DNA from: Massilia sp. UMI-21
Lineage (GTDB): Bacteria; Pseudomonadota; Gammaproteobacteria; Burkholderiales; Burkholderiaceae_D
Reading direction: 5' to 3'
Length of the DNA: 64,000 nt
Assembly (NCBI GenBank): GCA_015277795.1
Contig: CP063848.1
Location: 4,154,001 to 4,218,000, forward strand
The notes below the pieces were generated by a model. It worked only from the letters and a program-made list of their open reading frames with translations. It had not been told where the DNA came from and searched no databases. Below are positions 1 to 64,000 of the stretch, one piece after another. The position numbers were made by a program, and so were the translations under genes. How positions within the stretch are numbered: the first letter of the stretch is position 1; each line of letters begins with the position of its first letter.

Positions 1-1686
1 CTGATCCTCGCGCCGCGCGGGCGCGATGCCGATGTCATGTGCTCGGTACTGGCGCAGGACGACGCGGCCTGCGGCGTGATCGCGGACTTTGCCGGCCTCG
101 CCGCCGCCATCGCCGAGGGCGCCGGCATGGCCATCGTCGCCGAAGAGGCGCTGCACGGCGTCGACCTGGTCCCCCTGCATGCCTGGCTGGCGGCGCAGGA
201 ACCGTGGTCCGACTTCCCCTTCGTGATCCTGCTCGGCAAGGCGGTCGGCCCGGCGGCCGCCAGCACGCGTGCCCGGCTGGAAGAGCTGGGCAACATCATC
301 CTGCTCGAACGCCCGCTCAATGCGCAAACCCTGCGCAGCGCCGCTGTCTCCGCGCTGCGCGCGCGCCGGCGCCAATACCAGGCGCGCGACCTGCTGGCCG
401 AGAGCGCGCGCACGGCGGCGCACCTGCAGCAAAGCCAGCAGGCCCTGCTTTCGCTCAACGAAACCCTGGAGTCGCGCATCGAGGAGCGTACCCGCGCGCT
501 GGCCGGGGCCAACGACCGCCTGATGAACGAGGTGATCGAGCGCGAGCGGGTGCAGCAGGCGATGGTGCAGTTCCAGAAGATGGAAGCGGTCGGCCGCCTC
601 ACCGGCGGCATAGCCCACGACTTCAACAACCTGCTCAATGTGGTCCAGGGCAGCATGGACCTGATCTTGCTGCTGTCGAAAGACGAGGTGGCGCGCCAGC
701 GCGCCGAGATCGCACGCCGCGCCTGCCAGCGCGGCGGCAAGCTGACCAGCCAGCTGCTGGCCTTTGCCCGCAACCAGAACCTCGACCTGCGCCCGGCCGG
801 CGTGTCCGAGCTGTTCGACGGCGTGCGCGAACTGGTCGCGACCTCGGTCGGATCGCGCATCGCGCTGCGCTTCGAGGTCGAGCCGGACTGCGCGCGCGTG
901 TTCGCGGACGCCAACCAGATGGAGATGGCGCTGCTGAACCTGGCCATCAATGCGCGCGACGCCATGGGCGACAGCGGCCAGCTCCTGTTCCAGGCCGGGA
1001 ACGCGCCGCCCCCGGACGGCCTGCTGCCGGCCGGCGACTACGTGCGCATCGCGGTCACCGACAACGGCCCGGGCATGGCGCCCGAACTGGTCGCCAAGGT
1101 GTTCGAGCCCTTCTTCACCACCAAGGCGGTCGGCAAGGGCACCGGGCTGGGCCTGAGCCAGGTATACGGCATGGCGCAGCAGTCGGGCGGCGCGGCGCGC
1201 ATCCTGAGCCAGCCGGGCGCCGGCACCACGGTCGAGATCTGGCTGCGTGCCTGGGATGGCGGCGGCGTCGACGCCGTCCCCGTGCCGGCCGCCGTCCCGG
1301 TGGCGGGCAAGGCTTTCCGCATCCTGGTGGTCGAGGACGACAACTTCGTGCGCGAATCGATGGTGCTGTCGCTGGAGGCGTTCGGGCACGCGGTCACCCA
1401 GGCCGCCGACGGCGAGGCGGCCCTGCGCGAACTGCGGCGCGCACGCCCGGACCTGATCATCACCGATTACCTGATGCCCGGGATTACCGGGGCGGAACTG
1501 ATGCTGCGGGCACGCGAGGTCTTCCCCGGCATACCGATGATCATCGCCACCGGCTACGCCGACATGCATGCGATCGACGAGGTGCTGGGCGACGACATCC
1601 TGCTGCGCAAGCCCTTCCAGCTGGCCGAACTGGCGCGCAGCGTCGAGCGTGCGCTCGGCCGCGGCGAGCCGTCCGTATCGAGCTGA
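1..1686 (+). CDS. Hybrid sensor histidine kinase/response regulator (5' end outside window)
   Basis: Cytoplasmic-looking hybrid kinase. The frame is open from the first base, so the true start lies upstream; ATG 37 is only the first internal Met. In order: a receiver-like N-terminal region ending in LLERPLNAQTLRSA, a coiled-coil linker, a HisKA domain with phosphoacceptor His in GGIAHDFNNLL, a HATPase domain with N box NLAINARDAM, DNGPGM and GTGLGLSQVYGM, and a C-terminal receiver with acidic pocket VVEDDN and phosphoacceptor Asp in IITDYLMPG. No membrane segment is visible. The HDFNNLL type of H box is typical of PAS/receiver-fed hybrid kinases common in Burkholderiales. The signal and the output partner are unknown. 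Confidence 0.9.
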   Translation: MILAPRGRDADVMCSVLAQDDAACGVIADFAGLAAAIAEGAGMAIVAEEALHGVDLVPLHAWLAAQEPWSDFPFVILLGKAVGPAAASTRARLEELGNIILLERPLNAQTLRSAAVSALRARRRQYQARDLLAESARTAAHLQQSQQALLSLNETLESRIEERTRALAGANDRLMNEVIERERVQQAMVQFQKMEAVGRLTGGIAHDFNNLLNVVQGSMDLILLLSKDEVARQRAEIARRACQRGGKLTSQLLAFARNQNLDLRPAGVSELFDGVRELVATSVGSRIALRFEVEPDCARVFADANQMEMALLNLAINARDAMGDSGQLLFQAGNAPPPDGLLPAGDYVRIAVTDNGPGMAPELVAKVFEPFFTTKAVGKGTGLGLSQVYGMAQQSGGAARILSQPGAGTTVEIWLRAWDGGGVDAVPVPAAVPVAGKAFRILVVEDDNFVRESMVLSLEAFGHAVTQAADGEAALRELRRARPDLIITDYLMPGITGAELMLRAREVFPGIPMIIATGYADMHAIDEVLGDDILLRKPFQLAELARSVERALGRGEPSVSS

Positions 1687-1757
1687 ACGCCCCCCAGGAC
1701 GACTCTGTGCCACACTTTGCGCATCACCACGTGGACCATGTCATCCGGGAGCGCATC

Positions 1758-1984
<227 letters not shown>

Positions 1985-1985
<1 letters not shown>

Positions 1986-2083
1986 TGTTCCTGTTCTTTT
2001 CCAACAGACTCGGCTGCCTCGGCTCGATCCTGGTCTCGGTCGTGCTGACGCTGGTCCTCCTGCTGATCTTCGGCGTGCTGTAA
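1985..2083 (+). CDS. 32-residue membrane peptide
   Basis: Tiny protein starting MFLFFSNRLGCLGS and then a single hydrophobic segment ILVSVVLTLVLLLIFGVL reaching the C terminus. It fits one transmembrane helix with a short positively charged N-terminal part. Its ATG overlaps the TGA of the glutamine-rich gene (TGATG), so ribosomes finishing that gene could restart here. The CLGS(I/L) plus one-helix arrangement resembles short conserved proteins of Burkholderiales, but I cannot name a family. It is too short for routine gene callers. Confidence 0.6.
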
Positions 2084-2090
2084 AAACGCC

Positions 2091-2354
2091 CTACTTCTCC
2101 AGCGAGCGGACGTGGGCCAGGACCTCGTCCTCGCGTCCCTCGCCCACCGCTTCGGCGGCGCTCTTGCCGCCGAACGCTCCCTGCGCTTCGTTCATCCAGG
2201 CGCTTGCCGCCTCGTCGCTGCCGACGATGCCGCGCACCGCGTGCATCACCGTGTAGTAGGCCTGCGCCTTGCGCGACTGCTGGTCGAAGCGTTCCTTCAG
2301 GGCGGCGAAAGCATCCGGCTCGAGCGCGGACTTGGTCGGTTCATCTGCGGCCAT
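2091..2354 (-). CDS. DUF2384 (MbcA/ParS/Xre toxin-binding-like) orphan protein
   Basis: 87 residues. The C-terminal half (WMNEAQGAFGGKSAAEAV...VLAHVRSLEK) has the pattern W-x6-8-(L/F)GG-(K/R)-(S/T)-x2-E-x-(L/V)...V...L of the DUF2384 toxin-binding domain found in Xre/MbcA/ParS antitoxins. The N-terminal half is helical and has no clear DNA-binding HTH. The start at 2354 has AAGGAG upstream, located at the 3' end of the preceding transporter gene; only 11 bases separate the two genes, so they are probably cotranscribed. No RES-family toxin gene is adjacent, so a working toxin-antitoxin pair is not supported. The family call is moderately sure; the role is unknown. Confidence 0.75.
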   Translation of the reverse strand: MAADEPTKSALEPDAFAALKERFDQQSRKAQAYYTVMHAVRGIVGSDEAASAWMNEAQGAFGGKSAAEAVGEGREDEVLAHVRSLEK

Positions 2355-2365
2355 GCTCGTGCTCC

Positions 2366-3493
2366 TTATTTGGTGACGCTCAGGAGCGAACGCTTGCCGC
2401 CCTTGAACGAATACAGGGTGATGGTGCCGTCGCGGATGTCGCCGCGCGCATCGAAAGCGATCGGGCCGGTAACGCCCTGGTGCTCGATTTTCGCGAGCAC
2501 CGGCAGGTACTTCGCCGGCTGCGACGAACCGGCCTTGGCCATCGCCTCGGCCATCGTCATCACGGCGTCGTAGGCATACGGCGCATTGATCTGGACGTCG
2601 ATGCCGAAGCGCTTCCTGTAGTCGGCGCGGAACCTGTCCATGGCGGCCTTGGCCTGGCCCTGCACGCCGCCCGCTTCCGCGCATACCACCTGACCATCAA
2701 GCATGGTGCCGCCGGAGAGCTTGTGGATCTCGTCCGAGCAGATGCCGTCGCCGCCCATCATGCGCACGTTCATGCCGAGCTGCTTCATCTGGCGCAGCAT
2801 CGGGCCGGCGGTGGCGCTCATGCCGCCGAAGAAGACCAGGTCCGGCCTGGTGGCGCGGATGCGCGTGATGATGGCCGAAAAATCGGTCGCCTTGTCGTTG
2901 GTGAACTCGCGCGCCACCACCTTGCCGCCCTGGCCTTGCAGGCTGCGCGCGAACTCCGTGACCAGGCCCTGGCCGTAGGCGGTGCGGTCGTCGACCACGG
3001 CCACGCGCTTGACTCCCATGCTGCCAATGGCGTAGCGGCCCAGCGCCTGGCCCAGCTGCACGTCGTTGGCCACCACCCGGAAGCTGGTGTCGAATCCCTG
3101 GCGGGTGTACATCGGCGAAGTCGAGGAAGGCGAGATCTGCGGGATGCCGGCCGCATGGTAGATCTTCGAGGCCGGGATGGTGGTGCCCGAGGTCTCATGG
3201 CCGACCATGCCGTTGATCCTGGCATCGACCAGTTTCTGCGCCACCGCGGTGGCCTGCTTCGGCTCGCCGCCGTCGTCCTCGGCCACCAGCACGAAGCGGA
3301 CCTTCTTGCCGCCGATGACGGCGCCCCTGGCGTTGAGCGCCTCGATCGCCATGCGCGCACCGTTCTCGGTGTCCTTGCCGAAGTAGGCCACCGGGCCGGT
3401 CACGGCGGCCGCATGGCCGATCTTTACCACTTCCTGGGCCGAGGCCACACCCGCCAGGGCAAGGCTGGCCAGCAGGACTGCTTGCTTCTTCAT
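2366..3493 (-). CDS. Branched-chain amino acid ABC transporter substrate-binding protein
   Basis: 375 residues with a signal peptide (MKKQAVLLASLALAGVASA, cleavage likely after ASA) and the periplasmic binding protein type 1 fold of the LivJ/LivK family: IGHAAAVTGPVAYFGKDTENG near the mature N terminus, then GHETSGTTIPAS and SPSSTSPMYT in the ligand cleft. Length is normal for LivJ-like proteins. The start has GAGGA eight bases upstream. No livHMGF permease or ATPase genes adjoin it, so it must work with a transporter encoded elsewhere. Leu/Ile/Val is the family default; other amino acids or related solutes are possible. Confidence 0.93.
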   Translation of the reverse strand: MKKQAVLLASLALAGVASAQEVVKIGHAAAVTGPVAYFGKDTENGARMAIEALNARGAVIGGKKVRFVLVAEDDGGEPKQATAVAQKLVDARINGMVGHETSGTTIPASKIYHAAGIPQISPSSTSPMYTRQGFDTSFRVVANDVQLGQALGRYAIGSMGVKRVAVVDDRTAYGQGLVTEFARSLQGQGGKVVAREFTNDKATDFSAIITRIRATRPDLVFFGGMSATAGPMLRQMKQLGMNVRMMGGDGICSDEIHKLSGGTMLDGQVVCAEAGGVQGQAKAAMDRFRADYRKRFGIDVQINAPYAYDAVMTMAEAMAKAGSSQPAKYLPVLAKIEHQGVTGPIAFDARGDIRDGTITLYSFKGGKRSLLSVTK

Positions 3494-3715
3494 GATTCCT
3501 CGTCTATATCCGGTCGGGGCAACGGCCCCGGGCAAAAAGGGCATTCTACCGGTACCGGGCGCGGCCTGCCGGACGCCGGCAAGGCCAAGGTGACAATTGG
3601 AGAGAATCAAAGGGGCAAAACGCTTGTATGCTCCCCGCCTTGCACAAGAACGAGAGGGGCCGGCTGCGCCGAGCATCCCTCCGGCATCACGGAGAACACC
3701 ATCTTTATCCTCGCC

Positions 3716-4045
3716 ATGCGACCTGCCCGCCTTGCGGCAGACGCCCTGCTGTCCTGCACGCTTGCCCTTGCGCTTGCACCGGCACAGGCCCACCAACCGG
3801 CACCGCGCCACCCGCCCCATCCCTGCGCCTCCGGGCAATCCTGCCCGGCCGCGAGCGCCGCTGCGCGTCCGCGTCCCGGCGCCAGGCAAACGGCCGAATG
3901 CGCTCTCCTGCGCGCCGCCATCATGGAATCGGAACATCCCGCGCGGCGCGCCAGCGGCGAGATGATGGAAGCGGTGCAGCAAGACCTGTCGATCCTGCGC
4001 AGGCGCTACCGCAAGCTGGGCTGCGCGACCGCCGCCCGTGCTTGA
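3716..4045 (+). CDS. Small secreted protein with two cysteines
   Basis: 109 residues. It has a signal peptide (MRPARLAADALLSCTLALALAPAQA, cleavage likely after AQA), a His/Pro-rich linker, then a helical segment running from AECALLRAAIMESEHPARR to LRRRYRKLGC. A Cys near the start of the helical part and one near its end could form a disulfide. The layout (C-x2-L...I...RR.Y..LGC) resembles a class of short periplasmic proteins often seen in Oxalobacteraceae, with no assigned function. No strong Shine-Dalgarno is visible, so the start rests on the signal peptide. Confidence 0.6.
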   Translation: MRPARLAADALLSCTLALALAPAQAHQPAPRHPPHPCASGQSCPAASAAARPRPGARQTAECALLRAAIMESEHPARRASGEMMEAVQQDLSILRRRYRKLGCATAARA

Positions 4046-4108
4046 GAACCGCAAGCAAAGGCGCGGGTCAGGGCGATTGCTCGCATACCAGGCGCCTCGA
4101 TGGATGTC

Positions 4109-4144
4109 GTAGGGTGGGCGGGTCTTCCCGCCCACGCGTCCAGC
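4109..4144. repeat. Intergenic palindromic repeat, copy A (half element)
   Basis: GTAGGGTGGGCGGG-TCTT-CCCGCCCACGCGTCC: a perfect 9-bp stem with a 4-base loop, starting with the GTAGGGTGGGC motif shared with copies B to E. A degenerate second half may follow to about 4195. Confidence 0.8.
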
Positions 4145-4255
4145 TCCCGGATGCGTAGTGGCAGATCGGATGGGATGTGAACCCCAGCCTACGCCAAGCG
4201 CAGGCGCGCTACGCCGCCGCGCCGACATCGGTGCTGGCCGGCCGCGCCGCCCGAC

Positions 4256-5635
4256 TCAGGCGGCCGGCTGCCTGAAGCTGACCGTGGCCGCCAGGCCGCC
4301 CAGGCGTTCGGACCGGCCGAGGATGAGCGTGGCGTGATGGCGTTCGGCGATCGCCTTGATGATCGCCAGCCCCAACCCGCTGCCGGCCGCCTCGCTGCCG
4401 GCCACCCGGTAGAAGCGGTCGAACACGCGCTCGCGCTCTTCCGGCGGGATGCCGGGGCCGCTGTCCTCGACCGTCACGGTGATCGTGCCGGCATCGTTAC
4501 GCACCGAGATGTCGGCGGTGCCGCCGGCCGGGGTGTACTTGATCGCATTGTCGACCAGGTTGCGCAGCAGGATGTGCAGCGCGTCCGGCTGCCCTTCCAC
4601 CACGGCCGGGTCGGCGTGCTGGATGCCCACGTCCACGCCCTTGGCCGCGGCCACCCCGGCCAGGTCGGCCACGGTGCGGCGCGCCAGCTCGGCCAGGTCG
4701 ACCGGGCGGCCGGCGGCGCTGGTGGCGGCGGCCTCCTGGCGCGCCAGCACCAGGAGCTGCTCGACCAGGCGGGTGGCGCGGTCAATGCCGGCGGTCAGGC
4801 GCGACACCGCCAGCTTGCGCGCCTCCGGCGTGTCGGCGCGGTCCAGGCTTTGTGCCTGCAGGCGCAGCGCCGCCAGCGGCGTGCGCAGTTCGTGCGCGGC
4901 GTCGGCCACGAAGGTCTGCTGGGCGTCGAAGGCGGTCTTCACGCGTCCGAACAGCAGATTCAGTTCCTGCACCAGCGGCCGCACCTCGTCGGGCAGGCCG
5001 GCCTCGGACACCGGCGACAGGTCGTCGGCCTGGCGCGACGCCACCTGCGAACGCACCCGCGCCACCGGATCGAGCGAGCCGCTCACCACCCACCACACGA
5101 CCAGCATCAGGATCGGCATCATCACCGCGATCGGGCCGAGGGTGCGCAGCGCCAGGTTGCCCGCCATGTTGCGGCGCACCGCCAGGTCCTGGGCCACCTG
5201 CACCGTCTGGTTCTCGGTCTGGATCGAGAACACGCGGTACACGGTGTTGTTGGCCTTGACGTTGGAGAAGCCGAGCACGGCGCGCTGCGGCAGCTTGGCG
5301 CGCGAGACGCTGTGGAAGACCTGCACGCCGTCGGGCGACCACATCTGCACCACCATGTCGTCGCTGCCGCTCCCGCCCTGGGCGGCGGCGCCCTCGTTGC
5401 GGGCCTCCAGGCGGCGCTGCGCCTCGGTGTTCGACAGCGGCGTGCCCGAGCGCAGCGACAGCGCCATCTGCTGCATGTGGTAGTCGAAGATCTGGTCGGC
5501 GTCGTGCAGCGCCGTGCGGTAGGCGATCGATGCCTGCGCCAGCGCCGCGATGGTGATCGCCGCCAGCAGGTACCACAACAGGCGTCCGCGCAGCGAGTGT
5601 GTCACGGTGGTCCTGAGCCGGGGCCCGAATTTCAT
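4256..5635 (-). CDS. Two-component sensor histidine kinase (TctE/QseC type)
   Basis: 459 residues, inner-membrane sensor. A transmembrane helix (LLWYLLAAITIAALAQASIA) is followed by a periplasmic region of ~125 residues, a second helix (IAVMMPILMLVVWWVVSG), a HAMP-like linker, HisKA with phosphoacceptor His in ADAAHELRTPLAAL, and HATPase with NLVDNAIKY, EDSGPGIP and GSGLGLAI. The N-terminal half fits the 2CSK_N type seen in TctE/QseC kinases. Its ATG overlaps the TGA of the upstream response regulator (ATGA), so the pair is translationally coupled. The DegQ-type protease gene upstream suggests an envelope or periplasmic signal, by context only. Confidence 0.93.
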   Translation of the reverse strand: MKFGPRLRTTVTHSLRGRLLWYLLAAITIAALAQASIAYRTALHDADQIFDYHMQQMALSLRSGTPLSNTEAQRRLEARNEGAAAQGGSGSDDMVVQMWSPDGVQVFHSVSRAKLPQRAVLGFSNVKANNTVYRVFSIQTENQTVQVAQDLAVRRNMAGNLALRTLGPIAVMMPILMLVVWWVVSGSLDPVARVRSQVASRQADDLSPVSEAGLPDEVRPLVQELNLLFGRVKTAFDAQQTFVADAAHELRTPLAALRLQAQSLDRADTPEARKLAVSRLTAGIDRATRLVEQLLVLARQEAAATSAAGRPVDLAELARRTVADLAGVAAAKGVDVGIQHADPAVVEGQPDALHILLRNLVDNAIKYTPAGGTADISVRNDAGTITVTVEDSGPGIPPEERERVFDRFYRVAGSEAAGSGLGLAIIKAIAERHHATLILGRSERLGGLAATVSFRQPAA

Positions 5636-6294
5636 GCCTTCGGCACCATGTAGCCGACGCCGCGCACGTTCTGGATCAGGTCGCTGCCGAGCTTCTTGCG
5701 CAGGCCGTGGATATAGACCTCGACCGCGTTGCTGGAGACTTCGTCGCGCCAGCTGTACAGCTTTTCTTCCAGCTGGGCGCGCGACAGCACGGCGCCGGGC
5801 CGGGCCACCAGGGCTTCCAGCACGGCCCACTCGCGCGCCGACAGCGCGACCTGGGTGCCGTCCACCATGACCTCGCGGGTGGCGGGATTGACCGTGATGT
5901 TCTTGTATTCGAAGATGGGTTCGGCGCGCCCGGCGGCGCGCCGCAGCAGCGCGCGGATGCGCGCCAGCAGTTCGTCGAGATCGTAGGGCTTGAGCACGTA
6001 GTCGTCGGCGCCGGCATCCAGGCCGGCGATGCGCTGGGCCACCGAATCGCGCGCGGTGGCGACCAGCACCGGAGTGCGGTCCTTGCGCGAGCGCATCGAG
6101 CGCAGCACATCCAGCCCGTCCTTGCGCGGCAGGCCAAGGTCGAGCAGGACCAGGTCGTAGTTCTGGTTCTGCATCAGGGCCGTGTCGGCCATTTCGCCGT
6201 CCTTGACCCAGTCGACGGCGTAGTGCTCGGCCCGCAAGAGGTCGAGCACTACTTCGCCGATCATCGTATCGTCTTCCACCAGCAGTAGCCGCAT
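5632..6294 (-). CDS. OmpR/QseB-family response regulator
   Basis: 220 residues: an N-terminal receiver (VEDD acidic pair, phosphoacceptor Asp in LVLLDLGLPRKDG, Lys in VLKPYDLDELLAR) and a C-terminal winged-helix DNA-binding domain (LSAREWAVLEAL...VEVYIHGLRKKLG...VRGVGYMV). The length is exactly usual for the QseB/PmrA/TctD group. It is cognate to the kinase that starts on its stop codon. A strong dyad (GAGTAT...ATACTC) lies 30-56 bases before the start and may be its own binding site. Confidence 0.95.
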   Translation of the reverse strand: MRLLLVEDDTMIGEVVLDLLRAEHYAVDWVKDGEMADTALMQNQNYDLVLLDLGLPRKDGLDVLRSMRSRKDRTPVLVATARDSVAQRIAGLDAGADDYVLKPYDLDELLARIRALLRRAAGRAEPIFEYKNITVNPATREVMVDGTQVALSAREWAVLEALVARPGAVLSRAQLEEKLYSWRDEVSSNAVEVYIHGLRKKLGSDLIQNVRGVGYMVPKA

Positions 6295-6323
6295 GAATTC
6301 CCCGTTCTTGAAACCGTGCTAAT

Positions 6324-6350
6324 GAGTATATGAAATTTTTTCACATACTC
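6324..6350 (-). promoter_or_regulatory. Dyad between protease gene and response-regulator gene
   Basis: GAGTAT-A-TGAAA-TTT-TTTCA-C-ATACTC, arms pairing at 11 of 12 positions. It lies in the 77-base gap downstream of the DegQ-type gene and upstream of the regulator start. No T-run follows on the minus strand, so an autoregulatory operator is as likely as a terminator. Confidence 0.45.
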
Positions 6351-6371
6351 GGTGGAGGACGCGACGCTTCC

Positions 6372-7898
6372 TTAACCAATCCGCACCGGAATGAAGATTC
6401 TGTCACTCCCGCGCTGGATCAGCAAGGCCACCGACTTGCTGGCTTTCGCCACCATGTCGCGGACCTGGCCGACCGAGTTCACCGGACGGCCGTTAACCGA
6501 CACCAGTACGTCGCCAGGCTGCACGCCGGCAATCGCGGCCGCGCCCCGCGCATCCTCGATCACCAGGCCCGATGCGATGCCGCTCTCGCGACGCTCGATC
6601 GGCTCCAGCGGGCGCAGGGCCAGCCCCAGCTTGGCGCCGGTGTCCTGGTTCGACACCAGCTCTTGCTGCGGCGCGCGCTTGCCCTTGTCGTTGGCGTCGC
6701 CCAGGGTCGCGTCGACGCGCACCAGCTTGCCGTCGCGCCAGACGTCGAGCGCCACCCGCGCGCCCGGCTTGGACAGCGAGACGGTGCTGGACAGGTCACC
6801 CGGCGACACGATCGGCTGGCCGTTGATGCTGCGCACGATGTCGCCCGACTTCAGGCCGGCGCGTTCGGCCGGGCCGCCTTGTTCGACGCTGGAAATCAGC
6901 GCGCCCCCCGGCGTATCGAGACGGAAGGAGTCGGCAAAGGCCTGGCCGACTTCCTGTACCGCCACGCCCAGCTTGGCGTGCTGCACCTTACCGGTGGTCA
7001 TGATCTGGTCCTTGATCTTGACCGCGACGTCGATCGGGATCGAGAACGACAGGCCCTGGTAGCCGCCGGTCTGGCTGTAGATCTGCGAGTTGATGCCCAC
7101 CACTTCGCCGCGGGTGTTGAACAGGGGGCCGCCCGAGTTGCCGGGGTTGACCGCCACGTCGGTCTGGATGAAGGGCACCTGGCCGTCGTCCAGGTTACGG
7201 CCGGTGGCGCTCACCACGCCGGCGGTGACGGTGCTCTCGAGGCCATACGGCGAACCGATGGCCAGCACCCACTCGCCCGGCAGCAGCTTGCGCGACGTGC
7301 CGATCGGCGCCACCGGCAGGTTCTTGGCGTCGATCTTCAGCACGGCCACGTCGGTGCGCGGGTCGGAGCCGACGACCTTGGCGCGGTACTCGCGGCGGTC
7401 CTGCAGCTTGACGGTGACTTCGTCGGCGCCCTGCACGACGTGGGCATTGGTCAGGATGACGCCGTCCGGGCTTACGATGAAGCCCGATCCGGCGCCGAAA
7501 ACGGGCGCTCCACGTCCGCCGCCACCATGGCGCGGGTCCTGGAACTGTCGGAAGAATTCATAGAACGGGTGGCGCGGGTCGAGTTCCGGCACGTTGCCGC
7601 GGCTGGCGGTCTTGGTGCTGCCGACGACGCGGATGTTCACCACCGCCTTGCCGTTGGCGGCGGCGATGCGGGTGAAATCGGGCAGGGTCACCGTGGCGGC
7701 CGGCGCGGGCGCCGCGGCGGGCGCGGGCGCAGGGGCGGCGACAGGCGCCGGCGCCGCTGCCGCAGCCGCGGTTTCGGCTGCTGCGTTGTTATGATTGACT
7801 GCAAGCGCACCGACCGCTCCGCCGACGACGCCCGCGGTACACAAGGCCAGCGTGAGTCGTTTGGCAGTGATGGCAGTGACGGCAGCTTCGTTACGCAT
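6372..7898 (-). CDS. Do/DegQ-type periplasmic serine endoprotease
   Basis: 508 residues. An N-terminal signal anchor (TLALCTAGVVGGAVGALAV) is followed by an Ala/Pro-rich linker of ~40 residues, a trypsin-like domain with the triad His in TNAHVV, Asp in RTDVAVLKID and Ser in NPGNSGGPL, then two PDZ domains (around GGALISSVEQGGPAERAG and GLVIEDARGAAAIAGVQPGD). This is the DegP/DegQ/MucD layout for protein quality control in the periplasm. The low-complexity linker after the anchor is longer than in E. coli DegQ. It lies 77 bases upstream of the regulator/kinase pair on the same strand and may be cotranscribed with it. Confidence 0.95.
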   Translation of the reverse strand: MRNEAAVTAITAKRLTLALCTAGVVGGAVGALAVNHNNAAAETAAAAAAPAPVAAPAPAPAAAPAPAATVTLPDFTRIAAANGKAVVNIRVVGSTKTASRGNVPELDPRHPFYEFFRQFQDPRHGGGGRGAPVFGAGSGFIVSPDGVILTNAHVVQGADEVTVKLQDRREYRAKVVGSDPRTDVAVLKIDAKNLPVAPIGTSRKLLPGEWVLAIGSPYGLESTVTAGVVSATGRNLDDGQVPFIQTDVAVNPGNSGGPLFNTRGEVVGINSQIYSQTGGYQGLSFSIPIDVAVKIKDQIMTTGKVQHAKLGVAVQEVGQAFADSFRLDTPGGALISSVEQGGPAERAGLKSGDIVRSINGQPIVSPGDLSSTVSLSKPGARVALDVWRDGKLVRVDATLGDANDKGKRAPQQELVSNQDTGAKLGLALRPLEPIERRESGIASGLVIEDARGAAAIAGVQPGDVLVSVNGRPVNSVGQVRDMVAKASKSVALLIQRGSDRIFIPVRIG

Positions 7899-8057
7899 GT
7901 ATGTGCTCCTGGTGAAAAATGGTTGACCGATGATGTTGTCTATCGATGGGCATAGTTTCCCAAAGCTGGCTTAGACCATACTTAAGCTCGCAACTTCTGG
8001 CCTAGCGTGGTTCGGGCGCGTAGCCGGCTCGGCCGACCACCCTGCCACCCCATCGTC

Positions 8058-8083
8058 AAAAAGGGCGCCCCGCGGGACGCCCT
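8058..8083 (-). terminator. Rho-independent terminator after hsp20
   Basis: Read on the minus strand: AGGGCG, a 10-base loop region, CGCCCT, then a run of T. It is about 40 bases after the hsp20 stop codon. Confidence 0.7.
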
Positions 8084-8121
8084 CTCTCAAGCTACTTCTC
8101 TGTACTCAGGCGTCCGGCGCC

Positions 8122-8577
8122 TCAGGCGGCGCGCTGCTCCAGGGTCTGGACGTTGGAGGCGGCGCCGGCGGCGTCGCCGATGGCGATCTTGCGCGGCTTG
8201 AACGCTTCCGGCACTTCGCGCACCAGTTCGATGGTGAGCATGCCGTTGTCGAACGATGCGGCGGTGACCTTCACGTGGTTCGCCAGCTGGAAGCGCTGTT
8301 CGAAATCGCGCGCCGCGATGCCGCGGTGCAGGAAGGTACGCCCGGTGTCGTCCTTCTGCTTGCGGCCGGTGACGTGCAGGCTGTCACGCTCGGTCACGAT
8401 TTCCACTTCGTCGCGGGTGAAGCCGGCCAGGGCCATCACGATGCGGTAGTTGTCTTCGCTCACCAGTTCGATGTTGTACGGCGGGTAGCTCGGCTCGCCG
8501 CGCTGCTCGAGCAGGCTGGCCAGGCGATCGAAACCGATGGCGGAACGGTACAGGGGAGTCAGGTCGAAAGTACGCAT
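8122..8577 (-). CDS. Hsp20/alpha-crystallin small heat-shock protein (IbpA type)
   Basis: 151 residues. The N terminus MRTFDLTPLYRSAIGFDRLASLL matches the IbpA/IbpB start. The alpha-crystallin domain spans about 36-125 (YNIELVSEDNYRIVMALAGF ... GIAARDFEQRFQLANHVKV ... GMLTIELVREVPE), followed by the C-terminal KPRKIAI, which holds the I-x-I motif used in oligomer assembly. It acts as a cytoplasmic holdase that keeps unfolded proteins ready for refolding by DnaK/ClpB. This start is chosen over an upstream in-frame ATG at 8655 because of AAGGA eight bases away and family length. A sigma32-like promoter lies ~70 bases upstream. Confidence 0.95.
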   Translation of the reverse strand: MRTFDLTPLYRSAIGFDRLASLLEQRGEPSYPPYNIELVSEDNYRIVMALAGFTRDEVEIVTERDSLHVTGRKQKDDTGRTFLHRGIAARDFEQRFQLANHVKVTAASFDNGMLTIELVREVPEAFKPRKIAIGDAAGAASNVQTLEQRAA

Positions 8578-8643
8578 GGTGGATATCCTTGTAAAGTGAA
8601 GCGATATGTTGCCGGACCTCATCGTGAGCATCCGGTGAGTCCA

Positions 8644-8672
8644 ATCTAGTGCCATGCCAATGCACTTTCAAG
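8644..8672 (-). promoter_or_regulatory. Sigma32-like heat-shock promoter of hsp20
   Basis: Minus strand: CTTGAAA (exact match to the sigma32 -35 element), 14-base spacer, CACTAGAT as a weaker version of the CCCCATNT -10 element. The position, ~70 bases before the hsp20 start, fits. Confidence 0.55.
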
Positions 8673-8859
8673 GCATACGAAATACGTATTTTTAAGGTAT
8701 TTTGCAAATTTTATTTGCACTTCGCTGACTCTTGAATAATTGCCCCAAGCACTGCATTTACGCGGTTTGTCCTGCCCGTCGATCGTGCTCTTTGCTGCTG
8801 GCACGCAAGCACGCCGGATTTGCGTTAAGGTGAGCGGCCTCGTCCCCAGCCCCGACCTC

Positions 8860-10023
8860 ATGTTCTCGATCGTCCTCAATATCGTCGGTACCCTGTTCCA
8901 CCTGTACGTCGCCGCGCGCCTGTATTCGCTCGAGGCGGTGCGTACGCGCGTGCCGCGGCGCGCCTGGTGGATCGGCGCCTTCCTGGTCTGGCTGCTGTAC
9001 TTCGCCGGCGTGCGCCTCGGCGACGAGGCGCTCGACTGGCGCTGGTGGCCGGGACAGTTCGCCCTGACCTGGCTCGGCATCACTTTCGTGATGTCCCTGT
9101 GCCTGCTGGCGACCGACCTGCTCGGGGGTTTCGGCTTGTGGTGGCGCGCGCATACGCACAGGCTGCGCGTGCTGGGCGCCGCCGGCGGCGTGCTGCTGGC
9201 GGCCTTCGCCCTGTTCCAGGGCATGCGCGCGCCGGTCGTCGTCGAGCAGGAAGTCGTCATGCAAGATTTGCCGCGCGCCCTGGACGGCACCGTGATCGTG
9301 GCGGTGAGCGACATCCACCTCGGCGCCCAGCGCCGTTCGACGTGGCTGGCGGCGCGCGTGGCGCAGATCAACGCGCTGAAGCCGTCCGCCGTCCTGCTGC
9401 TGGGCGACCAGGTCGAAGACAATCCCATCGGCGAGCGCCAACTGGCGCCCACCCTGCGCGGCTTGCGCGCGCCGTGGGGGGTGTGGGCCGTGACGGGCAA
9501 TCACGAATTCTATGGCGACGCCGAGACCACCGTGCGCGAATTCGAGGAAGGCGGCGTGCGCTGGCTGCGCGATCGCCAAGTGCTGCTGGCGCCCGGCCTG
9601 GTGCTGGCCGGGATCGAGGACATCGGACGCCGCATGCGCCAGGAGCGCGCGTTCACCGGCGGACTGGCGCGCACCATTCCGGCTGCGACCGATACCGCCA
9701 CGATCCTGATGTCGCACATCCCGGCCGCACGGATCATCGAGGAAGCCGGCGCGCGCGGCGTCGACCTGATGCTGTCCGGGCACACCCACGGCGGCCAGAT
9801 CTGGCCCTTCAGCTATGCGGTGCAGAAGCGCTTCGCCCGGTATGCCGGGGCCTACGACGTGGACGGCATGCTGCTGTACGTGACGCGCGGCGCCGGCAGC
9901 TGGGGCCCGCGCATGCGCCTGTGGCAGCCGGGCGAGATCATCCGCCTCACGCTGCGCGCGCCGGCGCCGGCGCAGCCGGCCGTGCCAAGCTTCGCGGCGC
10001 GGAAAGGAGCCCCCGATGCCTGA
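8860..10023 (+). CDS. Membrane-anchored metallophosphoesterase
   Basis: 387 residues. About four N-terminal membrane helices (residues ~3-20, 36-53, 65-88, 102-119) precede a calcineurin-like phosphoesterase domain with its metal-binding motifs in order: DIHLG, GDQVEDN, GNHEFY, MSHIP and GHTHGGQ. This is the YkuE/YaeI-like architecture. The substrate is unknown; related proteins act on phospholipids or nucleotides. I start it at the ATG at 8860, directly before the first helix, rather than at 8740, whose extra 40 residues look non-coding. The 3' end overlaps the next gene by 8 bases, so the two are likely cotranscribed. Confidence 0.9.
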   Translation: MFSIVLNIVGTLFHLYVAARLYSLEAVRTRVPRRAWWIGAFLVWLLYFAGVRLGDEALDWRWWPGQFALTWLGITFVMSLCLLATDLLGGFGLWWRAHTHRLRVLGAAGGVLLAAFALFQGMRAPVVVEQEVVMQDLPRALDGTVIVAVSDIHLGAQRRSTWLAARVAQINALKPSAVLLLGDQVEDNPIGERQLAPTLRGLRAPWGVWAVTGNHEFYGDAETTVREFEEGGVRWLRDRQVLLAPGLVLAGIEDIGRRMRQERAFTGGLARTIPAATDTATILMSHIPAARIIEEAGARGVDLMLSGHTHGGQIWPFSYAVQKRFARYAGAYDVDGMLLYVTRGAGSWGPRMRLWQPGEIIRLTLRAPAPAQPAVPSFAARKGAPDA

Positions 10024-12571
10024 CGTATCCAGCAGTCCCGACGCCCTCAACGCGCGCTGGCGCGCCTTCCAGCTCATGCTGTCCGACCAGCTCAAGGCGC
10101 TGCCCTCGCCTGAAAGTATCGTCGAGGCCGCTACTCGGCTGCTCGCCAGCTACCTGGACGCTTCACATTGCTGGTACTCCGAAGTCGGCGCCGACGGCGA
10201 AACCTTTCTCTCGCGCGGCGGGTGGCGGGCGCCGGGTATTCCGGACTTGCCGGCATCGGGGCGGATCGCCGACTTCGGCCCCGTGGTCGCCGCCACGCTC
10301 GGCACCGGACGCGACTTCATCGTCGATGACATCGGCGCGGATGCCAGGACCGCCGCCTTCGCGCACGCCTACCGGGCGCTCGGGATCGGCTCCCTGCTGG
10401 CTGCGCCGATCTTCAAGGGCGGGCACTGGGCGGCCAACCTGAACCTCGCCAGGCCAGCGGCGTATCGCTGGTCGGAAGAAGACGTGCTGGTGGCGCGCGA
10501 CGTGGCCGAACGCACCTGGTCGGCGGTCGAGAACGCCATCGCGCAGGCCGCGCTGCGCCAGGAGCGCGACCGCAGCCAGTACATCTTCGACACCCTCGAC
10601 GAGGGCCTGGTGCTGCTGGCGGCGGACGGCCGGCTCGACTACGCCAACGATGCGGCGGCGCGCTTGGCCGGCATGGCGCGCGCCACGCTGATCGGCAAGC
10701 CCTATCGGGCCGTCTTCGCCTGGGCCTCGGACGAGGCGCTCGACACGCTCTACCAGCGCGTGCGCAGCGGCGGCAAGGCCGAGTCGACGGAGCATGCCTG
10801 CACGCTGCCGTCCGGGCGCCAGATCTGGCTCGAGTTGCGGGTCAACCCCTCGCTGGAGGACGGGCTGGCGATCTTCTTCAAGGACATCACCCGGCGCAAG
10901 CTGGCCGTGCTGGCGACGCAACAGGCCGAGGCGCGCAAGACCATGCTGCTCGAACTCGGCGACCGCCTGCGCGGCTTCGCCGACGATCCCGAGGCGATGA
11001 TGCGCGTCGCCACGAGCGAACTGGCTCGCATTCTCGACGTGCCGCGGGTCGGTTACGTCAGCATGGACGAGGCGGTCGAATTCGGCGTGGTCGGTCACAA
11101 CCACAATGACCCGCGCCGCGTGCCCGAACTGCCGGCGCGGGTCGAACGGCTCGACGATTATGGCCTCGACCTGGCGGCCGACATCCGCGCGGGACGCACC
11201 ATGCGCGTGCGCGACCTCGAGACCGATCCGCGCACCGCGGGCGCCGCCGCCGCCGCCCATGCCGAGATCGGCGCGCGCGCGTCCGTCGCCGCCCCGATCC
11301 AGCGCAAGGGCAAGACCGTGGCCTTCATGTTCGCCCACCATGACCGCCCTCGCGACTGGAGCGACGAAGACGTCGAACTGATGCGGCAGACCGCCGCCCG
11401 TACCTGGGACGCCGTGACACGGGCCCGGGCGGTGCTGGCGCTGCGCGAAGCCGATCGTCGCAAGGACGAATTCCTGGCCATGCTGGCGCATGAGCTGCGC
11501 AACCCGCTGGCGCCGATCAGATCGGCGGCCGAGCTGCTGCGCCTGGGCCAGCTCGATGAGGCGCGCATCCGGCGCACCAGCGAGATCATTTCGCGCCAGG
11601 TCAGGCACATGACCGGCCTGGTCGACGACCTGCTGGACGTCTCGCGCGTAACGCGCGGACTGGCGTCCCTCGATCAGCGCGAGGTCGACGCCAGGACCGT
11701 GGTGACCGATGCGATCGAGCAGGCCAGGCCCCTGATCGAGCAGCGCCGGCATCAACTGGCGCTGCACCTGACGCCGGAGCCCGCGCACGTGCGGGGCGAC
11801 CTGAAACGGCTGGTCCAGTGCGTGGCGAATGTCTTGAACAACGCTGCCAAGTACACGCCCGAGGGCGGCAACATCTCGCTCAGTCTCGGTGTCGCGGACG
11901 CCTTGGTGAACATCACCGTCGCCGATGATGGCATCGGCATGACGCCCGACGTGGCGGCCCATGCTTTCGACCTGTTCGCACAGGCGCAACGCACTGCGGA
12001 CCGGACCCAGGGCGGCCTGGGCATCGGCCTGGCCCTGGTCAGGAGCCTGGTCGAGCTGCACGGCGGCGAGGTCTTCCTGCGCAGCGCCGGTCCGGGACGG
12101 GGCACCGAGCTGAAAATCGCTTTGCCGCGCCTCGAACCGGCAGCTGCAGGCGCGCCGGCGCCGAATGCCGCACCGGCGGCGCGCGACGCGCACGCGGCGA
12201 GGCGCGTCCTGATCGTGGACGACAACGTCGACGCGGCCCAGGTGCTGGCCACGCTGTGCGAACTGCTGGGCCACCAGGTCAGCGTCGAGCATTCGTCCCT
12301 GCGCGCGCTCGAGCGGGCGGTGCGCGAGCGGCCGGACGTGTGCCTGATCGACATCGGCCTGCCGGACATGGACGGCAATGCGTTGGCGAGCCGCCTGCGC
12401 GGCCTGCCCGAGACGCGGCACGCCCTGCTGGCCGCGGTGACCGGCTACGGACAGGAGCGCGACCGCGCCACCGCCCATGCCGCGGGCTTCGACCGCTACC
12501 TGGTCAAGCCGGTGGAGCTGGCGGCGATCGAGGAACTGCTGCGCGCCGCCGCCCCGGCGGGGCCGGGCTGA
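10016..12571 (+). CDS. Hybrid sensor histidine kinase GAF-PAS-GAF-HisKA-HATPase-REC
   Basis: 851 residues, no membrane helix. Order: a GAF-like domain (~30-175), PAS (~185-300; YIFDTLDEGLVLLAADGRLDYANDAA is its start region), a second GAF (~310-465), HisKA with His492 in AHELRNPL, HATPase (NVLNNAAKY, DDGIGM, GLGIGLALVRSL), and a C-terminal receiver with phosphoacceptor Asp779 in CLIDIGLPDMDG and Lys in YLVKPVEL. The receiver probably relays phosphate to a separate phosphotransfer protein or modulates the kinase. It overlaps the phosphoesterase gene by 8 bases. Input signals of the GAF/PAS domains cannot be read from sequence. Confidence 0.93.
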   Translation: MPDVSSSPDALNARWRAFQLMLSDQLKALPSPESIVEAATRLLASYLDASHCWYSEVGADGETFLSRGGWRAPGIPDLPASGRIADFGPVVAATLGTGRDFIVDDIGADARTAAFAHAYRALGIGSLLAAPIFKGGHWAANLNLARPAAYRWSEEDVLVARDVAERTWSAVENAIAQAALRQERDRSQYIFDTLDEGLVLLAADGRLDYANDAAARLAGMARATLIGKPYRAVFAWASDEALDTLYQRVRSGGKAESTEHACTLPSGRQIWLELRVNPSLEDGLAIFFKDITRRKLAVLATQQAEARKTMLLELGDRLRGFADDPEAMMRVATSELARILDVPRVGYVSMDEAVEFGVVGHNHNDPRRVPELPARVERLDDYGLDLAADIRAGRTMRVRDLETDPRTAGAAAAAHAEIGARASVAAPIQRKGKTVAFMFAHHDRPRDWSDEDVELMRQTAARTWDAVTRARAVLALREADRRKDEFLAMLAHELRNPLAPIRSAAELLRLGQLDEARIRRTSEIISRQVRHMTGLVDDLLDVSRVTRGLASLDQREVDARTVVTDAIEQARPLIEQRRHQLALHLTPEPAHVRGDLKRLVQCVANVLNNAAKYTPEGGNISLSLGVADALVNITVADDGIGMTPDVAAHAFDLFAQAQRTADRTQGGLGIGLALVRSLVELHGGEVFLRSAGPGRGTELKIALPRLEPAAAGAPAPNAAPAARDAHAARRVLIVDDNVDAAQVLATLCELLGHQVSVEHSSLRALERAVRERPDVCLIDIGLPDMDGNALASRLRGLPETRHALLAAVTGYGQERDRATAHAAGFDRYLVKPVELAAIEELLRAAAPAGPG

Positions 12572-12589
12572 GGCCGCCCCCGCCTGCCC

Positions 12590-14989
12590 TCAGTCGGGCA
12601 GGCGCGCATCCTTGGCGACCAGCTCCTGCAGCGTTTCGCGCGGCAGCGCCGGGCTGAAGTAGTAGCCCTGCATCTGGTCGCAGTCGTGCTGGCGCAGGAA
12701 GGCGATCTGCTCGCGCGTCTCGACGCCTTCGGCGACCACCTTGAGCCTGAGGTTGTGGCCGAGGTCGATGATGGCGCGGGTGATGACGAGGTGGCCGTCG
12801 TGGCCGACGTCGCCCAGGAAGGAACGGTCGATCTTGATGTAGTCGACCGGGAATTTCTGCAGGTGACTCAGGCTCGAATAGCCGGTGCCGAAGTCGTCGA
12901 TCGACAGGCGCACGCCCAGCGCCTTGAGCTGGGACAGCGCTTCCAGCGCTTCGTCCGGATGGTGCATCAGCTGGCTTTCGGTGACTTCGAGTTCGAGCGT
13001 GTCGGCCCTGACCCCATGGTGGCGCAGCTTCTCGCCGAGCCGCTCGGCGAACTGGCGCTGGCGCAGCTGGCGCGCCGACAGGTTGACCGCGATGACGAAG
13101 TCGTCCAGCCCGAGCGCTTCCATGGCCTTGAGCGCGCGGCAGGCCTCGTCGATGACCCAGTCGCCCAATGGGACGATCAGGCCGGTTTCCTCGGCCACCG
13201 GGATGAAGCGCTCGGGCAGGATCACGCCGTCGACCGGATGGCGCCAGCGCACCAGTGCCTCGGCTCCCACCACCTTGCCGCTGCGCAGGTCGACTCTCGG
13301 CTGGTAGTCCAGCACCAGCTCGTGGTCGCGGATCGCCCGGCTCAGGTTCGCCTCGAGCATCAGGTGCTCGTGCACGATCTGGTTCAGCTCGGACGAATAG
13401 AACTGGAAGTTGTTCTTGCCGAGGGTCTTGGCGTGGTACATGGCGGCATCGGCCGCGCGCATGATCTTGTCCGGGCTGTCGCCATCGTCGGGGAAGACGC
13501 TGACGCCGATGCTGGTGCCGGGCAGGATGTGATGGCCGTTCACCTCCACCTGTGCCATCACGGCGCGGCGCACCCGCTCGATCAGGTCGGCGACCTGGGC
13601 ATGGCTGGCCGGATTGCAGATCAGCAGGACGAACTCGTCGCCCCCCACGCGGGCGATGGTGTCGTCTTCGCGCATACAGGCGCGCAGGCGCTGGGCCACC
13701 TCGCGCAGCACCGTGTCGCCCGCCTCGTGGCCGAAGTGATCGTTGATGTGCTTGAAATTGTCGAGGTCGAGGAAGGCCAGCGCGACCATGCAGCCTTGCA
13801 GCGCCGCGTGGTCGATGGCGAAGCGCAGCCGTTCCTGCAGCAGGGTACGGTTGGCCAGGCCGGTGAGCGGGTCGTGGTGGGCCAGGTGGTGCAGGCGGCG
13901 CTCGTAGTGGCGGGCTTCGGTGATGTCGTTGATCACCCCGACGAAGTGGGTGATCTCGCCGTCGCCGCTGGACACCGGGTCGATGCGCAGGTCGTTCCAG
14001 AAGACCTCGCCGTTCTTGCGCATATTGCGCAGCACCACGCGCACGCCTTCCTTGCGCCGGAGCGCCTCGCGGATGCGCTCGCGTTCGTCTTCGTCGCAGC
14101 CCGCGATCTTCATGAAGCGCGGGTCCATTCCCTTGATGTCGGCCAGTGCGTAGCCGGTGATCCGCTCGAAGGCGGGATTGACGTATTCGATCCGGTGTTC
14201 GTCGCCTTCGCAGTGGGTGATGACGATCGCGTTCAGGCTCGAATAGATGGCGCGCTCGCGCACCCGCAGGCCGAGCTCGGACTGCTTGCGCAGGGTGATG
14301 TCCATCCCGGTACCGAACACGACCGGCACATTGCCCAGGCTGCCGCGCGAGCAGCGGAACAGGTAGGGCGTGCGCTTGCCGTGCTTGCCGACCAGTTCGG
14401 CTTCGTGGGTGGAACCGCCCCCTTCGAATGCGCTGTGGATCTTGGCGACGACCAAGGGCTGATCCTTTTCGTCGAAGAAGGACTTGACGTTGGAAGTGGG
14501 CAGTTCTTCGGCCTCCATCTCGAGCGCTTCTTCCAGCTGGTGGTTCCACAGCAGCAGGTGGCCGCTCTGCTCGATGACGTAGAACACGCAGGGCAAGGCC
14601 TCGATGATGTCGGCCACCGGCAGGTCCTGGATCAGGGCATAGCGGGGCGGGAACTGCCCGGCGCGCGGGATCACGATCACGCTGAAGCTGCCGGGCCGCT
14701 CGGTATCGAAGGACTGCGGCGCCACCGTCACGCGCACCCGCAGGCGCCGCCCGTCGGCGGCGATCAGCACGCCTTCGTTCTCGGTCTCGGCGCGCGCGGC
14801 CATGGGCGCGCGGGCGCCGGACACGGCGCTGCCCGGCGGATCGTCGAACTCGATGATGCGGTCCAGCGTCATGCCCTGGATGTCGGCGGGGCCGTAGCCG
14901 GCCAGCTTTTCACACGCCTTGTTCCAGCTCGTGACGCTGCCTCCTGCATCGACGACGAACACGGCAAGGGGCAAGGGCGAGAGGTTCAA
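12590..14989 (-). CDS. PAS-PAS-PAS-GGDEF-EAL cyclic-di-GMP protein
   Basis: About 799 residues. Three PAS domains (first from LPLAVFVVDAGGSVTSWNKA; the third ends in an ITEARHYERRL PAC tail) precede a GGDEF domain with intact GGDEF (residues ~449-453) and an EAL domain with EALVRW (from ~577), DDFGTGYSSL and the terminal EGVET region. Both active-site signatures are present, so both cyclase and phosphodiesterase activity are possible; in such proteins one often dominates. No I-site RxxD check was made. I place the start at TTG 14989, directly after GGAGGAG and just before the first PAS; an ATG at 15058 would add 23 residues that do not look like PAS sequence. Confidence 0.9.
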   Translation of the reverse strand: MNLSPLPLAVFVVDAGGSVTSWNKACEKLAGYGPADIQGMTLDRIIEFDDPPGSAVSGARAPMAARAETENEGVLIAADGRRLRVRVTVAPQSFDTERPGSFSVIVIPRAGQFPPRYALIQDLPVADIIEALPCVFYVIEQSGHLLLWNHQLEEALEMEAEELPTSNVKSFFDEKDQPLVVAKIHSAFEGGGSTHEAELVGKHGKRTPYLFRCSRGSLGNVPVVFGTGMDITLRKQSELGLRVRERAIYSSLNAIVITHCEGDEHRIEYVNPAFERITGYALADIKGMDPRFMKIAGCDEDERERIREALRRKEGVRVVLRNMRKNGEVFWNDLRIDPVSSGDGEITHFVGVINDITEARHYERRLHHLAHHDPLTGLANRTLLQERLRFAIDHAALQGCMVALAFLDLDNFKHINDHFGHEAGDTVLREVAQRLRACMREDDTIARVGGDEFVLLICNPASHAQVADLIERVRRAVMAQVEVNGHHILPGTSIGVSVFPDDGDSPDKIMRAADAAMYHAKTLGKNNFQFYSSELNQIVHEHLMLEANLSRAIRDHELVLDYQPRVDLRSGKVVGAEALVRWRHPVDGVILPERFIPVAEETGLIVPLGDWVIDEACRALKAMEALGLDDFVIAVNLSARQLRQRQFAERLGEKLRHHGVRADTLELEVTESQLMHHPDEALEALSQLKALGVRLSIDDFGTGYSSLSHLQKFPVDYIKIDRSFLGDVGHDGHLVITRAIIDLGHNLRLKVVAEGVETREQIAFLRQHDCDQMQGYYFSPALPRETLQELVAKDARLPD

Positions 14990-15180
14990 TACTCCTCCTG
15001 GGTGGCCGCACAGGGCGCGGCATGCTATGGACGGGTAAATACATGATAGCGCAGCCATCGCCGCTCGGCCAATCGCGGCTTGTCTATGTCGTGCGGCAAG
15101 ATCGCTGCAGACAGCGCCGCCCTGCCCTTACAATGGGCGACGCGGCCGGTGGCGGCCGCAGCAAAGGCGTGGAAGGGGCA

Positions 15181-15576
15181 ATGGCAGTCATCGATCCGGC
15201 GGAAGTCGAATTCAGCGCGATCCGGGCCCAGGGGCCGGGCGGACAGAACGTGAACAAGGTGTCGTGCGCGGTGCATGCGCGCTTCGACGTGGCGGCCTCG
15301 TCGCTGCCGGAGGCCGTCAAGGAACGCCTGCTGGCGTTGCGCGACACCCGCATCACGCGCGAGGGCGTGGTCAATCTGAAGGCCCAGGGCTCGCGCAGCC
15401 TCGAACAGAACAAGCTCGACGCGCTGCAGCGGCTGCAGGCGCTGGTGGACCAGGCGTCCGCCGTGCCCCTGGTGCGGCGCGCGACCCGGCCGACGCGCGG
15501 ATCGCAGCTGCGCCGGCTCGACGCCAAGACGCGCAGCGGGCGGGTCAAGGCGCTGCGCGGCAAGGTCAGCCAATAG
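15181..15576 (+). CDS. arfB: Alternative ribosome-rescue factor / peptidyl-tRNA hydrolase ArfB
   Basis: 131 residues. The catalytic GGQ motif is at residues 20-22 in AQGPGGQNVNKVS, with the RF1/RF2 domain-3-like fold after it. A basic C-terminal tail (RRATRPTRGSQLRRLDAKTR and onward) would enter the empty mRNA channel. This is the YaeJ/ArfB layout, about 130-140 residues, which frees ribosomes stalled on non-stop mRNA without tmRNA. It lacks the codon-recognition domains of true release factors. The ATG is preceded by GGAAGGGGC. Confidence 0.95.
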   Translation: MAVIDPAEVEFSAIRAQGPGGQNVNKVSCAVHARFDVAASSLPEAVKERLLALRDTRITREGVVNLKAQGSRSLEQNKLDALQRLQALVDQASAVPLVRRATRPTRGSQLRRLDAKTRSGRVKALRGKVSQ

Positions 15577-15615
15577 CGGGGCCGCAAAGGCCGCCGCCCG
15601 GTCCGTCTCCTCGCT

Positions 15616-16056
15616 TCAGGTATGCAGGAGGCGCAGGAGCTGGTCGATCCGGTAGGGCTTGGCGATGAACAGCTGTTTCATCGGCCGGTCCTTGAACATC
15701 GACGGCGCCATGTAGCCGGAGGCCAGGACGATCTTGACGTTCGGATAGCGCGCGCCGATCTGTTCCGCCAGTTCCAGGCCGGTCATTCCGGGCATCATGA
15801 CGTCGGAGACGACGGCATCGATGTCGGCGTGGGTGGCCAGCATGTCGAGGGCCGCGGCGCCCGAATAGGCGACCATGGCGTCCATGCCGTGTGCCGACAG
15901 GAGCATTTCGGCAAGGTCGGCCACGTCGGCCTCGTCGTCGACGACCAGCACCTTGCGGATGCCGCCCACGGCGGCTTCCTCGTCCTGTCCATATGCTTGC
16001 GCAGCGCCGGGTCCGTGTCGCGGACGCGGCTTGTCGGTACACATACGGCTGTTCAT
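15616..16056 (-). CDS. Single-domain response regulator
   Basis: About 146 residues: a receiver (acidic VVDDEAD, phosphoacceptor Asp in AVVSDVMMPGMTG, Thr/Ser at ASGY, Lys in IAKPYRIDQLLRLL) with no output domain. The ~40-residue N-terminal part is poorly structured, so the start is uncertain: ATG 16056, GTG 16059 or ATG 16044 are all possible and none has an ideal Shine-Dalgarno. CheY-like or phosphorelay role; no kinase is adjacent, though hybrid kinases with receivers occur elsewhere in the window. It is convergent with arfB. Confidence 0.85.
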   Translation of the reverse strand: MNSRMCTDKPRPRHGPGAAQAYGQDEEAAVGGIRKVLVVDDEADVADLAEMLLSAHGMDAMVAYSGAAALDMLATHADIDAVVSDVMMPGMTGLELAEQIGARYPNVKIVLASGYMAPSMFKDRPMKQLFIAKPYRIDQLLRLLHT

Positions 16057-16168
16057 CACACCGAACACTCGGCCTCCGTCAAATGGTTGATCTCCGGCAC
16101 AGGCGCCCGTCGGGCGCCGCGCCATACGCGTTTAGTATCGCGCAATCGGCCCGTTCGAAGCGCCCGCT

Positions 16169-16197
16169 TACCGCGCCGCCGCCGCGGCGGCGCGGTA
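16169..16197. repeat. Perfect 13-bp GC-rich hairpin
   Basis: TACCGCGCCGCCG, loop CCG, and the exact reverse complement. It lies between the hydrolase gene and the response-regulator gene. No T-run follows on either strand. Confidence 0.6.
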
Positions 16198-16234
16198 TGG
16201 ATGGGCTCTCGCTGCGGCACCGTTGCCGCTCCGG

Positions 16235-17044
16235 TCACCCGCGCCCGGCAGTTTCCGGCGCGTCGTCCGGCAAGGCCGCGGGTTCGGAGGCGGGTCGCAG
16301 GTAAGGACCGGCCCAGGCCGCGATCACCGCCGCCGCATAGTCGGAATCGGCTTTGCGGGTCAGCAGGTGGTTGGCGCGATCGAGCGAGACGAAGCTCTTG
16401 GGATGCCGCGCGGCCACGAAGATGCGTGAGGCATTCTCGACCGATACGATGTCGTCGAGCGGCGAATGCAGCACCAGCAGTGCGCGGCCGAGTGCGGCGA
16501 TCCGGGCCGCCTGCGGTTGGTCGCAGATGTCGCGAAGGAAGTCCGCACCGAGTTCGAAGTCGCGGCCGCCGACCGACACCGGCACCCGCTGGCCCTCGGG
16601 CAGGTCGTGCAGCGCCGGGGCGATGTGGGTCAACACATGTTCGGCGCCGAATGGCGTCCCGATCACGGCCACCGCCCTGACCATCTCCAGATCGGCCGCC
16701 GCCGCCAGCACCGCGGCGCCGCCGAAGCTGTGGCCGAGCAGGAGCTGCGGCGGCATCCCCTGCGCCGACATGGCCCGGGCGGCGCAGATCACATCCTGGA
16801 TGTCGCTCGACAGTCCTTTGCCGAACCGGCCTTCGCTCTCGCCCAGGCCGGTGAAATCGAAACGCAGGATCCCCACCCCGAGATCGGCCAGCGCACGGCT
16901 GAGCCGTGTGGCCGCCAGCGAGGTTTTATCGCAGGTAAAACAATGGGCCAGCACGGCCCAGGCCCGCACCGGCCCGCGGCCCCGCGCCAGGACGCCGGAC
17001 AACTGGCGACCGGCAGCGTTGGCAAAGTTGAAATCGGTTTCCAC
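16235..17044 (-). CDS. Alpha/beta hydrolase (OsmC-associated type)
   Basis: 269 residues with the alpha/beta hydrolase fold: oxyanion-region sequence AHCFTCDK, DFTGLGESEG, nucleophile Ser in LLLGHSFGGAAV, acidic residue in HSPLDDIVSVENA and His in DRANHLLT. These features match the hydrolase half of the family that is usually fused to a C-terminal OsmC peroxiredoxin-like domain; here the protein ends after the hydrolase and no OsmC domain follows. Catalysis is likely esterase-like, substrate unknown. Its start lies three bases after the stop of a 48-residue gene, which suggests translational coupling. Confidence 0.88.
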   Translation of the reverse strand: METDFNFANAAGRQLSGVLARGRGPVRAWAVLAHCFTCDKTSLAATRLSRALADLGVGILRFDFTGLGESEGRFGKGLSSDIQDVICAARAMSAQGMPPQLLLGHSFGGAAVLAAAADLEMVRAVAVIGTPFGAEHVLTHIAPALHDLPEGQRVPVSVGGRDFELGADFLRDICDQPQAARIAALGRALLVLHSPLDDIVSVENASRIFVAARHPKSFVSLDRANHLLTRKADSDYAAAVIAAWAGPYLRPASEPAALPDDAPETAGRG

Positions 17045-17047
17045 GGT

Positions 17048-17194
17048 TCAGCGGCATGCCGGGGTCGGGTGGCCGCAAGGCTGGCCCCCGTGCCAGGCAG
17101 TGCCCCGGTTCCCGTGCGCCGGCATGCGCGTCATGTGCATCGGCTTGCGGCCGGCGTCGATGTCGATCGTGCCGAGATCGTCGTAGGGGGTCAT
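17048..17194 (-). CDS. 48-residue uncharacterised protein upstream of hydrolase
   Basis: Begins MTPYDDLGTIDIDAGRKPMH and ends with a His/Pro/Cys segment (CGHPTPACR). It contains several His and two Cys near the C terminus, so metal binding is conceivable. AGGA lies nine bases before the ATG, and the hydrolase start follows three bases after the stop. No family was recognised. Coding is supported mainly by its spacing and Shine-Dalgarno. Confidence 0.5.
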   Translation of the reverse strand: MTPYDDLGTIDIDAGRKPMHMTRMPAHGNRGTAWHGGQPCGHPTPACR

Positions 17195-17408
17195 GGTCGT
17201 TTTCCTGTCGTAATGGTCGGGTCGGCTTGCGCCGGCAGGCGGCGAGATCGCGTTCAGGTTTGGGCTGGACATCCTGCAAGGTACACCGCAGTGGCGTCAC
17301 GATGGCGCGCTCCTCGGCGCCGAGGTCAACCGCGGGCCTGGCGTGGCGAAGATGTGGTACGGTCAAGGCAGCTTGACAGGCACACCGGGCAATCAGGGAT
17401 GAACGTTG

Positions 17409-18140
17409 ATGAGCAATGAGATCTGGCAACTGGCGGGACTCGCCTTGCTGCCCGTCGGCGGTATGCTGCTGGGTTCGCTGGCGGCCGAGTGGTGGCGGCT
17501 TTCCCGCAATGCCATCGGCGCACTGCTGCATGCGGCGGCCGGGGTGGCGAGCGCGGTCGTGAGCGTGGAGTTGATGCCTCGGATCTTGCAAGACATTGCG
17601 CCGTGGCAGCTGGCGCTGGCATTCGTGCTGGGAGCGGCGGCATCGGTGGCGATGGTCAAGGGCGTCAGGCGCGCGGTCCACACACTGGAACTCGGCGAAA
17701 CGGGACCGTGGAAGGTGTACCTCGCCGTCGCCGTCGACCTGATCGGCGACGGACTGATGGTCGGCATCGGCTCCGCGGTCGCCGGTGGACTGGGCTTGAT
17801 GCTGGCGCTCAGCCAGGTCATCGCCAATATCCCCGGAGGCTTCGTCGCACTTGCCAATCTGCGTGACAAGGGCGTGTCGCGCCCGGTGCGCCTCGCCGCG
17901 GCGGCTTCCCTGTCCCTGCCGGTCCTGATCGGCGCCGGACTTGGTTTCTGGCTGCTGCGCGGGCAGCAGGTCCAGCTGCAGAATGCGGCGCTGGCCTTCG
18001 TGGTCGGCATGCTCCTGCTGGCCACCATCGAGGATCTGGTTCCGGAAGCCGATGCGCCCGAGACCCGGCGCCTGGTCACCACCGCCGCCTTCGCCGCCGG
18101 TTTCGTCTTCTTCGCCCTCATCTCGCTCTATCTCGGATAA
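17409..18140 (+). CDS. ZIP-like membrane transporter, divergent
   Basis: 243 residues with about eight hydrophobic helices arranged as in ZIP-family metal transporters. In the ZIP core, helices 4 and 5 normally carry HN-x-PEG-type metal ligands; here the equivalent sites read DLIGDGLMVGIG and NIPGGFVALAN, so the usual His and Glu are mostly absent. Zinc transport is therefore not assured. The start codon ATG 17409 follows TTG 17406 and GGGATGA. It stands alone between divergently and convergently placed genes. Confidence 0.75.
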   Translation: MSNEIWQLAGLALLPVGGMLLGSLAAEWWRLSRNAIGALLHAAAGVASAVVSVELMPRILQDIAPWQLALAFVLGAAASVAMVKGVRRAVHTLELGETGPWKVYLAVAVDLIGDGLMVGIGSAVAGGLGLMLALSQVIANIPGGFVALANLRDKGVSRPVRLAAAASLSLPVLIGAGLGFWLLRGQQVQLQNAALAFVVGMLLLATIEDLVPEADAPETRRLVTTAAFAAGFVFFALISLYLG

Positions 18141-18245
18141 GGAAGAGTCCGTTCATTCCGGTTCGCGGCCTGATCTGCCTTGGCGGTTCACGTGACGCAG
18201 CGCTTGTGGACCGCATGTCGTCCATGACGTATGGAAACATCACAC

Positions 18246-19097
18246 CTAGCGCATCAGCAAAGCAGGAATCGAGAATGCGCGCAACAGTTCCCTGGTTCGG
18301 CTCCCGAAGAGCAGGGAGCGCAATGGGGAATGCGAGTAGGCGCCCATGACCAGCAAGTCGGTCGAGGCTGCTTTTATCGCCCTTGCGATCATCTCGCCGG
18401 CATTGCCTGGCGCCAGCCGGGCGTCGACTTCCACCCCTGCGGCCTCGAAGGTCCGTCTCGCCCATTCCAGATCGCCAGAGGCGCGGAACGTCTCCTTGCC
18501 GGACATCAGCAAGTCGATTTTGCTCCCATGGAACAGGGTGCTCCCTGCAAGCAGGTCGACCGCGCGGCGGCTGGCAATGCCCCCATCAAAGGCAAGCATG
18601 ACGCGCCTGGGCTCCCTGAACGGGCCAGGCACGGCCAGGACCGGCGTGCGTAAGGCACGTATCACGCGCTCGAACGCGGCATCGGGCGCCGCAGGCCGCT
18701 CGGCGTGCCGCCCCATCACGACAAGGCGCGCCTGTGCGCCGAGTTCAGCCAGGGTGTCTTCCAGGCTGCCGTGACGCTGTCGCACGTCGACTTCGGCCGT
18801 GCCGGCCGCCAGCACACGCTCGCGCAAGCGGTTCAGGTGCAAGCGTCCCTGCTCTCGCAACAACCTGGCCTGGTGTTCGTCCTGCGTCGCGAGCTTCGAC
18901 AGCAATGCTTCTTGCGCATCGACACCGATCGCCCCGCTTCGGTCGGCCCCCTCCGCCCGCTCCGGGTGGCGCTCGAGCACGTGCAGCAATTCGAGCGGCG
19001 CAGCCAGGCGCGTGGCCGCCCAGGCTGCATAGTCGGCGACATGCCCAGCCAGCACCGACTGGCTGACAGCGGCGAGGATCTTCAGTTCATGAGTCAT
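18246..19097 (-). CDS. Universal stress protein, tandem UspA domains
   Basis: 283 residues with two Usp domains. The second is clearer: MLAFDGGIASRRAVDLLAG near its start and DLLVMGAYSHSPLRSLLFGS, which fits the nucleotide-binding G-2x-G-9x-G-(S/T) loop approximately. The first keeps LVVMGRHAERP but a weaker loop. I start at ATG 19097, with AAGGAA nine bases upstream, rather than ATG 19103, where it would be only three bases away. It follows the SulP gene by 14 bases and is probably in one transcript with it; SulP-Usp pairs are common. Confidence 0.92.
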   Translation of the reverse strand: MTHELKILAAVSQSVLAGHVADYAAWAATRLAAPLELLHVLERHPERAEGADRSGAIGVDAQEALLSKLATQDEHQARLLREQGRLHLNRLRERVLAAGTAEVDVRQRHGSLEDTLAELGAQARLVVMGRHAERPAAPDAAFERVIRALRTPVLAVPGPFREPRRVMLAFDGGIASRRAVDLLAGSTLFHGSKIDLLMSGKETFRASGDLEWARRTFEAAGVEVDARLAPGNAGEMIARAIKAASTDLLVMGAYSHSPLRSLLFGSRTRELLRAFSIPALLMR

Positions 19098-19111
19098 GGT
19101 CATTGTTCCTT

Positions 19112-20593
19112 TCAGTGCGCCACCAGCATGTCTTCGCCACCTTCCTTGTCGTGCACGGCGAACCGGTCGACGAGGGTTGCACTTGCCTCGTTCATCCCGA
19201 TGACTTCCACCTCCGCGCCCTCGCGACGGAATTTGATGACCACCTTGTCGAGTGCGCTGACTGCGGTGATGTCCCAGAAATGCGCGTGACCGACATCGAT
19301 GCGCACCTTCTCGATCACTTCCTTGTAGTCGAAGGCATTGACGAAGCGCTCGGCTGAAGCAAAGAACACCTGGCCTGCGATCAGGTAATGGCGTCCGCGG
19401 CCTTCGTCGAACGACCGCGAGCGGACCCGCAGGAGTCGACCGACCTTGTGTGCGAAGAAGAAGCCGGACAGCAGCACGCCAACCAGTACGCCCTTCGCCA
19501 GGTCGTGGGTGGCAACGACCACGATGACGGTGGCCAGCATGACCGTGCTCGAACTCTTCGGATGCTCGCGCAGCTTGCGAATGGAATCCCAGCTGAAGGT
19601 GCCGATCGACACCATGATCATCACCGCGACCAGCGCGGCCATCGGAATGCGCGCAACCCAGTCGCCGAGGAACACCACCATCAGCAACAGGAACACGCCT
19701 GCGGCAAAGGTCGACAGCCGCCCACGGCCTCCCGATTTAACGTTGATCACCGACTGGCCGATCATGGCGCACCCTGCCATGCCGCCCAGGAAGCCGGTGG
19801 CGATGTTGGCCACGCCCTGGCCCACGCACTCACGGTTCTTGTTGCTGTTGGTATCGGTCAGGTCGTCGACAATGGAGGCGGTCATCATCGATTCGAGCAA
19901 GCCAACCACGGCCAGCGTCGCCGAGACCGGGAAGACGATGGCCAGCGTTTCCAGGGTGAGGGGAATATTCGGCAGCAGGAACAGCGGCAGACTGTCCGGC
20001 AGCGTGCCCATGTCGCCGACGGTCCGAATGTCGATGCCGAAGTAGACGGCGATGGCCGTCAGCACGACGATGGCAACGAGCGGCGAAGGCAGCGACCTGG
20101 TGATGTACGGGAACAGATAAATGATGCCCAATCCTGCGGCCGTCATGGCGTAGACATGCCAGGTGACGTTCGTCAGTTCGGGCAACTGCGCCATGAAGAT
20201 CAGGATCGCAAGCGCATTGACGAAACCTGTGATCACGGAGCGCGAGACGAAACGCATCAGCACGCCAAGTCGGAGCCAGCCCGCGACGACTTGCAGGACG
20301 CCGGTCAAGACGGTCGCGGCAAGCAGATAGTCGAGGCCATGCTCCTTGACCAGGGTGACCATCACCAGGGCCATCGCCCCGGTAGCGGCCGAGATCATGC
20401 CTGGGCGCCCGCCTGCGATGGCGGTGATGACGGCAATACTGAACGAGGCATACAGGCCGACTTTCGGGTCGACGCCGGCGATGATGGAAAACGCGATCGC
20501 TTCGGGAATCAACGCGAGCGCGACGACGAGACCGGCAAGGAGGTCATTGCGGATATTCGAAAACCACGCTTCACGAATTTTTTGTAGGGACAT
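19112..20593 (-). CDS. SulP-family inorganic anion transporter with STAS domain
   Basis: 493 residues, inner membrane. An N-terminal transport core of ~10-14 helices carries SulP signatures ([57 protein letters not shown]). A cytoplasmic STAS domain occupies about residues 405-485. Candidate substrates are bicarbonate or sulfate; the sequence alone does not decide between them. GGAAGG lies seven bases upstream of the start. It is cotranscribed with the universal stress protein gene, and a gene-free leader region of 490 bases precedes it. Confidence 0.93.
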
Positions 20594-21083
20594 ACGGATA
20601 CCTTCCGGCCAATACGGCCGCGTGCGAGGAAAAGCCGTTCACGCTGGACGACCCATGGACGCACAGCGGACGAACGATGCAAGAGGAGCGCTCGATATGC
20701 AGACTCGATACGCAGGCTTGCGCCTGCGACATCGACCTGGCGGGAAGGTATTACGGAGGGGTGACTGAGCAGAAATAACCACGAGGCAGGCCAGAGCCTG
20801 GATACGCGACTGCTTTCAAACCCTGCTGCACAAGACGTGCACACTCGCCCCGGCACACTGGGCGCGGATTGGGTCGGGGTAGCAGGGTGGGGAGTGTCAT
20901 GGGCCTCTATTTTGCAATGCAACATAGATGATGGTCAAGACAATCCTGGGGTGAGGCCATCGGCCCGTTCTTCCACCACGCCGCGCGACAATCCGATGGC
21001 CGGGCAGCGACATGGCAGCAAGGGATGCGTTTTCTGCGCCGGCCTCCCGGTGTGGACGCGCGTGCTGCGGACGGCTGCGCCCC
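20594..21083. other. 490-base gene-free region upstream of SulP gene
   Basis: No convincing ORF. A possible minus-strand promoter is TTGACC (20933-20938), 18-base spacer, CAAAAT (20909-20914), which would give a leader of about 300 bases for the SulP-Usp operon. A small hairpin CAGGC-TTGC-GCCTG lies near 20721-20734. No known riboswitch was recognised. The end of imuB lies at its right edge, and no dnaE2 remnant was found here. Confidence 0.4.
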
Positions 21084-22634
21084 CTACCCAAACAGCCCAT
21101 GGAGGAACCAGCGCGGTTCGGCATCGTCGCCGGCGCCGACGATACGTTCGCGGTAGATCCAGTACAGCGTGTGGTCCTGCCCTTCCGCGATGAAATAGTC
21201 GCGGGTCTGGGTGTCGCTCCACCAGCCGGCCTCGATGCGCTCGGGCGTGGAAGCCACCTTCAGCGGCGAGCCGTAGAAGGGCCGGTGGTTGCGCATCAGC
21301 AGCGCGATCGGCTTGGCCAGCAGCCAGCTGGGACGCGGCAGGCTGGCGACGTCGGGCGGCAGCCGCGCGGCATGCGCGGCTGCCCGGGCTTGCTGCCGCA
21401 CCGGCGCCCATTCGTTGGCGACCTCGGGCCGGTAATCGGCCTGCGGCAGCGCCTGCAGCACGTTCTCCGGCCCCAGCCGCGCCACCAGCAGCTCGATCAT
21501 GCGCATGCGGTCTTCCTCGCTGCCGCCCGGCTCGGGAAACAGCGATTCGGTCGGCGGCGCCATCGCCCGCACCTGGCCGGCTTCCAGCGCGAGCCCGATG
21601 ACGGGCGCCGGCAACTCCTGCCGCGCCAGCCGCTCCTTCAGCAGCCGCAGCAGGTGCTCGTCGCGCCAGGTCGGCTCGGCCAGGGCGATCTCGAGCGCCG
21701 TCGGCGGCATCGCCACCCGGCCGCGCTCGTGCTCCATCAGCAAGGTGATGCGCTCCACCGCCAGCTGGCGCGCGCACAGCCAGCCGACCAGCTGCAATAC
21801 CAGGTGATGGGCCCCGGCCAGCAGGAGCTCGGCCTGCTCGACGCGGTCGAACAGTTCCAGCCGGGCCTGGAAACGCTCGGGCGGTGCGACCCATTCGAAC
21901 AGCTCGGGACACATGCCGTAGGCGGCGTCGAGCATGTCGAGCAGCGCGCGCCCGCAGCGCCGCTGCAGGCCCGGGCGCGGCAGGCGCCGCAGCGCGGCCA
22001 GGCTCTCGCAACCGATGCCTTCGAACCAGGACATGTAGGGCCGGGCCGGCGGCAGCAAGGCCAGCGGCAGGCGGTCGAGGCGGCGCTCGAGCGAGGCCAT
22101 CTTCAACGAGCGTGCGTGGATTCTTTTAGCGCCGCGCGCGCCGCCCTGCCCCCCGCCCGGCCCGCTGCCATGCGCCGCAGCATGCGCCCCGGCGCGCGCC
22201 AGCAGCCAGGCGGCGCGCGCCGTCGGCGCGCAGCTGAGCGCGCCGCTGAAACCGAGGGCGCGCAGGCTGGCGCGCACCCGTGCGCACAAGGCGCGGATGC
22301 CGCCGAACAGGCGCAGGCTGGCGCCGATGTCGAGCAGCAGCGTGGCTTCATCGAGCAGGGCGACCTGGGGCGTGAATTGCAGCATCGCCAGCGCCACCGC
22401 GTCCAGTGCCTCGGCCTCGCGTGCGGCGCTGCGCTCGAGCAGGCGTGCCTCGGGCATGAGCATGAGCACGCCGCCGCGCCGCATGCCGCGCCCGACACCG
22501 GCCGCGCGCGCCGCTGGCGATGCCGCCAGCACGCGTTCCTGCTCCAGCACGACGCTGCCCGTGTCACTGCACCAGTTGGGGCTGAAGACCTCGAGCGGCA
22601 GCTGGGGTAGTGACAGGCCGATCCATAAACGCAT
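21084..22634 (-). CDS. imuB: Y-family polymerase-like mutagenesis protein ImuB
   Basis: 516 residues. The N terminus reads MRLWIGLSLPQLPLEVF where active Y-family polymerases have the catalytic D-x-D-x-FF, so the catalytic acids are missing, as is usual for ImuB. The palm/finger/little-finger regions are recognisable (GGIRALCARVRASLRALGF, GIGCESLAALRRLPRPGL), followed by the ImuB C-terminal region ending in YFIAEGQDHTLYWIYRERI. It works as an adaptor in SOS mutagenesis between ImuA, the beta clamp and the polymerase DnaE2. It overlaps imuA by 71 bases. dnaE2, normally next in the operon, is not present. Confidence 0.93.
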   Translation of the reverse strand: MRLWIGLSLPQLPLEVFSPNWCSDTGSVVLEQERVLAASPAARAAGVGRGMRRGGVLMLMPEARLLERSAAREAEALDAVALAMLQFTPQVALLDEATLLLDIGASLRLFGGIRALCARVRASLRALGFSGALSCAPTARAAWLLARAGAHAAAHGSGPGGGQGGARGAKRIHARSLKMASLERRLDRLPLALLPPARPYMSWFEGIGCESLAALRRLPRPGLQRRCGRALLDMLDAAYGMCPELFEWVAPPERFQARLELFDRVEQAELLLAGAHHLVLQLVGWLCARQLAVERITLLMEHERGRVAMPPTALEIALAEPTWRDEHLLRLLKERLARQELPAPVIGLALEAGQVRAMAPPTESLFPEPGGSEEDRMRMIELLVARLGPENVLQALPQADYRPEVANEWAPVRQQARAAAHAARLPPDVASLPRPSWLLAKPIALLMRNHRPFYGSPLKVASTPERIEAGWWSDTQTRDYFIAEGQDHTLYWIYRERIVGAGDDAEPRWFLHGLFG

Positions 22635-23298
22635 GTCGTTGCAAGAGAGAAGAAGTAAGAGGCAAACCAAGCGGCAGGAACAGCGGCGCATCGCGCTGCG
22701 GCCCCCGGCGCTTGACGAAGTCGATGTGCATGCCGCCCGCCGCCGGACGCAAACCCAGGCGCAAAGGCGCGGGCGAAGCATCTTGCGCCGCGGCCAGCGG
22801 ACGCAGCATGAAGAACAGGGTTTCCCCGGCCTGGGCCGCCAGGTGCAGGCGGCGCAGGCTTTCGCCGCGCGCATGGTTGGCCCAGAACAGCAGCGCGCCA
22901 CAACTGCCGCTGCGCAGCACCTGCTCGGCCGCCCACAAGGCGTCGGCGCTGCGGCTGGTACGCAGCCACAACAGTTGCGAGGGCGGCAGGCCCAGCGCGG
23001 CCAGCGCCAGGGCCTGGGGCGGATGGGGCGGCTGCAGCAGGACGATGCGGCGCTCGGCGCAAGCCTGCAAGGCCGGACGCAGCAGGCGCATTTCGCCGAT
23101 GCCGGCTTGCTGCTGCAGCAACTCGACCAGGGTACCGACGGGCCAGCCGCCGCCGGGCAACTGGGACGACAATGGCGCATGCCCGGTATCGACGCAGCGC
23201 GTGCCGGAGCGCGCCAACTGCGAGGCGCGCCAGAGCGAAGGGTGCAAGGCCTCCGGCGCCGCCAAAGGGGATGCCCCTGCAGTGGATGAGCAGTTCAT
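22564..23298 (-). CDS. imuA: Translesion synthesis-associated protein ImuA
   Basis: 244 residues of the ImuA family (RecA/SulA-like fold): HPSLWRASQLA, LPGGGWPVGTLVELL corresponding to a Walker-A-like loop without a full GKT, and QPPHPPQALALAALGL. It belongs to the SOS mutagenesis cassette. A perfect LexA box lies 18 bases before the start and overlaps the predicted -10 hexamer, so DNA damage should induce imuAB. The stop lies 71 bases inside imuB. Confidence 0.93.
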   Translation of the reverse strand: MNCSSTAGASPLAAPEALHPSLWRASQLARSGTRCVDTGHAPLSSQLPGGGWPVGTLVELLQQQAGIGEMRLLRPALQACAERRIVLLQPPHPPQALALAALGLPPSQLLWLRTSRSADALWAAEQVLRSGSCGALLFWANHARGESLRRLHLAAQAGETLFFMLRPLAAAQDASPAPLRLGLRPAAGGMHIDFVKRRGPQRDAPLFLPLGLPLTSSLLQRHAFMDRPVTTPAAARGLQPQLVQ

Positions 23299-23316
23299 GA
23301 TGAATTGGCAAAAATA

Positions 23317-23332
23317 CTGTATAAACGTACAG
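23317..23332 (-). promoter_or_regulatory. LexA (SOS) box of imuAB
   Basis: CTGTATAAACGTACAG: a perfect CTGT-N8-ACAG palindrome 18 bases upstream of imuA. Confidence 0.9.
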
Positions 23333-23357
23333 TACTCGCTGAGCCCGGGTTTGGCAA
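23329..23357 (-). promoter_or_regulatory. Predicted imuA promoter
   Basis: Minus strand: TTGCCA (23352-23357), 17-base spacer, TACTGT (23329-23334). The -10 overlaps the LexA box, so bound LexA would block RNA polymerase. Confidence 0.6.
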
Positions 23358-23375
23358 GATGTATTCATTCCAGAC

Positions 23376-23397
23376 ATACCAGTCGGGCCACTGGTAT
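23376..23397. promoter_or_regulatory. Perfect dyad ATACCAGT-N6-ACTGGTAT
   Basis: 22-bp operator-like dyad between the divergent imuA and antiporter genes, 130 bases before the antiporter start. Looks like a dimeric HTH repressor site; the regulator is unknown. Confidence 0.5.
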
Positions 23398-23526
23398 TGA
23401 CAAAACCTAAAGGGGCCTCACACCCGGAAAACCGGGCTCCCGGCGCAAATCATGAAATAATGGCGGCTCGTCCATTTATGCCTCAACAATGATTAACCTG
23501 TCTCTCCCACACCACGGAGTCGCTCA

Positions 23527-24765
23527 GTGAATACGCTCCAGCTCACCGGCGCGATCCTGTTCGCGATTGCCCTCGTCCATACCTTCTCCACCAAGCTGTT
23601 CTATTCCTTGGCCAAGCGCCACCCGCGCCATGCCGGGCTGTTCCACCTGCTGGGCGAAGTCGAAGTCGTGTTCGGCTTCTGGGCCTTCGTGCTGATCATC
23701 GTCATGGCCCTGCTCGCCGATGGCGCCACGGCCATCAGCTACGTCGAGTCGCGCCAGTACACCGAACCCCTGTTCGTGTTCGTCGTGATGGTGATCGCCG
23801 CCTCGCAGCCGGTGCTCGACGCCGTGCGCGACCTGCTCGCCCTGCTGGCCCGGCTGGCGCCGGTGCGCACCGAAGTGGCCTTGTGCTGGCTCGGCCTGGC
23901 CCTGGTGCCGCTGGCCGGTTCCCTGATCACCGAGCCGGCCGCGATGACCCTGGCGGCCCTGATGCTGGCGCCCCAGGTGTTCCGGTCGGGCACGCCCGAA
24001 TGGCTCAAGTACGGCGCGCTGGGCGTGCTGTTCGTCAACGTCTCGATCGGCGGCACCCTCACCTCCTATGCCGCTCCGCCGGTGCTGATGGTGGCCAGCA
24101 CCTGGGGCTGGGACAGCGCCTTCATGGCTTCGACCTTCGGCTGGCGCGCCGCCGTCGCCGTGGTGTTCAACGCCACCGTCGTGACCATGCTGCTGCGCCC
24201 CTACCTCCTGCCGGGGAACGTGGTGCAGGACGTGCGCATGCCCTGGATCGTGTCCGCCGTCCACCTGGCCCTGCTCGCCGGCGTGGTGCTGCTGGCGCAC
24301 CATCCGGTCCTGTTCATCGGCCTGTTCCTGTTCTTCCTCGGCTATACCCAGGCCTATCCGAAGCACCAGTCGCCGCTGATCCTCAAGGAAGGCCTGCTGG
24401 TCGGCTTTTTCCTGGCCGGGCTGGTGGTGCTGGGCGGCATGCAGCAATGGTGGCTGCAGCCGCTGGTGTCGAGCCTGGAGCCGACCGCGCTGTTCTTCGG
24501 CGCGCTGGGCCTGACGGCAATCACCGATAATGCGGCCCTGACCTACCTCGGTTCGCTGATCGATGGATTGTCCGACCATGCCAAGTACATGCTGGTGGCC
24601 GGCGCGGTCGCCGGTGGCGGGCTCACCGTGATCGCCAACGCGCCCAATCCGGCCGGCGCGGCCCTGCTGCGCGATGGTTTCGAGGACGGCTCGATCAGCA
24701 TGGGCGGATTGTTCCTGGGTGCGCTGGGACCGACCTGCGTGGCGGCGGTGATGTTCCTGGTCTGA
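23527..24765 (+). CDS. Putative Na+/H+ antiporter (PF07399-type)
   Basis: 412 residues, about eleven membrane helices, starting at GTG. Conserved-looking stretches include STKLFYSLAKRHP, LFHLLGEVEVVFGFWA, SIGGTLTSYAAPPVLMVA and NAPNPAGAALLRDGF near the end, which match the Na_H_antiport_3 family. Function rests on family resemblance; transport has been little tested in this family. Its TGA overlaps a downstream ATG in the HepT-like gene frame. Confidence 0.82.
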   Translation: MNTLQLTGAILFAIALVHTFSTKLFYSLAKRHPRHAGLFHLLGEVEVVFGFWAFVLIIVMALLADGATAISYVESRQYTEPLFVFVVMVIAASQPVLDAVRDLLALLARLAPVRTEVALCWLGLALVPLAGSLITEPAAMTLAALMLAPQVFRSGTPEWLKYGALGVLFVNVSIGGTLTSYAAPPVLMVASTWGWDSAFMASTFGWRAAVAVVFNATVVTMLLRPYLLPGNVVQDVRMPWIVSAVHLALLAGVVLLAHHPVLFIGLFLFFLGYTQAYPKHQSPLILKEGLLVGFFLAGLVVLGGMQQWWLQPLVSSLEPTALFFGALGLTAITDNAALTYLGSLIDGLSDHAKYMLVAGAVAGGGLTVIANAPNPAGAALLRDGFEDGSISMGGLFLGALGPTCVAAVMFLV

Positions 24766-24800
24766 TGGTCGGGATGCAAACTGAAACAAGCGAGGACGCG

Positions 24801-25217
24801 ATGGACGACGACATCCTGGTACACAAGGCCGGCATCATCGAACGCTGCTGCCGGCGTGCGCGCGACGAGTACGAGAAGGACCCGAACACCTTCGCCGGCG
24901 ACCTCACGCGCCAGGACGCGGCCACGCTCAACGTGATCCGCGCCTGGGAGGCCGCCATCGAGATGGGCGACTACGTCATCGGCAATGCCAGGCTCGGCCT
25001 GCCGCACGACGAGCGCGAGGTCATCACCCTGCTGGCCGAGCACGGCTGGATTGCGCCGACGCTGGCCGAAGATCTCAAGCGCACCGGCGAGTTCTGCCGC
25101 GCCGAATGGGACTACCAGGAAGCGCCCTTGCCGGCCCTGGTGACGATCCTCAAGCGCGGGCTCGACGATTTCAGAATGTATGCCCAGGCGCTGGTCAGCG
25201 GGGCTGCGACGGCCTGA
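24801..25217 (+). CDS. HepT-like (DUF86) protein with degenerate RNase motif
   Basis: 138 residues, all-helical. DDILVHKAGIIERCCRRARDEY and RQDAATLNVIRAWEAAIEMGDYVI match the HepT/DUF86 family. Active HepT toxins carry R-x4-6-H-x-Y (typically FRN..VH.Y); here the site reads EFCRAEWDYQ, so the His is replaced by Trp and the preceding Arg-Asn is lost. No MntA nucleotidyltransferase antitoxin (GSx10DxD) is next to it. It is therefore likely an orphan with no RNase activity. I start at ATG 24801, with CGAGGA six bases upstream; ATG 24765 overlaps the antiporter stop and is an alternative. Confidence 0.8.
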   Translation: MDDDILVHKAGIIERCCRRARDEYEKDPNTFAGDLTRQDAATLNVIRAWEAAIEMGDYVIGNARLGLPHDEREVITLLAEHGWIAPTLAEDLKRTGEFCRAEWDYQEAPLPALVTILKRGLDDFRMYAQALVSGAATA

Positions 25218-25241
25218 GCCGGGGCCGCCCGCCGGCCGCTG

Positions 25242-26360
25242 TCAGGACTGGTGTTGCGGCTGGGGCTGGGGCTCCGGATCGGGTTCGTGCACGTCTTCCA
25301 CCTCGACCTCCTCGGCGGCGATCTTCTCGTCCGCCAGCGCCTGGTCTTCCTTGTCCGCGACCAATCCCTCCTGGCCGGCGCCGCGCGCGCTGTCGTACGT
25401 GAGCTCGACCAGCATCGGGAAATGGTCCGAGCCGAAATACGGCAGGCGCTCGATGTGCGACAGCGTGAAATGCTCGCTGTGGAACAGGTGGTCGAGCGGC
25501 CAGCGCGCAAACCAGTAGCCGGCATGGAAGGTATTGAACATGCCGCGCCCGATGCGCGGGTCGAGCAGGCCGCTGATCTTGCGGAACAGCCGGGTCGTGG
25601 TCGACCACGCCACATCGTTGAGGTCGCCCGCGACGATCACCGGGGTTTCCAGGCCGGCCTCGGCCACGCTCTTGGCGACCACCAGCAACTCGGCATCGCG
25701 CTGGGTGGATTCCTCGTGCTCGGTCGGGCTGGGCGGCGTCGGATGCAGGAAATGCATGCGCACCTTGTGACCGGACGGCAGGACGACCAGGGTATGAATC
25801 GAAGGAATGTCGTCCTCGACCAGGAACTGGAGGGCGCTGTCTTCCAGCGGCAGCCGCGAATACACGTGCATGCCGTACAGGTTATCGAGTGGACACTTGA
25901 TCGAATGGGGATAGTCTTTCTCGAGCACATCCAGTCTCTCCTGCCACCAGGCATCCGTTTCGAGCGTGACGAAGATATCGGGCTGGTGTTGCCGGATCAG
26001 GGCAATCAATCCCTCGGCATTCCGGTTCGGCGTCAAGACATTCGCCGTCAGGATGCGGAACTGGCGGTTCGCCCCGCCGACCACCGCGTTTTTCACCTCG
26101 CGGGGATAGGCCTTGGTATACGGAATGATCCACCATGCCTGGTAAGCCAGGCAGGCCACGTTGGCGACCAGCAGCAGGTAGAAATGGCTGTCGCGCCAGT
26201 CGCGCAACATGAATTGCCCGACCAGGACGGCGAGCGACAGGATGGCAAGTTGCAGGCGCGGAAAATCCAGGTCGCGTATCCACCACCCAGTGCATCGCAA
26301 CAAAGGGAGCAGCGTCGCGAGGACGATCACGGCGACCAGGATGACGAAAGTCGGCAGCAT
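25242..26360 (-). CDS. Membrane-anchored endonuclease/exonuclease/phosphatase-family protein
   Basis: 372 residues. Three N-terminal hydrophobic segments (FVILVAVIVLATLLPLL, LQLAILSLAVLVGQFML, YLLLVANVACLAYQAWW) precede an EEP domain with RILTANVLTPN, a metal-binding Glu in FVTLETD, HFLHPTPPSP, GDLNDVAW, LDHLFHS and GSDHFPMLVEL. The C-terminal ~40 residues are acidic and Gln-rich. The substrate may be a phospholipid, nucleic acid or sugar phosphate; nothing in the context decides. It is convergent with the HepT-like gene. Confidence 0.9.
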   Translation of the reverse strand: MLPTFVILVAVIVLATLLPLLRCTGWWIRDLDFPRLQLAILSLAVLVGQFMLRDWRDSHFYLLLVANVACLAYQAWWIIPYTKAYPREVKNAVVGGANRQFRILTANVLTPNRNAEGLIALIRQHQPDIFVTLETDAWWQERLDVLEKDYPHSIKCPLDNLYGMHVYSRLPLEDSALQFLVEDDIPSIHTLVVLPSGHKVRMHFLHPTPPSPTEHEESTQRDAELLVVAKSVAEAGLETPVIVAGDLNDVAWSTTTRLFRKISGLLDPRIGRGMFNTFHAGYWFARWPLDHLFHSEHFTLSHIERLPYFGSDHFPMLVELTYDSARGAGQEGLVADKEDQALADEKIAAEEVEVEDVHEPDPEPQPQPQHQS

Positions 26361-26599
26361 GGCGGTCTCGAAGGCTTAGATTGGCTCATCACAAATGCGA
26401 TATCGCGAGTATGCGCCCCTTCGCGCCCGTCCTTCTGTACGTTACCGTGCACAAGCGGAAAGATTATCGATGCCACGGCGCAAGGCCGGCACCAACGGCC
26501 CGAGAAAACGCAGCCTGCTCGCTCCAGGTTTGCGCAAACCGCTTGAAAAACCTGGCTCCGGAACTTATTTTTGAAGTCAGGACCAACCAGGAAGCCGGC

Positions 26600-26797
26600 A
26601 TGAACCCCAGCAAGCCAGCAGACGAAGCAAGCAATGGCGCGCGGCACATCCAGCGGCACATTCAGCGGCACAACAAGCGCGCCCGACGTCGCTCATCCCG
26701 CTCCAGGATCGCCGTCTACCCCCTGCTGGGCATCCTGCTGGTCATCCTCCTGGCCGTGCTGGCCTACGGCAGCCTGTTCTTCCTGCTCATCGACTGA
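26600..26797 (+). CDS. 65-residue single-pass membrane protein
   Basis: N-terminal half is rich in His/Arg (GARHIQRHIQRHNKRARRR), with a repeated HIQR; the C-terminal half is one helix (YPLLGILLVILLAVLAYGSL) ending FFLLID. AGGAAG lies six bases before the ATG. The positive-inside rule would put the basic part in the cytoplasm. No known family. Confidence 0.55.
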   Translation: MNPSKPADEASNGARHIQRHIQRHNKRARRRSSRSRIAVYPLLGILLVILLAVLAYGSLFFLLID

Positions 26798-26822
26798 CGA
26801 TCGCTCCACGATCGCGTGCCTT

Positions 26823-26846
26823 TGCCTGTGCCTGTGCCTGTGCCTG
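26823..26846 (+). repeat. (TGCCTG)4 tandem repeat
   Basis: Four exact 6-base units in the gap between two small genes. Confidence 0.85.
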
Positions 26847-26972
26847 TTCCCACAATGCACCGCATCGTCGCGGCCATTACAACAACTTACAGAATTCCGG
26901 CCAGTCCCGGCTTCTCAACAATTCGCCGGACTTGTACCATAGCGCCATCCCTCACACCGGCAACAACCTCCA

Positions 26973-27434
26973 ATGAAAACAAGCACTTTCTCGCGCGCCC
27001 TGTTCCTGGCCGCCTTCGGATTCGCCTGCGTCGCCCCGAGCGGCGCCACCAGCTTCACTTCGTCCGCGTCCAGCGCCGGATCGGCCTCGTCCGGCAGCAT
27101 CTCGGATTCGATCGGCGCCTCCAGCAACAGCTCGAGCGGCGACGACCGCGTGGCTGCGGGCGACTACCGGGTGATCGACATCGCCCAGGCGCCGGCCAAG
27201 CCCGACACCACCCGCCTGACCCTGCGCGCGGCCGCCGGCCAGGCGCGCGAGTTCACCCTCGACGTGCCCACGCGCGCGCTGGCCGGGCGCGGCGTGAACA
27301 AGGGCGAACTGGTGCAGGTCAGCGAACGCGTGTACGGCTACGAGTTCGCCTACGCCGACACCAAGCGCTCCTTCTTCCTGGCGCTGCAGGACGACTGGTA
27401 CCGCGACCTGGCCTCGCGCAAAGTCACGATCTGA
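26973..27434 (+). CDS. Secreted serine-rich hypothetical protein
   Basis: 153 residues. A signal peptide (MKTSTFSRALFLAAFGFACV..., cleavage near SGA/TS) is followed by a Ser/Gly-rich stretch (about residues 26-58) and a compact domain with YRVIDIAQAPAKPDTTRL, a beta-rich middle and FFLALQDDWYRDLASRKVTI at the end. The domain is not one I can name. The stop overlaps the start of the DUF2145 gene (TGATG), so the two are very probably made together. Confidence 0.75.
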   Translation: MKTSTFSRALFLAAFGFACVAPSGATSFTSSASSAGSASSGSISDSIGASSNSSSGDDRVAAGDYRVIDIAQAPAKPDTTRLTLRAAAGQAREFTLDVPTRALAGRGVNKGELVQVSERVYGYEFAYADTKRSFFLALQDDWYRDLASRKVTI

Positions 27435-28336
27435 TGTTTCGCCAGCTCGCCGCCACGCTCCTGCTGGGCGCGAGCGCGGCCGCGCAGGCGGGGCTGCCGG
27501 CCTTCTGCCAGCAGTCGATCGACATCGGCGCCGCCGAGCAGGACCGCGTGCTGCGCTTCGCCGGCGTGGTCAAGTCCGAGCTGGAACGCTCCGGGGCGCG
27601 CGTCGCCCTCATCGCGCGCGCCGGCCTCGACCTGAGCCGCTTCGGCCAGCTGTATTCGCACGCCGGCATCGCGCTGCGCGACAATCCCGGCGGCCCCTGG
27701 GCGGTGCGCCAACTGTATTACGCCTGCGACGAGTCGCGTCCGCGCCTGTTCGACCAGGGCATCGCCGGCTTCGCGCTGGGGGCCGATGCCCCCACCCGCG
27801 GCCACATCTCGCTGCTGTTCCTGCCGGAACAGGACGGCGCACTGCTGGAGCAGGCCGCGCTCGACAGGCGCCTGGCCCTGGCCCTGCTGGCCGGGCAGTA
27901 CAGCGCCAACGCCTATGCCTTCGGCACCCGCTATCAGAACTGCAACCAGTGGGTGGCGGAACTGCTCGCCAGCGCCTGGGGCGGGCTCGACGGCGCCGCC
28001 AGCCGCCATCCGCGCGAAGACGCCCAGGGCTGGCTGCGCGTTCAGGGCTACACCGCCGGTCCGGTCAGGATTCCGTCGCACTGGATGATGTTCGCCGGCC
28101 AGTTCGTGCCGCTGGTGCACCTGAACGACCACCCGGTGGAAGACCAGTATGCACTCGCGCTGCAGGTGAGCGTGCCGGCCTCGATCGAAGCCTTCGTGCG
28201 GCGCCGGGCGCCGCAGGCCCAGCGCGTGGAGCTGTGCCACACGCAGGAGCGCATCGTGGTGCGGCGCGGCTGGGAGCCCTTGGGCGCGGCCTGCGAGCCG
28301 ACGGCGGACGACGAAGTCATTCCGCTGACGCCGTGA
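27434..28336 (+). CDS. DUF2145-family secreted protein
   Basis: 300 residues with a signal peptide (MFRQLAATLLLGASAAAQA). The mature protein has LSRFGQLYSHAGIALRD, AVRQLYYACDES, NAYAFGTRYQNCNQWVAELLA and SHWMMFAGQFVPLVHL, which match DUF2145. The pairing of a His (YSHAGIA) with a Cys (YQNCNQW) resembles the His/Cys sites of papain-like NlpC/P60 folds, but that is inference; no activity is known. It is coupled to the preceding secreted gene by the TGATG overlap. Confidence 0.82.
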   Translation: MFRQLAATLLLGASAAAQAGLPAFCQQSIDIGAAEQDRVLRFAGVVKSELERSGARVALIARAGLDLSRFGQLYSHAGIALRDNPGGPWAVRQLYYACDESRPRLFDQGIAGFALGADAPTRGHISLLFLPEQDGALLEQAALDRRLALALLAGQYSANAYAFGTRYQNCNQWVAELLASAWGGLDGAASRHPREDAQGWLRVQGYTAGPVRIPSHWMMFAGQFVPLVHLNDHPVEDQYALALQVSVPASIEAFVRRRAPQAQRVELCHTQERIVVRRGWEPLGAACEPTADDEVIPLTP

Positions 28337-28688
28337 TTTCCCGGGCCGCCCGCAGCGGCCATGCGCATCGGGCAGCAGGCGCCCTCAGCAAGTGCCATTC
28401 AACACATGCTTATTTGCACATACATTTGTGCAAATGCATGATGTGTTACACTCCTGGCCGCTGGCCCAGGGCCAGCATCCCTCCCTCGCCAATACGGGCG
28501 ATCGCGCCGACACGTGTCCGCCGCGACCGGTCCCTGTCGACTGCCTGACATGCAGGCAGTCCGTCAAACCCGAGGCGACAGTGAGTCCCCCGGCAGCAGC
28601 GCGCCGGGCCACTGCTTCGCCTGAACCTGCCTGCGGCTTCGCTTCCGATCGCCGGAATTGCGTCCGCACGCACCTATAAGGAAAACTC
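28337..28688 (+). promoter_or_regulatory. Leader region of BCCT transporter gene
   Basis: 352 bases without a convincing gene. It holds a nested dyad at 28401-28447 (outer arms AACACAT/ATGTGTT, inner arms ATTTGCACA/TGTGCAAAT) in an AT-richer promoter-like stretch, and a perfect 9-bp hairpin GACTGCCTG-ACATG-CAGGCAGTC at 28539-28561 that may fold in the mRNA leader. Confidence 0.5.
28401..28447. promoter_or_regulatory. Nested inverted repeat, likely operator
   Basis: Inner dyad ATTTGCACA-N6-TGTGCAAAT (28412-28435) inside outer arms AACACAT (28401-28407) and ATGTGTT (28441-28447). All arms match exactly. Consistent with a dimeric repressor or activator site for the BCCT gene. Confidence 0.55.
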
Positions 28689-30206
28689 ATGCAAATGCTC
28701 TGCTCTGCGGGCTTTATCTTTCTTGTCGTGTTATGGGGCATCTTCGCTCCCGACAACATGGCTTCCGTGTTCGACACCATGCTTGCCACCCTCACCCGCA
28801 ACTTCGGCTGGTTCTACCTGTGGGTGGTGCTCGGCATGGTGCTGTTCGCGGCCTTCGTCGCCTTCAGCCGCTACGGCAACCTCAAGCTCGGCGGCGAAGA
28901 CGACGAGCCGGAATTCTCGGTGGGCAGCTGGTTCGCGATGCTGTTCGCGGCCGGCATGGGCATCGGCCTGGTGTTCTGGGGCGTGGCCGAACCGATCTCC
29001 CACTACGTCACCGCCCCGCCCGGCGTCACCGCCGGCACGCCGGAAGCGGCCAACGCCGCCATGCGCTACGTGTTCTTCCACTGGGGCTTCCATCCCTGGG
29101 CCGTGTACAGCGTGGTCGCGCTGGCGATCGCCTTCTTCCAGTACCGCCGCGCCGGCAGCCCATTGATCAGCACCGTCACCGGTTCCCTGCCCTGGCGCCC
29201 GGTGCGCGCCATGTCGGGCCTGTTCAACGGCCTGGCGGTCGTCGCCACCGCCTTCGGCGTCGCCGCCTCGCTCGGCGTCGGGGCGCTGCAGATCAATAGC
29301 GGCCTGAACGCCGTGTTCGGACTCGCGATCAGCCCCGCCGCGCAGGTCGGCATCATCGTCGTGACCGCCGCCATGTTCCTGACCTCGGCCGTGAGCGGCG
29401 TCGAGCGCGGCGTCAAGCTCCTGTCCAACGCCAACATGGTGGTGGCGGCCCTGCTGGCCCTCGCCGTGTTCCTGCTCGGCCCGACGGTCGCGATCATCGA
29501 CACCTTCAGCAATACCCTGGGCAGCTACGCCAGCGAGATCGTCCGGATGAGCCTGCGTGCCACGCCCTTCCGCGACAGCAGCTGGGTCGCCAACTGGACC
29601 GTCTTCTACTGGGCCTGGTGGATCTCGTGGTCGCCGTTCGTCGGCCTGTTCATCGCACGCGTCTCGCGCGGGCGCAGCATCCGCGAATTCATCCTCGGCA
29701 CCGTGCTGGCGCCCTCGCTGGCGGCCTTCGTCTGGTTCTCGATCTTCGGCGGCACCGCGCTCTACCTGGAGATCTGGCAGCAGGTTCCGCTGGCCGAGGC
29801 CGTCAAGGCCGACCTGGCGACCGCCCTGTTCGCGATGTTCGATGCGATGCCCTTCGGCCAGATCATGTCGGTGGTGGCCACGCTGCTGGTGGTGGTGTTC
29901 TTCGTGACCTCCGGCGACTCGGCCGTGCTGGTGCTGGGCATGATGAGCCAGGGCGGCAATCCCAACCCGAGCACCCGAACCAAGCTCGTCTGGGGCGTCC
30001 TGATCGCCGGCATCGCCATCAGCCTGCTGCTGGCGGGCGGCATCAACGCGGTGCAGACCGCCACCATCCTGTTTGCCCTGCCCTTCGCGCTGGTGATCGT
30101 GCTGATGGTCATTGCGCTGTGGCGGGCGCTGCGCGAAGACTGGCAGGAAGAAGCGCGCCGCGAACGCGCGATCCGGCGCAAGATGCGCGAAATGGCGGCC
30201 TCCTAG
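28689..30206 (+). CDS. BCCT-family betaine/choline/carnitine transporter
   Basis: 505 residues with ~12 helices. Family signatures: AAGMGIGLVFWGVAEPISHY (the glycine-rich helix with GMGIGL, as in betaine carriers), then the WxxxWWxxWxPFVG signature as WAWWISWSPFVGLFIARVSRGR, and TSGDSAVLVLGMM. The GMGIGL form favours betaine-type substrates over choline, but this is inference. AAGGA lies seven bases before the ATG. The cytoplasmic C-terminal tail is short, so osmosensing as in BetP is not obvious. It probably imports osmoprotectants with Na+ or H+. Confidence 0.93.
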   Translation: MQMLCSAGFIFLVVLWGIFAPDNMASVFDTMLATLTRNFGWFYLWVVLGMVLFAAFVAFSRYGNLKLGGEDDEPEFSVGSWFAMLFAAGMGIGLVFWGVAEPISHYVTAPPGVTAGTPEAANAAMRYVFFHWGFHPWAVYSVVALAIAFFQYRRAGSPLISTVTGSLPWRPVRAMSGLFNGLAVVATAFGVAASLGVGALQINSGLNAVFGLAISPAAQVGIIVVTAAMFLTSAVSGVERGVKLLSNANMVVAALLALAVFLLGPTVAIIDTFSNTLGSYASEIVRMSLRATPFRDSSWVANWTVFYWAWWISWSPFVGLFIARVSRGRSIREFILGTVLAPSLAAFVWFSIFGGTALYLEIWQQVPLAEAVKADLATALFAMFDAMPFGQIMSVVATLLVVVFFVTSGDSAVLVLGMMSQGGNPNPSTRTKLVWGVLIAGIAISLLLAGGINAVQTATILFALPFALVIVLMVIALWRALREDWQEEARRERAIRRKMREMAAS

Positions 30207-30341
30207 CCGCCAGCGGGAGGGCACGGATCGGGGATGCGCGTGCCCCAGCTGTAGACAAACTGGTATCATGCGCGGTTTCCGGACCCTGGCCCCGACGCTG
30301 TCCGACAGCGCGCCCGTCCCTTACCCTACAGAACATCAAGA

Positions 30342-30938
30342 ATGAACACACCAGCCCAGCTGCCGGGCTTTTTCAGCCGGCTTTCGATCGCCTTTGGCGC
30401 CTTCTTCAAATCGCTCGGCGATGCCGAATTCGCCGCGCGCGTGCGCGATGACCAGGTCGGTCCCGTCGCCGCACCGGTCGCGGCGCCGACCGTCGCGCCG
30501 ACGCCTGCCCCCACCATGGCCCCAACGCCGGCCCCGACCGCCGCGCCGCTGCGCGCGCCGACCGCCGAATCCGCCCTGCAGCTGCTGAGCCTGTTCCAGC
30601 GCGAAGCCCGCCTGATCGACTTCGCCCAGGAAAACCTGAGCGCCTATGCCGACGCCGACATCGGCGCCGCGGCGCGCGTGGTGCACGAAGGCTGCGCGCG
30701 CGTGCTGCGCGAGCACTTCAGCATCGAGCCGGTGCGCGTCGAGGCCGAAGGCGCACGCGTCACGCTGGAAGAAGGTTTCGACGCCGCCAGCGTGCGCCTG
30801 ACCGGCAACGTGGTCGGCCAGGCCCCGTTCAAGGGCACCCTGTCGCACCGCGGCTGGCGCGCCACCCGCGTCCAGCTGCCGCAGCTGGCCGAGAAGCACG
30901 ACGCGCATGTGCTGGCGCCGGCGGAGGTGGAACTGTGA
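30342..30938 (+). CDS. DUF2760 protein, first gene of Hsp70 operon
   Basis: 198 residues. N-terminal FFSRLSIAFGAFFKSLGDAEFAARV, then a Pro/Ala/Thr linker with repeats of the type APTPAPT (~residues 43-75), then a conserved domain with LQLLSLFQREARLIDFAQENL, YADADIGAAARVVHEGC and FKGTLSHRGWRATRVQLP. This is DUF2760. It overlaps the next gene by four bases (GTGA), so it is translationally coupled to the first Hsp70. The family is nearly always found beside such Hsp70 genes; a co-chaperone role is an inference. Confidence 0.88.
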   Translation: MNTPAQLPGFFSRLSIAFGAFFKSLGDAEFAARVRDDQVGPVAAPVAAPTVAPTPAPTMAPTPAPTAAPLRAPTAESALQLLSLFQREARLIDFAQENLSAYADADIGAAARVVHEGCARVLREHFSIEPVRVEAEGARVTLEEGFDAASVRLTGNVVGQAPFKGTLSHRGWRATRVQLPQLAEKHDAHVLAPAEVEL

Positions 30939-32818
30939 GCACTATCGAAAACGCCCCGCAGTCGGCACGTTTTGCCATCGGCATCGACCTCGGCACCACC
31001 CACAGCGCCCTCTCGTATGTCGACCTGCAGGCCAGCGATGGCGAGAAGACCGTCGACGGCGTGCTGCCCGTCCCGCAGCTGAGCGGCCCGGGCACGGTCG
31101 AGGCGCTGCCGCTGCTGCCCTCCTTCCTCTACCTGCCGCATCCGGACGAACTGGCGCCGGGCGAAACGGCGCTGCCGTGGAGCGCTGGCGGCGAAGGCTT
31201 CATCGCCGGTGAAATGGCGCGCAGCCGCGGCGCCACCACCCCGATCCGCCTGGTGTCCTCGGCCAAGAGCTGGCTGAGCCACCCGAGCGTGGACCGGCGC
31301 GCCGCCATCCTGCCGCACGATGCGCCGGAAGAAGTCGCGCGCGTCTCGCCGCTGGAGGCATCGACCCGCTACCTGGCGCACCTGCGCCAGGCCTGGAACG
31401 CGGCCCATCCGGACGCCCCGTTCGACCAGCAACAGGTGACGGTCACCATCCCGGCCTCGTTCGACCCGGGTGCGCGCGAACTCACCGCCGAAGCAGCACG
31501 CCATGCGGGCTTCCAACCGACCCTGCTGGAAGAACCGCAGGCGGCCCTGTACAGCTGGATCCAGGGCAGCGGCGGCGCCTGGCGCAAGCAGGTCAAGGCC
31601 GGCGACATCGTGCTGGTGGTGGACGTGGGCGGCGGCACCAGCGACTTCTCCTTGATCGCGATCCTGGAGCGCGACGGCAAGCTCGAGCCGCACCGGGTGG
31701 CCGTGGGCGACCACATCCTGCTCGGCGGCGACAACATGGATCTCGCCTTGGCCCACTTCGTGGCGCGCAAGCTGCAGGCGAATGGCACCCAGCTCGATTC
31801 CTGGCAGATGCGCGCCCTCACCTACGGCTGCCGCAGCGCCAAGGAACACCTGCTGGCCGACGCCAACGCCACCGTGTGGCCGATCGTGGTGCCGAGCCGC
31901 GGCTCGAAGCTCATCGGCGGCTCGATCCGCACCGAACTCACGCGCGACGAAGTCACCGCCTTCATCACTGATGGTTTCTTCCCGCGCGTGGAAGCCTCCG
32001 CCCGTCCGGCCACGCGCCAGCGCGCCGGCCTGACCCAGGTCGGCCTGCCGTATGCGCAGGACGCGGCGATCACCAAGCACCTGGCCGCCTTCCTGGCGCG
32101 CCAAGCCGGCGCCACCGCGGAGCTGGAAGGTTTTGCGGGCCAGGTGAATGCGGAGCACCGCGACGGCGCACCGAGCTTCCTGCACCCGAGCGCGGTGCTG
32201 TTCAACGGCGGCGTGTTCAAATCCAGCATCCTGGCCCAGCGCGTGATGGACACCATCAACGACTGGCTGTACATGGAGGGCGCGGAACCGGCGCGGGTGC
32301 TGGAGGGCGCCGACCTCGACCTGGCGGTGGCGCGCGGCGCGGCCTACTTCAGCTACGCGCGGCGCGGCGGCGGCGTGCGCATCCGCGGCGGCACGGCGCG
32401 TTCCTACTACGTCGGCGTGGAATCCTCGATGCCGGCGATCCCCGGCATGGAGCCTCCGATCGAAGCCCTGTGCGTGGCGCCGTTCGGCATGGAAGAAGGC
32501 AGCGAACTCGAACTGCCGGGCCAGGAATTCGGCCTGGTGGTGGGCGAGCCGGTGACCTTCCGCTTCTTCGGTTCCACCACGCGCCGCCAGGACCGCATCG
32601 GCGAGGTGCTCGAATTCTGGGGCCCGGACGAACTGCAGGAGATGAACGAGATTCAAGCAACGCTTCCGGCTGAGGGACGTATTGCGGGCGACGTGGTGCA
32701 GGTCAAGCTGCACGCGCTGGCGACGGACGCCGGCACGCTGGAACTGGCCGCGGTGGCGCGCGACGGCCAGCGCTGGAAGATCGAGTTCGACGTGCGCAAT
32801 GCGCCGGACCAGCACTGA
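30935..32818 (+). CDS. Hsp70-family protein 1 (non-canonical DnaK-like)
   Basis: 627 residues, GTG start. The actin-fold ATPase domain is intact: phosphate 1 loop IGIDLGTTHSALSYV, phosphate 2 loop VVDVGGGTSDFSL, GGDNMDLALAHF and LFNGGVFKSSILAQRV. After about residue 475 there is a beta-rich region (ELELPGQEFGLVVGEPVTFRFF) that could act as a substrate-binding sandwich, but no helical lid and no EEVD-type tail. It differs from DnaK by several insertions (for example FLYLPHPDELAPGETALPW) and is probably not the main chaperone. It is followed after 40 bases by a second Hsp70. Confidence 0.92.
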   Translation: MSTIENAPQSARFAIGIDLGTTHSALSYVDLQASDGEKTVDGVLPVPQLSGPGTVEALPLLPSFLYLPHPDELAPGETALPWSAGGEGFIAGEMARSRGATTPIRLVSSAKSWLSHPSVDRRAAILPHDAPEEVARVSPLEASTRYLAHLRQAWNAAHPDAPFDQQQVTVTIPASFDPGARELTAEAARHAGFQPTLLEEPQAALYSWIQGSGGAWRKQVKAGDIVLVVDVGGGTSDFSLIAILERDGKLEPHRVAVGDHILLGGDNMDLALAHFVARKLQANGTQLDSWQMRALTYGCRSAKEHLLADANATVWPIVVPSRGSKLIGGSIRTELTRDEVTAFITDGFFPRVEASARPATRQRAGLTQVGLPYAQDAAITKHLAAFLARQAGATAELEGFAGQVNAEHRDGAPSFLHPSAVLFNGGVFKSSILAQRVMDTINDWLYMEGAEPARVLEGADLDLAVARGAAYFSYARRGGGVRIRGGTARSYYVGVESSMPAIPGMEPPIEALCVAPFGMEEGSELELPGQEFGLVVGEPVTFRFFGSTTRRQDRIGEVLEFWGPDELQEMNEIQATLPAEGRIAGDVVQVKLHALATDAGTLELAAVARDGQRWKIEFDVRNAPDQH

Positions 32819-32848
32819 TGCCGCGGTGATGCCGCAGTGATGCCACAC
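32816..32848 (+). repeat. Three 11-bp tandem repeats between Hsp70 genes
   Basis: TGATGCCGCGG, TGATGCCGCAG, TGATGCCACAC. The first unit includes the stop codon of the upstream Hsp70 gene. Confidence 0.8.
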
Positions 32849-32858
32849 TAAGCGCGCA

Positions 32859-35702
32859 GTGACACAGTACCTCGTCAGCATCGACCTGGGCACCACCAAC
32901 ACGGTGCTCGCCTACGCCCTGCCCGGCGCCGGACCGGGCACGGAGGTCGATCTGTTCGCCATCGACCAGCTGGTGGCGCCCGGCGAAGTCGCCGCGGCGC
33001 CCCTGCTGCCCTCGATGCGCTATCACCCGGCCGAGGGCGAGCTTGCCCCCGGCGAACTCCAGCTCCCCTGGTTGCAGCAGGACCCGGCCGGCGTCGAACG
33101 GGTCGCCGTCGGCCGCCTGGCGCGCCTGCTCGGCGCCCAGACGCCGGGGCGCCTGGTGGCCAGCGCCAAGAGCTGGCTGTCGCACGCCGGCGTCGACCGC
33201 ATGGCCCCCATCCTGCCCTGGGGCGCCGAGGATGCGGACGTCTCGAAAGTGTCGCCGGTGGCGGCCAGCGCCAGCTACCTGGCGCACCTGCGCGCGGCCT
33301 GGAACCTGCGCTTCCCCAAGGCGCCGCTCGAGCGCCAGCAGATCGTCCTGACCGTGCCGGCCTCGTTCGACGAAGGCGCGCGCGCGCTCACGCTGGAGGC
33401 GGCGCGCATGGCCGGCCTGCCCGAGCTGCGCCTGCTGGAAGAACCGCAGGCGGCCCTCTACGACTGGCTGTACCGCCACCGCGCCACGCTGGCCGACGAC
33501 CTGGCCGGCACGCGCCTGGTGCTGGTGGCCGACGTCGGCGGCGGCACCACCGACTTCAGCCTGGTCAAGGTCGAACTGGAAGCAGATGGCCAGCCGAAGT
33601 TGACCCGGATTGGCGTGGGCAACCACCTGATCCTCGGCGGCGACAACATGGACCTCGCGCTGGCGCACCTGGCCGAATCGCGCCTGAAGGGTGACAACGC
33701 GACGGAGCGCTTGTCCGCAGGCCGCCTTGCCCAGCTCACCGAACGCTGCCGCGCCGCCAAGGAACAGCTGCTCGCGCCCGACGCGCCCGAACAGGTGAAC
33801 GTGACCCTGCTCGGCAGCGGTGCGCGCCTGATCGGCGCCAGCCGCTCGGCCACGATCACGCGCGAGGACGTGCAAGGCATCGTGCTGGACGGCTTCTTCC
33901 CGCCCAACGAAGCGCAGGAAGGCGCCAGGCGCGCGCGCGCCGGCATCGTCGAATTCGGCCTGCCGTATGCGAGCGACCCGGCCATCACGCGCCACCTGGC
34001 GGCGTTTCTGCGCCAGCATGCGCAGGCGGCGCGCGAGGCGCTCGGCAAGATGGACACCGAGGACGACGGCATGCTCCCGGTGCCGGATGCGCTGCTGCTC
34101 AACGGCGGCGTGTTCCGCGGCGCCGCGCTGGCCCGGCGCCTGGCCGATGTGCTATCGAACTGGCGCGGTGCGCCCGTGCGGGTGCTGCACAACGACGATC
34201 CGGACGTGGCCGTGGCGCGCGGCGGCGTCGCCTATTCGCTGGCGCGCAGCGGCCAGGCGCCGTCCATCGAAAGCGGCTCGGCGCGCAACTACTACCTGCT
34301 GCTGGATGCGGAGCAGTCGGGCGACACGCTGCGCGCGGTGTGCCTGCTGCCACGTGGCGCCCCTGCCGGCGAAGAGCTGCGACTGGCGGGCCGCAGCTTC
34401 GCCCTGCGGCTGGGACGGCCGGTGCGCTTCCACCTGGTGTCGTCCACGGCCGATCCGGGCGGCATCCTGCCGCAGCCCGGCGACCTGCTCGACCTGCCGG
34501 CGGCCGACATCGTGCGCCTGCCGGCCATCTCGACCGTCCTGCGCAGCAAGCGCAGCACCGACATTCCGGTACAGCTGGCCGCCGTGCTGTCGGAAGTAGG
34601 CACGCTGGAGGTCTTCTGCGTGGCCGAAGAGGATCCGAAGGAAAGCGAAGCCCGGCGCTGGCGCCTCGAATTCCAGCTGCGCGGACAGGAAGAGGAAGAA
34701 CCGCTCGAAGAGGCCGCGCTGCCGCCCGAACTGATCGATGCCATCGCGCGCATCGACCGCATCTTCGGCAACCGTTCGCAGCAGGTCGAGCCGCGCGAGG
34801 TGCGCCAGCTGCGCGCCACGCTCGAGCAGCTGCTGGGCGCGCGCGAGCGCTGGACCACGCCGCTGCTGCGCCGCCTGTTCGACGCCCTGCTGGCGCGCGC
34901 CCGGGGCCGGCGCCGTTCGGCCGAACACGAGCGCGCGTGGCTGAACCTGGCCGGCTACTGCCTGCGTCCCGGCTTCGGCCACCCGCTCGACGAATGGCGC
35001 ATCGAGCAGCTGTGGGCGATGTTCGAGCCCGGGGTGCAGTACCACAAGGACGGCCAGGTGCGCGCCGAATGGTGGACGCTGTGGCGGCGCGTGGCCGGCG
35101 GCCTGTCCCTCGATGCGCAGCTGCGCCTGCTCGACGACTTCGCCTTCAACCTGCAGGCCGACGCGGCCGAGCGCGGCCGCCGTCCCGTCACGCTGGTGGA
35201 CGGCAGCGAGGACGACATGCTGCGCATGGGCGCCTCGCTCGAACGCATCCCTTCCGCCTACAAGGCCGAGATCGGCGACTGGCTGATCGGGCAAATCATG
35301 GCGATGCCGGCCGGCGCCAGGATCGATGCCCGCGCCGCGGCCCGTCATGCGCGCTACCTGTGGGCCCTGGGCCGCGTGGGCGCGCGCCAGTCCTTCCACG
35401 GCGCCGCGCACGAGGTGGCGCCGGGCGCCTCGGCCGAAGCCTGGCTGAACGATTTGTTCCAGCTCGACTGGAAGAAAATCGAGCCGGCCGGCTTTGCCGC
35501 CGCCCACATCGCGCGCATGACCGGCGACCGCTCGCGCGACATCGGCCAGCCCGTGCGTGACGAGGTGCTGCGGCGCCTGGCGGCCAGCGGCGCACCGCCA
35601 GCCTGGCCGGCGATGGTGCGTGAGGTGGTCGAACTCGACCAGGCGGTCGAGACCCGCATGCTGGGCGACGCGCTGCCGCCGGGGCTGAAGCTGCTGCGCT
35701 GA
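32859..35702 (+). CDS. Hsp70-family protein 2 with C-terminal DUF3731 region
   Basis: 947 residues, GTG start (VTQYLVSIDLGTTNTVLAYA). The ATPase domain has the same signatures as its neighbour (VLVADVGGGTTDFSLV, GGDNMDLALAHLAES, LLNGGVFRGAALARRL). After a beta-rich segment comes an acidic linker (GQEEEEPLEEAALPPEL) and ~270 residues of helical sequence (IDRIFGNRSQQVEPREVRQL, GYCLRPGFGHPLDEWRIEQL, WWTLWRRVAGGLS) that match DUF3731. Together with DUF2760 and Hsp70-1 it forms a three-gene operon. Client proteins and any nucleotide-exchange partner are unknown. Confidence 0.92.
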   Translation: MTQYLVSIDLGTTNTVLAYALPGAGPGTEVDLFAIDQLVAPGEVAAAPLLPSMRYHPAEGELAPGELQLPWLQQDPAGVERVAVGRLARLLGAQTPGRLVASAKSWLSHAGVDRMAPILPWGAEDADVSKVSPVAASASYLAHLRAAWNLRFPKAPLERQQIVLTVPASFDEGARALTLEAARMAGLPELRLLEEPQAALYDWLYRHRATLADDLAGTRLVLVADVGGGTTDFSLVKVELEADGQPKLTRIGVGNHLILGGDNMDLALAHLAESRLKGDNATERLSAGRLAQLTERCRAAKEQLLAPDAPEQVNVTLLGSGARLIGASRSATITREDVQGIVLDGFFPPNEAQEGARRARAGIVEFGLPYASDPAITRHLAAFLRQHAQAAREALGKMDTEDDGMLPVPDALLLNGGVFRGAALARRLADVLSNWRGAPVRVLHNDDPDVAVARGGVAYSLARSGQAPSIESGSARNYYLLLDAEQSGDTLRAVCLLPRGAPAGEELRLAGRSFALRLGRPVRFHLVSSTADPGGILPQPGDLLDLPAADIVRLPAISTVLRSKRSTDIPVQLAAVLSEVGTLEVFCVAEEDPKESEARRWRLEFQLRGQEEEEPLEEAALPPELIDAIARIDRIFGNRSQQVEPREVRQLRATLEQLLGARERWTTPLLRRLFDALLARARGRRRSAEHERAWLNLAGYCLRPGFGHPLDEWRIEQLWAMFEPGVQYHKDGQVRAEWWTLWRRVAGGLSLDAQLRLLDDFAFNLQADAAERGRRPVTLVDGSEDDMLRMGASLERIPSAYKAEIGDWLIGQIMAMPAGARIDARAAARHARYLWALGRVGARQSFHGAAHEVAPGASAEAWLNDLFQLDWKKIEPAGFAAAHIARMTGDRSRDIGQPVRDEVLRRLAASGAPPAWPAMVREVVELDQAVETRMLGDALPPGLKLLR

Positions 35703-35713
35703 CTTTTGCCGTG

Positions 35714-35814
35714 GTAGGGTGGGCAAGTTCCTTGCCCACGCGTTCAAGCACTGGATGCTTCGCCACGGCGCACCCGTGCCTTGAACGCGTGGGCGGGAAA
35801 CCCGCCCACCCTAC
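35714..35814. repeat. Intergenic palindromic repeat, copy B (complete)
   Basis: Left half GTAGGGTGGGCAAG-TTCC-TTGCCCACGCGTTCAAG, spacer of about 30 bases, right half CTTGAACGCGTGGGCGGG-AAA-CCCGCCCACCCTAC. The outer ends pair with each other and each half also forms its own hairpin. A further right-half copy (TTGGACGCGCGGTCGG...CCGACCACCCTAC) ends at 35886. Confidence 0.85.
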
Positions 35815-35917
35815 GAGCGCTAAAGGATGCGTCGCGACAATGCATCCCCAAGTTGGACGCGCGGTCGGCGAAGCCGACCACCCTACAAAACCGTGGCTGA
35901 TCGACGTGCTGCCTCCC

Positions 35918-36028
35918 TCAGCAAAACACGAAATCCTCGTTCGACCTCGGCAGCGCGCACAGCAGGGCGCGCAGCGCAAGCCACCCAAACCCGGCGACGG
36001 GAACCAGCAGCAACCAGAATGCAGACAT
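35918..36028 (-). CDS. 36-residue membrane protein with TetR-type operator
   Basis: MSAFWLLLVPVAGFGWLALR, then ALLCALPRSNEDFVFC: one hydrophobic helix and a short polar tail with SNEDF. An excellent Shine-Dalgarno (GGAGGAG) lies eight bases before the ATG. The AGFGxLALRA...LP.SNEDF pattern resembles short conserved peptides I associate with Oxalobacteraceae, without a known role. In front of it, 24-43 bases upstream, lies the same palindrome core found at the TetR gene start, so it is probably a target of that regulator. Confidence 0.6.
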   Translation of the reverse strand: MSAFWLLLVPVAGFGWLALRALLCALPRSNEDFVFC

Positions 36029-36051
36029 GATCGACTCCTCCGTACAGCTCG

Positions 36052-36071
36052 TTTCGCACGGGTGTGCGAAA
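36052..36071 (-). promoter_or_regulatory. Second TetR-type operator (before 36-residue gene)
   Basis: TTTCGCAC-GGGT-GTGCGAAA, a perfect dyad with 8-bp arms. It shares TTT(A/C)GCAC-N4-GTGCGAAA with the site at 36742-36769. Confidence 0.6.
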
Positions 36072-36078
36072 TGACTTC

Positions 36079-36106
36079 AAAAAAAGGGACAGGCCTGGCC
36101 CGTCCC
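36079..36106 (-). terminator. Rho-independent terminator after tetR gene
   Basis: Minus strand: GGGACGGGCC, one-base centre, GGCCTGTCCC (one G-T wobble), then seven T. It separates the TetR gene from the small membrane gene. Confidence 0.8.
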
Positions 36107-36122
36107 ATCCGGACATCCCCTG

Positions 36123-36737
36123 CTACTCCAGGTCGTTGAAACTCTTGTAGGTCGATATCAGGCGGTTGAAGGCCCGTTGCGCCCGGCGCGGCACCGCGCC
36201 GGTGCGCAGGAAGCGCGCGTCGTGCATCACGCCGATGGCCAGGCTGTAGATCTCGAACACCAGCTGCTCGGGCTCGGTGTCCGGGCGCAGATGCCCGGCT
36301 TCCATGGCCTGCAGAACGGTCTTGCGCAGCGACGCGCGCCAGCGGTTCACCCCGGCCTCGATGCGGTCGCGCAAGGGACCGGGCACGTCGTCGAACTCGA
36401 AGGCGCCCGCGGTGTACAGGCAGCCGCCGCGCGCCGTCTCGTTGCCGATCTTCTTCAGCCACAATTCCACCTGCATGACCAGGCGCGGCAAGCCCTTGGG
36501 GGCCTGCAGGGAAGGCAGGAACACTTCTTCCCCGAAGCGGCGGTCGTATTCGTCCAGCACGGCGGACTGCAAGGCCTCGAGCGAGCCGACGCGGGAAAAC
36601 ACGCCGCTCTTGCTGATGCCGGTGCGCTTGGAGACTTCGCCCAGCGACACCTTGCCGATACCCTCGCTGGCCGCCATGTCGACGGCGGCCTCGAGGATGG
36701 TGGCGTAGGTGGCTTCGCTTTTGGCGGTGGTGTTCAT
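36123..36737 (-). CDS. TetR-family transcriptional repressor
   Basis: 204 residues. The N-terminal TetR HTH is clear (ILEAAVDMAASEGIGKVSLG, EVSKRTGISKSGVFSRVGSLEAL). The C-terminal ligand domain starts around residue 80 and holds NETARGGCLYTAGAFEFDD, typical of the YxaF/LmrA-like TetR_C group. A 28-bp near-perfect palindrome ends five bases before the ATG, so it should repress itself. No Shine-Dalgarno fits between operator and start. The likely second target is the 36-residue gene downstream, which carries the same operator core. The ligand is unknown. Confidence 0.93.
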   Translation of the reverse strand: MNTTAKSEATYATILEAAVDMAASEGIGKVSLGEVSKRTGISKSGVFSRVGSLEALQSAVLDEYDRRFGEEVFLPSLQAPKGLPRLVMQVELWLKKIGNETARGGCLYTAGAFEFDDVPGPLRDRIEAGVNRWRASLRKTVLQAMEAGHLRPDTEPEQLVFEIYSLAIGVMHDARFLRTGAVPRRAQRAFNRLISTYKSFNDLE

Positions 36738-36741
36738 GCCC

Positions 36742-36769
36742 GAACTTTAGCACACGCGTGCGAAAGTTC
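36742..36769. promoter_or_regulatory. TetR operator, autoregulatory
   Basis: 28-bp palindrome with half-sites GAACTTTAGCACAC and GCGTGCGAAAGTTC; 12 of 14 positions pair. It ends just before the regulator start codon. Confidence 0.7.
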
Positions 36770-36847
36770 AAGCAATATCGATGGCGCGGTGAGGTGGCCC
36801 TGAGACTGGCGCGCGGGCCGGGGCCGGCCCGCGCGCTACGCCCCGGT

Positions 36848-37003
36848 TCAGCGGCGGCCGAACCGGCTCAGGCGGGCAATAATCGGGGAAACAAACGGGG
36901 AAACAAACGGGGCAATGAACGGAGCAAACACGGACCCGATCGAACGGGTCGGGATGCGTTTGCTGAACAGGCCGGTGTAGTTGCAGCGCGAGTGGACGGT
37001 CAT
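36848..37003 (-). CDS. Possible 51-residue protein with FVSP repeats
   Basis: MTVHSRCNYTGLFSKRIPTR followed by short repeats FIAP-FVSP-FVSP and a basic end (IIARLSRFGRR). GGAG is nine bases before the ATG. The DNA repeat unit is 12 bases (CGGGGAAACAAA on the plus strand), which preserves the frame. Codon use and length give no strong support, so it may be non-coding. Confidence 0.35.
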   Translation of the reverse strand: MTVHSRCNYTGLFSKRIPTRSIGSVFAPFIAPFVSPFVSPIIARLSRFGRR

Positions 37004-37209
37004 TTCTTTTCTCTCCGAAACATTACTTAGCACATTAACCACAGAGCATTTAGTGATCTGTGCGCTACCTCGCTTAGTGCGCAGGCAAGGCAGGTCTGCC
37101 GCGCGCGCCGTCGTGCGAATGCGACCTATCATCGGGGCAGCGGGGCCGGGCCTTGTCCTTGCCGGGCAAGCCTGCGCCGTTCCAGCAATCAAGCCAAAGG
37201 AGAGATGCG

Positions 37210-37809
37210 ATGAGCTACGCAGATCGAGACACGTACGGCATGTACAAGAACACGCGTGGCGCCGGTCCCGGGCCGGCGCTGATGGGCGCGCGCACGCTGA
37301 TCGGCGACGGCGTCGTCAACGCCGCCGAAGAAGACCTCGGCGACATCAAGGAGATCATGCTCGACATGAACACCGGCCAGGTGGCGTATGTCGTGCTGGC
37401 CTTCGGCGGATTCCTGGGAATGGGCGAGAAACTGTTCGCCGTGCCCTGGCAGGTCTTGCACCTGGACACCGTGAACAAGCGCATGGTGCTCAATGTCGAG
37501 AAGGAGCGGCTGAAGCAAGCCCCCGGTTTCAACAAGGACGAGTGGCCGGACCTGAACGATATCGCCTGGGCCAACAGCATCCATAGCTTCTACGGTACCG
37601 ACATCAACCGCCTGGGCGCGCCATCGATAGGGCCGGCACTGCCGCTGCGCAACATACCCGGAAACGCCGGGGCCACCTTGCCGCTGGGCGGCGCGGTCGG
37701 ATCGGGCATGGGTGCCGGACATGCCGGCGGCATGGAGGCCGGCGCCGGAGCGGGAAGCCCGCACCGCGATGCCGACACCGTGGGCCGCGGTCCCGACCGC
37801 GACGCCTGA
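37210..37809 (+). CDS. PRC-barrel domain protein, copy 1
   Basis: 199 residues. The PRC-barrel (about 20-105) has LMGARTLIGDGVVNAAEEDLG, DIKEIMLDMNTGQVAYVVLA, FGGFLGMGEKLFAVPWQ and LHLDTVNKRMVLNVEKERLK. The C-terminal third is Gly/Ala/Met-rich and low in complexity. AAGGAG lies eight bases upstream. PRC-barrel proteins of this kind are often stress-induced and bind RNA or proteins; the role here is unknown. It is a tandem paralogue of the next gene, including its leader and start context. Confidence 0.9.
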   Translation: MSYADRDTYGMYKNTRGAGPGPALMGARTLIGDGVVNAAEEDLGDIKEIMLDMNTGQVAYVVLAFGGFLGMGEKLFAVPWQVLHLDTVNKRMVLNVEKERLKQAPGFNKDEWPDLNDIAWANSIHSFYGTDINRLGAPSIGPALPLRNIPGNAGATLPLGGAVGSGMGAGHAGGMEAGAGAGSPHRDADTVGRGPDRDA

Positions 37810-37941
37810 GGGCATGCCGGCGAGCAGGCGCCGGGCCAGTCGCGCGCTACCCGGCCGGATTGCGTCCTAAGATGTTATCGGCAAGACCCCGGCCCATCAG
37901 CCTGTTTGCCATGCGGGCCGACAATCCAAAGGAGGTATGCG

Positions 37942-38598
37942 ATGAGCTATGCAGATCGAGACAAATACGGCATGTACCGGAACACGCGCAGCACCGGCCC
38001 GGGACCCGCATTGATGGGCGCCGACACCCTGATCGGTGACAGCGTCGTCAACGGGCAAGAGCAAGATCTTGGCGACATCAAGGAAATCATGCTCGACATG
38101 CAGACCGGCCAGGTGGCGTATGCCGTGCTGGCTTTTGGTGGCTTCCTCGGCATTGGCGAAAAGCTGTTCGCCGTGCCCTGGCAGGCGCTGCACCTGGACA
38201 CCGCCAACAAGCGCATGGTGCTCGACGTCGACAAGGAGCGCCTCAAGCACGCGCCCGGCTTCGACAAGGACCACTGGCCCGACATGAGCGATGCGGGCTG
38301 GGCCACCGGCGTCCACAGCTTCTACGGCACCGATGCGCAACGCTCGGGCGCACCGAGCATGGGGCCGGGCGCGAGGACGGGCGGCACGACGGGCGGCACG
38401 GGTGCTGGCTCGGCAATGGGCAGCGGCATGGGCTCGAGCATGGGCGCCGGCTCGGCCGGCGGCAGCGCGGGCGCCAGCGTCGGATCGGGGAGCGTGCATG
38501 GCGACTCGTACGGCGTCGGCGGCAGTGCCGATCCGCGGCCGGGGCATGAAGGAGACGACAAGGACCTGAGCCGGATCCGCGGCAGTAACATCGGCTGA
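37942..38598 (+). CDS. PRC-barrel domain protein, copy 2
   Basis: 218 residues. It starts with the same MSYADRD(K)YGMYRNTR as copy 1, and the barrel sequence is nearly collinear (GDIKEIMLDMQTGQVAYAVL, FGGFLGIGEKLFAVPWQ). The tail is more Gly/Ser/Met-rich (GSAMGSGMGSSMGAGSAGG) and ends in a polar segment with RGSNIG. The Shine-Dalgarno is AAAGGAGG. A 130-base gap separates it from copy 1. The divergent tails suggest the barrels are conserved and the tails evolve freely. Confidence 0.9.
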   Translation: MSYADRDKYGMYRNTRSTGPGPALMGADTLIGDSVVNGQEQDLGDIKEIMLDMQTGQVAYAVLAFGGFLGIGEKLFAVPWQALHLDTANKRMVLDVDKERLKHAPGFDKDHWPDMSDAGWATGVHSFYGTDAQRSGAPSMGPGARTGGTTGGTGAGSAMGSGMGSSMGAGSAGGSAGASVGSGSVHGDSYGVGGSADPRPGHEGDDKDLSRIRGSNIG

Positions 38599-38603
38599 TC
38601 TCG

Positions 38604-38751
38604 CAGGGTGGACGGCTTGCCGTCCGCGCGTTCAAACCACCGATGCGTTCACGATACGTGGTCAATCCGGCAAAAAGAAGCCTCGATACCCACTAAGCGT
38701 GCTGAATCATCCACGCCTTGAACGCGCGGTCGGCAAAGCCGACCACCCTAC
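38604..38751. repeat. Intergenic palindromic repeat, copy C (complete)
   Basis: Left half CAGGGTGGACGGC-TT-GCCGTCCGCGCGTTCAA, a spacer of about 75 bases, right half TTGAACGCGCGGTCGGC-AAA-GCCGACCACCCTA. The stems differ from copies A, B and E, but both sides of each stem change together. Confidence 0.8.
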
Positions 38752-38756
38752 CGACA

Positions 38757-41700
38757 TCACCGGATCATCGATTCCCACACCTTCTGCAGGCGCTTGGCCG
38801 ACACCGGCATCGGCGTGCGCAGTTCCTGGGCAAACAGCGACACGCGCAGCTCTTCGAGCATCCACCTGAACTCCACCATGCGCGGGTCGTTGTTCTTGCC
38901 GGCCTGGTTCTTGAGCGTGCGCTGGAACTGGGCGGCAGCGCCCTGCCACTCCGCCATCAACTGCGCGTCACGTGACGGATTGCCGCGCAGCTTCTCGAGG
39001 CGCACGTTGATCGCCTTCAGGTAGCGCGGGAAGTGCGCCAGCTGGCCGTATTCGTTGTCCGCGATGAAGCGCTTGTGGACCAGGCCCTGCAGCTGCGCCT
39101 GGAGGTCCTGCTGCACCGCCTGCGGCAGGCTCTGGATGCGTTTGGGCATGCCGTGGAACTCGGCCAGGATCGAACCCGCCAGGCGCGCGATCTCGTTGAT
39201 CAGGAGGCCGATGCGGCCCTTGCCTTCGTCCTTGCGCTTGTTGAACTCTCCAGCGTTGATCGGCAGCGGGTCCTGCAGGCAGGCGATGTCGATCGCCTTG
39301 GCGATGATCTGGTCGCGCAGCTCTTCCTGCGTGCCCACGTTCATGAACTGCATGCCCATGCCCTGCAGTCCGGGAATGTTCTTCTCGGCGAACTTCAGCT
39401 GGTCCTTCAACTGCAGCGCGAACAGGCGGCGCAGGCCGACGCGGTGGGTGCGCGCCGCCACGTTCGGGTCGTCGAACACTTCCAGGTCGCAGTGGCTGCC
39501 CTTGTCCACCAGCGCCGGGAAGCCGATCAGGGTCAGCTTGCCCTGCGTGATCTCCAGCAGTTCCGGCAGCTCGCCGAAACTCCAGGTGGTCAATCCCGTG
39601 TGCTGGACGGCGCCCGCCGCCGGGGCCGCAACAACGGCTGCTGCAGCGGCAGCGGCAGCACCCGGCGACGGCTTCGCCGCCGGCGCATTGCCCTTCCCTT
39701 TCGCCGGCGCCGGAGCGGGCGCCGCCTGCAGCCGGGCCGACGCCGCCGCCGGCGTGGCTTCGGCCATCTTCTGGAAACTCTCGCGCGCCTGCCCGCCCAG
39801 CTCGGCCTGCAGGGTCGCCAGGTTGCGGCCCATCTCGAGCTGGCGCCCGTGCTCGTCGATCACCTTGAAGTTCATGAACAGGTGCGCCGGCAGGGTCTCC
39901 AGCTTGAAGTCGCCCGTGAGCACGCGCGCGCTGGTATGCGTGTGGATGTCGGCGATCAGGACGTCGACCAGGTCGCCGCGCCCGAAGCGCAGCGGGTCCT
40001 GGTGGCGCTCGAAGAACTTGGCCGCATACTCCGGCAGCGGCACGCAGTGGCGGCGCAGCTTCTGCGGCAGGGATTTGAGCAGCAGGTGCACCTTCTCCTT
40101 CAGCATGCCCGGCACCAGCCAGGCCGGACGCTCCTGGGGAATCTGGTTCAGGGCGAACAGCGGCACCGCCAGCGTGACGCCGTCGCGCGCGCTGCCCGGC
40201 TCGAAATGATAGCTCAGGCCCATCTCGATGCCGGTGACGTTCATCGTCTTCGGGAACAGCTCGGTGGTGACGCCGGCCGCCTCGTGCCGCATCAGCTCTT
40301 CGCGGATCAGGTACAGGAGCTTCGGATTCTCGCGCGCGGCGTCCTTGTACCACTTCTCGAATCCGGCGCCGTTCACCACCGTCTGCGGAATCTCCTTGTC
40401 GTAGAAGGCGGCGATCAGCTGCTCGTCCACCAGCACGTCCAGGCGGCGCGACTTGTGCTCGAGATTCTCGATCTCGCGCACCAGCTTGTGGTTGTGGGCG
40501 TAGAACGGCGCACGGGTTTCATAGTCGCCCGCCACCAGCGCGTCGCGGATGAAGATCTCGCGTGCCTCGCCTGGGTTGTGCTGGCTGTAGTTGATGCGGC
40601 GGTTGCTGTAGACGACGATGCCGTACAGGGTGGCGCGCTCAAGCGCGGTCACTTGTGCCTGGCGCTTCTCCCAGCGCGGCTCGCCCCAGGATTTCTTCAG
40701 CAGGTGCGCGCCGATCTTCTCGACCCACTCCGGCTGGATCTGGGCGATGGTGCGCGCATACAGGCGCGTGGTTTCGACCAGTTCGGCCGCCATCACCCAG
40801 CGTCCCGGCTTCTTGGCCAGGTAGGACCCCGGCCAGATATGGAACTTGATGCCGCGCGCGCCCAGGAACACCGGCTCGTCCTCGGCCTTGAAGCCGATGT
40901 TGCCAAGCAGGCCGGTGAGCAGCGCCAGGTGCAGCTGGTCGTAGGTGGCGGGGGCGGCGTTCAGGCGCCAGCCCTGCTCGCGCGCCACGGTGAGAAGCTG
41001 CGAATGCACGTCGCGCCACTCGCGCAGGCGCAGCTGCGACAGGAAGTTGGCGCGGCAATTCTCCTGCAGCTGGCGGTTCGACTTCTTGTGCGCAATCGCG
41101 TCCTCGAACCAGGCCCAGATCTTGAGGTAGCTGAGGAATTCGGACTTCTCGTCGGCGAACTTCTTGTGCTTTTCATCGGCCTGCTGCTGGTACTCGATCG
41201 GGCGGTCGCGCGGGTCTTGCGTGGACAGCGCGGAGGCCACGACCAGCATCTCGCTCAGGCAGTCGTTGTCCACCGCCGCCAGGATCATGCGGCCCACGCG
41301 CGGATCGAGCGGCAGCTTGGCCAGCTTCTTGCCCAGCGCGGTCAGTTCGTTGGTGTCGTCGACCGCACCGACTTCCTGCAGCAGCTGGTAGCCGTCCGCG
41401 ATCGCGCGGCCCTGCGGCGGCTCGATGAAGGGGAAGGTCTCGACGTCGGCCAGGTGCAGCGACTTCATGCGCAGGATGACCGAAGCCAGCGAGGAACGCA
41501 GGATCTCCGGGTCGGCGAACCTGGGGCGCTTGTTGAAATCGTCTTCTTCGTACAGGCGGATGCAGACGCCGTCGGCCACCCGGCCGCAACGGCCGGCGCG
41601 CTGGTTGGCCGAAGACTGCGCCACCGGCTCGATCTGCAGCTGCTCGACCTTGTTGCGGAAGCTGTAGCGTTTGACGCGGGCCAGGCCGGTATCGACCACG

Positions 41701-42902
41701 TAGCGGATGCCCGGCACCGTCAGCGAGGTCTCGGCCACGTTGGTTGCCAGCACGATGCGGCGCGCGTTGGTGGTGCGGAACACGCGGTCCTGCTCTTCCA
41801 CCGAGAGACGCGCGAACAGCGGCAGGATCTCGACGTGCGGCGGATGGTGCTTGCGCAGCGCCTCCGCGCAGTCGCGGATCTCGCGCTCGCCCGGCAGGAA
41901 CACCAGCACGTCGCCCGAGCCGATGCGGCACAGTTCATCGACGGCGTCGACCACGGCTTCCATCAGGTCGCGCTTGTCGCGGGCACCTTGCGCCTTATTT
42001 GGCACATTCTGGGCTGGCTCGCCGGGTTTGGCATTGGTGCCAGTCACCGGATCGCGGTCCACCGGACGATAACGCACCTCCACCTTGTACAGGCGGCCCG
42101 AGACCTCGATGACGGGCGCCGGTTTGTCAGGCGTGCCGAAATGGCGCGCGAAACGCTCGGCGTCGATGGTCGCCGAGGTGATGATCACCTTCAGGTCCGG
42201 ACGGCGCGGCAGCAGCTGCTTCAGGTAGCCGAGCAGGAAGTCGATGTTCAGGCTGCGTTCGTGCGCCTCGTCGATGATGATGGTGTCGTAGCCGCGCAGG
42301 AGCGGGTCGGTCTGGGTTTCGGCCAGCAGGATACCGTCGGTCATCAGCTTGACCGAGGCGCCCTTTTGCAGAGTGTCGTTGAAGCGCACCTTGAAGCCCA
42401 CGTGCTCGCCCAGCGGCGAGCCGATTTCCTGCGCGATGCGCTTGGCGGTGCTCGATGCCGCGATCCGGCGCGGCTGGGTGTGGCCGATCAGGCCCTTTTG
42501 TCCGCGACCCAGCTCCAGGCAGATCTTCGGCAGCTGGGTGGTCTTGCCGGAGCCGGTTTCGCCCGAGACGATGACCACCTGGTTCTCTTGAATCGCCTTC
42601 GCGATCTCGGCGCGGCGGCCCGACACCGGCAGGTCTTCGGGGAAGGTGATCGGCGGGAGCGGGTTGCGGAAGGGCGGGTTCCGATCGTCGGCGCGCGGGG
42701 CGCGTTCCTTCTGCTCGCGCGGCGGATGCGGCGCGCGCTGCGGCCCGCTGCGCTCGGACCTGGCCTGCGGTTCGCCATCGCGCGTGCGCGTCATGGGCGC
42801 GCGCGTGTCGCCGTCCGGGCGCTTGCGCGGCTCGGTGGCGGAAGTGTTGGGGGAAGCGGCGCGCGCCGGCTGCGGCGAAGGCTTGTTACTCTGATCAGAC
42901 AT
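38757..42902 (-). CDS. hrpA: ATP-dependent RNA helicase HrpA (DEAH box)
   Basis: 1381 residues. A basic, Pro-rich disordered N terminus of ~85 residues is followed by the helicase core: Walker A GETGSGKT (114-121), DEAH in IIIDEAHERSLN, SATI, FLPGEREIRDC, ATNVAETSLTVPG and QRAGRCGR. Then come the HA2/OB regions and the large C-terminal DUF3418 region with an Ala/Pro-rich insertion (~50 residues, around PAAASARLQAAPAPAPAKGK). The length is slightly above the ~1300 of E. coli HrpA because of the two disordered parts. It acts in mRNA processing and rescue of collided ribosomes. It is divergent from argA. Confidence 0.96.
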   Translation of the reverse strand: MSDQSNKPSPQPARAASPNTSATEPRKRPDGDTRAPMTRTRDGEPQARSERSGPQRAPHPPREQKERAPRADDRNPPFRNPLPPITFPEDLPVSGRRAEIAKAIQENQVVIVSGETGSGKTTQLPKICLELGRGQKGLIGHTQPRRIAASSTAKRIAQEIGSPLGEHVGFKVRFNDTLQKGASVKLMTDGILLAETQTDPLLRGYDTIIIDEAHERSLNIDFLLGYLKQLLPRRPDLKVIITSATIDAERFARHFGTPDKPAPVIEVSGRLYKVEVRYRPVDRDPVTGTNAKPGEPAQNVPNKAQGARDKRDLMEAVVDAVDELCRIGSGDVLVFLPGEREIRDCAEALRKHHPPHVEILPLFARLSVEEQDRVFRTTNARRIVLATNVAETSLTVPGIRYVVDTGLARVKRYSFRNKVEQLQIEPVAQSSANQRAGRCGRVADGVCIRLYEEDDFNKRPRFADPEILRSSLASVILRMKSLHLADVETFPFIEPPQGRAIADGYQLLQEVGAVDDTNELTALGKKLAKLPLDPRVGRMILAAVDNDCLSEMLVVASALSTQDPRDRPIEYQQQADEKHKKFADEKSEFLSYLKIWAWFEDAIAHKKSNRQLQENCRANFLSQLRLREWRDVHSQLLTVAREQGWRLNAAPATYDQLHLALLTGLLGNIGFKAEDEPVFLGARGIKFHIWPGSYLAKKPGRWVMAAELVETTRLYARTIAQIQPEWVEKIGAHLLKKSWGEPRWEKRQAQVTALERATLYGIVVYSNRRINYSQHNPGEAREIFIRDALVAGDYETRAPFYAHNHKLVREIENLEHKSRRLDVLVDEQLIAAFYDKEIPQTVVNGAGFEKWYKDAARENPKLLYLIREELMRHEAAGVTTELFPKTMNVTGIEMGLSYHFEPGSARDGVTLAVPLFALNQIPQERPAWLVPGMLKEKVHLLLKSLPQKLRRHCVPLPEYAAKFFERHQDPLRFGRGDLVDVLIADIHTHTSARVLTGDFKLETLPAHLFMNFKVIDEHGRQLEMGRNLATLQAELGGQARESFQKMAEATPAAASARLQAAPAPAPAKGKGNAPAAKPSPGAAAAAAAAVVAAPAAGAVQHTGLTTWSFGELPELLEITQGKLTLIGFPALVDKGSHCDLEVFDDPNVAARTHRVGLRRLFALQLKDQLKFAEKNIPGLQGMGMQFMNVGTQEELRDQIIAKAIDIACLQDPLPINAGEFNKRKDEGKGRIGLLINEIARLAGSILAEFHGMPKRIQSLPQAVQQDLQAQLQGLVHKRFIADNEYGQLAHFPRYLKAINVRLEKLRGNPSRDAQLMAEWQGAAAQFQRTLKNQAGKNNDPRMVEFRWMLEELRVSLFAQELRTPMPVSAKRLQKVWESMIR

Positions 42903-42944
42903 TGATTTTTATAAGGTATTTGGTGCGCACAACGCGCAGCGAAT

Positions 42945-42950
42945 TATAAT
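42945..42950 (+). promoter_or_regulatory. -10 hexamer TATAAT of argA
   Basis: Consensus TATAAT ends eight bases before ATG 42958, so transcription would start at or next to the start codon; TTGGTG (42920-42925) is a weak -35 at 19 bases. Confidence 0.6.
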
Positions 42951-42957
42951 GCGGCAA

Positions 42958-44271
42958 ATGGAAAACCCTACCCAATTCGTCCAGTGGCTGCGCTCTGTCG
43001 CGCCGTATATCCACACCTTCGGCGGCAAGACTTTCGTCGTCGCTTTCCCGGGTGAACTGGTCGCTTCCGGCGCCCTGCCGGTGCTGGCCCAGGACCTGTC
43101 CCTGCTGCTCGGACTCGGCATCCGCCTGGTGCTGGTGCACGGCTCGCGCCCCCAGGTGGCGGAGCAGCTCGCCCTGCGTAACGTCGAAGGCCGCTTCCAT
43201 AACGGCATCCGCATCACCGACAGCGCCGCCCTCGAATGCGCGAAGGAAGCCGCCGGCGAACTGCGTCTCGACATCGAAGCCGCCTTCAGCCAGGGCCTGC
43301 CGAACACCCCGATGTCGCACGCCCAGATCAGCATCGTGTCGGGCAACTTCGTCGTCGCGCGCCCGCTGGGCGTCATCGACGGCACCGACTTCGAGCTGAC
43401 CGGCGTCACCCGCAAGATCTCCGCCGACAAGATCCAGCCGATCCTGGAGACCGAGGACAGCCTGGTCCTGCTGTCGCCGCTGGGCTTCTCGCCCACCGGC
43501 GAAATCTTCAACCTGACCATGGAAGACGTGGCCGCGTCGGCCGCGATCGCCCTGCATGCCGACAAGCTGATCTTCATTACCGAAACCGGCATGATGAAGG
43601 ACGCGGGCGGCACCGAGATCCGCGAACTGTCTTCGCACCAGGCCGACGCCGTGCTGCAGGCGGGCTTCCTGCCGCCGGATGCCTCGTACTACCTGCAGCA
43701 CGCCATCAAGGCTTGCAACAGCGGCGTCGACCGCGCCCACATCGTGCCCTTCGAGATGGATGGCTCGGCCCTGCTCGAACTGTTCACGCACGACGGCGTC
43801 GGCACCATGATCAGCCACGAGAACCTGGAAAGCCTGCGCCATGCCACAATTGAGGACGTCGGCGGAATTATCAAGCTCATCGAACCGCTGGAAGCCGACG
43901 GCACCCTGGTCTACCGCGGCCGCGAGCTGATCGAGCGCGAGATCGAGCAGTTCTCGGTGATCGACCACGACGGCGTGATCTTCGGCTGCGCCGCGCTGTA
44001 CCCCTTCCCCGAAGCGAAGATGGGCGAAATGGCCTGCCTGACGGTGAGCCCGGATTCCCAGACCCAGGGCGACGGCGAGCGCATCCTGAAGCACATCGAG
44101 AACCGCGCCAAGGCCGCCGGCCTGACCAAGCTGTTCGTGCTGACCACGCGCACCGCGCACTGGTTCAAGAAGCGCGGCTTCGTCCCGGCCACGGTGGACG
44201 ACCTGCCCAAGGACCGCCAGCACATGTACAACTGGCAGCGCCGGTCACAGGTTTTCATCAAGACTTTATAA
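42958..44271 (+). CDS. argA: Amino-acid N-acetyltransferase (N-acetylglutamate synthase)
   Basis: 437 residues. An amino-acid-kinase-like domain (about 20-285; FVVAFPGELVAS, LVLVHGSRPQ, TSLTMEDV-like region, FITETGMMKD) is joined to a C-terminal GNAT domain (about 295-430; EQFSVIDHDGVIFGCAALYP, ACLTVSPDSQTQGDGERIL, HWFKKRGF). It makes N-acetylglutamate from glutamate and acetyl-CoA, the first step of arginine synthesis, and is usually inhibited by arginine. I start at MENPTQF (42958) because the ATG at 42949 lies inside the TATAAT promoter element and could not be in the message. hrpA starts 55 bases away, divergent. Confidence 0.95.
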   Translation: MENPTQFVQWLRSVAPYIHTFGGKTFVVAFPGELVASGALPVLAQDLSLLLGLGIRLVLVHGSRPQVAEQLALRNVEGRFHNGIRITDSAALECAKEAAGELRLDIEAAFSQGLPNTPMSHAQISIVSGNFVVARPLGVIDGTDFELTGVTRKISADKIQPILETEDSLVLLSPLGFSPTGEIFNLTMEDVAASAAIALHADKLIFITETGMMKDAGGTEIRELSSHQADAVLQAGFLPPDASYYLQHAIKACNSGVDRAHIVPFEMDGSALLELFTHDGVGTMISHENLESLRHATIEDVGGIIKLIEPLEADGTLVYRGRELIEREIEQFSVIDHDGVIFGCAALYPFPEAKMGEMACLTVSPDSQTQGDGERILKHIENRAKAAGLTKLFVLTTRTAHWFKKRGFVPATVDDLPKDRQHMYNWQRRSQVFIKTL

Positions 44272-44320
44272 TGTCGGTCTGACACGACCCGCTCGATTAA
44301 CAGGATTACAGGAGTAGACC

Positions 44321-44596
44321 ATGGCCCGCACCGTCCAATGCATCAAACTGAACAAGGAAGCCGAAGGACTGGACTTCCCGCCGGTACCAGGCGAAATGGG
44401 CAAGAAGCTGTACCTGTCGGTCTCGAAAGAGGCCTGGCAGGCATGGCTGAAGCACCAGACCATGCTGATCAACGAAAACCGCCTGAACCTGGCGGACGAC
44501 CGCGCCCGCAAGTACCTGGCGACGCAGATGGAACGTCACTTCTTCGGTGACGGCGCCGCCGACCAGGCGCAGGGTTACGTGCCGCCACCGGCCTAA
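44321..44596 (+). CDS. yggX: Oxidative damage protection protein YggX (Fe2+ trafficking)
   Basis: 91 residues, matching the YggX length of ~90. It carries [20 protein letters not shown] with the conserved Cys near the N terminus, then [31 protein letters not shown] and [11 protein letters not shown]. It protects Fe-S enzymes against oxidative damage and may shuttle iron. AGGAG lies seven bases upstream. It sits 49 bases after argA and may be read with it. Confidence 0.96.
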
Positions 44597-44602
44597 GGTG
44601 TT

Positions 44603-44725
44603 GTAGGGTGGGCGGGGGAAAATAGTCCAGTGGACTATTTTCCCGCCCACGCGTTCAAATGCCGCATGCATCGCGACGACGCATCGTTTAGTTGAACGCG
44701 CGGACAGCAGAGCTGTCCACCCTAC
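44603..44725. repeat. Intergenic palindromic repeat, copy D (complete, long left stem)
   Basis: Left half starts GTAGGGTGGGCGGG and holds an extra palindrome (GGAAAATAGTCC...GGACTATTTTCC) before CCCGCCCACGCGTTCAA; right half is TTGAACGCGCGGACAGC-AGA-GCTGTCCACCCTAC. The left stem is much longer than in the other copies. Confidence 0.85.
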
Positions 44726-44728
44726 GGA

Positions 44729-45085
44729 TTACATCTTCACGCACTGGCGCAACTCGCAGCGCGCCATGAACATCTTGCCGCGCATCGCGCCGTCTTCACA
44801 ACGCATCCGGTAGATCTCCACCGGCCCCGCCTCCGTCACCAGCCCGGCGCCCTGCCCGCCCGTGCAGCCCTGCTGCCTGGCCATCTTCTCGACCGTCGCC
44901 GACGAGACGCCGACCCGGAACGGCACGCGCTCGATCGGCGTGCCGTTCGCATCGAGCAGACCCGGCGCGGCCGGCTTGACCGCAGCCACCGGCGCCGGCG
45001 CCGGCGCCATCTTGCTCTTGAACAGCGTGCAGCCGCCCAGCAGGACGGCCACCATGACGACCAGCGACAGTGGCGCGCGCTTCAT
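44729..45085 (-). CDS. Small lipoprotein of unknown function
   Basis: 118 residues with a lipoprotein signal: hydrophobic LSLVVMVAVLLGG followed by Cys19 (lipobox LGGC). The mature part has an Ala/Pro stretch, then a cysteine-containing domain with PFRVGVSSATVEKMARQQGC and ending in MFMARCELRQCVKM. It starts 11 bases after the rpiA stop, so it is in the same operon. No known family was recognised. Confidence 0.75.
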   Translation of the reverse strand: MKRAPLSLVVMVAVLLGGCTLFKSKMAPAPAPVAAVKPAAPGLLDANGTPIERVPFRVGVSSATVEKMARQQGCTGGQGAGLVTEAGPVEIYRMRCEDGAMRGKMFMARCELRQCVKM

Positions 45086-45096
45086 GCGTCCTCCGC

Positions 45097-45774
45097 TCAG
45101 AAAGTCAGGGTCTTGACGCCGTCGGGCGTCCCCAGCAGGCAGACGTCCGCGCCCGCCTTGGCGAACAGGCCGACGGCGATCACGCCGACGATCTGGTTGA
45201 TTTTCTCTTCCATCGCGACCGGATCGACGATCGACAGGCCGACCACGTCGATGATCTCGCCGCCGTTGTCGGTGATGAAGGCGTCATCGCTACCCGCCCT
45301 GGTGCGCAGGCGCGGCTGGCCGCCCAGTTCCGCCAGCTTGCGCATCACGACGGCGCGCGCCATCGGGATCACTTCCACCGGCAGCGGGAACTTGCCCAGG
45401 TTCTCGACCAGCTTCGAACCATCCGCGATGCAGACGAATTTTTTGGCGACCGACGCCACGATCTTCTCGCGCGTCAGGGCCGCGCCGCCGCCCTTGATCA
45501 TCGCGCCGCTGGCGGTGATCTCGTCGGCGCCGTCGACATAGACCGCCATCGCGCTCACCTCGTTGAGATCGAACACCGGGATGCCATGGCCGCGCAGGCG
45601 GCTTGCCGTCGCCTCGGACGAGGCCACGGTACCCTTGATGCGGTCCTTGATGCGGGCCAGTTCGTCGATGAAGAAATTGGCCGTCGAGCCGGTGCCGACG
45701 CCGATGATTTCGCCGTCCACCACGTAATCGATCGCGGCGCGCGCCACGGCTTGCTTGAGTTCGTCCTGGGTCAT
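45097..45774 (-). CDS. rpiA: Ribose-5-phosphate isomerase A
   Basis: 225 residues with the RpiA signatures: phosphate loop [38 protein letters not shown] and [15 protein letters not shown]. It interconverts ribose 5-phosphate and ribulose 5-phosphate in the pentose phosphate pathway. Its partners zwf and tal lie 14-17 kb further along. Length is normal for the family (~220). Confidence 0.97.
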
Positions 45775-45966
45775 GATGCTGTCAGTGAGAGGTTAGGGGA
45801 AATGCGTGGAGAATATAAGGGAAGCCGCCATTTTAGCGGATCGCCCCCGTTCATTCCTCAAAAACGACGCTTCGTCGCACGCATTCATCGGCCGATGCAC
45901 CATGCCTTGCAAAACTGATATCTCTACAGCACACTAGATGTTTCCGTAGGCCTATTTGAGAGCACA

Positions 45967-47192
45967 ATGAAACTCTTTACCAAGAAGCGGGTGGCGATCG
46001 CCGCAGGGGTGATCGTGGTGGGCGGCGCGGCGGCCGCGTGGATGATGCCGAAAGGCGAACCGGAGATTCCGCCATCGAAGTACCGCACCGCGGCGGTCGA
46101 CGTGGGCGCCATCAACCAGACCGTCACCGCCACCGGCACCATCAACCCGGTTGCGCTGGTGAACGTGGGCTCGCAGGTCTCCGGCACCGTGGTCGAACTG
46201 AACGCCGACTTCAATGACCGCGTGCGCAAGGGCCAGGTGCTGCTCAAGCTCGACCCGACCATCTTCAACGCCCAGATCCGCCAGGCCGAAGCCAGCCGCG
46301 CATCGAGCCTGGCCAACCTGAGGCTGGCCGAGGCCAACTACCGGCGCAACCAGCAGCTCGTGACGCAGAGCTTCGTCTCCAGCGTGGCGCTGGACGGGAG
46401 CCGGCGCGAGATGGACGTCGCCCGCGCCAACGTGCAGCTGGCCGACGCCCAGCTGGCGCGCGCCCAGGCAGACCTGAACAACAGCGTGATCCGCTCGCCG
46501 ATCGACGGCGTGATCATCAAGCGCACCATCGATCTGGGCCAGACCGTGGCGGCCTCGTTCAACACGCCGAACCTGTTCCAGATCGCGCGCGACCTGACCA
46601 AGATGCAGATCGACACCAGCGTCTCGGAAGCCGACGTCGGCTCCCTGAAGGACGGCCTGCCGGCCCGCTTCGTGGTCGACGCCTATCCGGACCGCGAATT
46701 CCACGCCACCATGCGCCAGTTCCGCCTGGCCGCCAACGTGGTGCAGAACGTGGTCACCTACAACGTGGTGCTCGACGTCGACAACCGGGACGAGATGCTC
46801 AAGCCCGGCATGACGGCCCAGGTGCGCCTGGTGGTGGACAAGCGCGACAAGGTGCTGCGCATCCCGACCACCGCGCTGCGCTTCCAGCTGCCGGAAGAAG
46901 AACAGGAAAAACGGCGCAAGGAGGCCGCCAAGGCAGGCAAGGACGGCAAGCCCAGGCAGGTCGCCCCGCCCGCGGCGCCGGCCCCGTCCGTCGACGACGA
47001 CGTGGCCTTCCGCACCGCCAGCGAAACCGCGCGCATGTTCAAGGTCTATCGGCTGGACAAGATGAACCAGCCGCAGCCCGTGGACATCCGCGCCGGCCTG
47101 TCGAACTTCCGCTACACCGAAGTGGTGTCGGGCGACCTGAAGGCGGGCGACCAGGTCGTCACGCGCACCCTGGCGAACCCCAAAGACGAGAT

Positions 47193-47196
<4 letters not shown>
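45967..47196 (+). CDS. MacA-like periplasmic adaptor of ABC-type exporter
   Basis: 409 residues. One N-terminal helix (VAIAAGVIVVGGAAAAWMM) anchors a membrane-fusion protein: lipoyl-type barrel (VGSQVSGTVVELNADFNDRV), coiled-coil hairpin (~95-160; QAEASRASSLANLRLAEANY) and a beta barrel with VRLVVDKRDKVLRIPTTALRF. A Lys/Glu-rich insertion of ~45 residues occurs near 315-355. It would link the inner-membrane ABC subunits to an outer-membrane TolC-like channel, which is not encoded nearby. Shine-Dalgarno is weak (GAGAG). Confidence 0.92.
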
Positions 47197-47947
<751 letters not shown>

Positions 47948-47951
<4 letters not shown>

Positions 47952-49171
47952 ACTTCATCCAGGTATTGATCGAATCCTTCCGCTCGATGGCGGCCAACCG
48001 CCTGCGCACCGCGCTGACCATGCTCGGCATCGTGATCGGCATCGCCTCGGTGGTGCTGCTGCTGGCGATCGGCGACAGCATGCAGCGCTTCATCGGCAAG
48101 GAACTGCAACAGCTGGGCACCAACATGCTCTACGTGTTCCCGGGGGGCGACCGCACCACCGCCCAGCGCGCCCGCGCCGGCGCGGTGCCCTCGCTGTCGA
48201 CCATGGACGCGGCGGCCCTGAACGAATTGCCCAGCCTGACCGGCGCCGCGCCGGCCCTGCAGGGCAGCTTCAAGCTCAGCGCCGGCAACGAAAGCGCGAA
48301 CAGCCAGGTCCTGGGGGTGACCCCGGCCATGTTCAAGATCCGCAACTGGAAGCTCGACCAGGGCAACCTGTTCAGCGAAGCCGACGTGCGCGCATCGAGC
48401 CGCATGGTGGTGATCGGCCAGAAGGTGGCGGACCAGTTCTTTTACAAGACCGACCCGCTCGGGCGCTACATCCGCATCGAGAACGTCGCCTTCCAGGTGA
48501 TCGGCGTGCTGGCCGGCGAAGGCAAGCAGATCGACGGTTCGGATATCGCGGAACTGGTGCTGGTGCCGATCACGGCGGCCAGCGCCAACCTGATCAAGAT
48601 GCCCTTCCCGCAGAACGTGCACTACATCGCGGCGCAGGGACGGCCCGACATGTCCTTGAAAGAAGCGGAAGAAGACATCAAGGAAACCCTGCGTGCGCGT
48701 CACCGCATCCGCCTCGACGATCCGGACGACTTCCGGCTGCAGAACATCGCCTCGTTCGCGGAAACAGCGAACAAGATCAGCGCCGGCGTGGCCCTGCTGC
48801 TCGGCCTGATCGGCGCGATCTCGCTGCTGGTGGGCGGCATCGGCATCATGAACATCATGCTGGTGTCGGTCACCGAGCGCACCCGCGAGATCGGCATCCG
48901 CATGGCGATCGGCGCGCGCCCGGGGGCGGTGCTGCTCCAGTTCCTGGCCGAATCGGTGGTGATCTGCGTGGCCGGCGGCCTGGTGGGCGTCCTGATCGCC
49001 ATGGGTGGCGCGGCGGCGATCACGTCGACCGGCAAGTTCGATGTGTTCCTGACTTTCCAGGGAGTGCTGGTGGCCTGCGGGTTTGCGACGGCGGTGGGGG
49101 TGTTTTTTGGGTTCTATCCGGCGCGGCGGGCGTCGCGGCTGTTACCGGTGGACTGCCTGCGCTACGAGTGA
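47948..49171 (+). CDS. ABC transporter permease (MacB_PCD/FtsX type)
   Basis: 407 residues with four helices: one near the N terminus (TMLGIVIGIASVVLLLAIGD), a large periplasmic MacB_PCD domain (~45-245), then three FtsX-type helices (ALLLGLIGAISLLVGGIGIM, the one after LLQFLAESVVICVAGGLV, and the last before PARRASRLLPVDCLR). Start overlaps the ATPase stop by four bases (ATGA). With MacA- and MacB-like partners it forms a tripartite exporter; substrate could be a macrolide, siderophore, lipopeptide or lipoprotein. Confidence 0.93.
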
Positions 49172-49175
49172 CGCG

Positions 49176-49400
49176 TTTCGCTTCCGGCGCGTGTGCGGCG
49201 CCGACATCCCCGTGATGTCGGCGATCCGCCTGTCGGTGCGCGAGTACGTGCTGTCGGACCCGGCCCGCGTGACCCTGCAGATGTACGAGGATTATCTCGA
49301 CAGGGATGGGCGGGGCTGGGTGGCCGAGGTCGGCGGCGTGGTCGCCGCCTTCCGCTATGCCGACAGGGACCGGGCCTCGATCTGGGCGCTGTTCGTCAGC
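49176..49400 (+). pseudogene. Truncated GNAT N-acetyltransferase remnant
   Basis: The frame reads FRFRRVCGADIPVMSAIRLS, then VREYVLSDPARVTLQMYEDY and ends its family-like sequence at RDRASIWALFVS, the first ~75 residues of a GNAT protein. The acetyl-CoA-binding R/Q-x2-G-x-G/A motif that should follow is absent; instead the frame enters unrelated sequence and a 12-bp repeat array. There is also no good start codon between the permease stop and the first conserved residues. Not likely functional. Confidence 0.7.
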
Positions 49401-49424
49401 GTCGGTGTCCGAACCGCCATCCCC

Positions 49425-49472
49425 GCGCTAAGTCACGCGCTAATTCACGCGCTAATTCACGCGCTCATTCAC
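49425..49472. repeat. Four 12-bp tandem repeats
   Basis: GCGCTAAGTCAC, GCGCTAATTCAC (twice), GCGCTCATTCAC. The last unit contains the stop codon of the hybrid kinase gene on the minus strand; each unit carries a TGA on that strand. Confidence 0.9.
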
Positions 49473-51685
49473 GCGCGCAGGTCCGCACCACGCACCAGGG
49501 CCCGCCCCAGCTCCAGCAGCGCCTTCCCGACCTCCTCCTCCAGCTCCGGATACGACACCGGCTTCACCAGGTGCGCGTCGAAGCCGGCGGCGGCGGACTG
49601 GCGCCTGTCGCTGTCCTGGCCGTAACCCGACAGGGCGATCAGTACCGTGTCCGACAGCTCGGGGGCGCCGCGCACGGCGCAGGCCACGTCGTAGCCGCTC
49701 ATCTTGCCGGGCAGGCCGATGTCGCAGACCACCACGTCGGGCCTGGCCTGGCGGATCAGCTCGAGGCCGGCGGCGCCGTCATACGCCGTGCTCACGGTAT
49801 GGCCGCTGGCGCTGAACAGCAAGGAGAGCATTTCCAGGGCATCCTGGTTGTCGTCGATGGCGACGATGCGCAAGGCATCAAGCCGACCATGCACGCCGCC
49901 CGCGCCGCCGGGGCGGGCGGCCGCGGCGCGGATCGGCAGGCGCACCGTGAAGCGCGCGCCCAGCCCCGGTCCCGCGCTGTGCGCGCTCACCGTCCCGCCA
50001 TGCAGCTCGGTCAAACCCTTGACCAGGGCCAGTCCCAGGCCGAGGCCGCCGCTGCTCCGGTCCAGGCCCTGGGCCGCCTGGATGAAAGGCAGGAACAGCG
50101 TCTCGACCAGTTCCGGCGCCATGCCCGCGCCGTCGTCCTCGACTTCCACCACGGCCTGGGGGCCGTCGGGCCCCGCCTGTTCGCCGACGTGCACGGTGAT
50201 CCGGTTGCCCTGGTGGGTGAATTTCGCCGCATTGTGCAGCAGGTTGCCGACGATCTGCGCCAGCCGTGCGCCGTCGCCGTGGACCCAGAGCGGCGCATTC
50301 GCCACCGCGATGCGCAAGTCGACGCCGTTGGCCTGGACCGGGTCCCGGTAGTCCTCGGCGGTCTGCGTCACCACCCGCACGATGTCGCAGGGCGCGCAGC
50401 GCAGCTCGATCTTGCCGCGCGAAATGCGAGCGACGTCGAGCAGGTCGTCGACCAGGCGCGTGATGTGCGTGACCTGGCGCGCCATCGCCTCGGTGGCCCG
50501 CTTCAAGACCGGATTGCCCGGTTCGAACATCCGGAACAGGTCGACGGCGGCGCGGATCGGCGCCAGCGGGTTGCGCAGTTCGTGCGCCAGGATGGCGATG
50601 AAGTCGTCCTTGTTCCTGTCGGCCTGCCGCAGGGCCAGCTCGGCCTGCTTCTGGAGCGTGATGTCGACCTGTGCCACCACGGCGCCGCGGATGGCGCCGT
50701 GCTCGTCGTGGATGGGACGGGCGGACAGGGCGATGGTCTTGCGGGTGGCGGGCCGGTCGAACGGCGCGATCTCGACGATGTCGTTGTCGACGCTCTCCCC
50801 CTCGAGGGCGCGCGCCAGCGCCCAGTCGTGGGGCTGCAGGGGCTGGCCGTGGCGGGCCTGTCCGTCCGCCCACCAGCCCTGGTAGTGCGCGTACTGTTCC
50901 ACGGTCTCGACCATGGGCAGGTTCAGGCCCCACAGTTCGCGGTTGGCCCGGTTGACCAGGATGATCCTGCCCCTGGTGTCGACCACCCCGATGCCGACCG
51001 GGGTCGCGTCGAGCACGGCGTCGAGCTGGCGCTGGCGCTGTTCGGCGGCTTCGGCAAGCTGGACCGCACGCCGCTCGTTGCTGAGCAGCTCCCTGGCCTG
51101 GCGCTTCTGCTCGGTGACGTCGCGGATTTCGATGATCGTGTACGCCGGCTCGCCGTTCCTGAAGATCGGGCTGGCGGCGCAGGCGACATCGAAAGTCGAG
51201 CCGTCCTTGCGGAAGAACAGGTCCTCGTGTGCGCGCACATCGAAGTTTTCCGGCAACGCGCGGTCGATCGGACAGTCTTCCATCGGATAGGGCCGGCCGT
51301 CCGGATGATGGTGATGGACCAGGTCATGCAGCGGCTGCGACGCGATCTCCTCGGCCGAATAGCCGGTCATGTCGAGCCAGGCCTTGTTGGCATAGATGCA
51401 GTAGCCGCGCCGGTCCATCATCGCGAAGCCCTGGGTCGAATTTTCGGCGATGGTTTTCGCCATCTCGCTGCTGTCCAGCAGGTCTTCTCCCGCTTCCGGC
51501 GATCGCGTCGGCTGCGTGAAGGCGGCGCCGGCATGCTGCTCGAGGGTGGCGGACCATTCGCGGACCTGGTCCAGGGTCACCGAGAATCGCGCGGCGAGTT
51601 CCTCGAGCGGCTGCTCTTGCCGAAGCGCCGCCAGGGCGACGGCCGCCTTGAAGGAAGCAGGATAGTAATGATGATCTGATCGCAT
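49469..51685 (-). CDS. Hybrid histidine kinase with transposase-like N-terminal HTH
   Basis: 738 residues, no membrane helix. Residues ~1-57 (with YYPASFKAAVALAALRQEQ, LEELAARFSVTLDQVREW and ATLEQHAGAAF) match the pattern of the IS3-family OrfA/Transposase_8 helix-turn-helix. Then PAS 1 (~75-200, AMMDRRGYCIYANKAWLDMT), PAS 2 (~220-345, GVVDTRGRIILVNRANREL), HisKA with His368 in AHELRNPL, HATPase (NLLHNAAKF, DDGAGM, GLGLGLALVKGL) and a receiver with Asp655 in VVCDIGLPGKMSG and Lys in HLVKPVSYPEL. The fusion is in frame and the whole protein looks intact. The HTH may bind DNA or mediate self-association; which is unknown. Confidence 0.9.
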   Translation of the reverse strand: MRSDHHYYPASFKAAVALAALRQEQPLEELAARFSVTLDQVREWSATLEQHAGAAFTQPTRSPEAGEDLLDSSEMAKTIAENSTQGFAMMDRRGYCIYANKAWLDMTGYSAEEIASQPLHDLVHHHHPDGRPYPMEDCPIDRALPENFDVRAHEDLFFRKDGSTFDVACAASPIFRNGEPAYTIIEIRDVTEQKRQARELLSNERRAVQLAEAAEQRQRQLDAVLDATPVGIGVVDTRGRIILVNRANRELWGLNLPMVETVEQYAHYQGWWADGQARHGQPLQPHDWALARALEGESVDNDIVEIAPFDRPATRKTIALSARPIHDEHGAIRGAVVAQVDITLQKQAELALRQADRNKDDFIAILAHELRNPLAPIRAAVDLFRMFEPGNPVLKRATEAMARQVTHITRLVDDLLDVARISRGKIELRCAPCDIVRVVTQTAEDYRDPVQANGVDLRIAVANAPLWVHGDGARLAQIVGNLLHNAAKFTHQGNRITVHVGEQAGPDGPQAVVEVEDDGAGMAPELVETLFLPFIQAAQGLDRSSGGLGLGLALVKGLTELHGGTVSAHSAGPGLGARFTVRLPIRAAAARPGGAGGVHGRLDALRIVAIDDNQDALEMLSLLFSASGHTVSTAYDGAAGLELIRQARPDVVVCDIGLPGKMSGYDVACAVRGAPELSDTVLIALSGYGQDSDRRQSAAAGFDAHLVKPVSYPELEEEVGKALLELGRALVRGADLRA

Positions 51686-51798
51686 GATGTCGTAGTCGGA
51701 CCGCGGCGGCTAATCATGCAGTTTAACAAAGCTTTTGCCGGACCCCGCCACGCACGGGGAAGCGCGCCAGCCGTCGATGGCGGCGGGCCGCGCCGGCC

Positions 51799-52878
51799 TC
51801 ACTGTCCGGCAGCGACGAGCGAGGCGCTTCCCCGAAGCCGCCGCTGCAGCACATCCTTGGCCACCGCAAGCGCCTGGTCCGGCGTCGCTGCGATATCCGG
51901 GGTGACGCCCACGCCTTCCCAATTGGTTCGGGTAATGGGGTTGATGACGCGGCGGCCGGCGATCGTCACATAGAAATGTTCGCCGATGCGATGAGGGCGC
52001 GCCGGGTTGGCGCCGCCCCAGGTCGGCTCGCCGACCACGGTGGCGCGCTTGAGTGCCTGCATGGTGTAGGCGAAGTCCTCGCCGGCGGACATCGTGCCCG
52101 GGCCGACCAGGATCATGACCGGCTTCTTGCCGCCGTAGCGCTTGCCGTCAAGCCTGTCCTGCGTCCAGTGCTGGATGGTGTTGCCGGTCTGGCGATCCCA
52201 GATGTCGTTGAGATGCGTGCGCTGGTCGACGAAATAGCTGATCAGGAGTGCCACCGATGCCGTTCCACCGCCGCCGTTGTCGCGCAGGTCGACGATCAGG
52301 CCGTCCGTATCGGCGAGTTGATTCATCGCCGCGGCGAACTTGTCGGCCACGAGGAATGGAGGAGGGAAACCGGCAATCTTCAGGTAGCCGATCCCGGGGC
52401 TCAGGTGTTCCACCTCTTCCACCCTTCGGTCGGCCATGTGGCGCATGATCATGCGCATGACGACGTTGTTGCGCTGCTCCCACGCCGCCTGCGTCTCCGG
52501 CGGCGGCAGGCCATCGTCGTCGGGCAGGACCAGGCCGGGTGCGAACCCCACTTCCATGTGTTTGTCCCGGGACACGCTCTGGAGGTCTTGCGTGAGCTGT
52601 TCCGCCAGTTGGTGGCCGTCGGTCATTGCATCGTACTTGCCCGCCTGCTGGCGCTGGCGCAGGAGCGTTTCGATCTGCCTGGCTTTATCGGGGAAGATGT
52701 AATGGCTGTTCATTTTCGCCACCAGCGTCTCGATGGCCTGCGAGCGCATCGCGCGATCGACCACCACTGTCGGCTTGGGTCGGAATTGTTGCCAGAGCAC
52801 TTTCAAGATGGGCATGGTAAATACGACGAGCATCGTCAGCGCCAACACCGACGATATGACAATCCATTTCTTTTTCAT
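51799..52878 (-). CDS. S41-family (IRBP/Tsp-like) peptidase
   Basis: 359 residues. A single N-terminal helix (WIVISSVLALTMLVVFTMPIL) anchors a periplasmic domain. Residues ~45-170 are the helical IRBP N-terminal part (KMNSHYIFPDKARQIETLL, LTQDLQSVSRDKHM). The peptidase part has GLIVDLRDNGGGGTASVALL and the Ser in VGPGTMSAGEDFAYTMQAL, followed by PTWGGANPARPHRIG. No PDZ domain is seen, typical of this subgroup. AGAGGA lies six bases upstream of the chosen ATG; an upstream ATG at 52989 lacks support. Confidence 0.9.
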   Translation of the reverse strand: MKKKWIVISSVLALTMLVVFTMPILKVLWQQFRPKPTVVVDRAMRSQAIETLVAKMNSHYIFPDKARQIETLLRQRQQAGKYDAMTDGHQLAEQLTQDLQSVSRDKHMEVGFAPGLVLPDDDGLPPPETQAAWEQRNNVVMRMIMRHMADRRVEEVEHLSPGIGYLKIAGFPPPFLVADKFAAAMNQLADTDGLIVDLRDNGGGGTASVALLISYFVDQRTHLNDIWDRQTGNTIQHWTQDRLDGKRYGGKKPVMILVGPGTMSAGEDFAYTMQALKRATVVGEPTWGGANPARPHRIGEHFYVTIAGRRVINPITRTNWEGVGVTPDIAATPDQALAVAKDVLQRRLRGSASLVAAGQ

Positions 52879-53130
52879 TTTTGTCCTCTGCCTGTGACAC
52901 GCAACTTGTATGTTTGACGGATGGAACAGAAGCGATGACTTCACCAATGAAGCAATGAAGTGGATTGAGAATAGCACAACAATTACCAATACCCAGCAAG
53001 ATTTATTGCTTGCCGAATGAATGCAATCGAGGAGACTTTGTCACTGCTACCGTGCACGCGTGTAAGACCTGGCAGGCGCTTCCGCGCGAGCCGGCAAGCC
53101 GTCTGCAGGCGACAAGGTGGGAGGGAGGAT

Positions 53131-53688
53131 TCAGGCCTGTCGGGCCTGGTGCAGTCTCAACAGGCAGCGGCCAACATCGCAGGGCAGATTGGCCGTGCTG
53201 GACGGATCGGCAAGGAAGCCCGCCAATACCGTTTCGTACAGCACCAGACTGCCCGCATAGCGCCGCTGGCGCATGGCTGCCGGGGAACGCAAGTGCTTGA
53301 GCGTGAAGTAATCGGCCAGCAGATCGCCCTGCGCTTCCATGTTGAAGTCGGCAAGTGTCTTGCCCGGCGCCAGATCGTAGTCGTAAGACAGTCCCAGGCG
53401 CACCGCGCCGCGCAGGCGCACCGCATATCCAAGCTGGTGTTGCCATACATGCGCCAGTTCGTGCATGAACCAATGCACCGCCGGCGGATCGCCACGCGTG
53501 TAATCGGGAAGAAAGCAGGAACGGTGGAAGTACATGCTGCCGTTCGGCGTCATGCAGCAGTTCTTCGGCTGGAAAGGCATGTAGCGCCGGCCGTGGACAC
53601 GGACGCGGCTGTAGTCGATGGCGTCGCGAAACAGGCGCGACGCCATCGCGATCTCGCTCCCGGTCAGGGGACGAGAACGGGATCGCAT
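53131..53688 (-). CDS. Vgr-related metallopeptidase-like protein
   Basis: 185 residues. HELAHVWQHQLGY is an HExxH-like zinc site, preceded by RYMPFQPKNCCMTPNGSMYFH and followed by LGLSYDYDLAPGKTLADFNMEAQGDLLADYF, where a conserved Glu/Asp could be the third ligand. This is the group usually labelled 'Vgr related protein', but it has no VgrG or Rhs domain, and no type VI genes are nearby. Catalysis is inferred from the motif only. No signal peptide is visible. Confidence 0.75.
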   Translation of the reverse strand: MRSRSRPLTGSEIAMASRLFRDAIDYSRVRVHGRRYMPFQPKNCCMTPNGSMYFHRSCFLPDYTRGDPPAVHWFMHELAHVWQHQLGYAVRLRGAVRLGLSYDYDLAPGKTLADFNMEAQGDLLADYFTLKHLRSPAAMRQRRYAGSLVLYETVLAGFLADPSSTANLPCDVGRCLLRLHQARQA

Positions 53689-53698
53689 CCTGGTACGC

Positions 53699-54318
53699 TC
53701 AGCCGACGCGCAGCGCGGCGGCCGCCTTCGCCAGTTCGGTGATCCCGGCCCAGTCGCCGGCAGCGATCAGGTCTTTCGGGGTCAGCCAGGAGCCGCCGAC
53801 GCAGGCGACGTTCTTGCAGGCGAGGAACTTCGGCGCGGTCTCGATCGAGATGCCGCCGGTCGGGCAGAAGGTCATGTCCGGCAGCGGTCCGCCGATGGCA
53901 TTGAGCATGCCGACACCGCCCGCCGGCACCGCCGGGAACAGTTTCAGCTGCCTGAAGCCCTGCTCGCGCGCGGCCATCACTTCGGACGGGGTCATCACGC
54001 CCGGCAGCAGCGGCAGGCCGCTCTTCCTGGCCGCCTCGATCAGCGCCGGGGTCAGGCCCGGCGAGACGCCGAACACGGCGCCCGCGTCGCGCGCGGCGGC
54101 GAATTCTTCCGGCTGGGTCAGGGTGCCGACGCCGACGATCGCGCCGTCGACCTGGCTCATGGCGCGAATCGCGCCCAGGCCGTGCTGCGTGCGCAGCGTC
54201 ACTTCAAGTACGCGGATGCCGCCGGCCACCAGGGCCTTTGCCAAGGGAACGGCGTGCTCGGGATCGTCGATGGCGATGACGGGGATGACGCTCGCCGAGC
54301 GCATGATTTCAAGTAAGG

Positions 54319-54322
<4 letters not shown>
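53699..54322 (-). CDS. eda: KDPG/KHG aldolase (Entner-Doudoroff)
   Basis: 207 residues. Schiff-base Lys127 in FRQLKLFPA, Glu40 in [18 protein letters not shown] and [15 protein letters not shown] are all in place. It splits 2-keto-3-deoxy-6-phosphogluconate into pyruvate and glyceraldehyde 3-phosphate. It overlaps edd by four bases (ATGA) and is expressed with it; the HexR sites upstream of edd control both. Confidence 0.97.
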
Positions 54323-56238
<1,916 letters not shown>

Positions 56239-56249
56239 GATCGTTCCTT

Positions 56250-56279
56250 CGTAAATTTAGTATCTGAAATTTTACTACA
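56250..56279 (-). promoter_or_regulatory. Two abutting HexR-type sites before edd
   Basis: Site 1 (56265-56279), read on the minus strand: TGTAGTAAAATTTCA, differing at one position from TGTAGTAAAATTACA. Site 2 (56250-56264) CGTAAATTTAGTATC matches 11 of 15 in the reverse orientation. They touch end to end. Confidence 0.65.
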
Positions 56280-56358
56280 GATTTTGATGGGATGCAGGCA
56301 AGCTGGCATCAAGCGCTCGGGCAGTGCGCCGCCCAGCCCGGCATATCGACCGTCTTTT

Positions 56359-56470
56359 GTAGGGTGGGCGGGTCTCCCCCCCACGCGTTCGACGCCACGA
56401 TGCGCACCACGCGACGCCTCGATATGTCCACGTTGGCTGAACGCGTGGGCGGGGAACCCGCCCACCCTAC
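56359..56470. repeat. Intergenic palindromic repeat, copy E (complete)
   Basis: Left half GTAGGGTGGGCGGGTCTCC followed by CCCCCCACGCGTTC, right half GAACGCGTGGGCGGG-GAA-CCCGCCCACCCTAC, separated by a spacer of about 45 bases. It sits between the edd and pgi HexR sites. Confidence 0.85.
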
Positions 56471-56491
56471 AGAAAATCTGGCAAGTTTTTA

Positions 56492-56506
56492 TGTAGTGAA
56501 TTTACG
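56492..56506 (+). promoter_or_regulatory. HexR-type site before pgi
   Basis: TGTAGTGAATTTACG; 13 of 15 bases match the perfect palindrome found before zwf. It lies 62 bases before the pgi start. Confidence 0.6.
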
Positions 56507-56568
56507 CACGCTTCCTGTATTATTCGCTAATCTGTCATTGCCAACATTGTCTCATCGATACCGACCCC

Positions 56569-58212
56569 ATGCGCACGCCTTCCTTGACCAGCACCGCCAG
56601 CTTCCAGGCCCTCGAAAACCACGCCCTCGATGCCGAAGACTGGGAGATGCGCAGCCTCTTCGCCGCCGATCCCCAGCGCTTCGCGCGCATGTCGATCGAG
56701 GCCGCGGGGCTGTTCCTAGACTATTCAAAAAATCGCCTCGACGGGCGCACGCTTGAACTGCTGGCGGCGCTGGCGCGCGAGCGTGGCGTGGAGGCGCGCC
56801 GCGACGCCATGTTCGCGGGCGAACGCATCAACAATACCGAGAACCGCGCCGTGCTGCACACCGCCCTGCGCGCCCCGCGCGGCAGCACCCTCGTGGTCGA
56901 CGGCCAGGACGTGAATGCCGACGTGCACGCGGTGCTCGACCGCGTCCGCAGCTTCACCGACGCCGTGCGCAGCGGCGAATGGCTGGGCCATACCGGCAAG
57001 CCGATCACCGACATCGTCAACATCGGCATCGGCGGCTCGGACCTGGGTCCGAAGATGGCCGTGCTGGCCCTGCGCCACTACACCCACCCGCGCCTTCGCA
57101 TGCATTTCGTGTCGAACGTCGACGGCCACGACATTGATGCGGCGCTCATGCAGGTCGATCCGGAAACCACGCTGTTCATCGTCGCCTCCAAGACCTTCAC
57201 CACCGCCGAGACCATGATGAACGCGCAGACCGCGCGCAGCTGGTTCCTCGATCGTGCTCCCGAGGAAGCCCTGGCGAAACACTTCGTCGCCGTCTCGACC
57301 AATGTCGAGGCCATCAAGACCTTCGGCATCGACCCGGACAACATGTTCCCGTTCTGGGACTGGGTCGGCGGGCGTTACTCGGTGTGGTCGGCGATCGGCC
57401 TGTCGGTCGCGCTGGCGGTGGGCTTCGGCTATTTTTCCGACTTCCTGGCCGGCGCCCACGAGATGGACCAGCATTTCCTGAGCGCGCCGGTCGAGCAGAA
57501 CATGCCGATGCTGCTGGCCCTGGTCGGCTTCTGGAACCGCGAATTCCTCGATGCGCATTCGGTGACCATCGCCCCCTACCACCAGGACCTGAGCCGCTTC
57601 CCGGCCTACCTGCAGCAGCTCGACATGGAGAGCAACGGCAAATCGGTCACGCGCGAGGGCGAGCCGGTCGACACCCCGACCTGCCCGGCGATCTGGGGCG
57701 AGCCCGGCACCAACGGCCAGCATGCCTATTTCCAGCTGCTGCACCAGGGCACCGACCTGACCCCGATCGACTTCATCGCCGCGCTGCGCCCGGCGCACGA
57801 GATGGAGCAGCACCATACGGCCCTGCTGGCGAACTGCTTCGCCCAGTCGGAAGCCTTCATGAAGGGCAAGACCATCGATGAGGTGCGCGCCGACCTGGTG
57901 GCGCAAGGCCTGTCGCCCGACGAGGTCGAGCGCCTGGCGCCGCACAAGACCTTCCCGGGCAACCGCCCGAGCAACACCATCCTGATGGAACGCCTGACGC
58001 CCTCGACCCTGGGCGCCCTGATCGCGCTGTACGAGCACAAGACCTTCGTGCAGGGGGTGATCTGGAATGTCAACAGCTTCGACCAGTGGGGCGTTGAACT
58101 GGGCAAGGTGCTGGCGAAGAAGATCGAGGCCGAACTGGCGGGCGAAGCGCAAGCCGCCCTGCACGACAGCTCCACCAACGGCCTGATCGCCCGCGCCAAG
58201 GCCGCTTTCTGA
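56569..58212 (+). CDS. pgi: Glucose-6-phosphate isomerase
   Basis: 547 residues with PGI signatures: [36 protein letters not shown] and [11 protein letters not shown], plus the conserved [12 protein letters not shown] region near the C terminus. It interconverts glucose 6-phosphate and fructose 6-phosphate. Shine-Dalgarno is weak. It is followed after 18 bases by the gluconolactonase gene, so the two are cotranscribed, and a HexR-type site precedes the pair. Confidence 0.97.
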
Positions 58213-58230
58213 CTCCACTCATTTACTCAC

Positions 58231-59136
58231 ATGGCAAGCGATAAATTTGAAGTAGTGCATGACGCGCCGATGCTGGTCGGCGAAGCGGCAACCTGGCACG
58301 AGGTCGAGTCGGCGCTGTACTGGGTGGACATCAACGGCCGCACGGTCAACCGCGTGCATCCGGCCAGCGGCAAGTACACCTACTGGAAGATGGGCACGGA
58401 GCCCTCGGCGCTGGCCGTCGACGGCGACAACAACCTGGTGGTGGCCACGCGCAGCGGCCTGATCTGCCTGAACACCACCAGCGGCAAGGAAACCCCGATC
58501 GCCGACGCGCCCTACGACACGGCCATCGTGCGCTTCAACGACGGCCGCGTGGACCCGGCCGGACGCTTCTGGATCGGCACCATGTACGAACCGCGCGACA
58601 AGCCGGCGGCGGAAATGTACGTGCTCGAGCGCGGCCGGCTGCGCCGCGCCTGGGCGGGCGGCATGACCAACTCGAACGGCCTGGCCTGGAGCCTGGACGG
58701 GCGCACGATGTTCCATGCCGATACCACCACGCACCGGATCGACTGCTACGACTTCGACCCGGACACCGGCGCCCACAGCAACGGGCGCACCCTCAAGACC
58801 TTCTCGCTTGACAAGACGGCGGCGGACTACGGCGGCCGGCCGGACGGCGCCGCCGTCGACAGCGAAGGCGCTTATTGGGTGGCCATGTTCGAAGGCGGCC
58901 GCATCTTGCGCATCGCCCCGGACAGCGGCGAGATCCTGCGCGAGATCGCGCTGCCGCTGCGCTGCCCCACCTCGGTCGCCTTCGGCGGGCCGGACCTGCG
59001 CACCCTGTACATCACCAGCGCCAGCCATGGCCGCTCGGCCGAGGAACTGGCGCGCTATCCTCTCAGCGGCAAGCTGCTGTCGACCCGGGTCGACGTGGCC
59101 GGGCGCGAAGAGCCGGAATACGTGCACCAGCGCTGA
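58231..59136 (+). CDS. SMP-30/gluconolactonase-family lactonase
   Basis: 301 residues, a six-bladed propeller of the SMP-30/gluconolactonase/LRE family: VGEAATWHEVESALYWVDI with the first metal ligand Glu, FNDGRVDPAGRFWIGTM, GGMTNSNGLAWSLDGRTMFH and RPDGAAVDSEGAYWVAMF. No dedicated 6-phosphogluconolactonase (pgl) gene is in this block, so it may hydrolyse 6-phosphogluconolactone between zwf and edd. That is inference; sugar lactones in general are the family substrate. Confidence 0.9.
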   Translation: MASDKFEVVHDAPMLVGEAATWHEVESALYWVDINGRTVNRVHPASGKYTYWKMGTEPSALAVDGDNNLVVATRSGLICLNTTSGKETPIADAPYDTAIVRFNDGRVDPAGRFWIGTMYEPRDKPAAEMYVLERGRLRRAWAGGMTNSNGLAWSLDGRTMFHADTTTHRIDCYDFDPDTGAHSNGRTLKTFSLDKTAADYGGRPDGAAVDSEGAYWVAMFEGGRILRIAPDSGEILREIALPLRCPTSVAFGGPDLRTLYITSASHGRSAEELARYPLSGKLLSTRVDVAGREEPEYVHQR

Positions 59137-59153
59137 CCCATCCGCAGCGCATG

Positions 59154-59180
59154 GTGGGGTGGGCGGCACGCCCACCCCAC
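59154..59180. repeat. Perfect 12-bp hairpin, related to palindromic repeats
   Basis: GTGGGGTGGGCG-GCA-CGCCCACCCCAC between the lactonase gene and zwf. It looks like one half of the repeat family without the GCGTTCAA extension. It may also end transcription of pgi-lactonase. Confidence 0.7.
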
Positions 59181-59204
59181 GGCTGTTCGCCAGCCGGCAC
59201 ATTC

Positions 59205-59251
59205 CGTAGTAGATTTTCTTGCTAAGCGCATATTCGTGTAGTAAATTTACA
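59205..59251 (+). promoter_or_regulatory. HexR operator region before zwf
   Basis: A perfect 15-bp palindrome TGTAGTAAATTTACA at 59237-59251 and a weaker copy CGTAGTAGATTTTCT at 59205-59219 (11 of 15). The perfect site ends 33 bases before the zwf start. Confidence 0.75.
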
Positions 59252-59284
59252 CGAACGCTTACCTTCCTCTTTCCAGACATCCTC

Positions 59285-60754
59285 ATGGCCCTTTCCGATT
59301 TCGATCTCGTTTTCTTTGGCGGCAGCGGCGACCTTGCAATGCGCAAGCTGCTCCCCGCGATGTATGCGCGCGACGTCTGCAGCGACCTGCCGGACACCGC
59401 CCGCATCATCTGCGTGGGCCGCGACGCCTTCACCCAGGAAGATTTCATCGGCTTCGTGGAGAAGAACTCGAAGCCGCACATCAAGGAGGCGCCTGCCGAG
59501 GCCACCTGGGCCAGGTTCCTGCAGCGCATCGTCTATGTGTCGCTGGACGCCACCGACGTGCGCAGCTTCGACCCGCTGGTCGAGGCCCTGCGCAAGGACG
59601 CCTCGCTGACCCGCGTCTACTATCTGGCGACGCCGCCGCACCTGTTCGCGACCATCTGCGACAACCTGGCCGAGACCGGCCTGGCCACGCCGAACTCGCG
59701 CGTGGTGCTCGAAAAACCGCTCGGCCGCGACCTGGCCTCGGCCAAGCAGATCAACCTCGACGTCGGCAAGGTGTTCAGCGAGTCGCAGATCTACCGGATC
59801 GACCACTACCTGGGCAAGGAGACCGTGCAGAACCTGCTGGCGCTGCGCTTCGGGAACATCCTGTTCGAACCGCTGTGGCGCCGCGAGTGGATCTCGGACG
59901 TGCAGATCACCATCGCCGAGAAGATCGGCGTGGGCAACCGCCTGGGCTACTACGACACCTCGGGCGCGCTGCGCGACATGCTGCAGAACCACCTGCTGCA
60001 ACTGCTGTGCATCGTCGCCATGGAGCCGCCCGCCTCGATCGCGCCGGACGCCGTGCGCGACGCCAAGCTGCAGGTGCTGCGCTCGCTGAAGCGCTTCACC
60101 CCGACCACGCTGGCGCAGAACATCGTGCGCGGCCAGTACCGCTCCGGCCACATCGACGGCCAGGCGGTGCCGGGCTACCGCGAGGAGCCGGAGGCGCCCA
60201 AGCACTCCAAGACCGAAACCTTCGTCGCCATGAAGGCCGAGATCGACACCTGGCGCTGGGCCGGCGTGCCCTTCTACCTGCGCACCGGCAAGCGCATGGC
60301 CGACCGCCTGGCCGAGATCGTGGTGCGCTTCAAGCCGATCCCGCATTCGATCTTCAACCAGCCGACCTCCAGCTTCCAGCCGAACAGCCTGGTGATCCGC
60401 CTGCAGCCGGACGAGGGCCTGTCGATGAACCTGATGGCCAAGACCCCGGGCGACTCGATGCGCCTGAAGCAGGCCGAGCTCGAACTCGACTTCCGCGAGC
60501 AATTCACCAGCCCGCGCATGGAAGCCTACGAGCGCCTGCTGGTGGACGTGCTGCGCGGCCAGCTGACCCTGTTCATGCGCGGCGACGAACTGGAAGCGGC
60601 CTGGGAGTGGGTCGAGCCGATCCTCGAGTACTGGGAGCAGAACGACAGCGCGCCGGTGCCGTACACCTCGGGCACCTGGGGGCCGGCGGCGTCGAGCGCG
60701 CTGATCGGGCGCGATGGCCTGCAGTGGCGCGAAGAAGTGCTGCCCGAAGACTGA
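59285..60754 (+). CDS. zwf: Glucose-6-phosphate 1-dehydrogenase
   Basis: 489 residues. NADP-binding GGSGDLAMRKLLPAM at the N terminus and substrate site RIDHYLGKETVQNLLALRFGN. It oxidises glucose 6-phosphate to 6-phosphogluconolactone and feeds both Entner-Doudoroff and pentose phosphate routes. I start at MALSDFDLVFF: the in-frame ATG at 59219 would place the start within the HexR operators. hexR follows after 20 bases. Confidence 0.97.
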   Translation: MALSDFDLVFFGGSGDLAMRKLLPAMYARDVCSDLPDTARIICVGRDAFTQEDFIGFVEKNSKPHIKEAPAEATWARFLQRIVYVSLDATDVRSFDPLVEALRKDASLTRVYYLATPPHLFATICDNLAETGLATPNSRVVLEKPLGRDLASAKQINLDVGKVFSESQIYRIDHYLGKETVQNLLALRFGNILFEPLWRREWISDVQITIAEKIGVGNRLGYYDTSGALRDMLQNHLLQLLCIVAMEPPASIAPDAVRDAKLQVLRSLKRFTPTTLAQNIVRGQYRSGHIDGQAVPGYREEPEAPKHSKTETFVAMKAEIDTWRWAGVPFYLRTGKRMADRLAEIVVRFKPIPHSIFNQPTSSFQPNSLVIRLQPDEGLSMNLMAKTPGDSMRLKQAELELDFREQFTSPRMEAYERLLVDVLRGQLTLFMRGDELEAAWEWVEPILEYWEQNDSAPVPYTSGTWGPAASSALIGRDGLQWREEVLPED

Positions 60755-60774
60755 CTTTCCAAGGCTGAACCAGC

Positions 60775-61629
60775 ATGCTGCTCGATTCCATCCGCACCCA
60801 GCTCGACTCGCTGTCGAAATCCGAACGCAAGGTGGCGCTCGCGGTGCTGGCCGCGCCCTCGAGCACGGTCAGCCAGAACATCACGGCGCTGGCCAAGAGC
60901 GCGCAAGTGTCCGAACCGACCGTGGTGCGCTTCTGCCGCACCCTGGGCTACGACGGCTGGCACGAGTTCAAGCTCAAGCTGGCGCAAGGCCTGGCGCTGG
61001 CGCTGCCGGGCGCGAACGAACAGCCGGCGCCGGACGACCTGGCGGCCGACCTGGTGAACAAGATCTGCAGCCGCTCGATCAACACCCTGCTCGATCTGCG
61101 CAACAACCTCAAGCCGGAACTGATCCAGAAAGCGCTCGACATCCTGTCGCGCGCCAACAAGATCGAATTCTACGGCCAGGGTTCGTCGGGTTTTGTCGCG
61201 GCCGATGCCCAGCACAAGTTCTTCCGCTCGGGTGTGCCGACCGTGGCCTATACCGACCCGGCGATCCATTCGATCGCCGCGGCGCTGCTGCGCGAAGGCG
61301 ACGCGGTGGTGGCGATCTCGCAGCGCGGCAACAACCCGGCGCTGACCCGTTCGGCCAAGCTGGCGCGGCGCGGCGGCGCCGACGTGATCGTGCTGGCGCC
61401 GTCCGGCACGCCGCTGGCCGAAATCGCGACCCTGTTCATCCCGATCGACCTGGTGTTCGCGATCGACCCCTACACGCCGATCTCGGCGCGCCTGGCCTAC
61501 CTGGTCGTGATCGACGTGCTGGCGGTCGGCCTGGCGCTGCAGCGCGGGCCGGAGTTCCGCAAGAAGATGCAGAATGCGCAGAAAGCGCTGCAGGAATTCG
61601 ACATGCAGTTCGATTCCTTCATCGGCTGA
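60775..61629 (+). CDS. hexR: HexR, MurR/RpiR-family repressor with SIS domain
   Basis: 284 residues: an N-terminal RpiR HTH domain (~1-77; SKSERKVALAVLAAPSSTVS, AKSAQVSEPTVVRFCRTLGY) and a SIS sugar-phosphate domain (~120-250; IEFYGQGSSGFVAADAQHKF, VVAISQRGNNPALTRSAKLA). HexR of proteobacteria represses edd/eda/zwf and lets go on binding KDPG. Its place behind zwf and the HexR-type palindromes at zwf, pgi and edd support that identity. Cotranscribed with zwf, hence likely autoregulated. Confidence 0.95.
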   Translation: MLLDSIRTQLDSLSKSERKVALAVLAAPSSTVSQNITALAKSAQVSEPTVVRFCRTLGYDGWHEFKLKLAQGLALALPGANEQPAPDDLAADLVNKICSRSINTLLDLRNNLKPELIQKALDILSRANKIEFYGQGSSGFVAADAQHKFFRSGVPTVAYTDPAIHSIAAALLREGDAVVAISQRGNNPALTRSAKLARRGGADVIVLAPSGTPLAEIATLFIPIDLVFAIDPYTPISARLAYLVVIDVLAVGLALQRGPEFRKKMQNAQKALQEFDMQFDSFIG

Positions 61630-61694
61630 GCGGGCGGCCTGTCGCGGAAGGCGGGTGTAAAATACCGGGTTTCGACAGTCACACGGTTTCCGCC

Positions 61695-62195
61695 ATGCAT
61701 ATCAATCCCGAACGCAGCTCCCAACCCGACTACGCGCTGCTGGAGCGCCAGGTCGAGAGCGTCCTCGAAGGCGAACGCAACCTGATGGCGAATGCCGCCC
61801 AGTTTTCCGCCCTCGTCTACGACACCCTGGCCGACCTGAACTGGGCCGGTTTCTACTTCACCGTTCCGGCCCGCAAGGGTGATGGCCAGGACCTGCTGGT
61901 CGGCGCCTTCCAGGGCAAGCCGGCCTGCGCCCGCATTCCATTCGGGCGCGGCGTCTGCGGCGCCGCTGCCGCCGAACGCAAGACCATCGTGGTGCCGGAC
62001 GTGCACGCCTTCCCGGGCCACATCGCCTGCGATTCGGCCTCGAATTCGGAGATCGTGATTCCCTTGATCAAGGACGGCGAGGTGCTCGGCGTGTTCGACA
62101 TCGACAGCCCCTCGCTCGACCGCTTCTCCGACGACGACCGTGACGGGCTGGAACGCATGCTGGCCGCCTTCGTGGACGGCACCGATTTTTCCTGA
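61695..62195 (+). CDS. msrC: GAF-domain free methionine-(R)-sulfoxide reductase
   Basis: 166 residues, a single GAF domain of the fRMsr type. Three cysteines in the expected places: C78 (GKPACARIPF), C88 (GRGVCGAAA) and C112 (GHIACDSASNSEI), plus VVPDVHAFPGHIACD around the active site. It reduces free Met-R-sulfoxide through thioredoxin. It lies between hexR and tal, so it may share HexR control, linking oxidant repair with NADPH supply from zwf. A promoter of its own in the 65-base gap is not excluded. Confidence 0.92.
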   Translation: MHINPERSSQPDYALLERQVESVLEGERNLMANAAQFSALVYDTLADLNWAGFYFTVPARKGDGQDLLVGAFQGKPACARIPFGRGVCGAAAAERKTIVVPDVHAFPGHIACDSASNSEIVIPLIKDGEVLGVFDIDSPSLDRFSDDDRDGLERMLAAFVDGTDFS

Positions 62196-62216
62196 TTTCT
62201 TCACTTTGCTCTCACC

Positions 62217-63146
62217 ATGAACCAACTCGAACAACTCAAGCAATACACCACCGTGGTCGCCGACACCGGCGACTTCCAGTCGATCAAGGCCTACGCGCCG
62301 CAGGATGCGACGACCAACCCGTCGCTGATCCTGAAGGCCGTGCAGAAGCCGGAATACCGTCCGCTGCTCGAGAAAGCCGTTGCCGACGCGCCGCACGCGA
62401 CGGTCGATGAAATCGTCGACAATCTGCTGATCGGTTTCGGCGTCGAGATCCTGAAGTACGTGCCGGGCCGCGTCTCGACCGAGATCGATGCCGCGCTGTC
62501 TTTCGACACCGAAGCCACCGTCGCCAAGGGCCGCGAACTGATCGCCCTGTACGAAAAGGCCGGCGTGTCGCGCGAGCGCGTCCTGATCAAGATCGCCTCG
62601 ACCTGGGAAGGCATCCGCGCCGCCGAGATCCTGGAGCGCGAAGGCATCCACTGCAACCTGACCCTGCTGTTCTCGCTGTGCCAGGCGGTCGCCTGCGCCG
62701 AAGCCGGCGTCAAGCTGATCTCGCCTTTCGTCGGCCGCATCTACGACTGGTACAAGAAATCGACCGGTACCGACTACCAGGGCGCCGACGATCCGGGCGT
62801 GCAGTCGGTCAAGGGCATCTACCAGTACTACCGCAAGTTCGGCTATCAAACCGAAGTGATGGGCGCCAGCTTCCGCAACACCTCGCAGATCCTGGAGCTG
62901 AGCGGTTGCGACCTGCTCACCATCTCGCCCGACCTGCTGCAGAAGCTGGCCGACAGCGATGCGCCGGTCGAGCGCAAGCTGGTGGCGGAAGCGATCGCCG
63001 ATGTCGCGAAGATCGCGATGGACGAGAAAACCTTCCGCTTCATGCTGAACGAAGACGCGATGGCGACCGAGAAGCTGGCCGAAGGCATCCGCGCCTTCGT
63101 GGCCGATTCGATCAAGCTGAAGAAGATGATCGAAGAAATGAAGTAA
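62217..63146 (+). CDS. tal: Transaldolase (TalB type)
   Basis: 309 residues, normal for class I TalB. Schiff-base Lys125 in [11 protein letters not shown], phosphate-site region [12 protein letters not shown] and early DATTNPSLI. It moves a dihydroxyacetone unit between sugar phosphates in the pentose phosphate pathway. Last gene of the zwf-hexR-msrC-tal set, followed by a strong terminator. Confidence 0.97.
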
Positions 63147-63151
63147 AAAAG

Positions 63152-63175
63152 AAAACGCGCCTCGGCGCGTTTTTT
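63152..63175 (+). terminator. Rho-independent terminator after tal
   Basis: ACGCGCC-TC-GGCGCGT followed by TTTTT, six bases after the tal stop. Confidence 0.9.
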
Positions 63176-63242
63176 GCAGGGTGGTCCGGGGCGCGTCCAC
63201 TCCACCGACGCGCCGTGGCGGACCTGGCCGGCGCCGTCCGCC

Positions 63243-63878
63243 CTATGGCGCCCCGGCATCGGCCGCCCGTAGTCCGTTCAGGTAGGTATCGATCACCGTC
63301 CCGCCCAGCGCCATCAGGTCGAACCAGCTCGGCTCGAAGATCCAATTGCGGATCAGGCCATCGACCAGGATCCAGCCGCCCTGCGCCGCCGCCAGCGTGG
63401 TCACGCCCGGGCGCAGCATGCCCTTCTCCTGCGCCTGCTTCAGGTGCCCTTCCATCCGGTCCTGCCACAGGCCGATCGATTCGCGCCGGCGTGCGCGCAC
63501 CGCGTCCACTTCGTCGATGAATTCGGTCTTCAGGGTGGCGATCTCGAACACCCGGCGCGCCTTTTCGTCTTCCACCACGATGCGCAGCACCGCCAGCATG
63601 TCGTCGCGCAGGCACTGCAGCGGGTCCCTGACGTCGCGCTGCTGGTCGAGTTGCTGCATCGCCTCGTCCATCGGCATCTTGGCACGATCGAACATGGCAT
63701 TGAAGAGCGCACCTTTGTCCAGGAAATGCCAATAGATCGCACCGCGCGTGACTCCCGCAGCGGTCGCAATATGCTGTAAAGTCGTCCTTGATACGCCTTG
63801 TTGGGCGAACAATCTTTCTGCAGCGTCAAGGATGCTGTCGCGGGTCGCCGCAGCCTCCGCCTTGGTTTTACGTGCCAT
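63243..63878 (-). CDS. AcrR/TtgR-like TetR-family repressor
   Basis: 211 residues. N-terminal MARKTKAEAAATRDSILDAA and HTH (GVSRTTLQHIATAAGVTRG, AIYWHFLDKGALFNAMFDR) are typical of repressors of RND efflux pumps (AcrR, TtgR, MtrR). The C-terminal part (ATLKTEFIDEVDAVRARRRE) fits TetR_C_2. I start at MARKTKAE with AAGG ten bases upstream; an ATG at 63956 would lie in the promoter region. A divergent gene, probably an efflux adaptor, is expected beyond the window edge. Confidence 0.9.
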   Translation of the reverse strand: MARKTKAEAAATRDSILDAAERLFAQQGVSRTTLQHIATAAGVTRGAIYWHFLDKGALFNAMFDRAKMPMDEAMQQLDQQRDVRDPLQCLRDDMLAVLRIVVEDEKARRVFEIATLKTEFIDEVDAVRARRRESIGLWQDRMEGHLKQAQEKGMLRPGVTTLAAAQGGWILVDGLIRNWIFEPSWFDLMALGGTVIDTYLNGLRAADAGAP

Positions 63879-63922
63879 TTTTTTTGTGCCTTTCGATTTG
63901 AAGAGGCGCTCCAGCAATAAAC

Positions 63923-63940
63923 ATACAGTCGTGATAGTAT
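63923..63940. promoter_or_regulatory. Candidate AcrR-type operator
   Basis: ATAC-AGTCGTGATA-GTAT in the divergent promoter region, similar to the ACATACA...TGTATGT layout of AcrR-type operators; the inner part is not well matched. Confidence 0.4.
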
Positions 63941-64000
63941 ATAAAGCTGTTCCCAAAAGCCAGTAACAATTCGCGCGCGGTCCATGTATTTGCGCGGGAT

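Follow-up and report, generated by a model that had tools for sequence, protein, structure and literature searches.

An IS3 OrfA-type helix-turn-helix head on a soluble hybrid histidine kinase and its possible use as a regulatory or interaction domain

The open reading frame at 49469-51685 (− strand) of the 64,000-nucleotide stretch of Massilia sp. UMI-21 analysed here (the window) starts with ATG and encodes a 738-residue soluble PAS-PAS-HisKA-HATPase-REC hybrid kinase with a three-helix head of about 57 residues. We found that this head is related to the helix-turn-helix (HTH) domain of IS3 OrfA and that, as the earlier note on this DNA had proposed, it is fused in frame to the kinase; family profile and alignments support this and its retention across genera. 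Because the fusion keeps the reading frame, recurs across genera and seems to be maintained by purifying selection, a domesticated piece of a mobile element is the best reading. The fold has been kept and the contact set of the OrfA type has mostly been lost, so that the head is more likely to serve regulation or interaction than to anchor the kinase to DNA.

Results

Domain layout, predicted structure and translation start

Pfam models matched PAS in two stretches of the kinase (best 77-189 or 81-195), and HisKA, HATPase_c and REC were matched at the residues listed below; these three domains, with the His and Asp acceptors, are those of a hybrid histidine kinase. No transmembrane segment is expected, because the top 19-residue hydropathy average is only 1.22. 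The chain ends about 20 residues past REC. The parts of the protein are as follows.

51515..51685, − strand: head, IS3 OrfA-type three-helix (H+HTH), residues 1-57
51464..51514, − strand: variable linker, residues 58-74; block pLDDT 41-64; 24-59% identity to four relatives
51098..51463, − strand: PAS1, the conserved partner of the head, residues 75-196; 74-84% identity to four relatives
50651..51028, − strand: second PAS region, residues 220-345, with boundaries set by us
50417..50611, − strand: HisKA, residues 359-423; H-box AHELRNPL (H368)
49928..50278, − strand: HATPase_c, residues 470-586; N- and G-box-like strings
49532..49867, − strand: REC, residues 607-718; acceptor D655 (DIGLPG)

The second PAS region is absent from the relative L028, and other stretches take its place in several relatives. 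AlphaFold2 on nine rows gave a block pLDDT of 89-94 for residues 11-50 of the head and of 61, 41 and 64 for residues 51-80 ahead of PAS1 (pTM 0.53 overall), so that the linker of about 17 residues behind the head is modelled with low confidence. Modelling of the head alone, a check suggested earlier, yielded three confident helices at 10-21, 27-33 and 38-57 (mean pLDDT 85.6). The predicted head is a three-helix H+HTH bundle with the same layout as the IS2 binding domain, whose helices are placed at 13-26, 32-38 and 43-58 in the part of PMC3219604 used here. Foldseek with the head model returned 991 matches at E ≤ 10, and it was not used to identify the head because none of them reached E ≤ 0.001.

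All nine intact kinase genes aligned have the head open and in frame, so a translation start after residue 60 in all homologues, which would have spoken against the head, was not seen. An AGGAG lies 5 nt upstream of the ATG at the head start in L004; in the eight other intact genes, that of the window among them, a Shine-Dalgarno match is weak or absent. In L005 and L006 the head can be read only from a TTG start, and L049 has an ATG 29 codons upstream of the alignment cut. M75 of the window, which is not Met in the nine other rows of the alignment, could be an extra start.

When window reading frames of at least 120 aa within 38000-62000 were compared with nine loci, no conserved operon partner was found: the neighbourhood is common to the window and L027, and the eight other loci tested share the kinase alone (E 1e-20). 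The window's genome contains 140 REC matches. A 12-bp tandem repeat of 4.4 copies, CGCGCTAATTCA, at 49424-49476 of the window overlaps the kinase stop codon and sits in a plus-strand frame that, judged by eye, resembles a truncated GNAT-type; a scan of L027 4500-6200 found no such array. A gene for an OpgC-like membrane protein (by eye) follows the kinase at L047:4013-5170 (G076) and at L012:5968-7125 (Noviherbaspirillum soli), a synteny that is not present in the window.

Relationship of the head to IS3 OrfA

The motif on which the OrfA assignment had been based spans residues 12-56 of the kinase. Taken alone, the window head matches the domain libraries weakly, all whole-library matches being below the curated cut-offs. 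The best were IS66_ISRel24_TnpA (E 2.6e-4) and transpos_IS3 (1.8e-3), with HTH_28 at E=0.0025 in Pfam; HTH_Tnp_1 (PF01527), which we take to be the former Transposase_8, gave no match at E ≤ 1. The relatives of the head were therefore collected, and seven heads were scanned at E ≤ 1: HTH_28 matched six (best 8e-5), IS66_ISRel24_TnpA six (best 3.5e-6), transpos_IS3 five (best 6e-4) and HTH_Tnp_1 four (best 1e-4). The Transposase_8-like match expected by the earlier note thus fails for the window head by itself but holds for four of the seven, and it is as a family that the heads belong to the OrfA sequences.

With a profile of ten related heads, the relationship rises above chance, and the original observation stands. 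The head-family profile matches short OrfA-type frames over the head columns strongly, with per-genome E values down to 2.5e-14 in the order sample and 5.0e-15 in the class sample. Profile-to-profile comparison of heads and OrfA gave a probability of 99.4% with 41% identity over 61 columns and E 3.7e-21, a value that is optimistic because the OrfA set was picked by similarity to the head. All ten short frames scanned, the lone L086 among them, match HTH_Tnp_1 and transpos_IS3 at E ≤ 0.01, and an IS66 TnpA model also matches all ten. OrfB-like frames (by eye) lie downstream in L054, L055 and L058, out of seven loci listed. The window's genome itself holds ten PF01527 matches, which are other IS3-type OrfA and to which the heads are weakly similar (best 0.024).

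Searches of the PDB at E 0.001 returned nothing for the head profile (best 0.012, a LysM-type chain) or for the OrfA-set profile (best 0.017, lamin). Matches of the head to beta-lactamases in PDB and NCBIfam were rejected as chance; the best PDB value was E 0.13, a class A model appeared in one of seven heads, and the beta-lactamase models for the window head start at E 0.013.

The resemblance to the N-terminal HTH of IS3 OrfA or OrfAB (PF01527; IS2, IS911), as described in the literature excerpts used, lies in the three-helix H+HTH body and the conserved Trp of helix 3. The same excerpts describe leucine zippers in the OrfA-type proteins of IS911 and IS2, whereas neither a leucine zipper nor an adjoining OrfB frame was found at the head, where the linker and PAS1 come next; the head also differs in having no basic arm and in the replacement of most conserved polar and basic positions.

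A separate observation concerns L086:4175-4522 (+), the same protein as L063, which is a lone OrfA-like protein of 115 aa directly after a ruvB-like gene (by eye). No OrfB was found near it in the 12 kb read. It lacks H37 and K45, groups weakly with the kinase heads and is possibly another domesticated OrfA.

Distribution of head-bearing kinases

Residues 1-115 were matched in three of 62 genomes of the genus sample, the window's own included. A scan of genome contigs, which finds close relatives only because it is driven by exact peptide patterns, gave 13 loci, four of them with the head:

L004: Methylotenera MAG, head-bearing kinase
L005: Noviherbaspirillum humi, head-bearing kinase
L006: Keguizhuia sedimenti, head-bearing kinase
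L012: N. soli, head-bearing gene, frameshifted and shortened

The N. soli gene, at L012:4989-5717, is a decaying copy. The survey of kinases with this head that had been called for was made in the window's own family with a profile of the head plus the start of PAS1 at E ≤ 1e-12. Nine of 392 genomes matched, eight of them with the head (the own genome and the broken N. soli copy included) and one, G204, over PAS only; several of these are the head-bearing genomes named above over again, as their places agree. With the Methylotenera MAG, the head is therefore found in eight family genomes and one MAG. One genome, G083, has two head-bearing kinases (L049 and L005) that differ in their downstream domains, and three of 15 genomes of its genus matched, two with heads.

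In the order sample, 9/399 genomes matched. Two of the matches are same-genus head kinases (own included), six are genomes in which short frames (81-112 aa) cover the head columns, and one is PAS-only. At E ≤ 1e-8, the class sample matched in 19/274; besides the own genome and a false match of the PAS type, there were 17 genomes whose matching frames are short (70-194 aa). These samplings may have misses because the scored candidates per genome were at most 11 (family, order) or 16 (class). Among 120 genomes of the Methylotenera MAG's family, three matched; apart from the MAG, the matches were to short frames. The GC content is 67.2% in the window but 45.8% in the Methylotenera contig stretch and 43.7% in the kinase on it, a difference that argues against simple contamination by a close relative of the window.

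Several candidates were rejected. A 790-aa match in the class sample (L078/L087) has its best stretch at frame residues 356-452, carried by linker and PAS. In a Sphingomonas plasmid match (L101), the part that resembles the head precedes the annotated start and contains stops; with the head alone, the plasmid collection gave no match at E ≤ 1. The matches in G204, G139:C12 and G084:C12 are PAS-only.

Loss of the OrfA signature residues and charge

We compared ten heads with 29 OrfA column by column. The OrfA rows are head-profile matches at E<1e-8 with identical cores merged; four own-genome rows with weaker matches (L021, L022, L025, L026) were excluded, and L063 was dropped because it too lacks the signature residues, the contrast being slightly less clean when it is put on the OrfA side. 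A basic residue at position 15 was found in 0/10 heads and 28/29 OrfA, T26 and H37 were each present in 0/10 and 29/29, Q40 in 5/10 and 28/29, and K/R45 in 4/10 and 29/29. The scaffold residues F12, V16, A17 and F56 are present in 10/10 heads and W44 in 9/10; R33 is invariant, and helix 3 of the window head has R42.

The charge of the arm is −2 to +1 in heads and +1 to +5 in OrfA. The net charge of arm plus HTH, from a script that located the start and the Trp approximately, runs from −4 to 0 in nine kinases and from 0 to +7 (mean 4.8) in the 29 OrfA, the ranges touching because one OrfA row has charge 0. The same measure for own-genome OrfA is +2, +2, +5 and +4 (L020, L023 and L024 without values), and three further own-genome rows are off-frame artefacts. 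With L063 included (30 OrfA), the mean charge was −1.0 for heads and +1.07 for OrfA in the core (p 4e-4) and −1.1 and +1.17 in the helix-3 stretch (p 2e-5), p-values that are indicative because the rows are related. With the basic arm and most of the conserved basic and polar positions of OrfA gone from the heads, the suggestion of OrfA-like DNA binding by the head is not supported.

Mutations described in the part of PMC3219604 used here, which quotes the IS2 residues V41, Q45, L46, W49 and R50, allow a comparison by position. R13H and S44N abolish binding, and with R50H the complex is partly dissociated and transposition is lost, while W49R does not impair binding and W49 is suggested by the authors to have a more global role. 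Head position 45 (Ser in the window) corresponds to R50, position 44 (W44) to W49, and position 39 (Asp in the window) to S44. Loss of T26 or H37 may mean only another specificity, because recognition helices differ among IS3 subgroups.

Such a change would fit a kinase tethered to DNA, whose head binds with a new specificity and makes it a one-protein regulator like ChiS or the Bacteroides hybrid systems. We regard this as unlikely. The head is modelled as an HTH with confident helices, many of the 50 Foldseek matches listed are DNA-binding HTH domains (with 0/991 reaching E 0.001), and the invariant R33 and the K or R at position 45 in four of ten heads point the same way; these residues and R42 of the window are a counterweight to any non-DNA role. 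HTH domains can also bind DNA without a basic arm, which counts against a non-DNA reading. Nevertheless, the net charge of the head is neutral to acidic, the basic arm is absent and the signature residues are lost.

DNA-binding hybrid kinases do exist, as the excerpts of two papers used here describe, but their architecture is different. ChiS of Vibrio cholerae likewise joins a hybrid kinase and an HTH-like domain in one chain, but its domain, for which DNA binding was demonstrated, is a C-terminal helix-sheet-helix variant (PMC8092284), whereas the present head is N-terminal and of the OrfA type and its DNA binding is, judging by its residues, doubtful. The Bacteroides hybrid two-component systems likewise combine sensor kinase, receiver and DNA-binding-type domain in one polypeptide, but they are sensors in the membrane, and the domain that binds DNA is a part of the response regulator fused to them (PMC11253607); our kinase has no predicted membrane segment, and its HTH stands before PAS. 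The kinase thus has no C-terminal or response-regulator-fused DNA-binding domain of these kinds, its HTH being N-terminal, and as far as the sequence tells, charge and residue loss argue against sequence-specific DNA binding as in these systems.

Selection on the head and its union with PAS1

The dN/dS of the head over 50 codons was 0.20 for the window and L027 (64% identity), 0.21 for the window and L028 (54%) and 0.24 for L027 and L028 (48%), well below 1 although rough, because dS is 1.2-2.0, near saturation. For L047-L048, the first 64 residues gave 0.40. Saturated pairs had pN/pS of 0.51 (L005-L006), 0.50 (window-L049) and 0.47 (window-L004), which alone say little. From these comparisons, purifying selection seems to act on the head.

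PAS1 is 76% identical between the window and L004, with HisKA, HATPase and REC at 41-42%, and 74% identical between the window and L049, with the rest at 53-58%. The PAS directly behind the head is of one subtype throughout. Downstream of PAS1 the relatives vary, and L004-L006 and L047-L048 hold other stretches that are GAF-like by reading. With PAS1 well kept and the downstream domains variable, the head plus PAS1 behaves as a unit.

These data also bear on the notion that the head is a passenger, a leftover of an IS insertion that gave the start codon and is functionless itself, which we consider improbable. Apart from the linker, the head is the part that changes fastest relative to L027 (64% identity versus 69-87% for the other domains), headless kinases of the same family have a related PAS1 (L050, L051), and the N. 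soli gene is broken (L012). Against this stand the low dN/dS of 0.20-0.24 in three pairs, the core residues conserved across genera, with the window head 36-62% identical to nine others, and the fact that the head stayed with PAS1 as downstream domains changed.

A tree of heads and OrfA (54 columns) places the heads and L063 on one side (FastTree 0.986), and the branch parting them from the 29 other OrfA has an IQ-TREE bootstrap of 78; because most other branches are weak, few captures are likely and a single one is unproved. Three changes of the head label are required on the PAS1 tree, maybe one gain and two losses, and the headless family members L050-L052 stand among the head kinases. The kinase-core tree is too unsettled to tell one fusion from several. 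An origin outside transposons, from a homeodomain-like HTH sharing ancestry with OrfA and with no capture event, is very improbable: the lone L086, with no OrfB in 12 kb, does group with the heads, on a tree that is short and weakly resolved, and we infer the direction of capture from the distribution only, but the non-kinase head matches listed for the order and the class consist of short frames (70-194 aa), and the ten such frames scanned all match both OrfA models.

Discussion

On balance, we think that the head was probably exapted as a regulatory or interaction domain rather than as a DNA anchor, and we favour this over the less likely DNA-tethered kinase. In a lineage of beta-proteobacteria (Oxalobacteraceae), a PAS sensor unit would have captured an IS3 OrfA HTH at its N-terminal end, and the HTH would have been retained for its useful three-helix body, no longer being mainly a DNA anchor. 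On a short flexible tether before PAS1, it would act as an interaction or autoregulatory domain that packs on PAS1, on its own dimer partner, on the kinase core or on some other protein; this packing may bias kinase activity or assembly. The soluble kinase is predicted to autophosphorylate at H368 and to pass the phosphate to its own receiver D655 and then to an unlinked partner. A counterweight to the interaction-domain reading is that no conserved neighbour gene suggests a partner.

A bolder version, which we put forward tentatively, is that a transposon DNA-binding domain has ceased to read DNA and become a signalling domain. The OrfA surface around the conserved Trp, which normally serves the rest of the transposase, would be reused to control PAS and kinase activity. 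If true, a transposon domain would have been exapted in bacteria for a two-component system, with the HTH fold parted from DNA binding.

Capture of a transposon HTH and DNA-binding hybrid kinases are each already known separately. The excerpt of PMC12062965 used here describes Tc1/Mariner HTH domains captured in eukaryotic F-box genes, which, like the present case, join a transposon HTH to an unrelated host protein; here the host is bacterial, the transposon family is another one and the partner is a two-component kinase. As the earlier note had supposed, no kinase with an OrfA-type head is described among the open-access literature matches listed.

The kinase provides a bacterial case of a transposon-type HTH in a two-component sensor, for which several relatives are available and the changes are clear at the level of residues. 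It offers a testable model for the entry of mobile-element domains into signalling proteins and for the role that they may take on after their typical DNA-contact residues have been lost.
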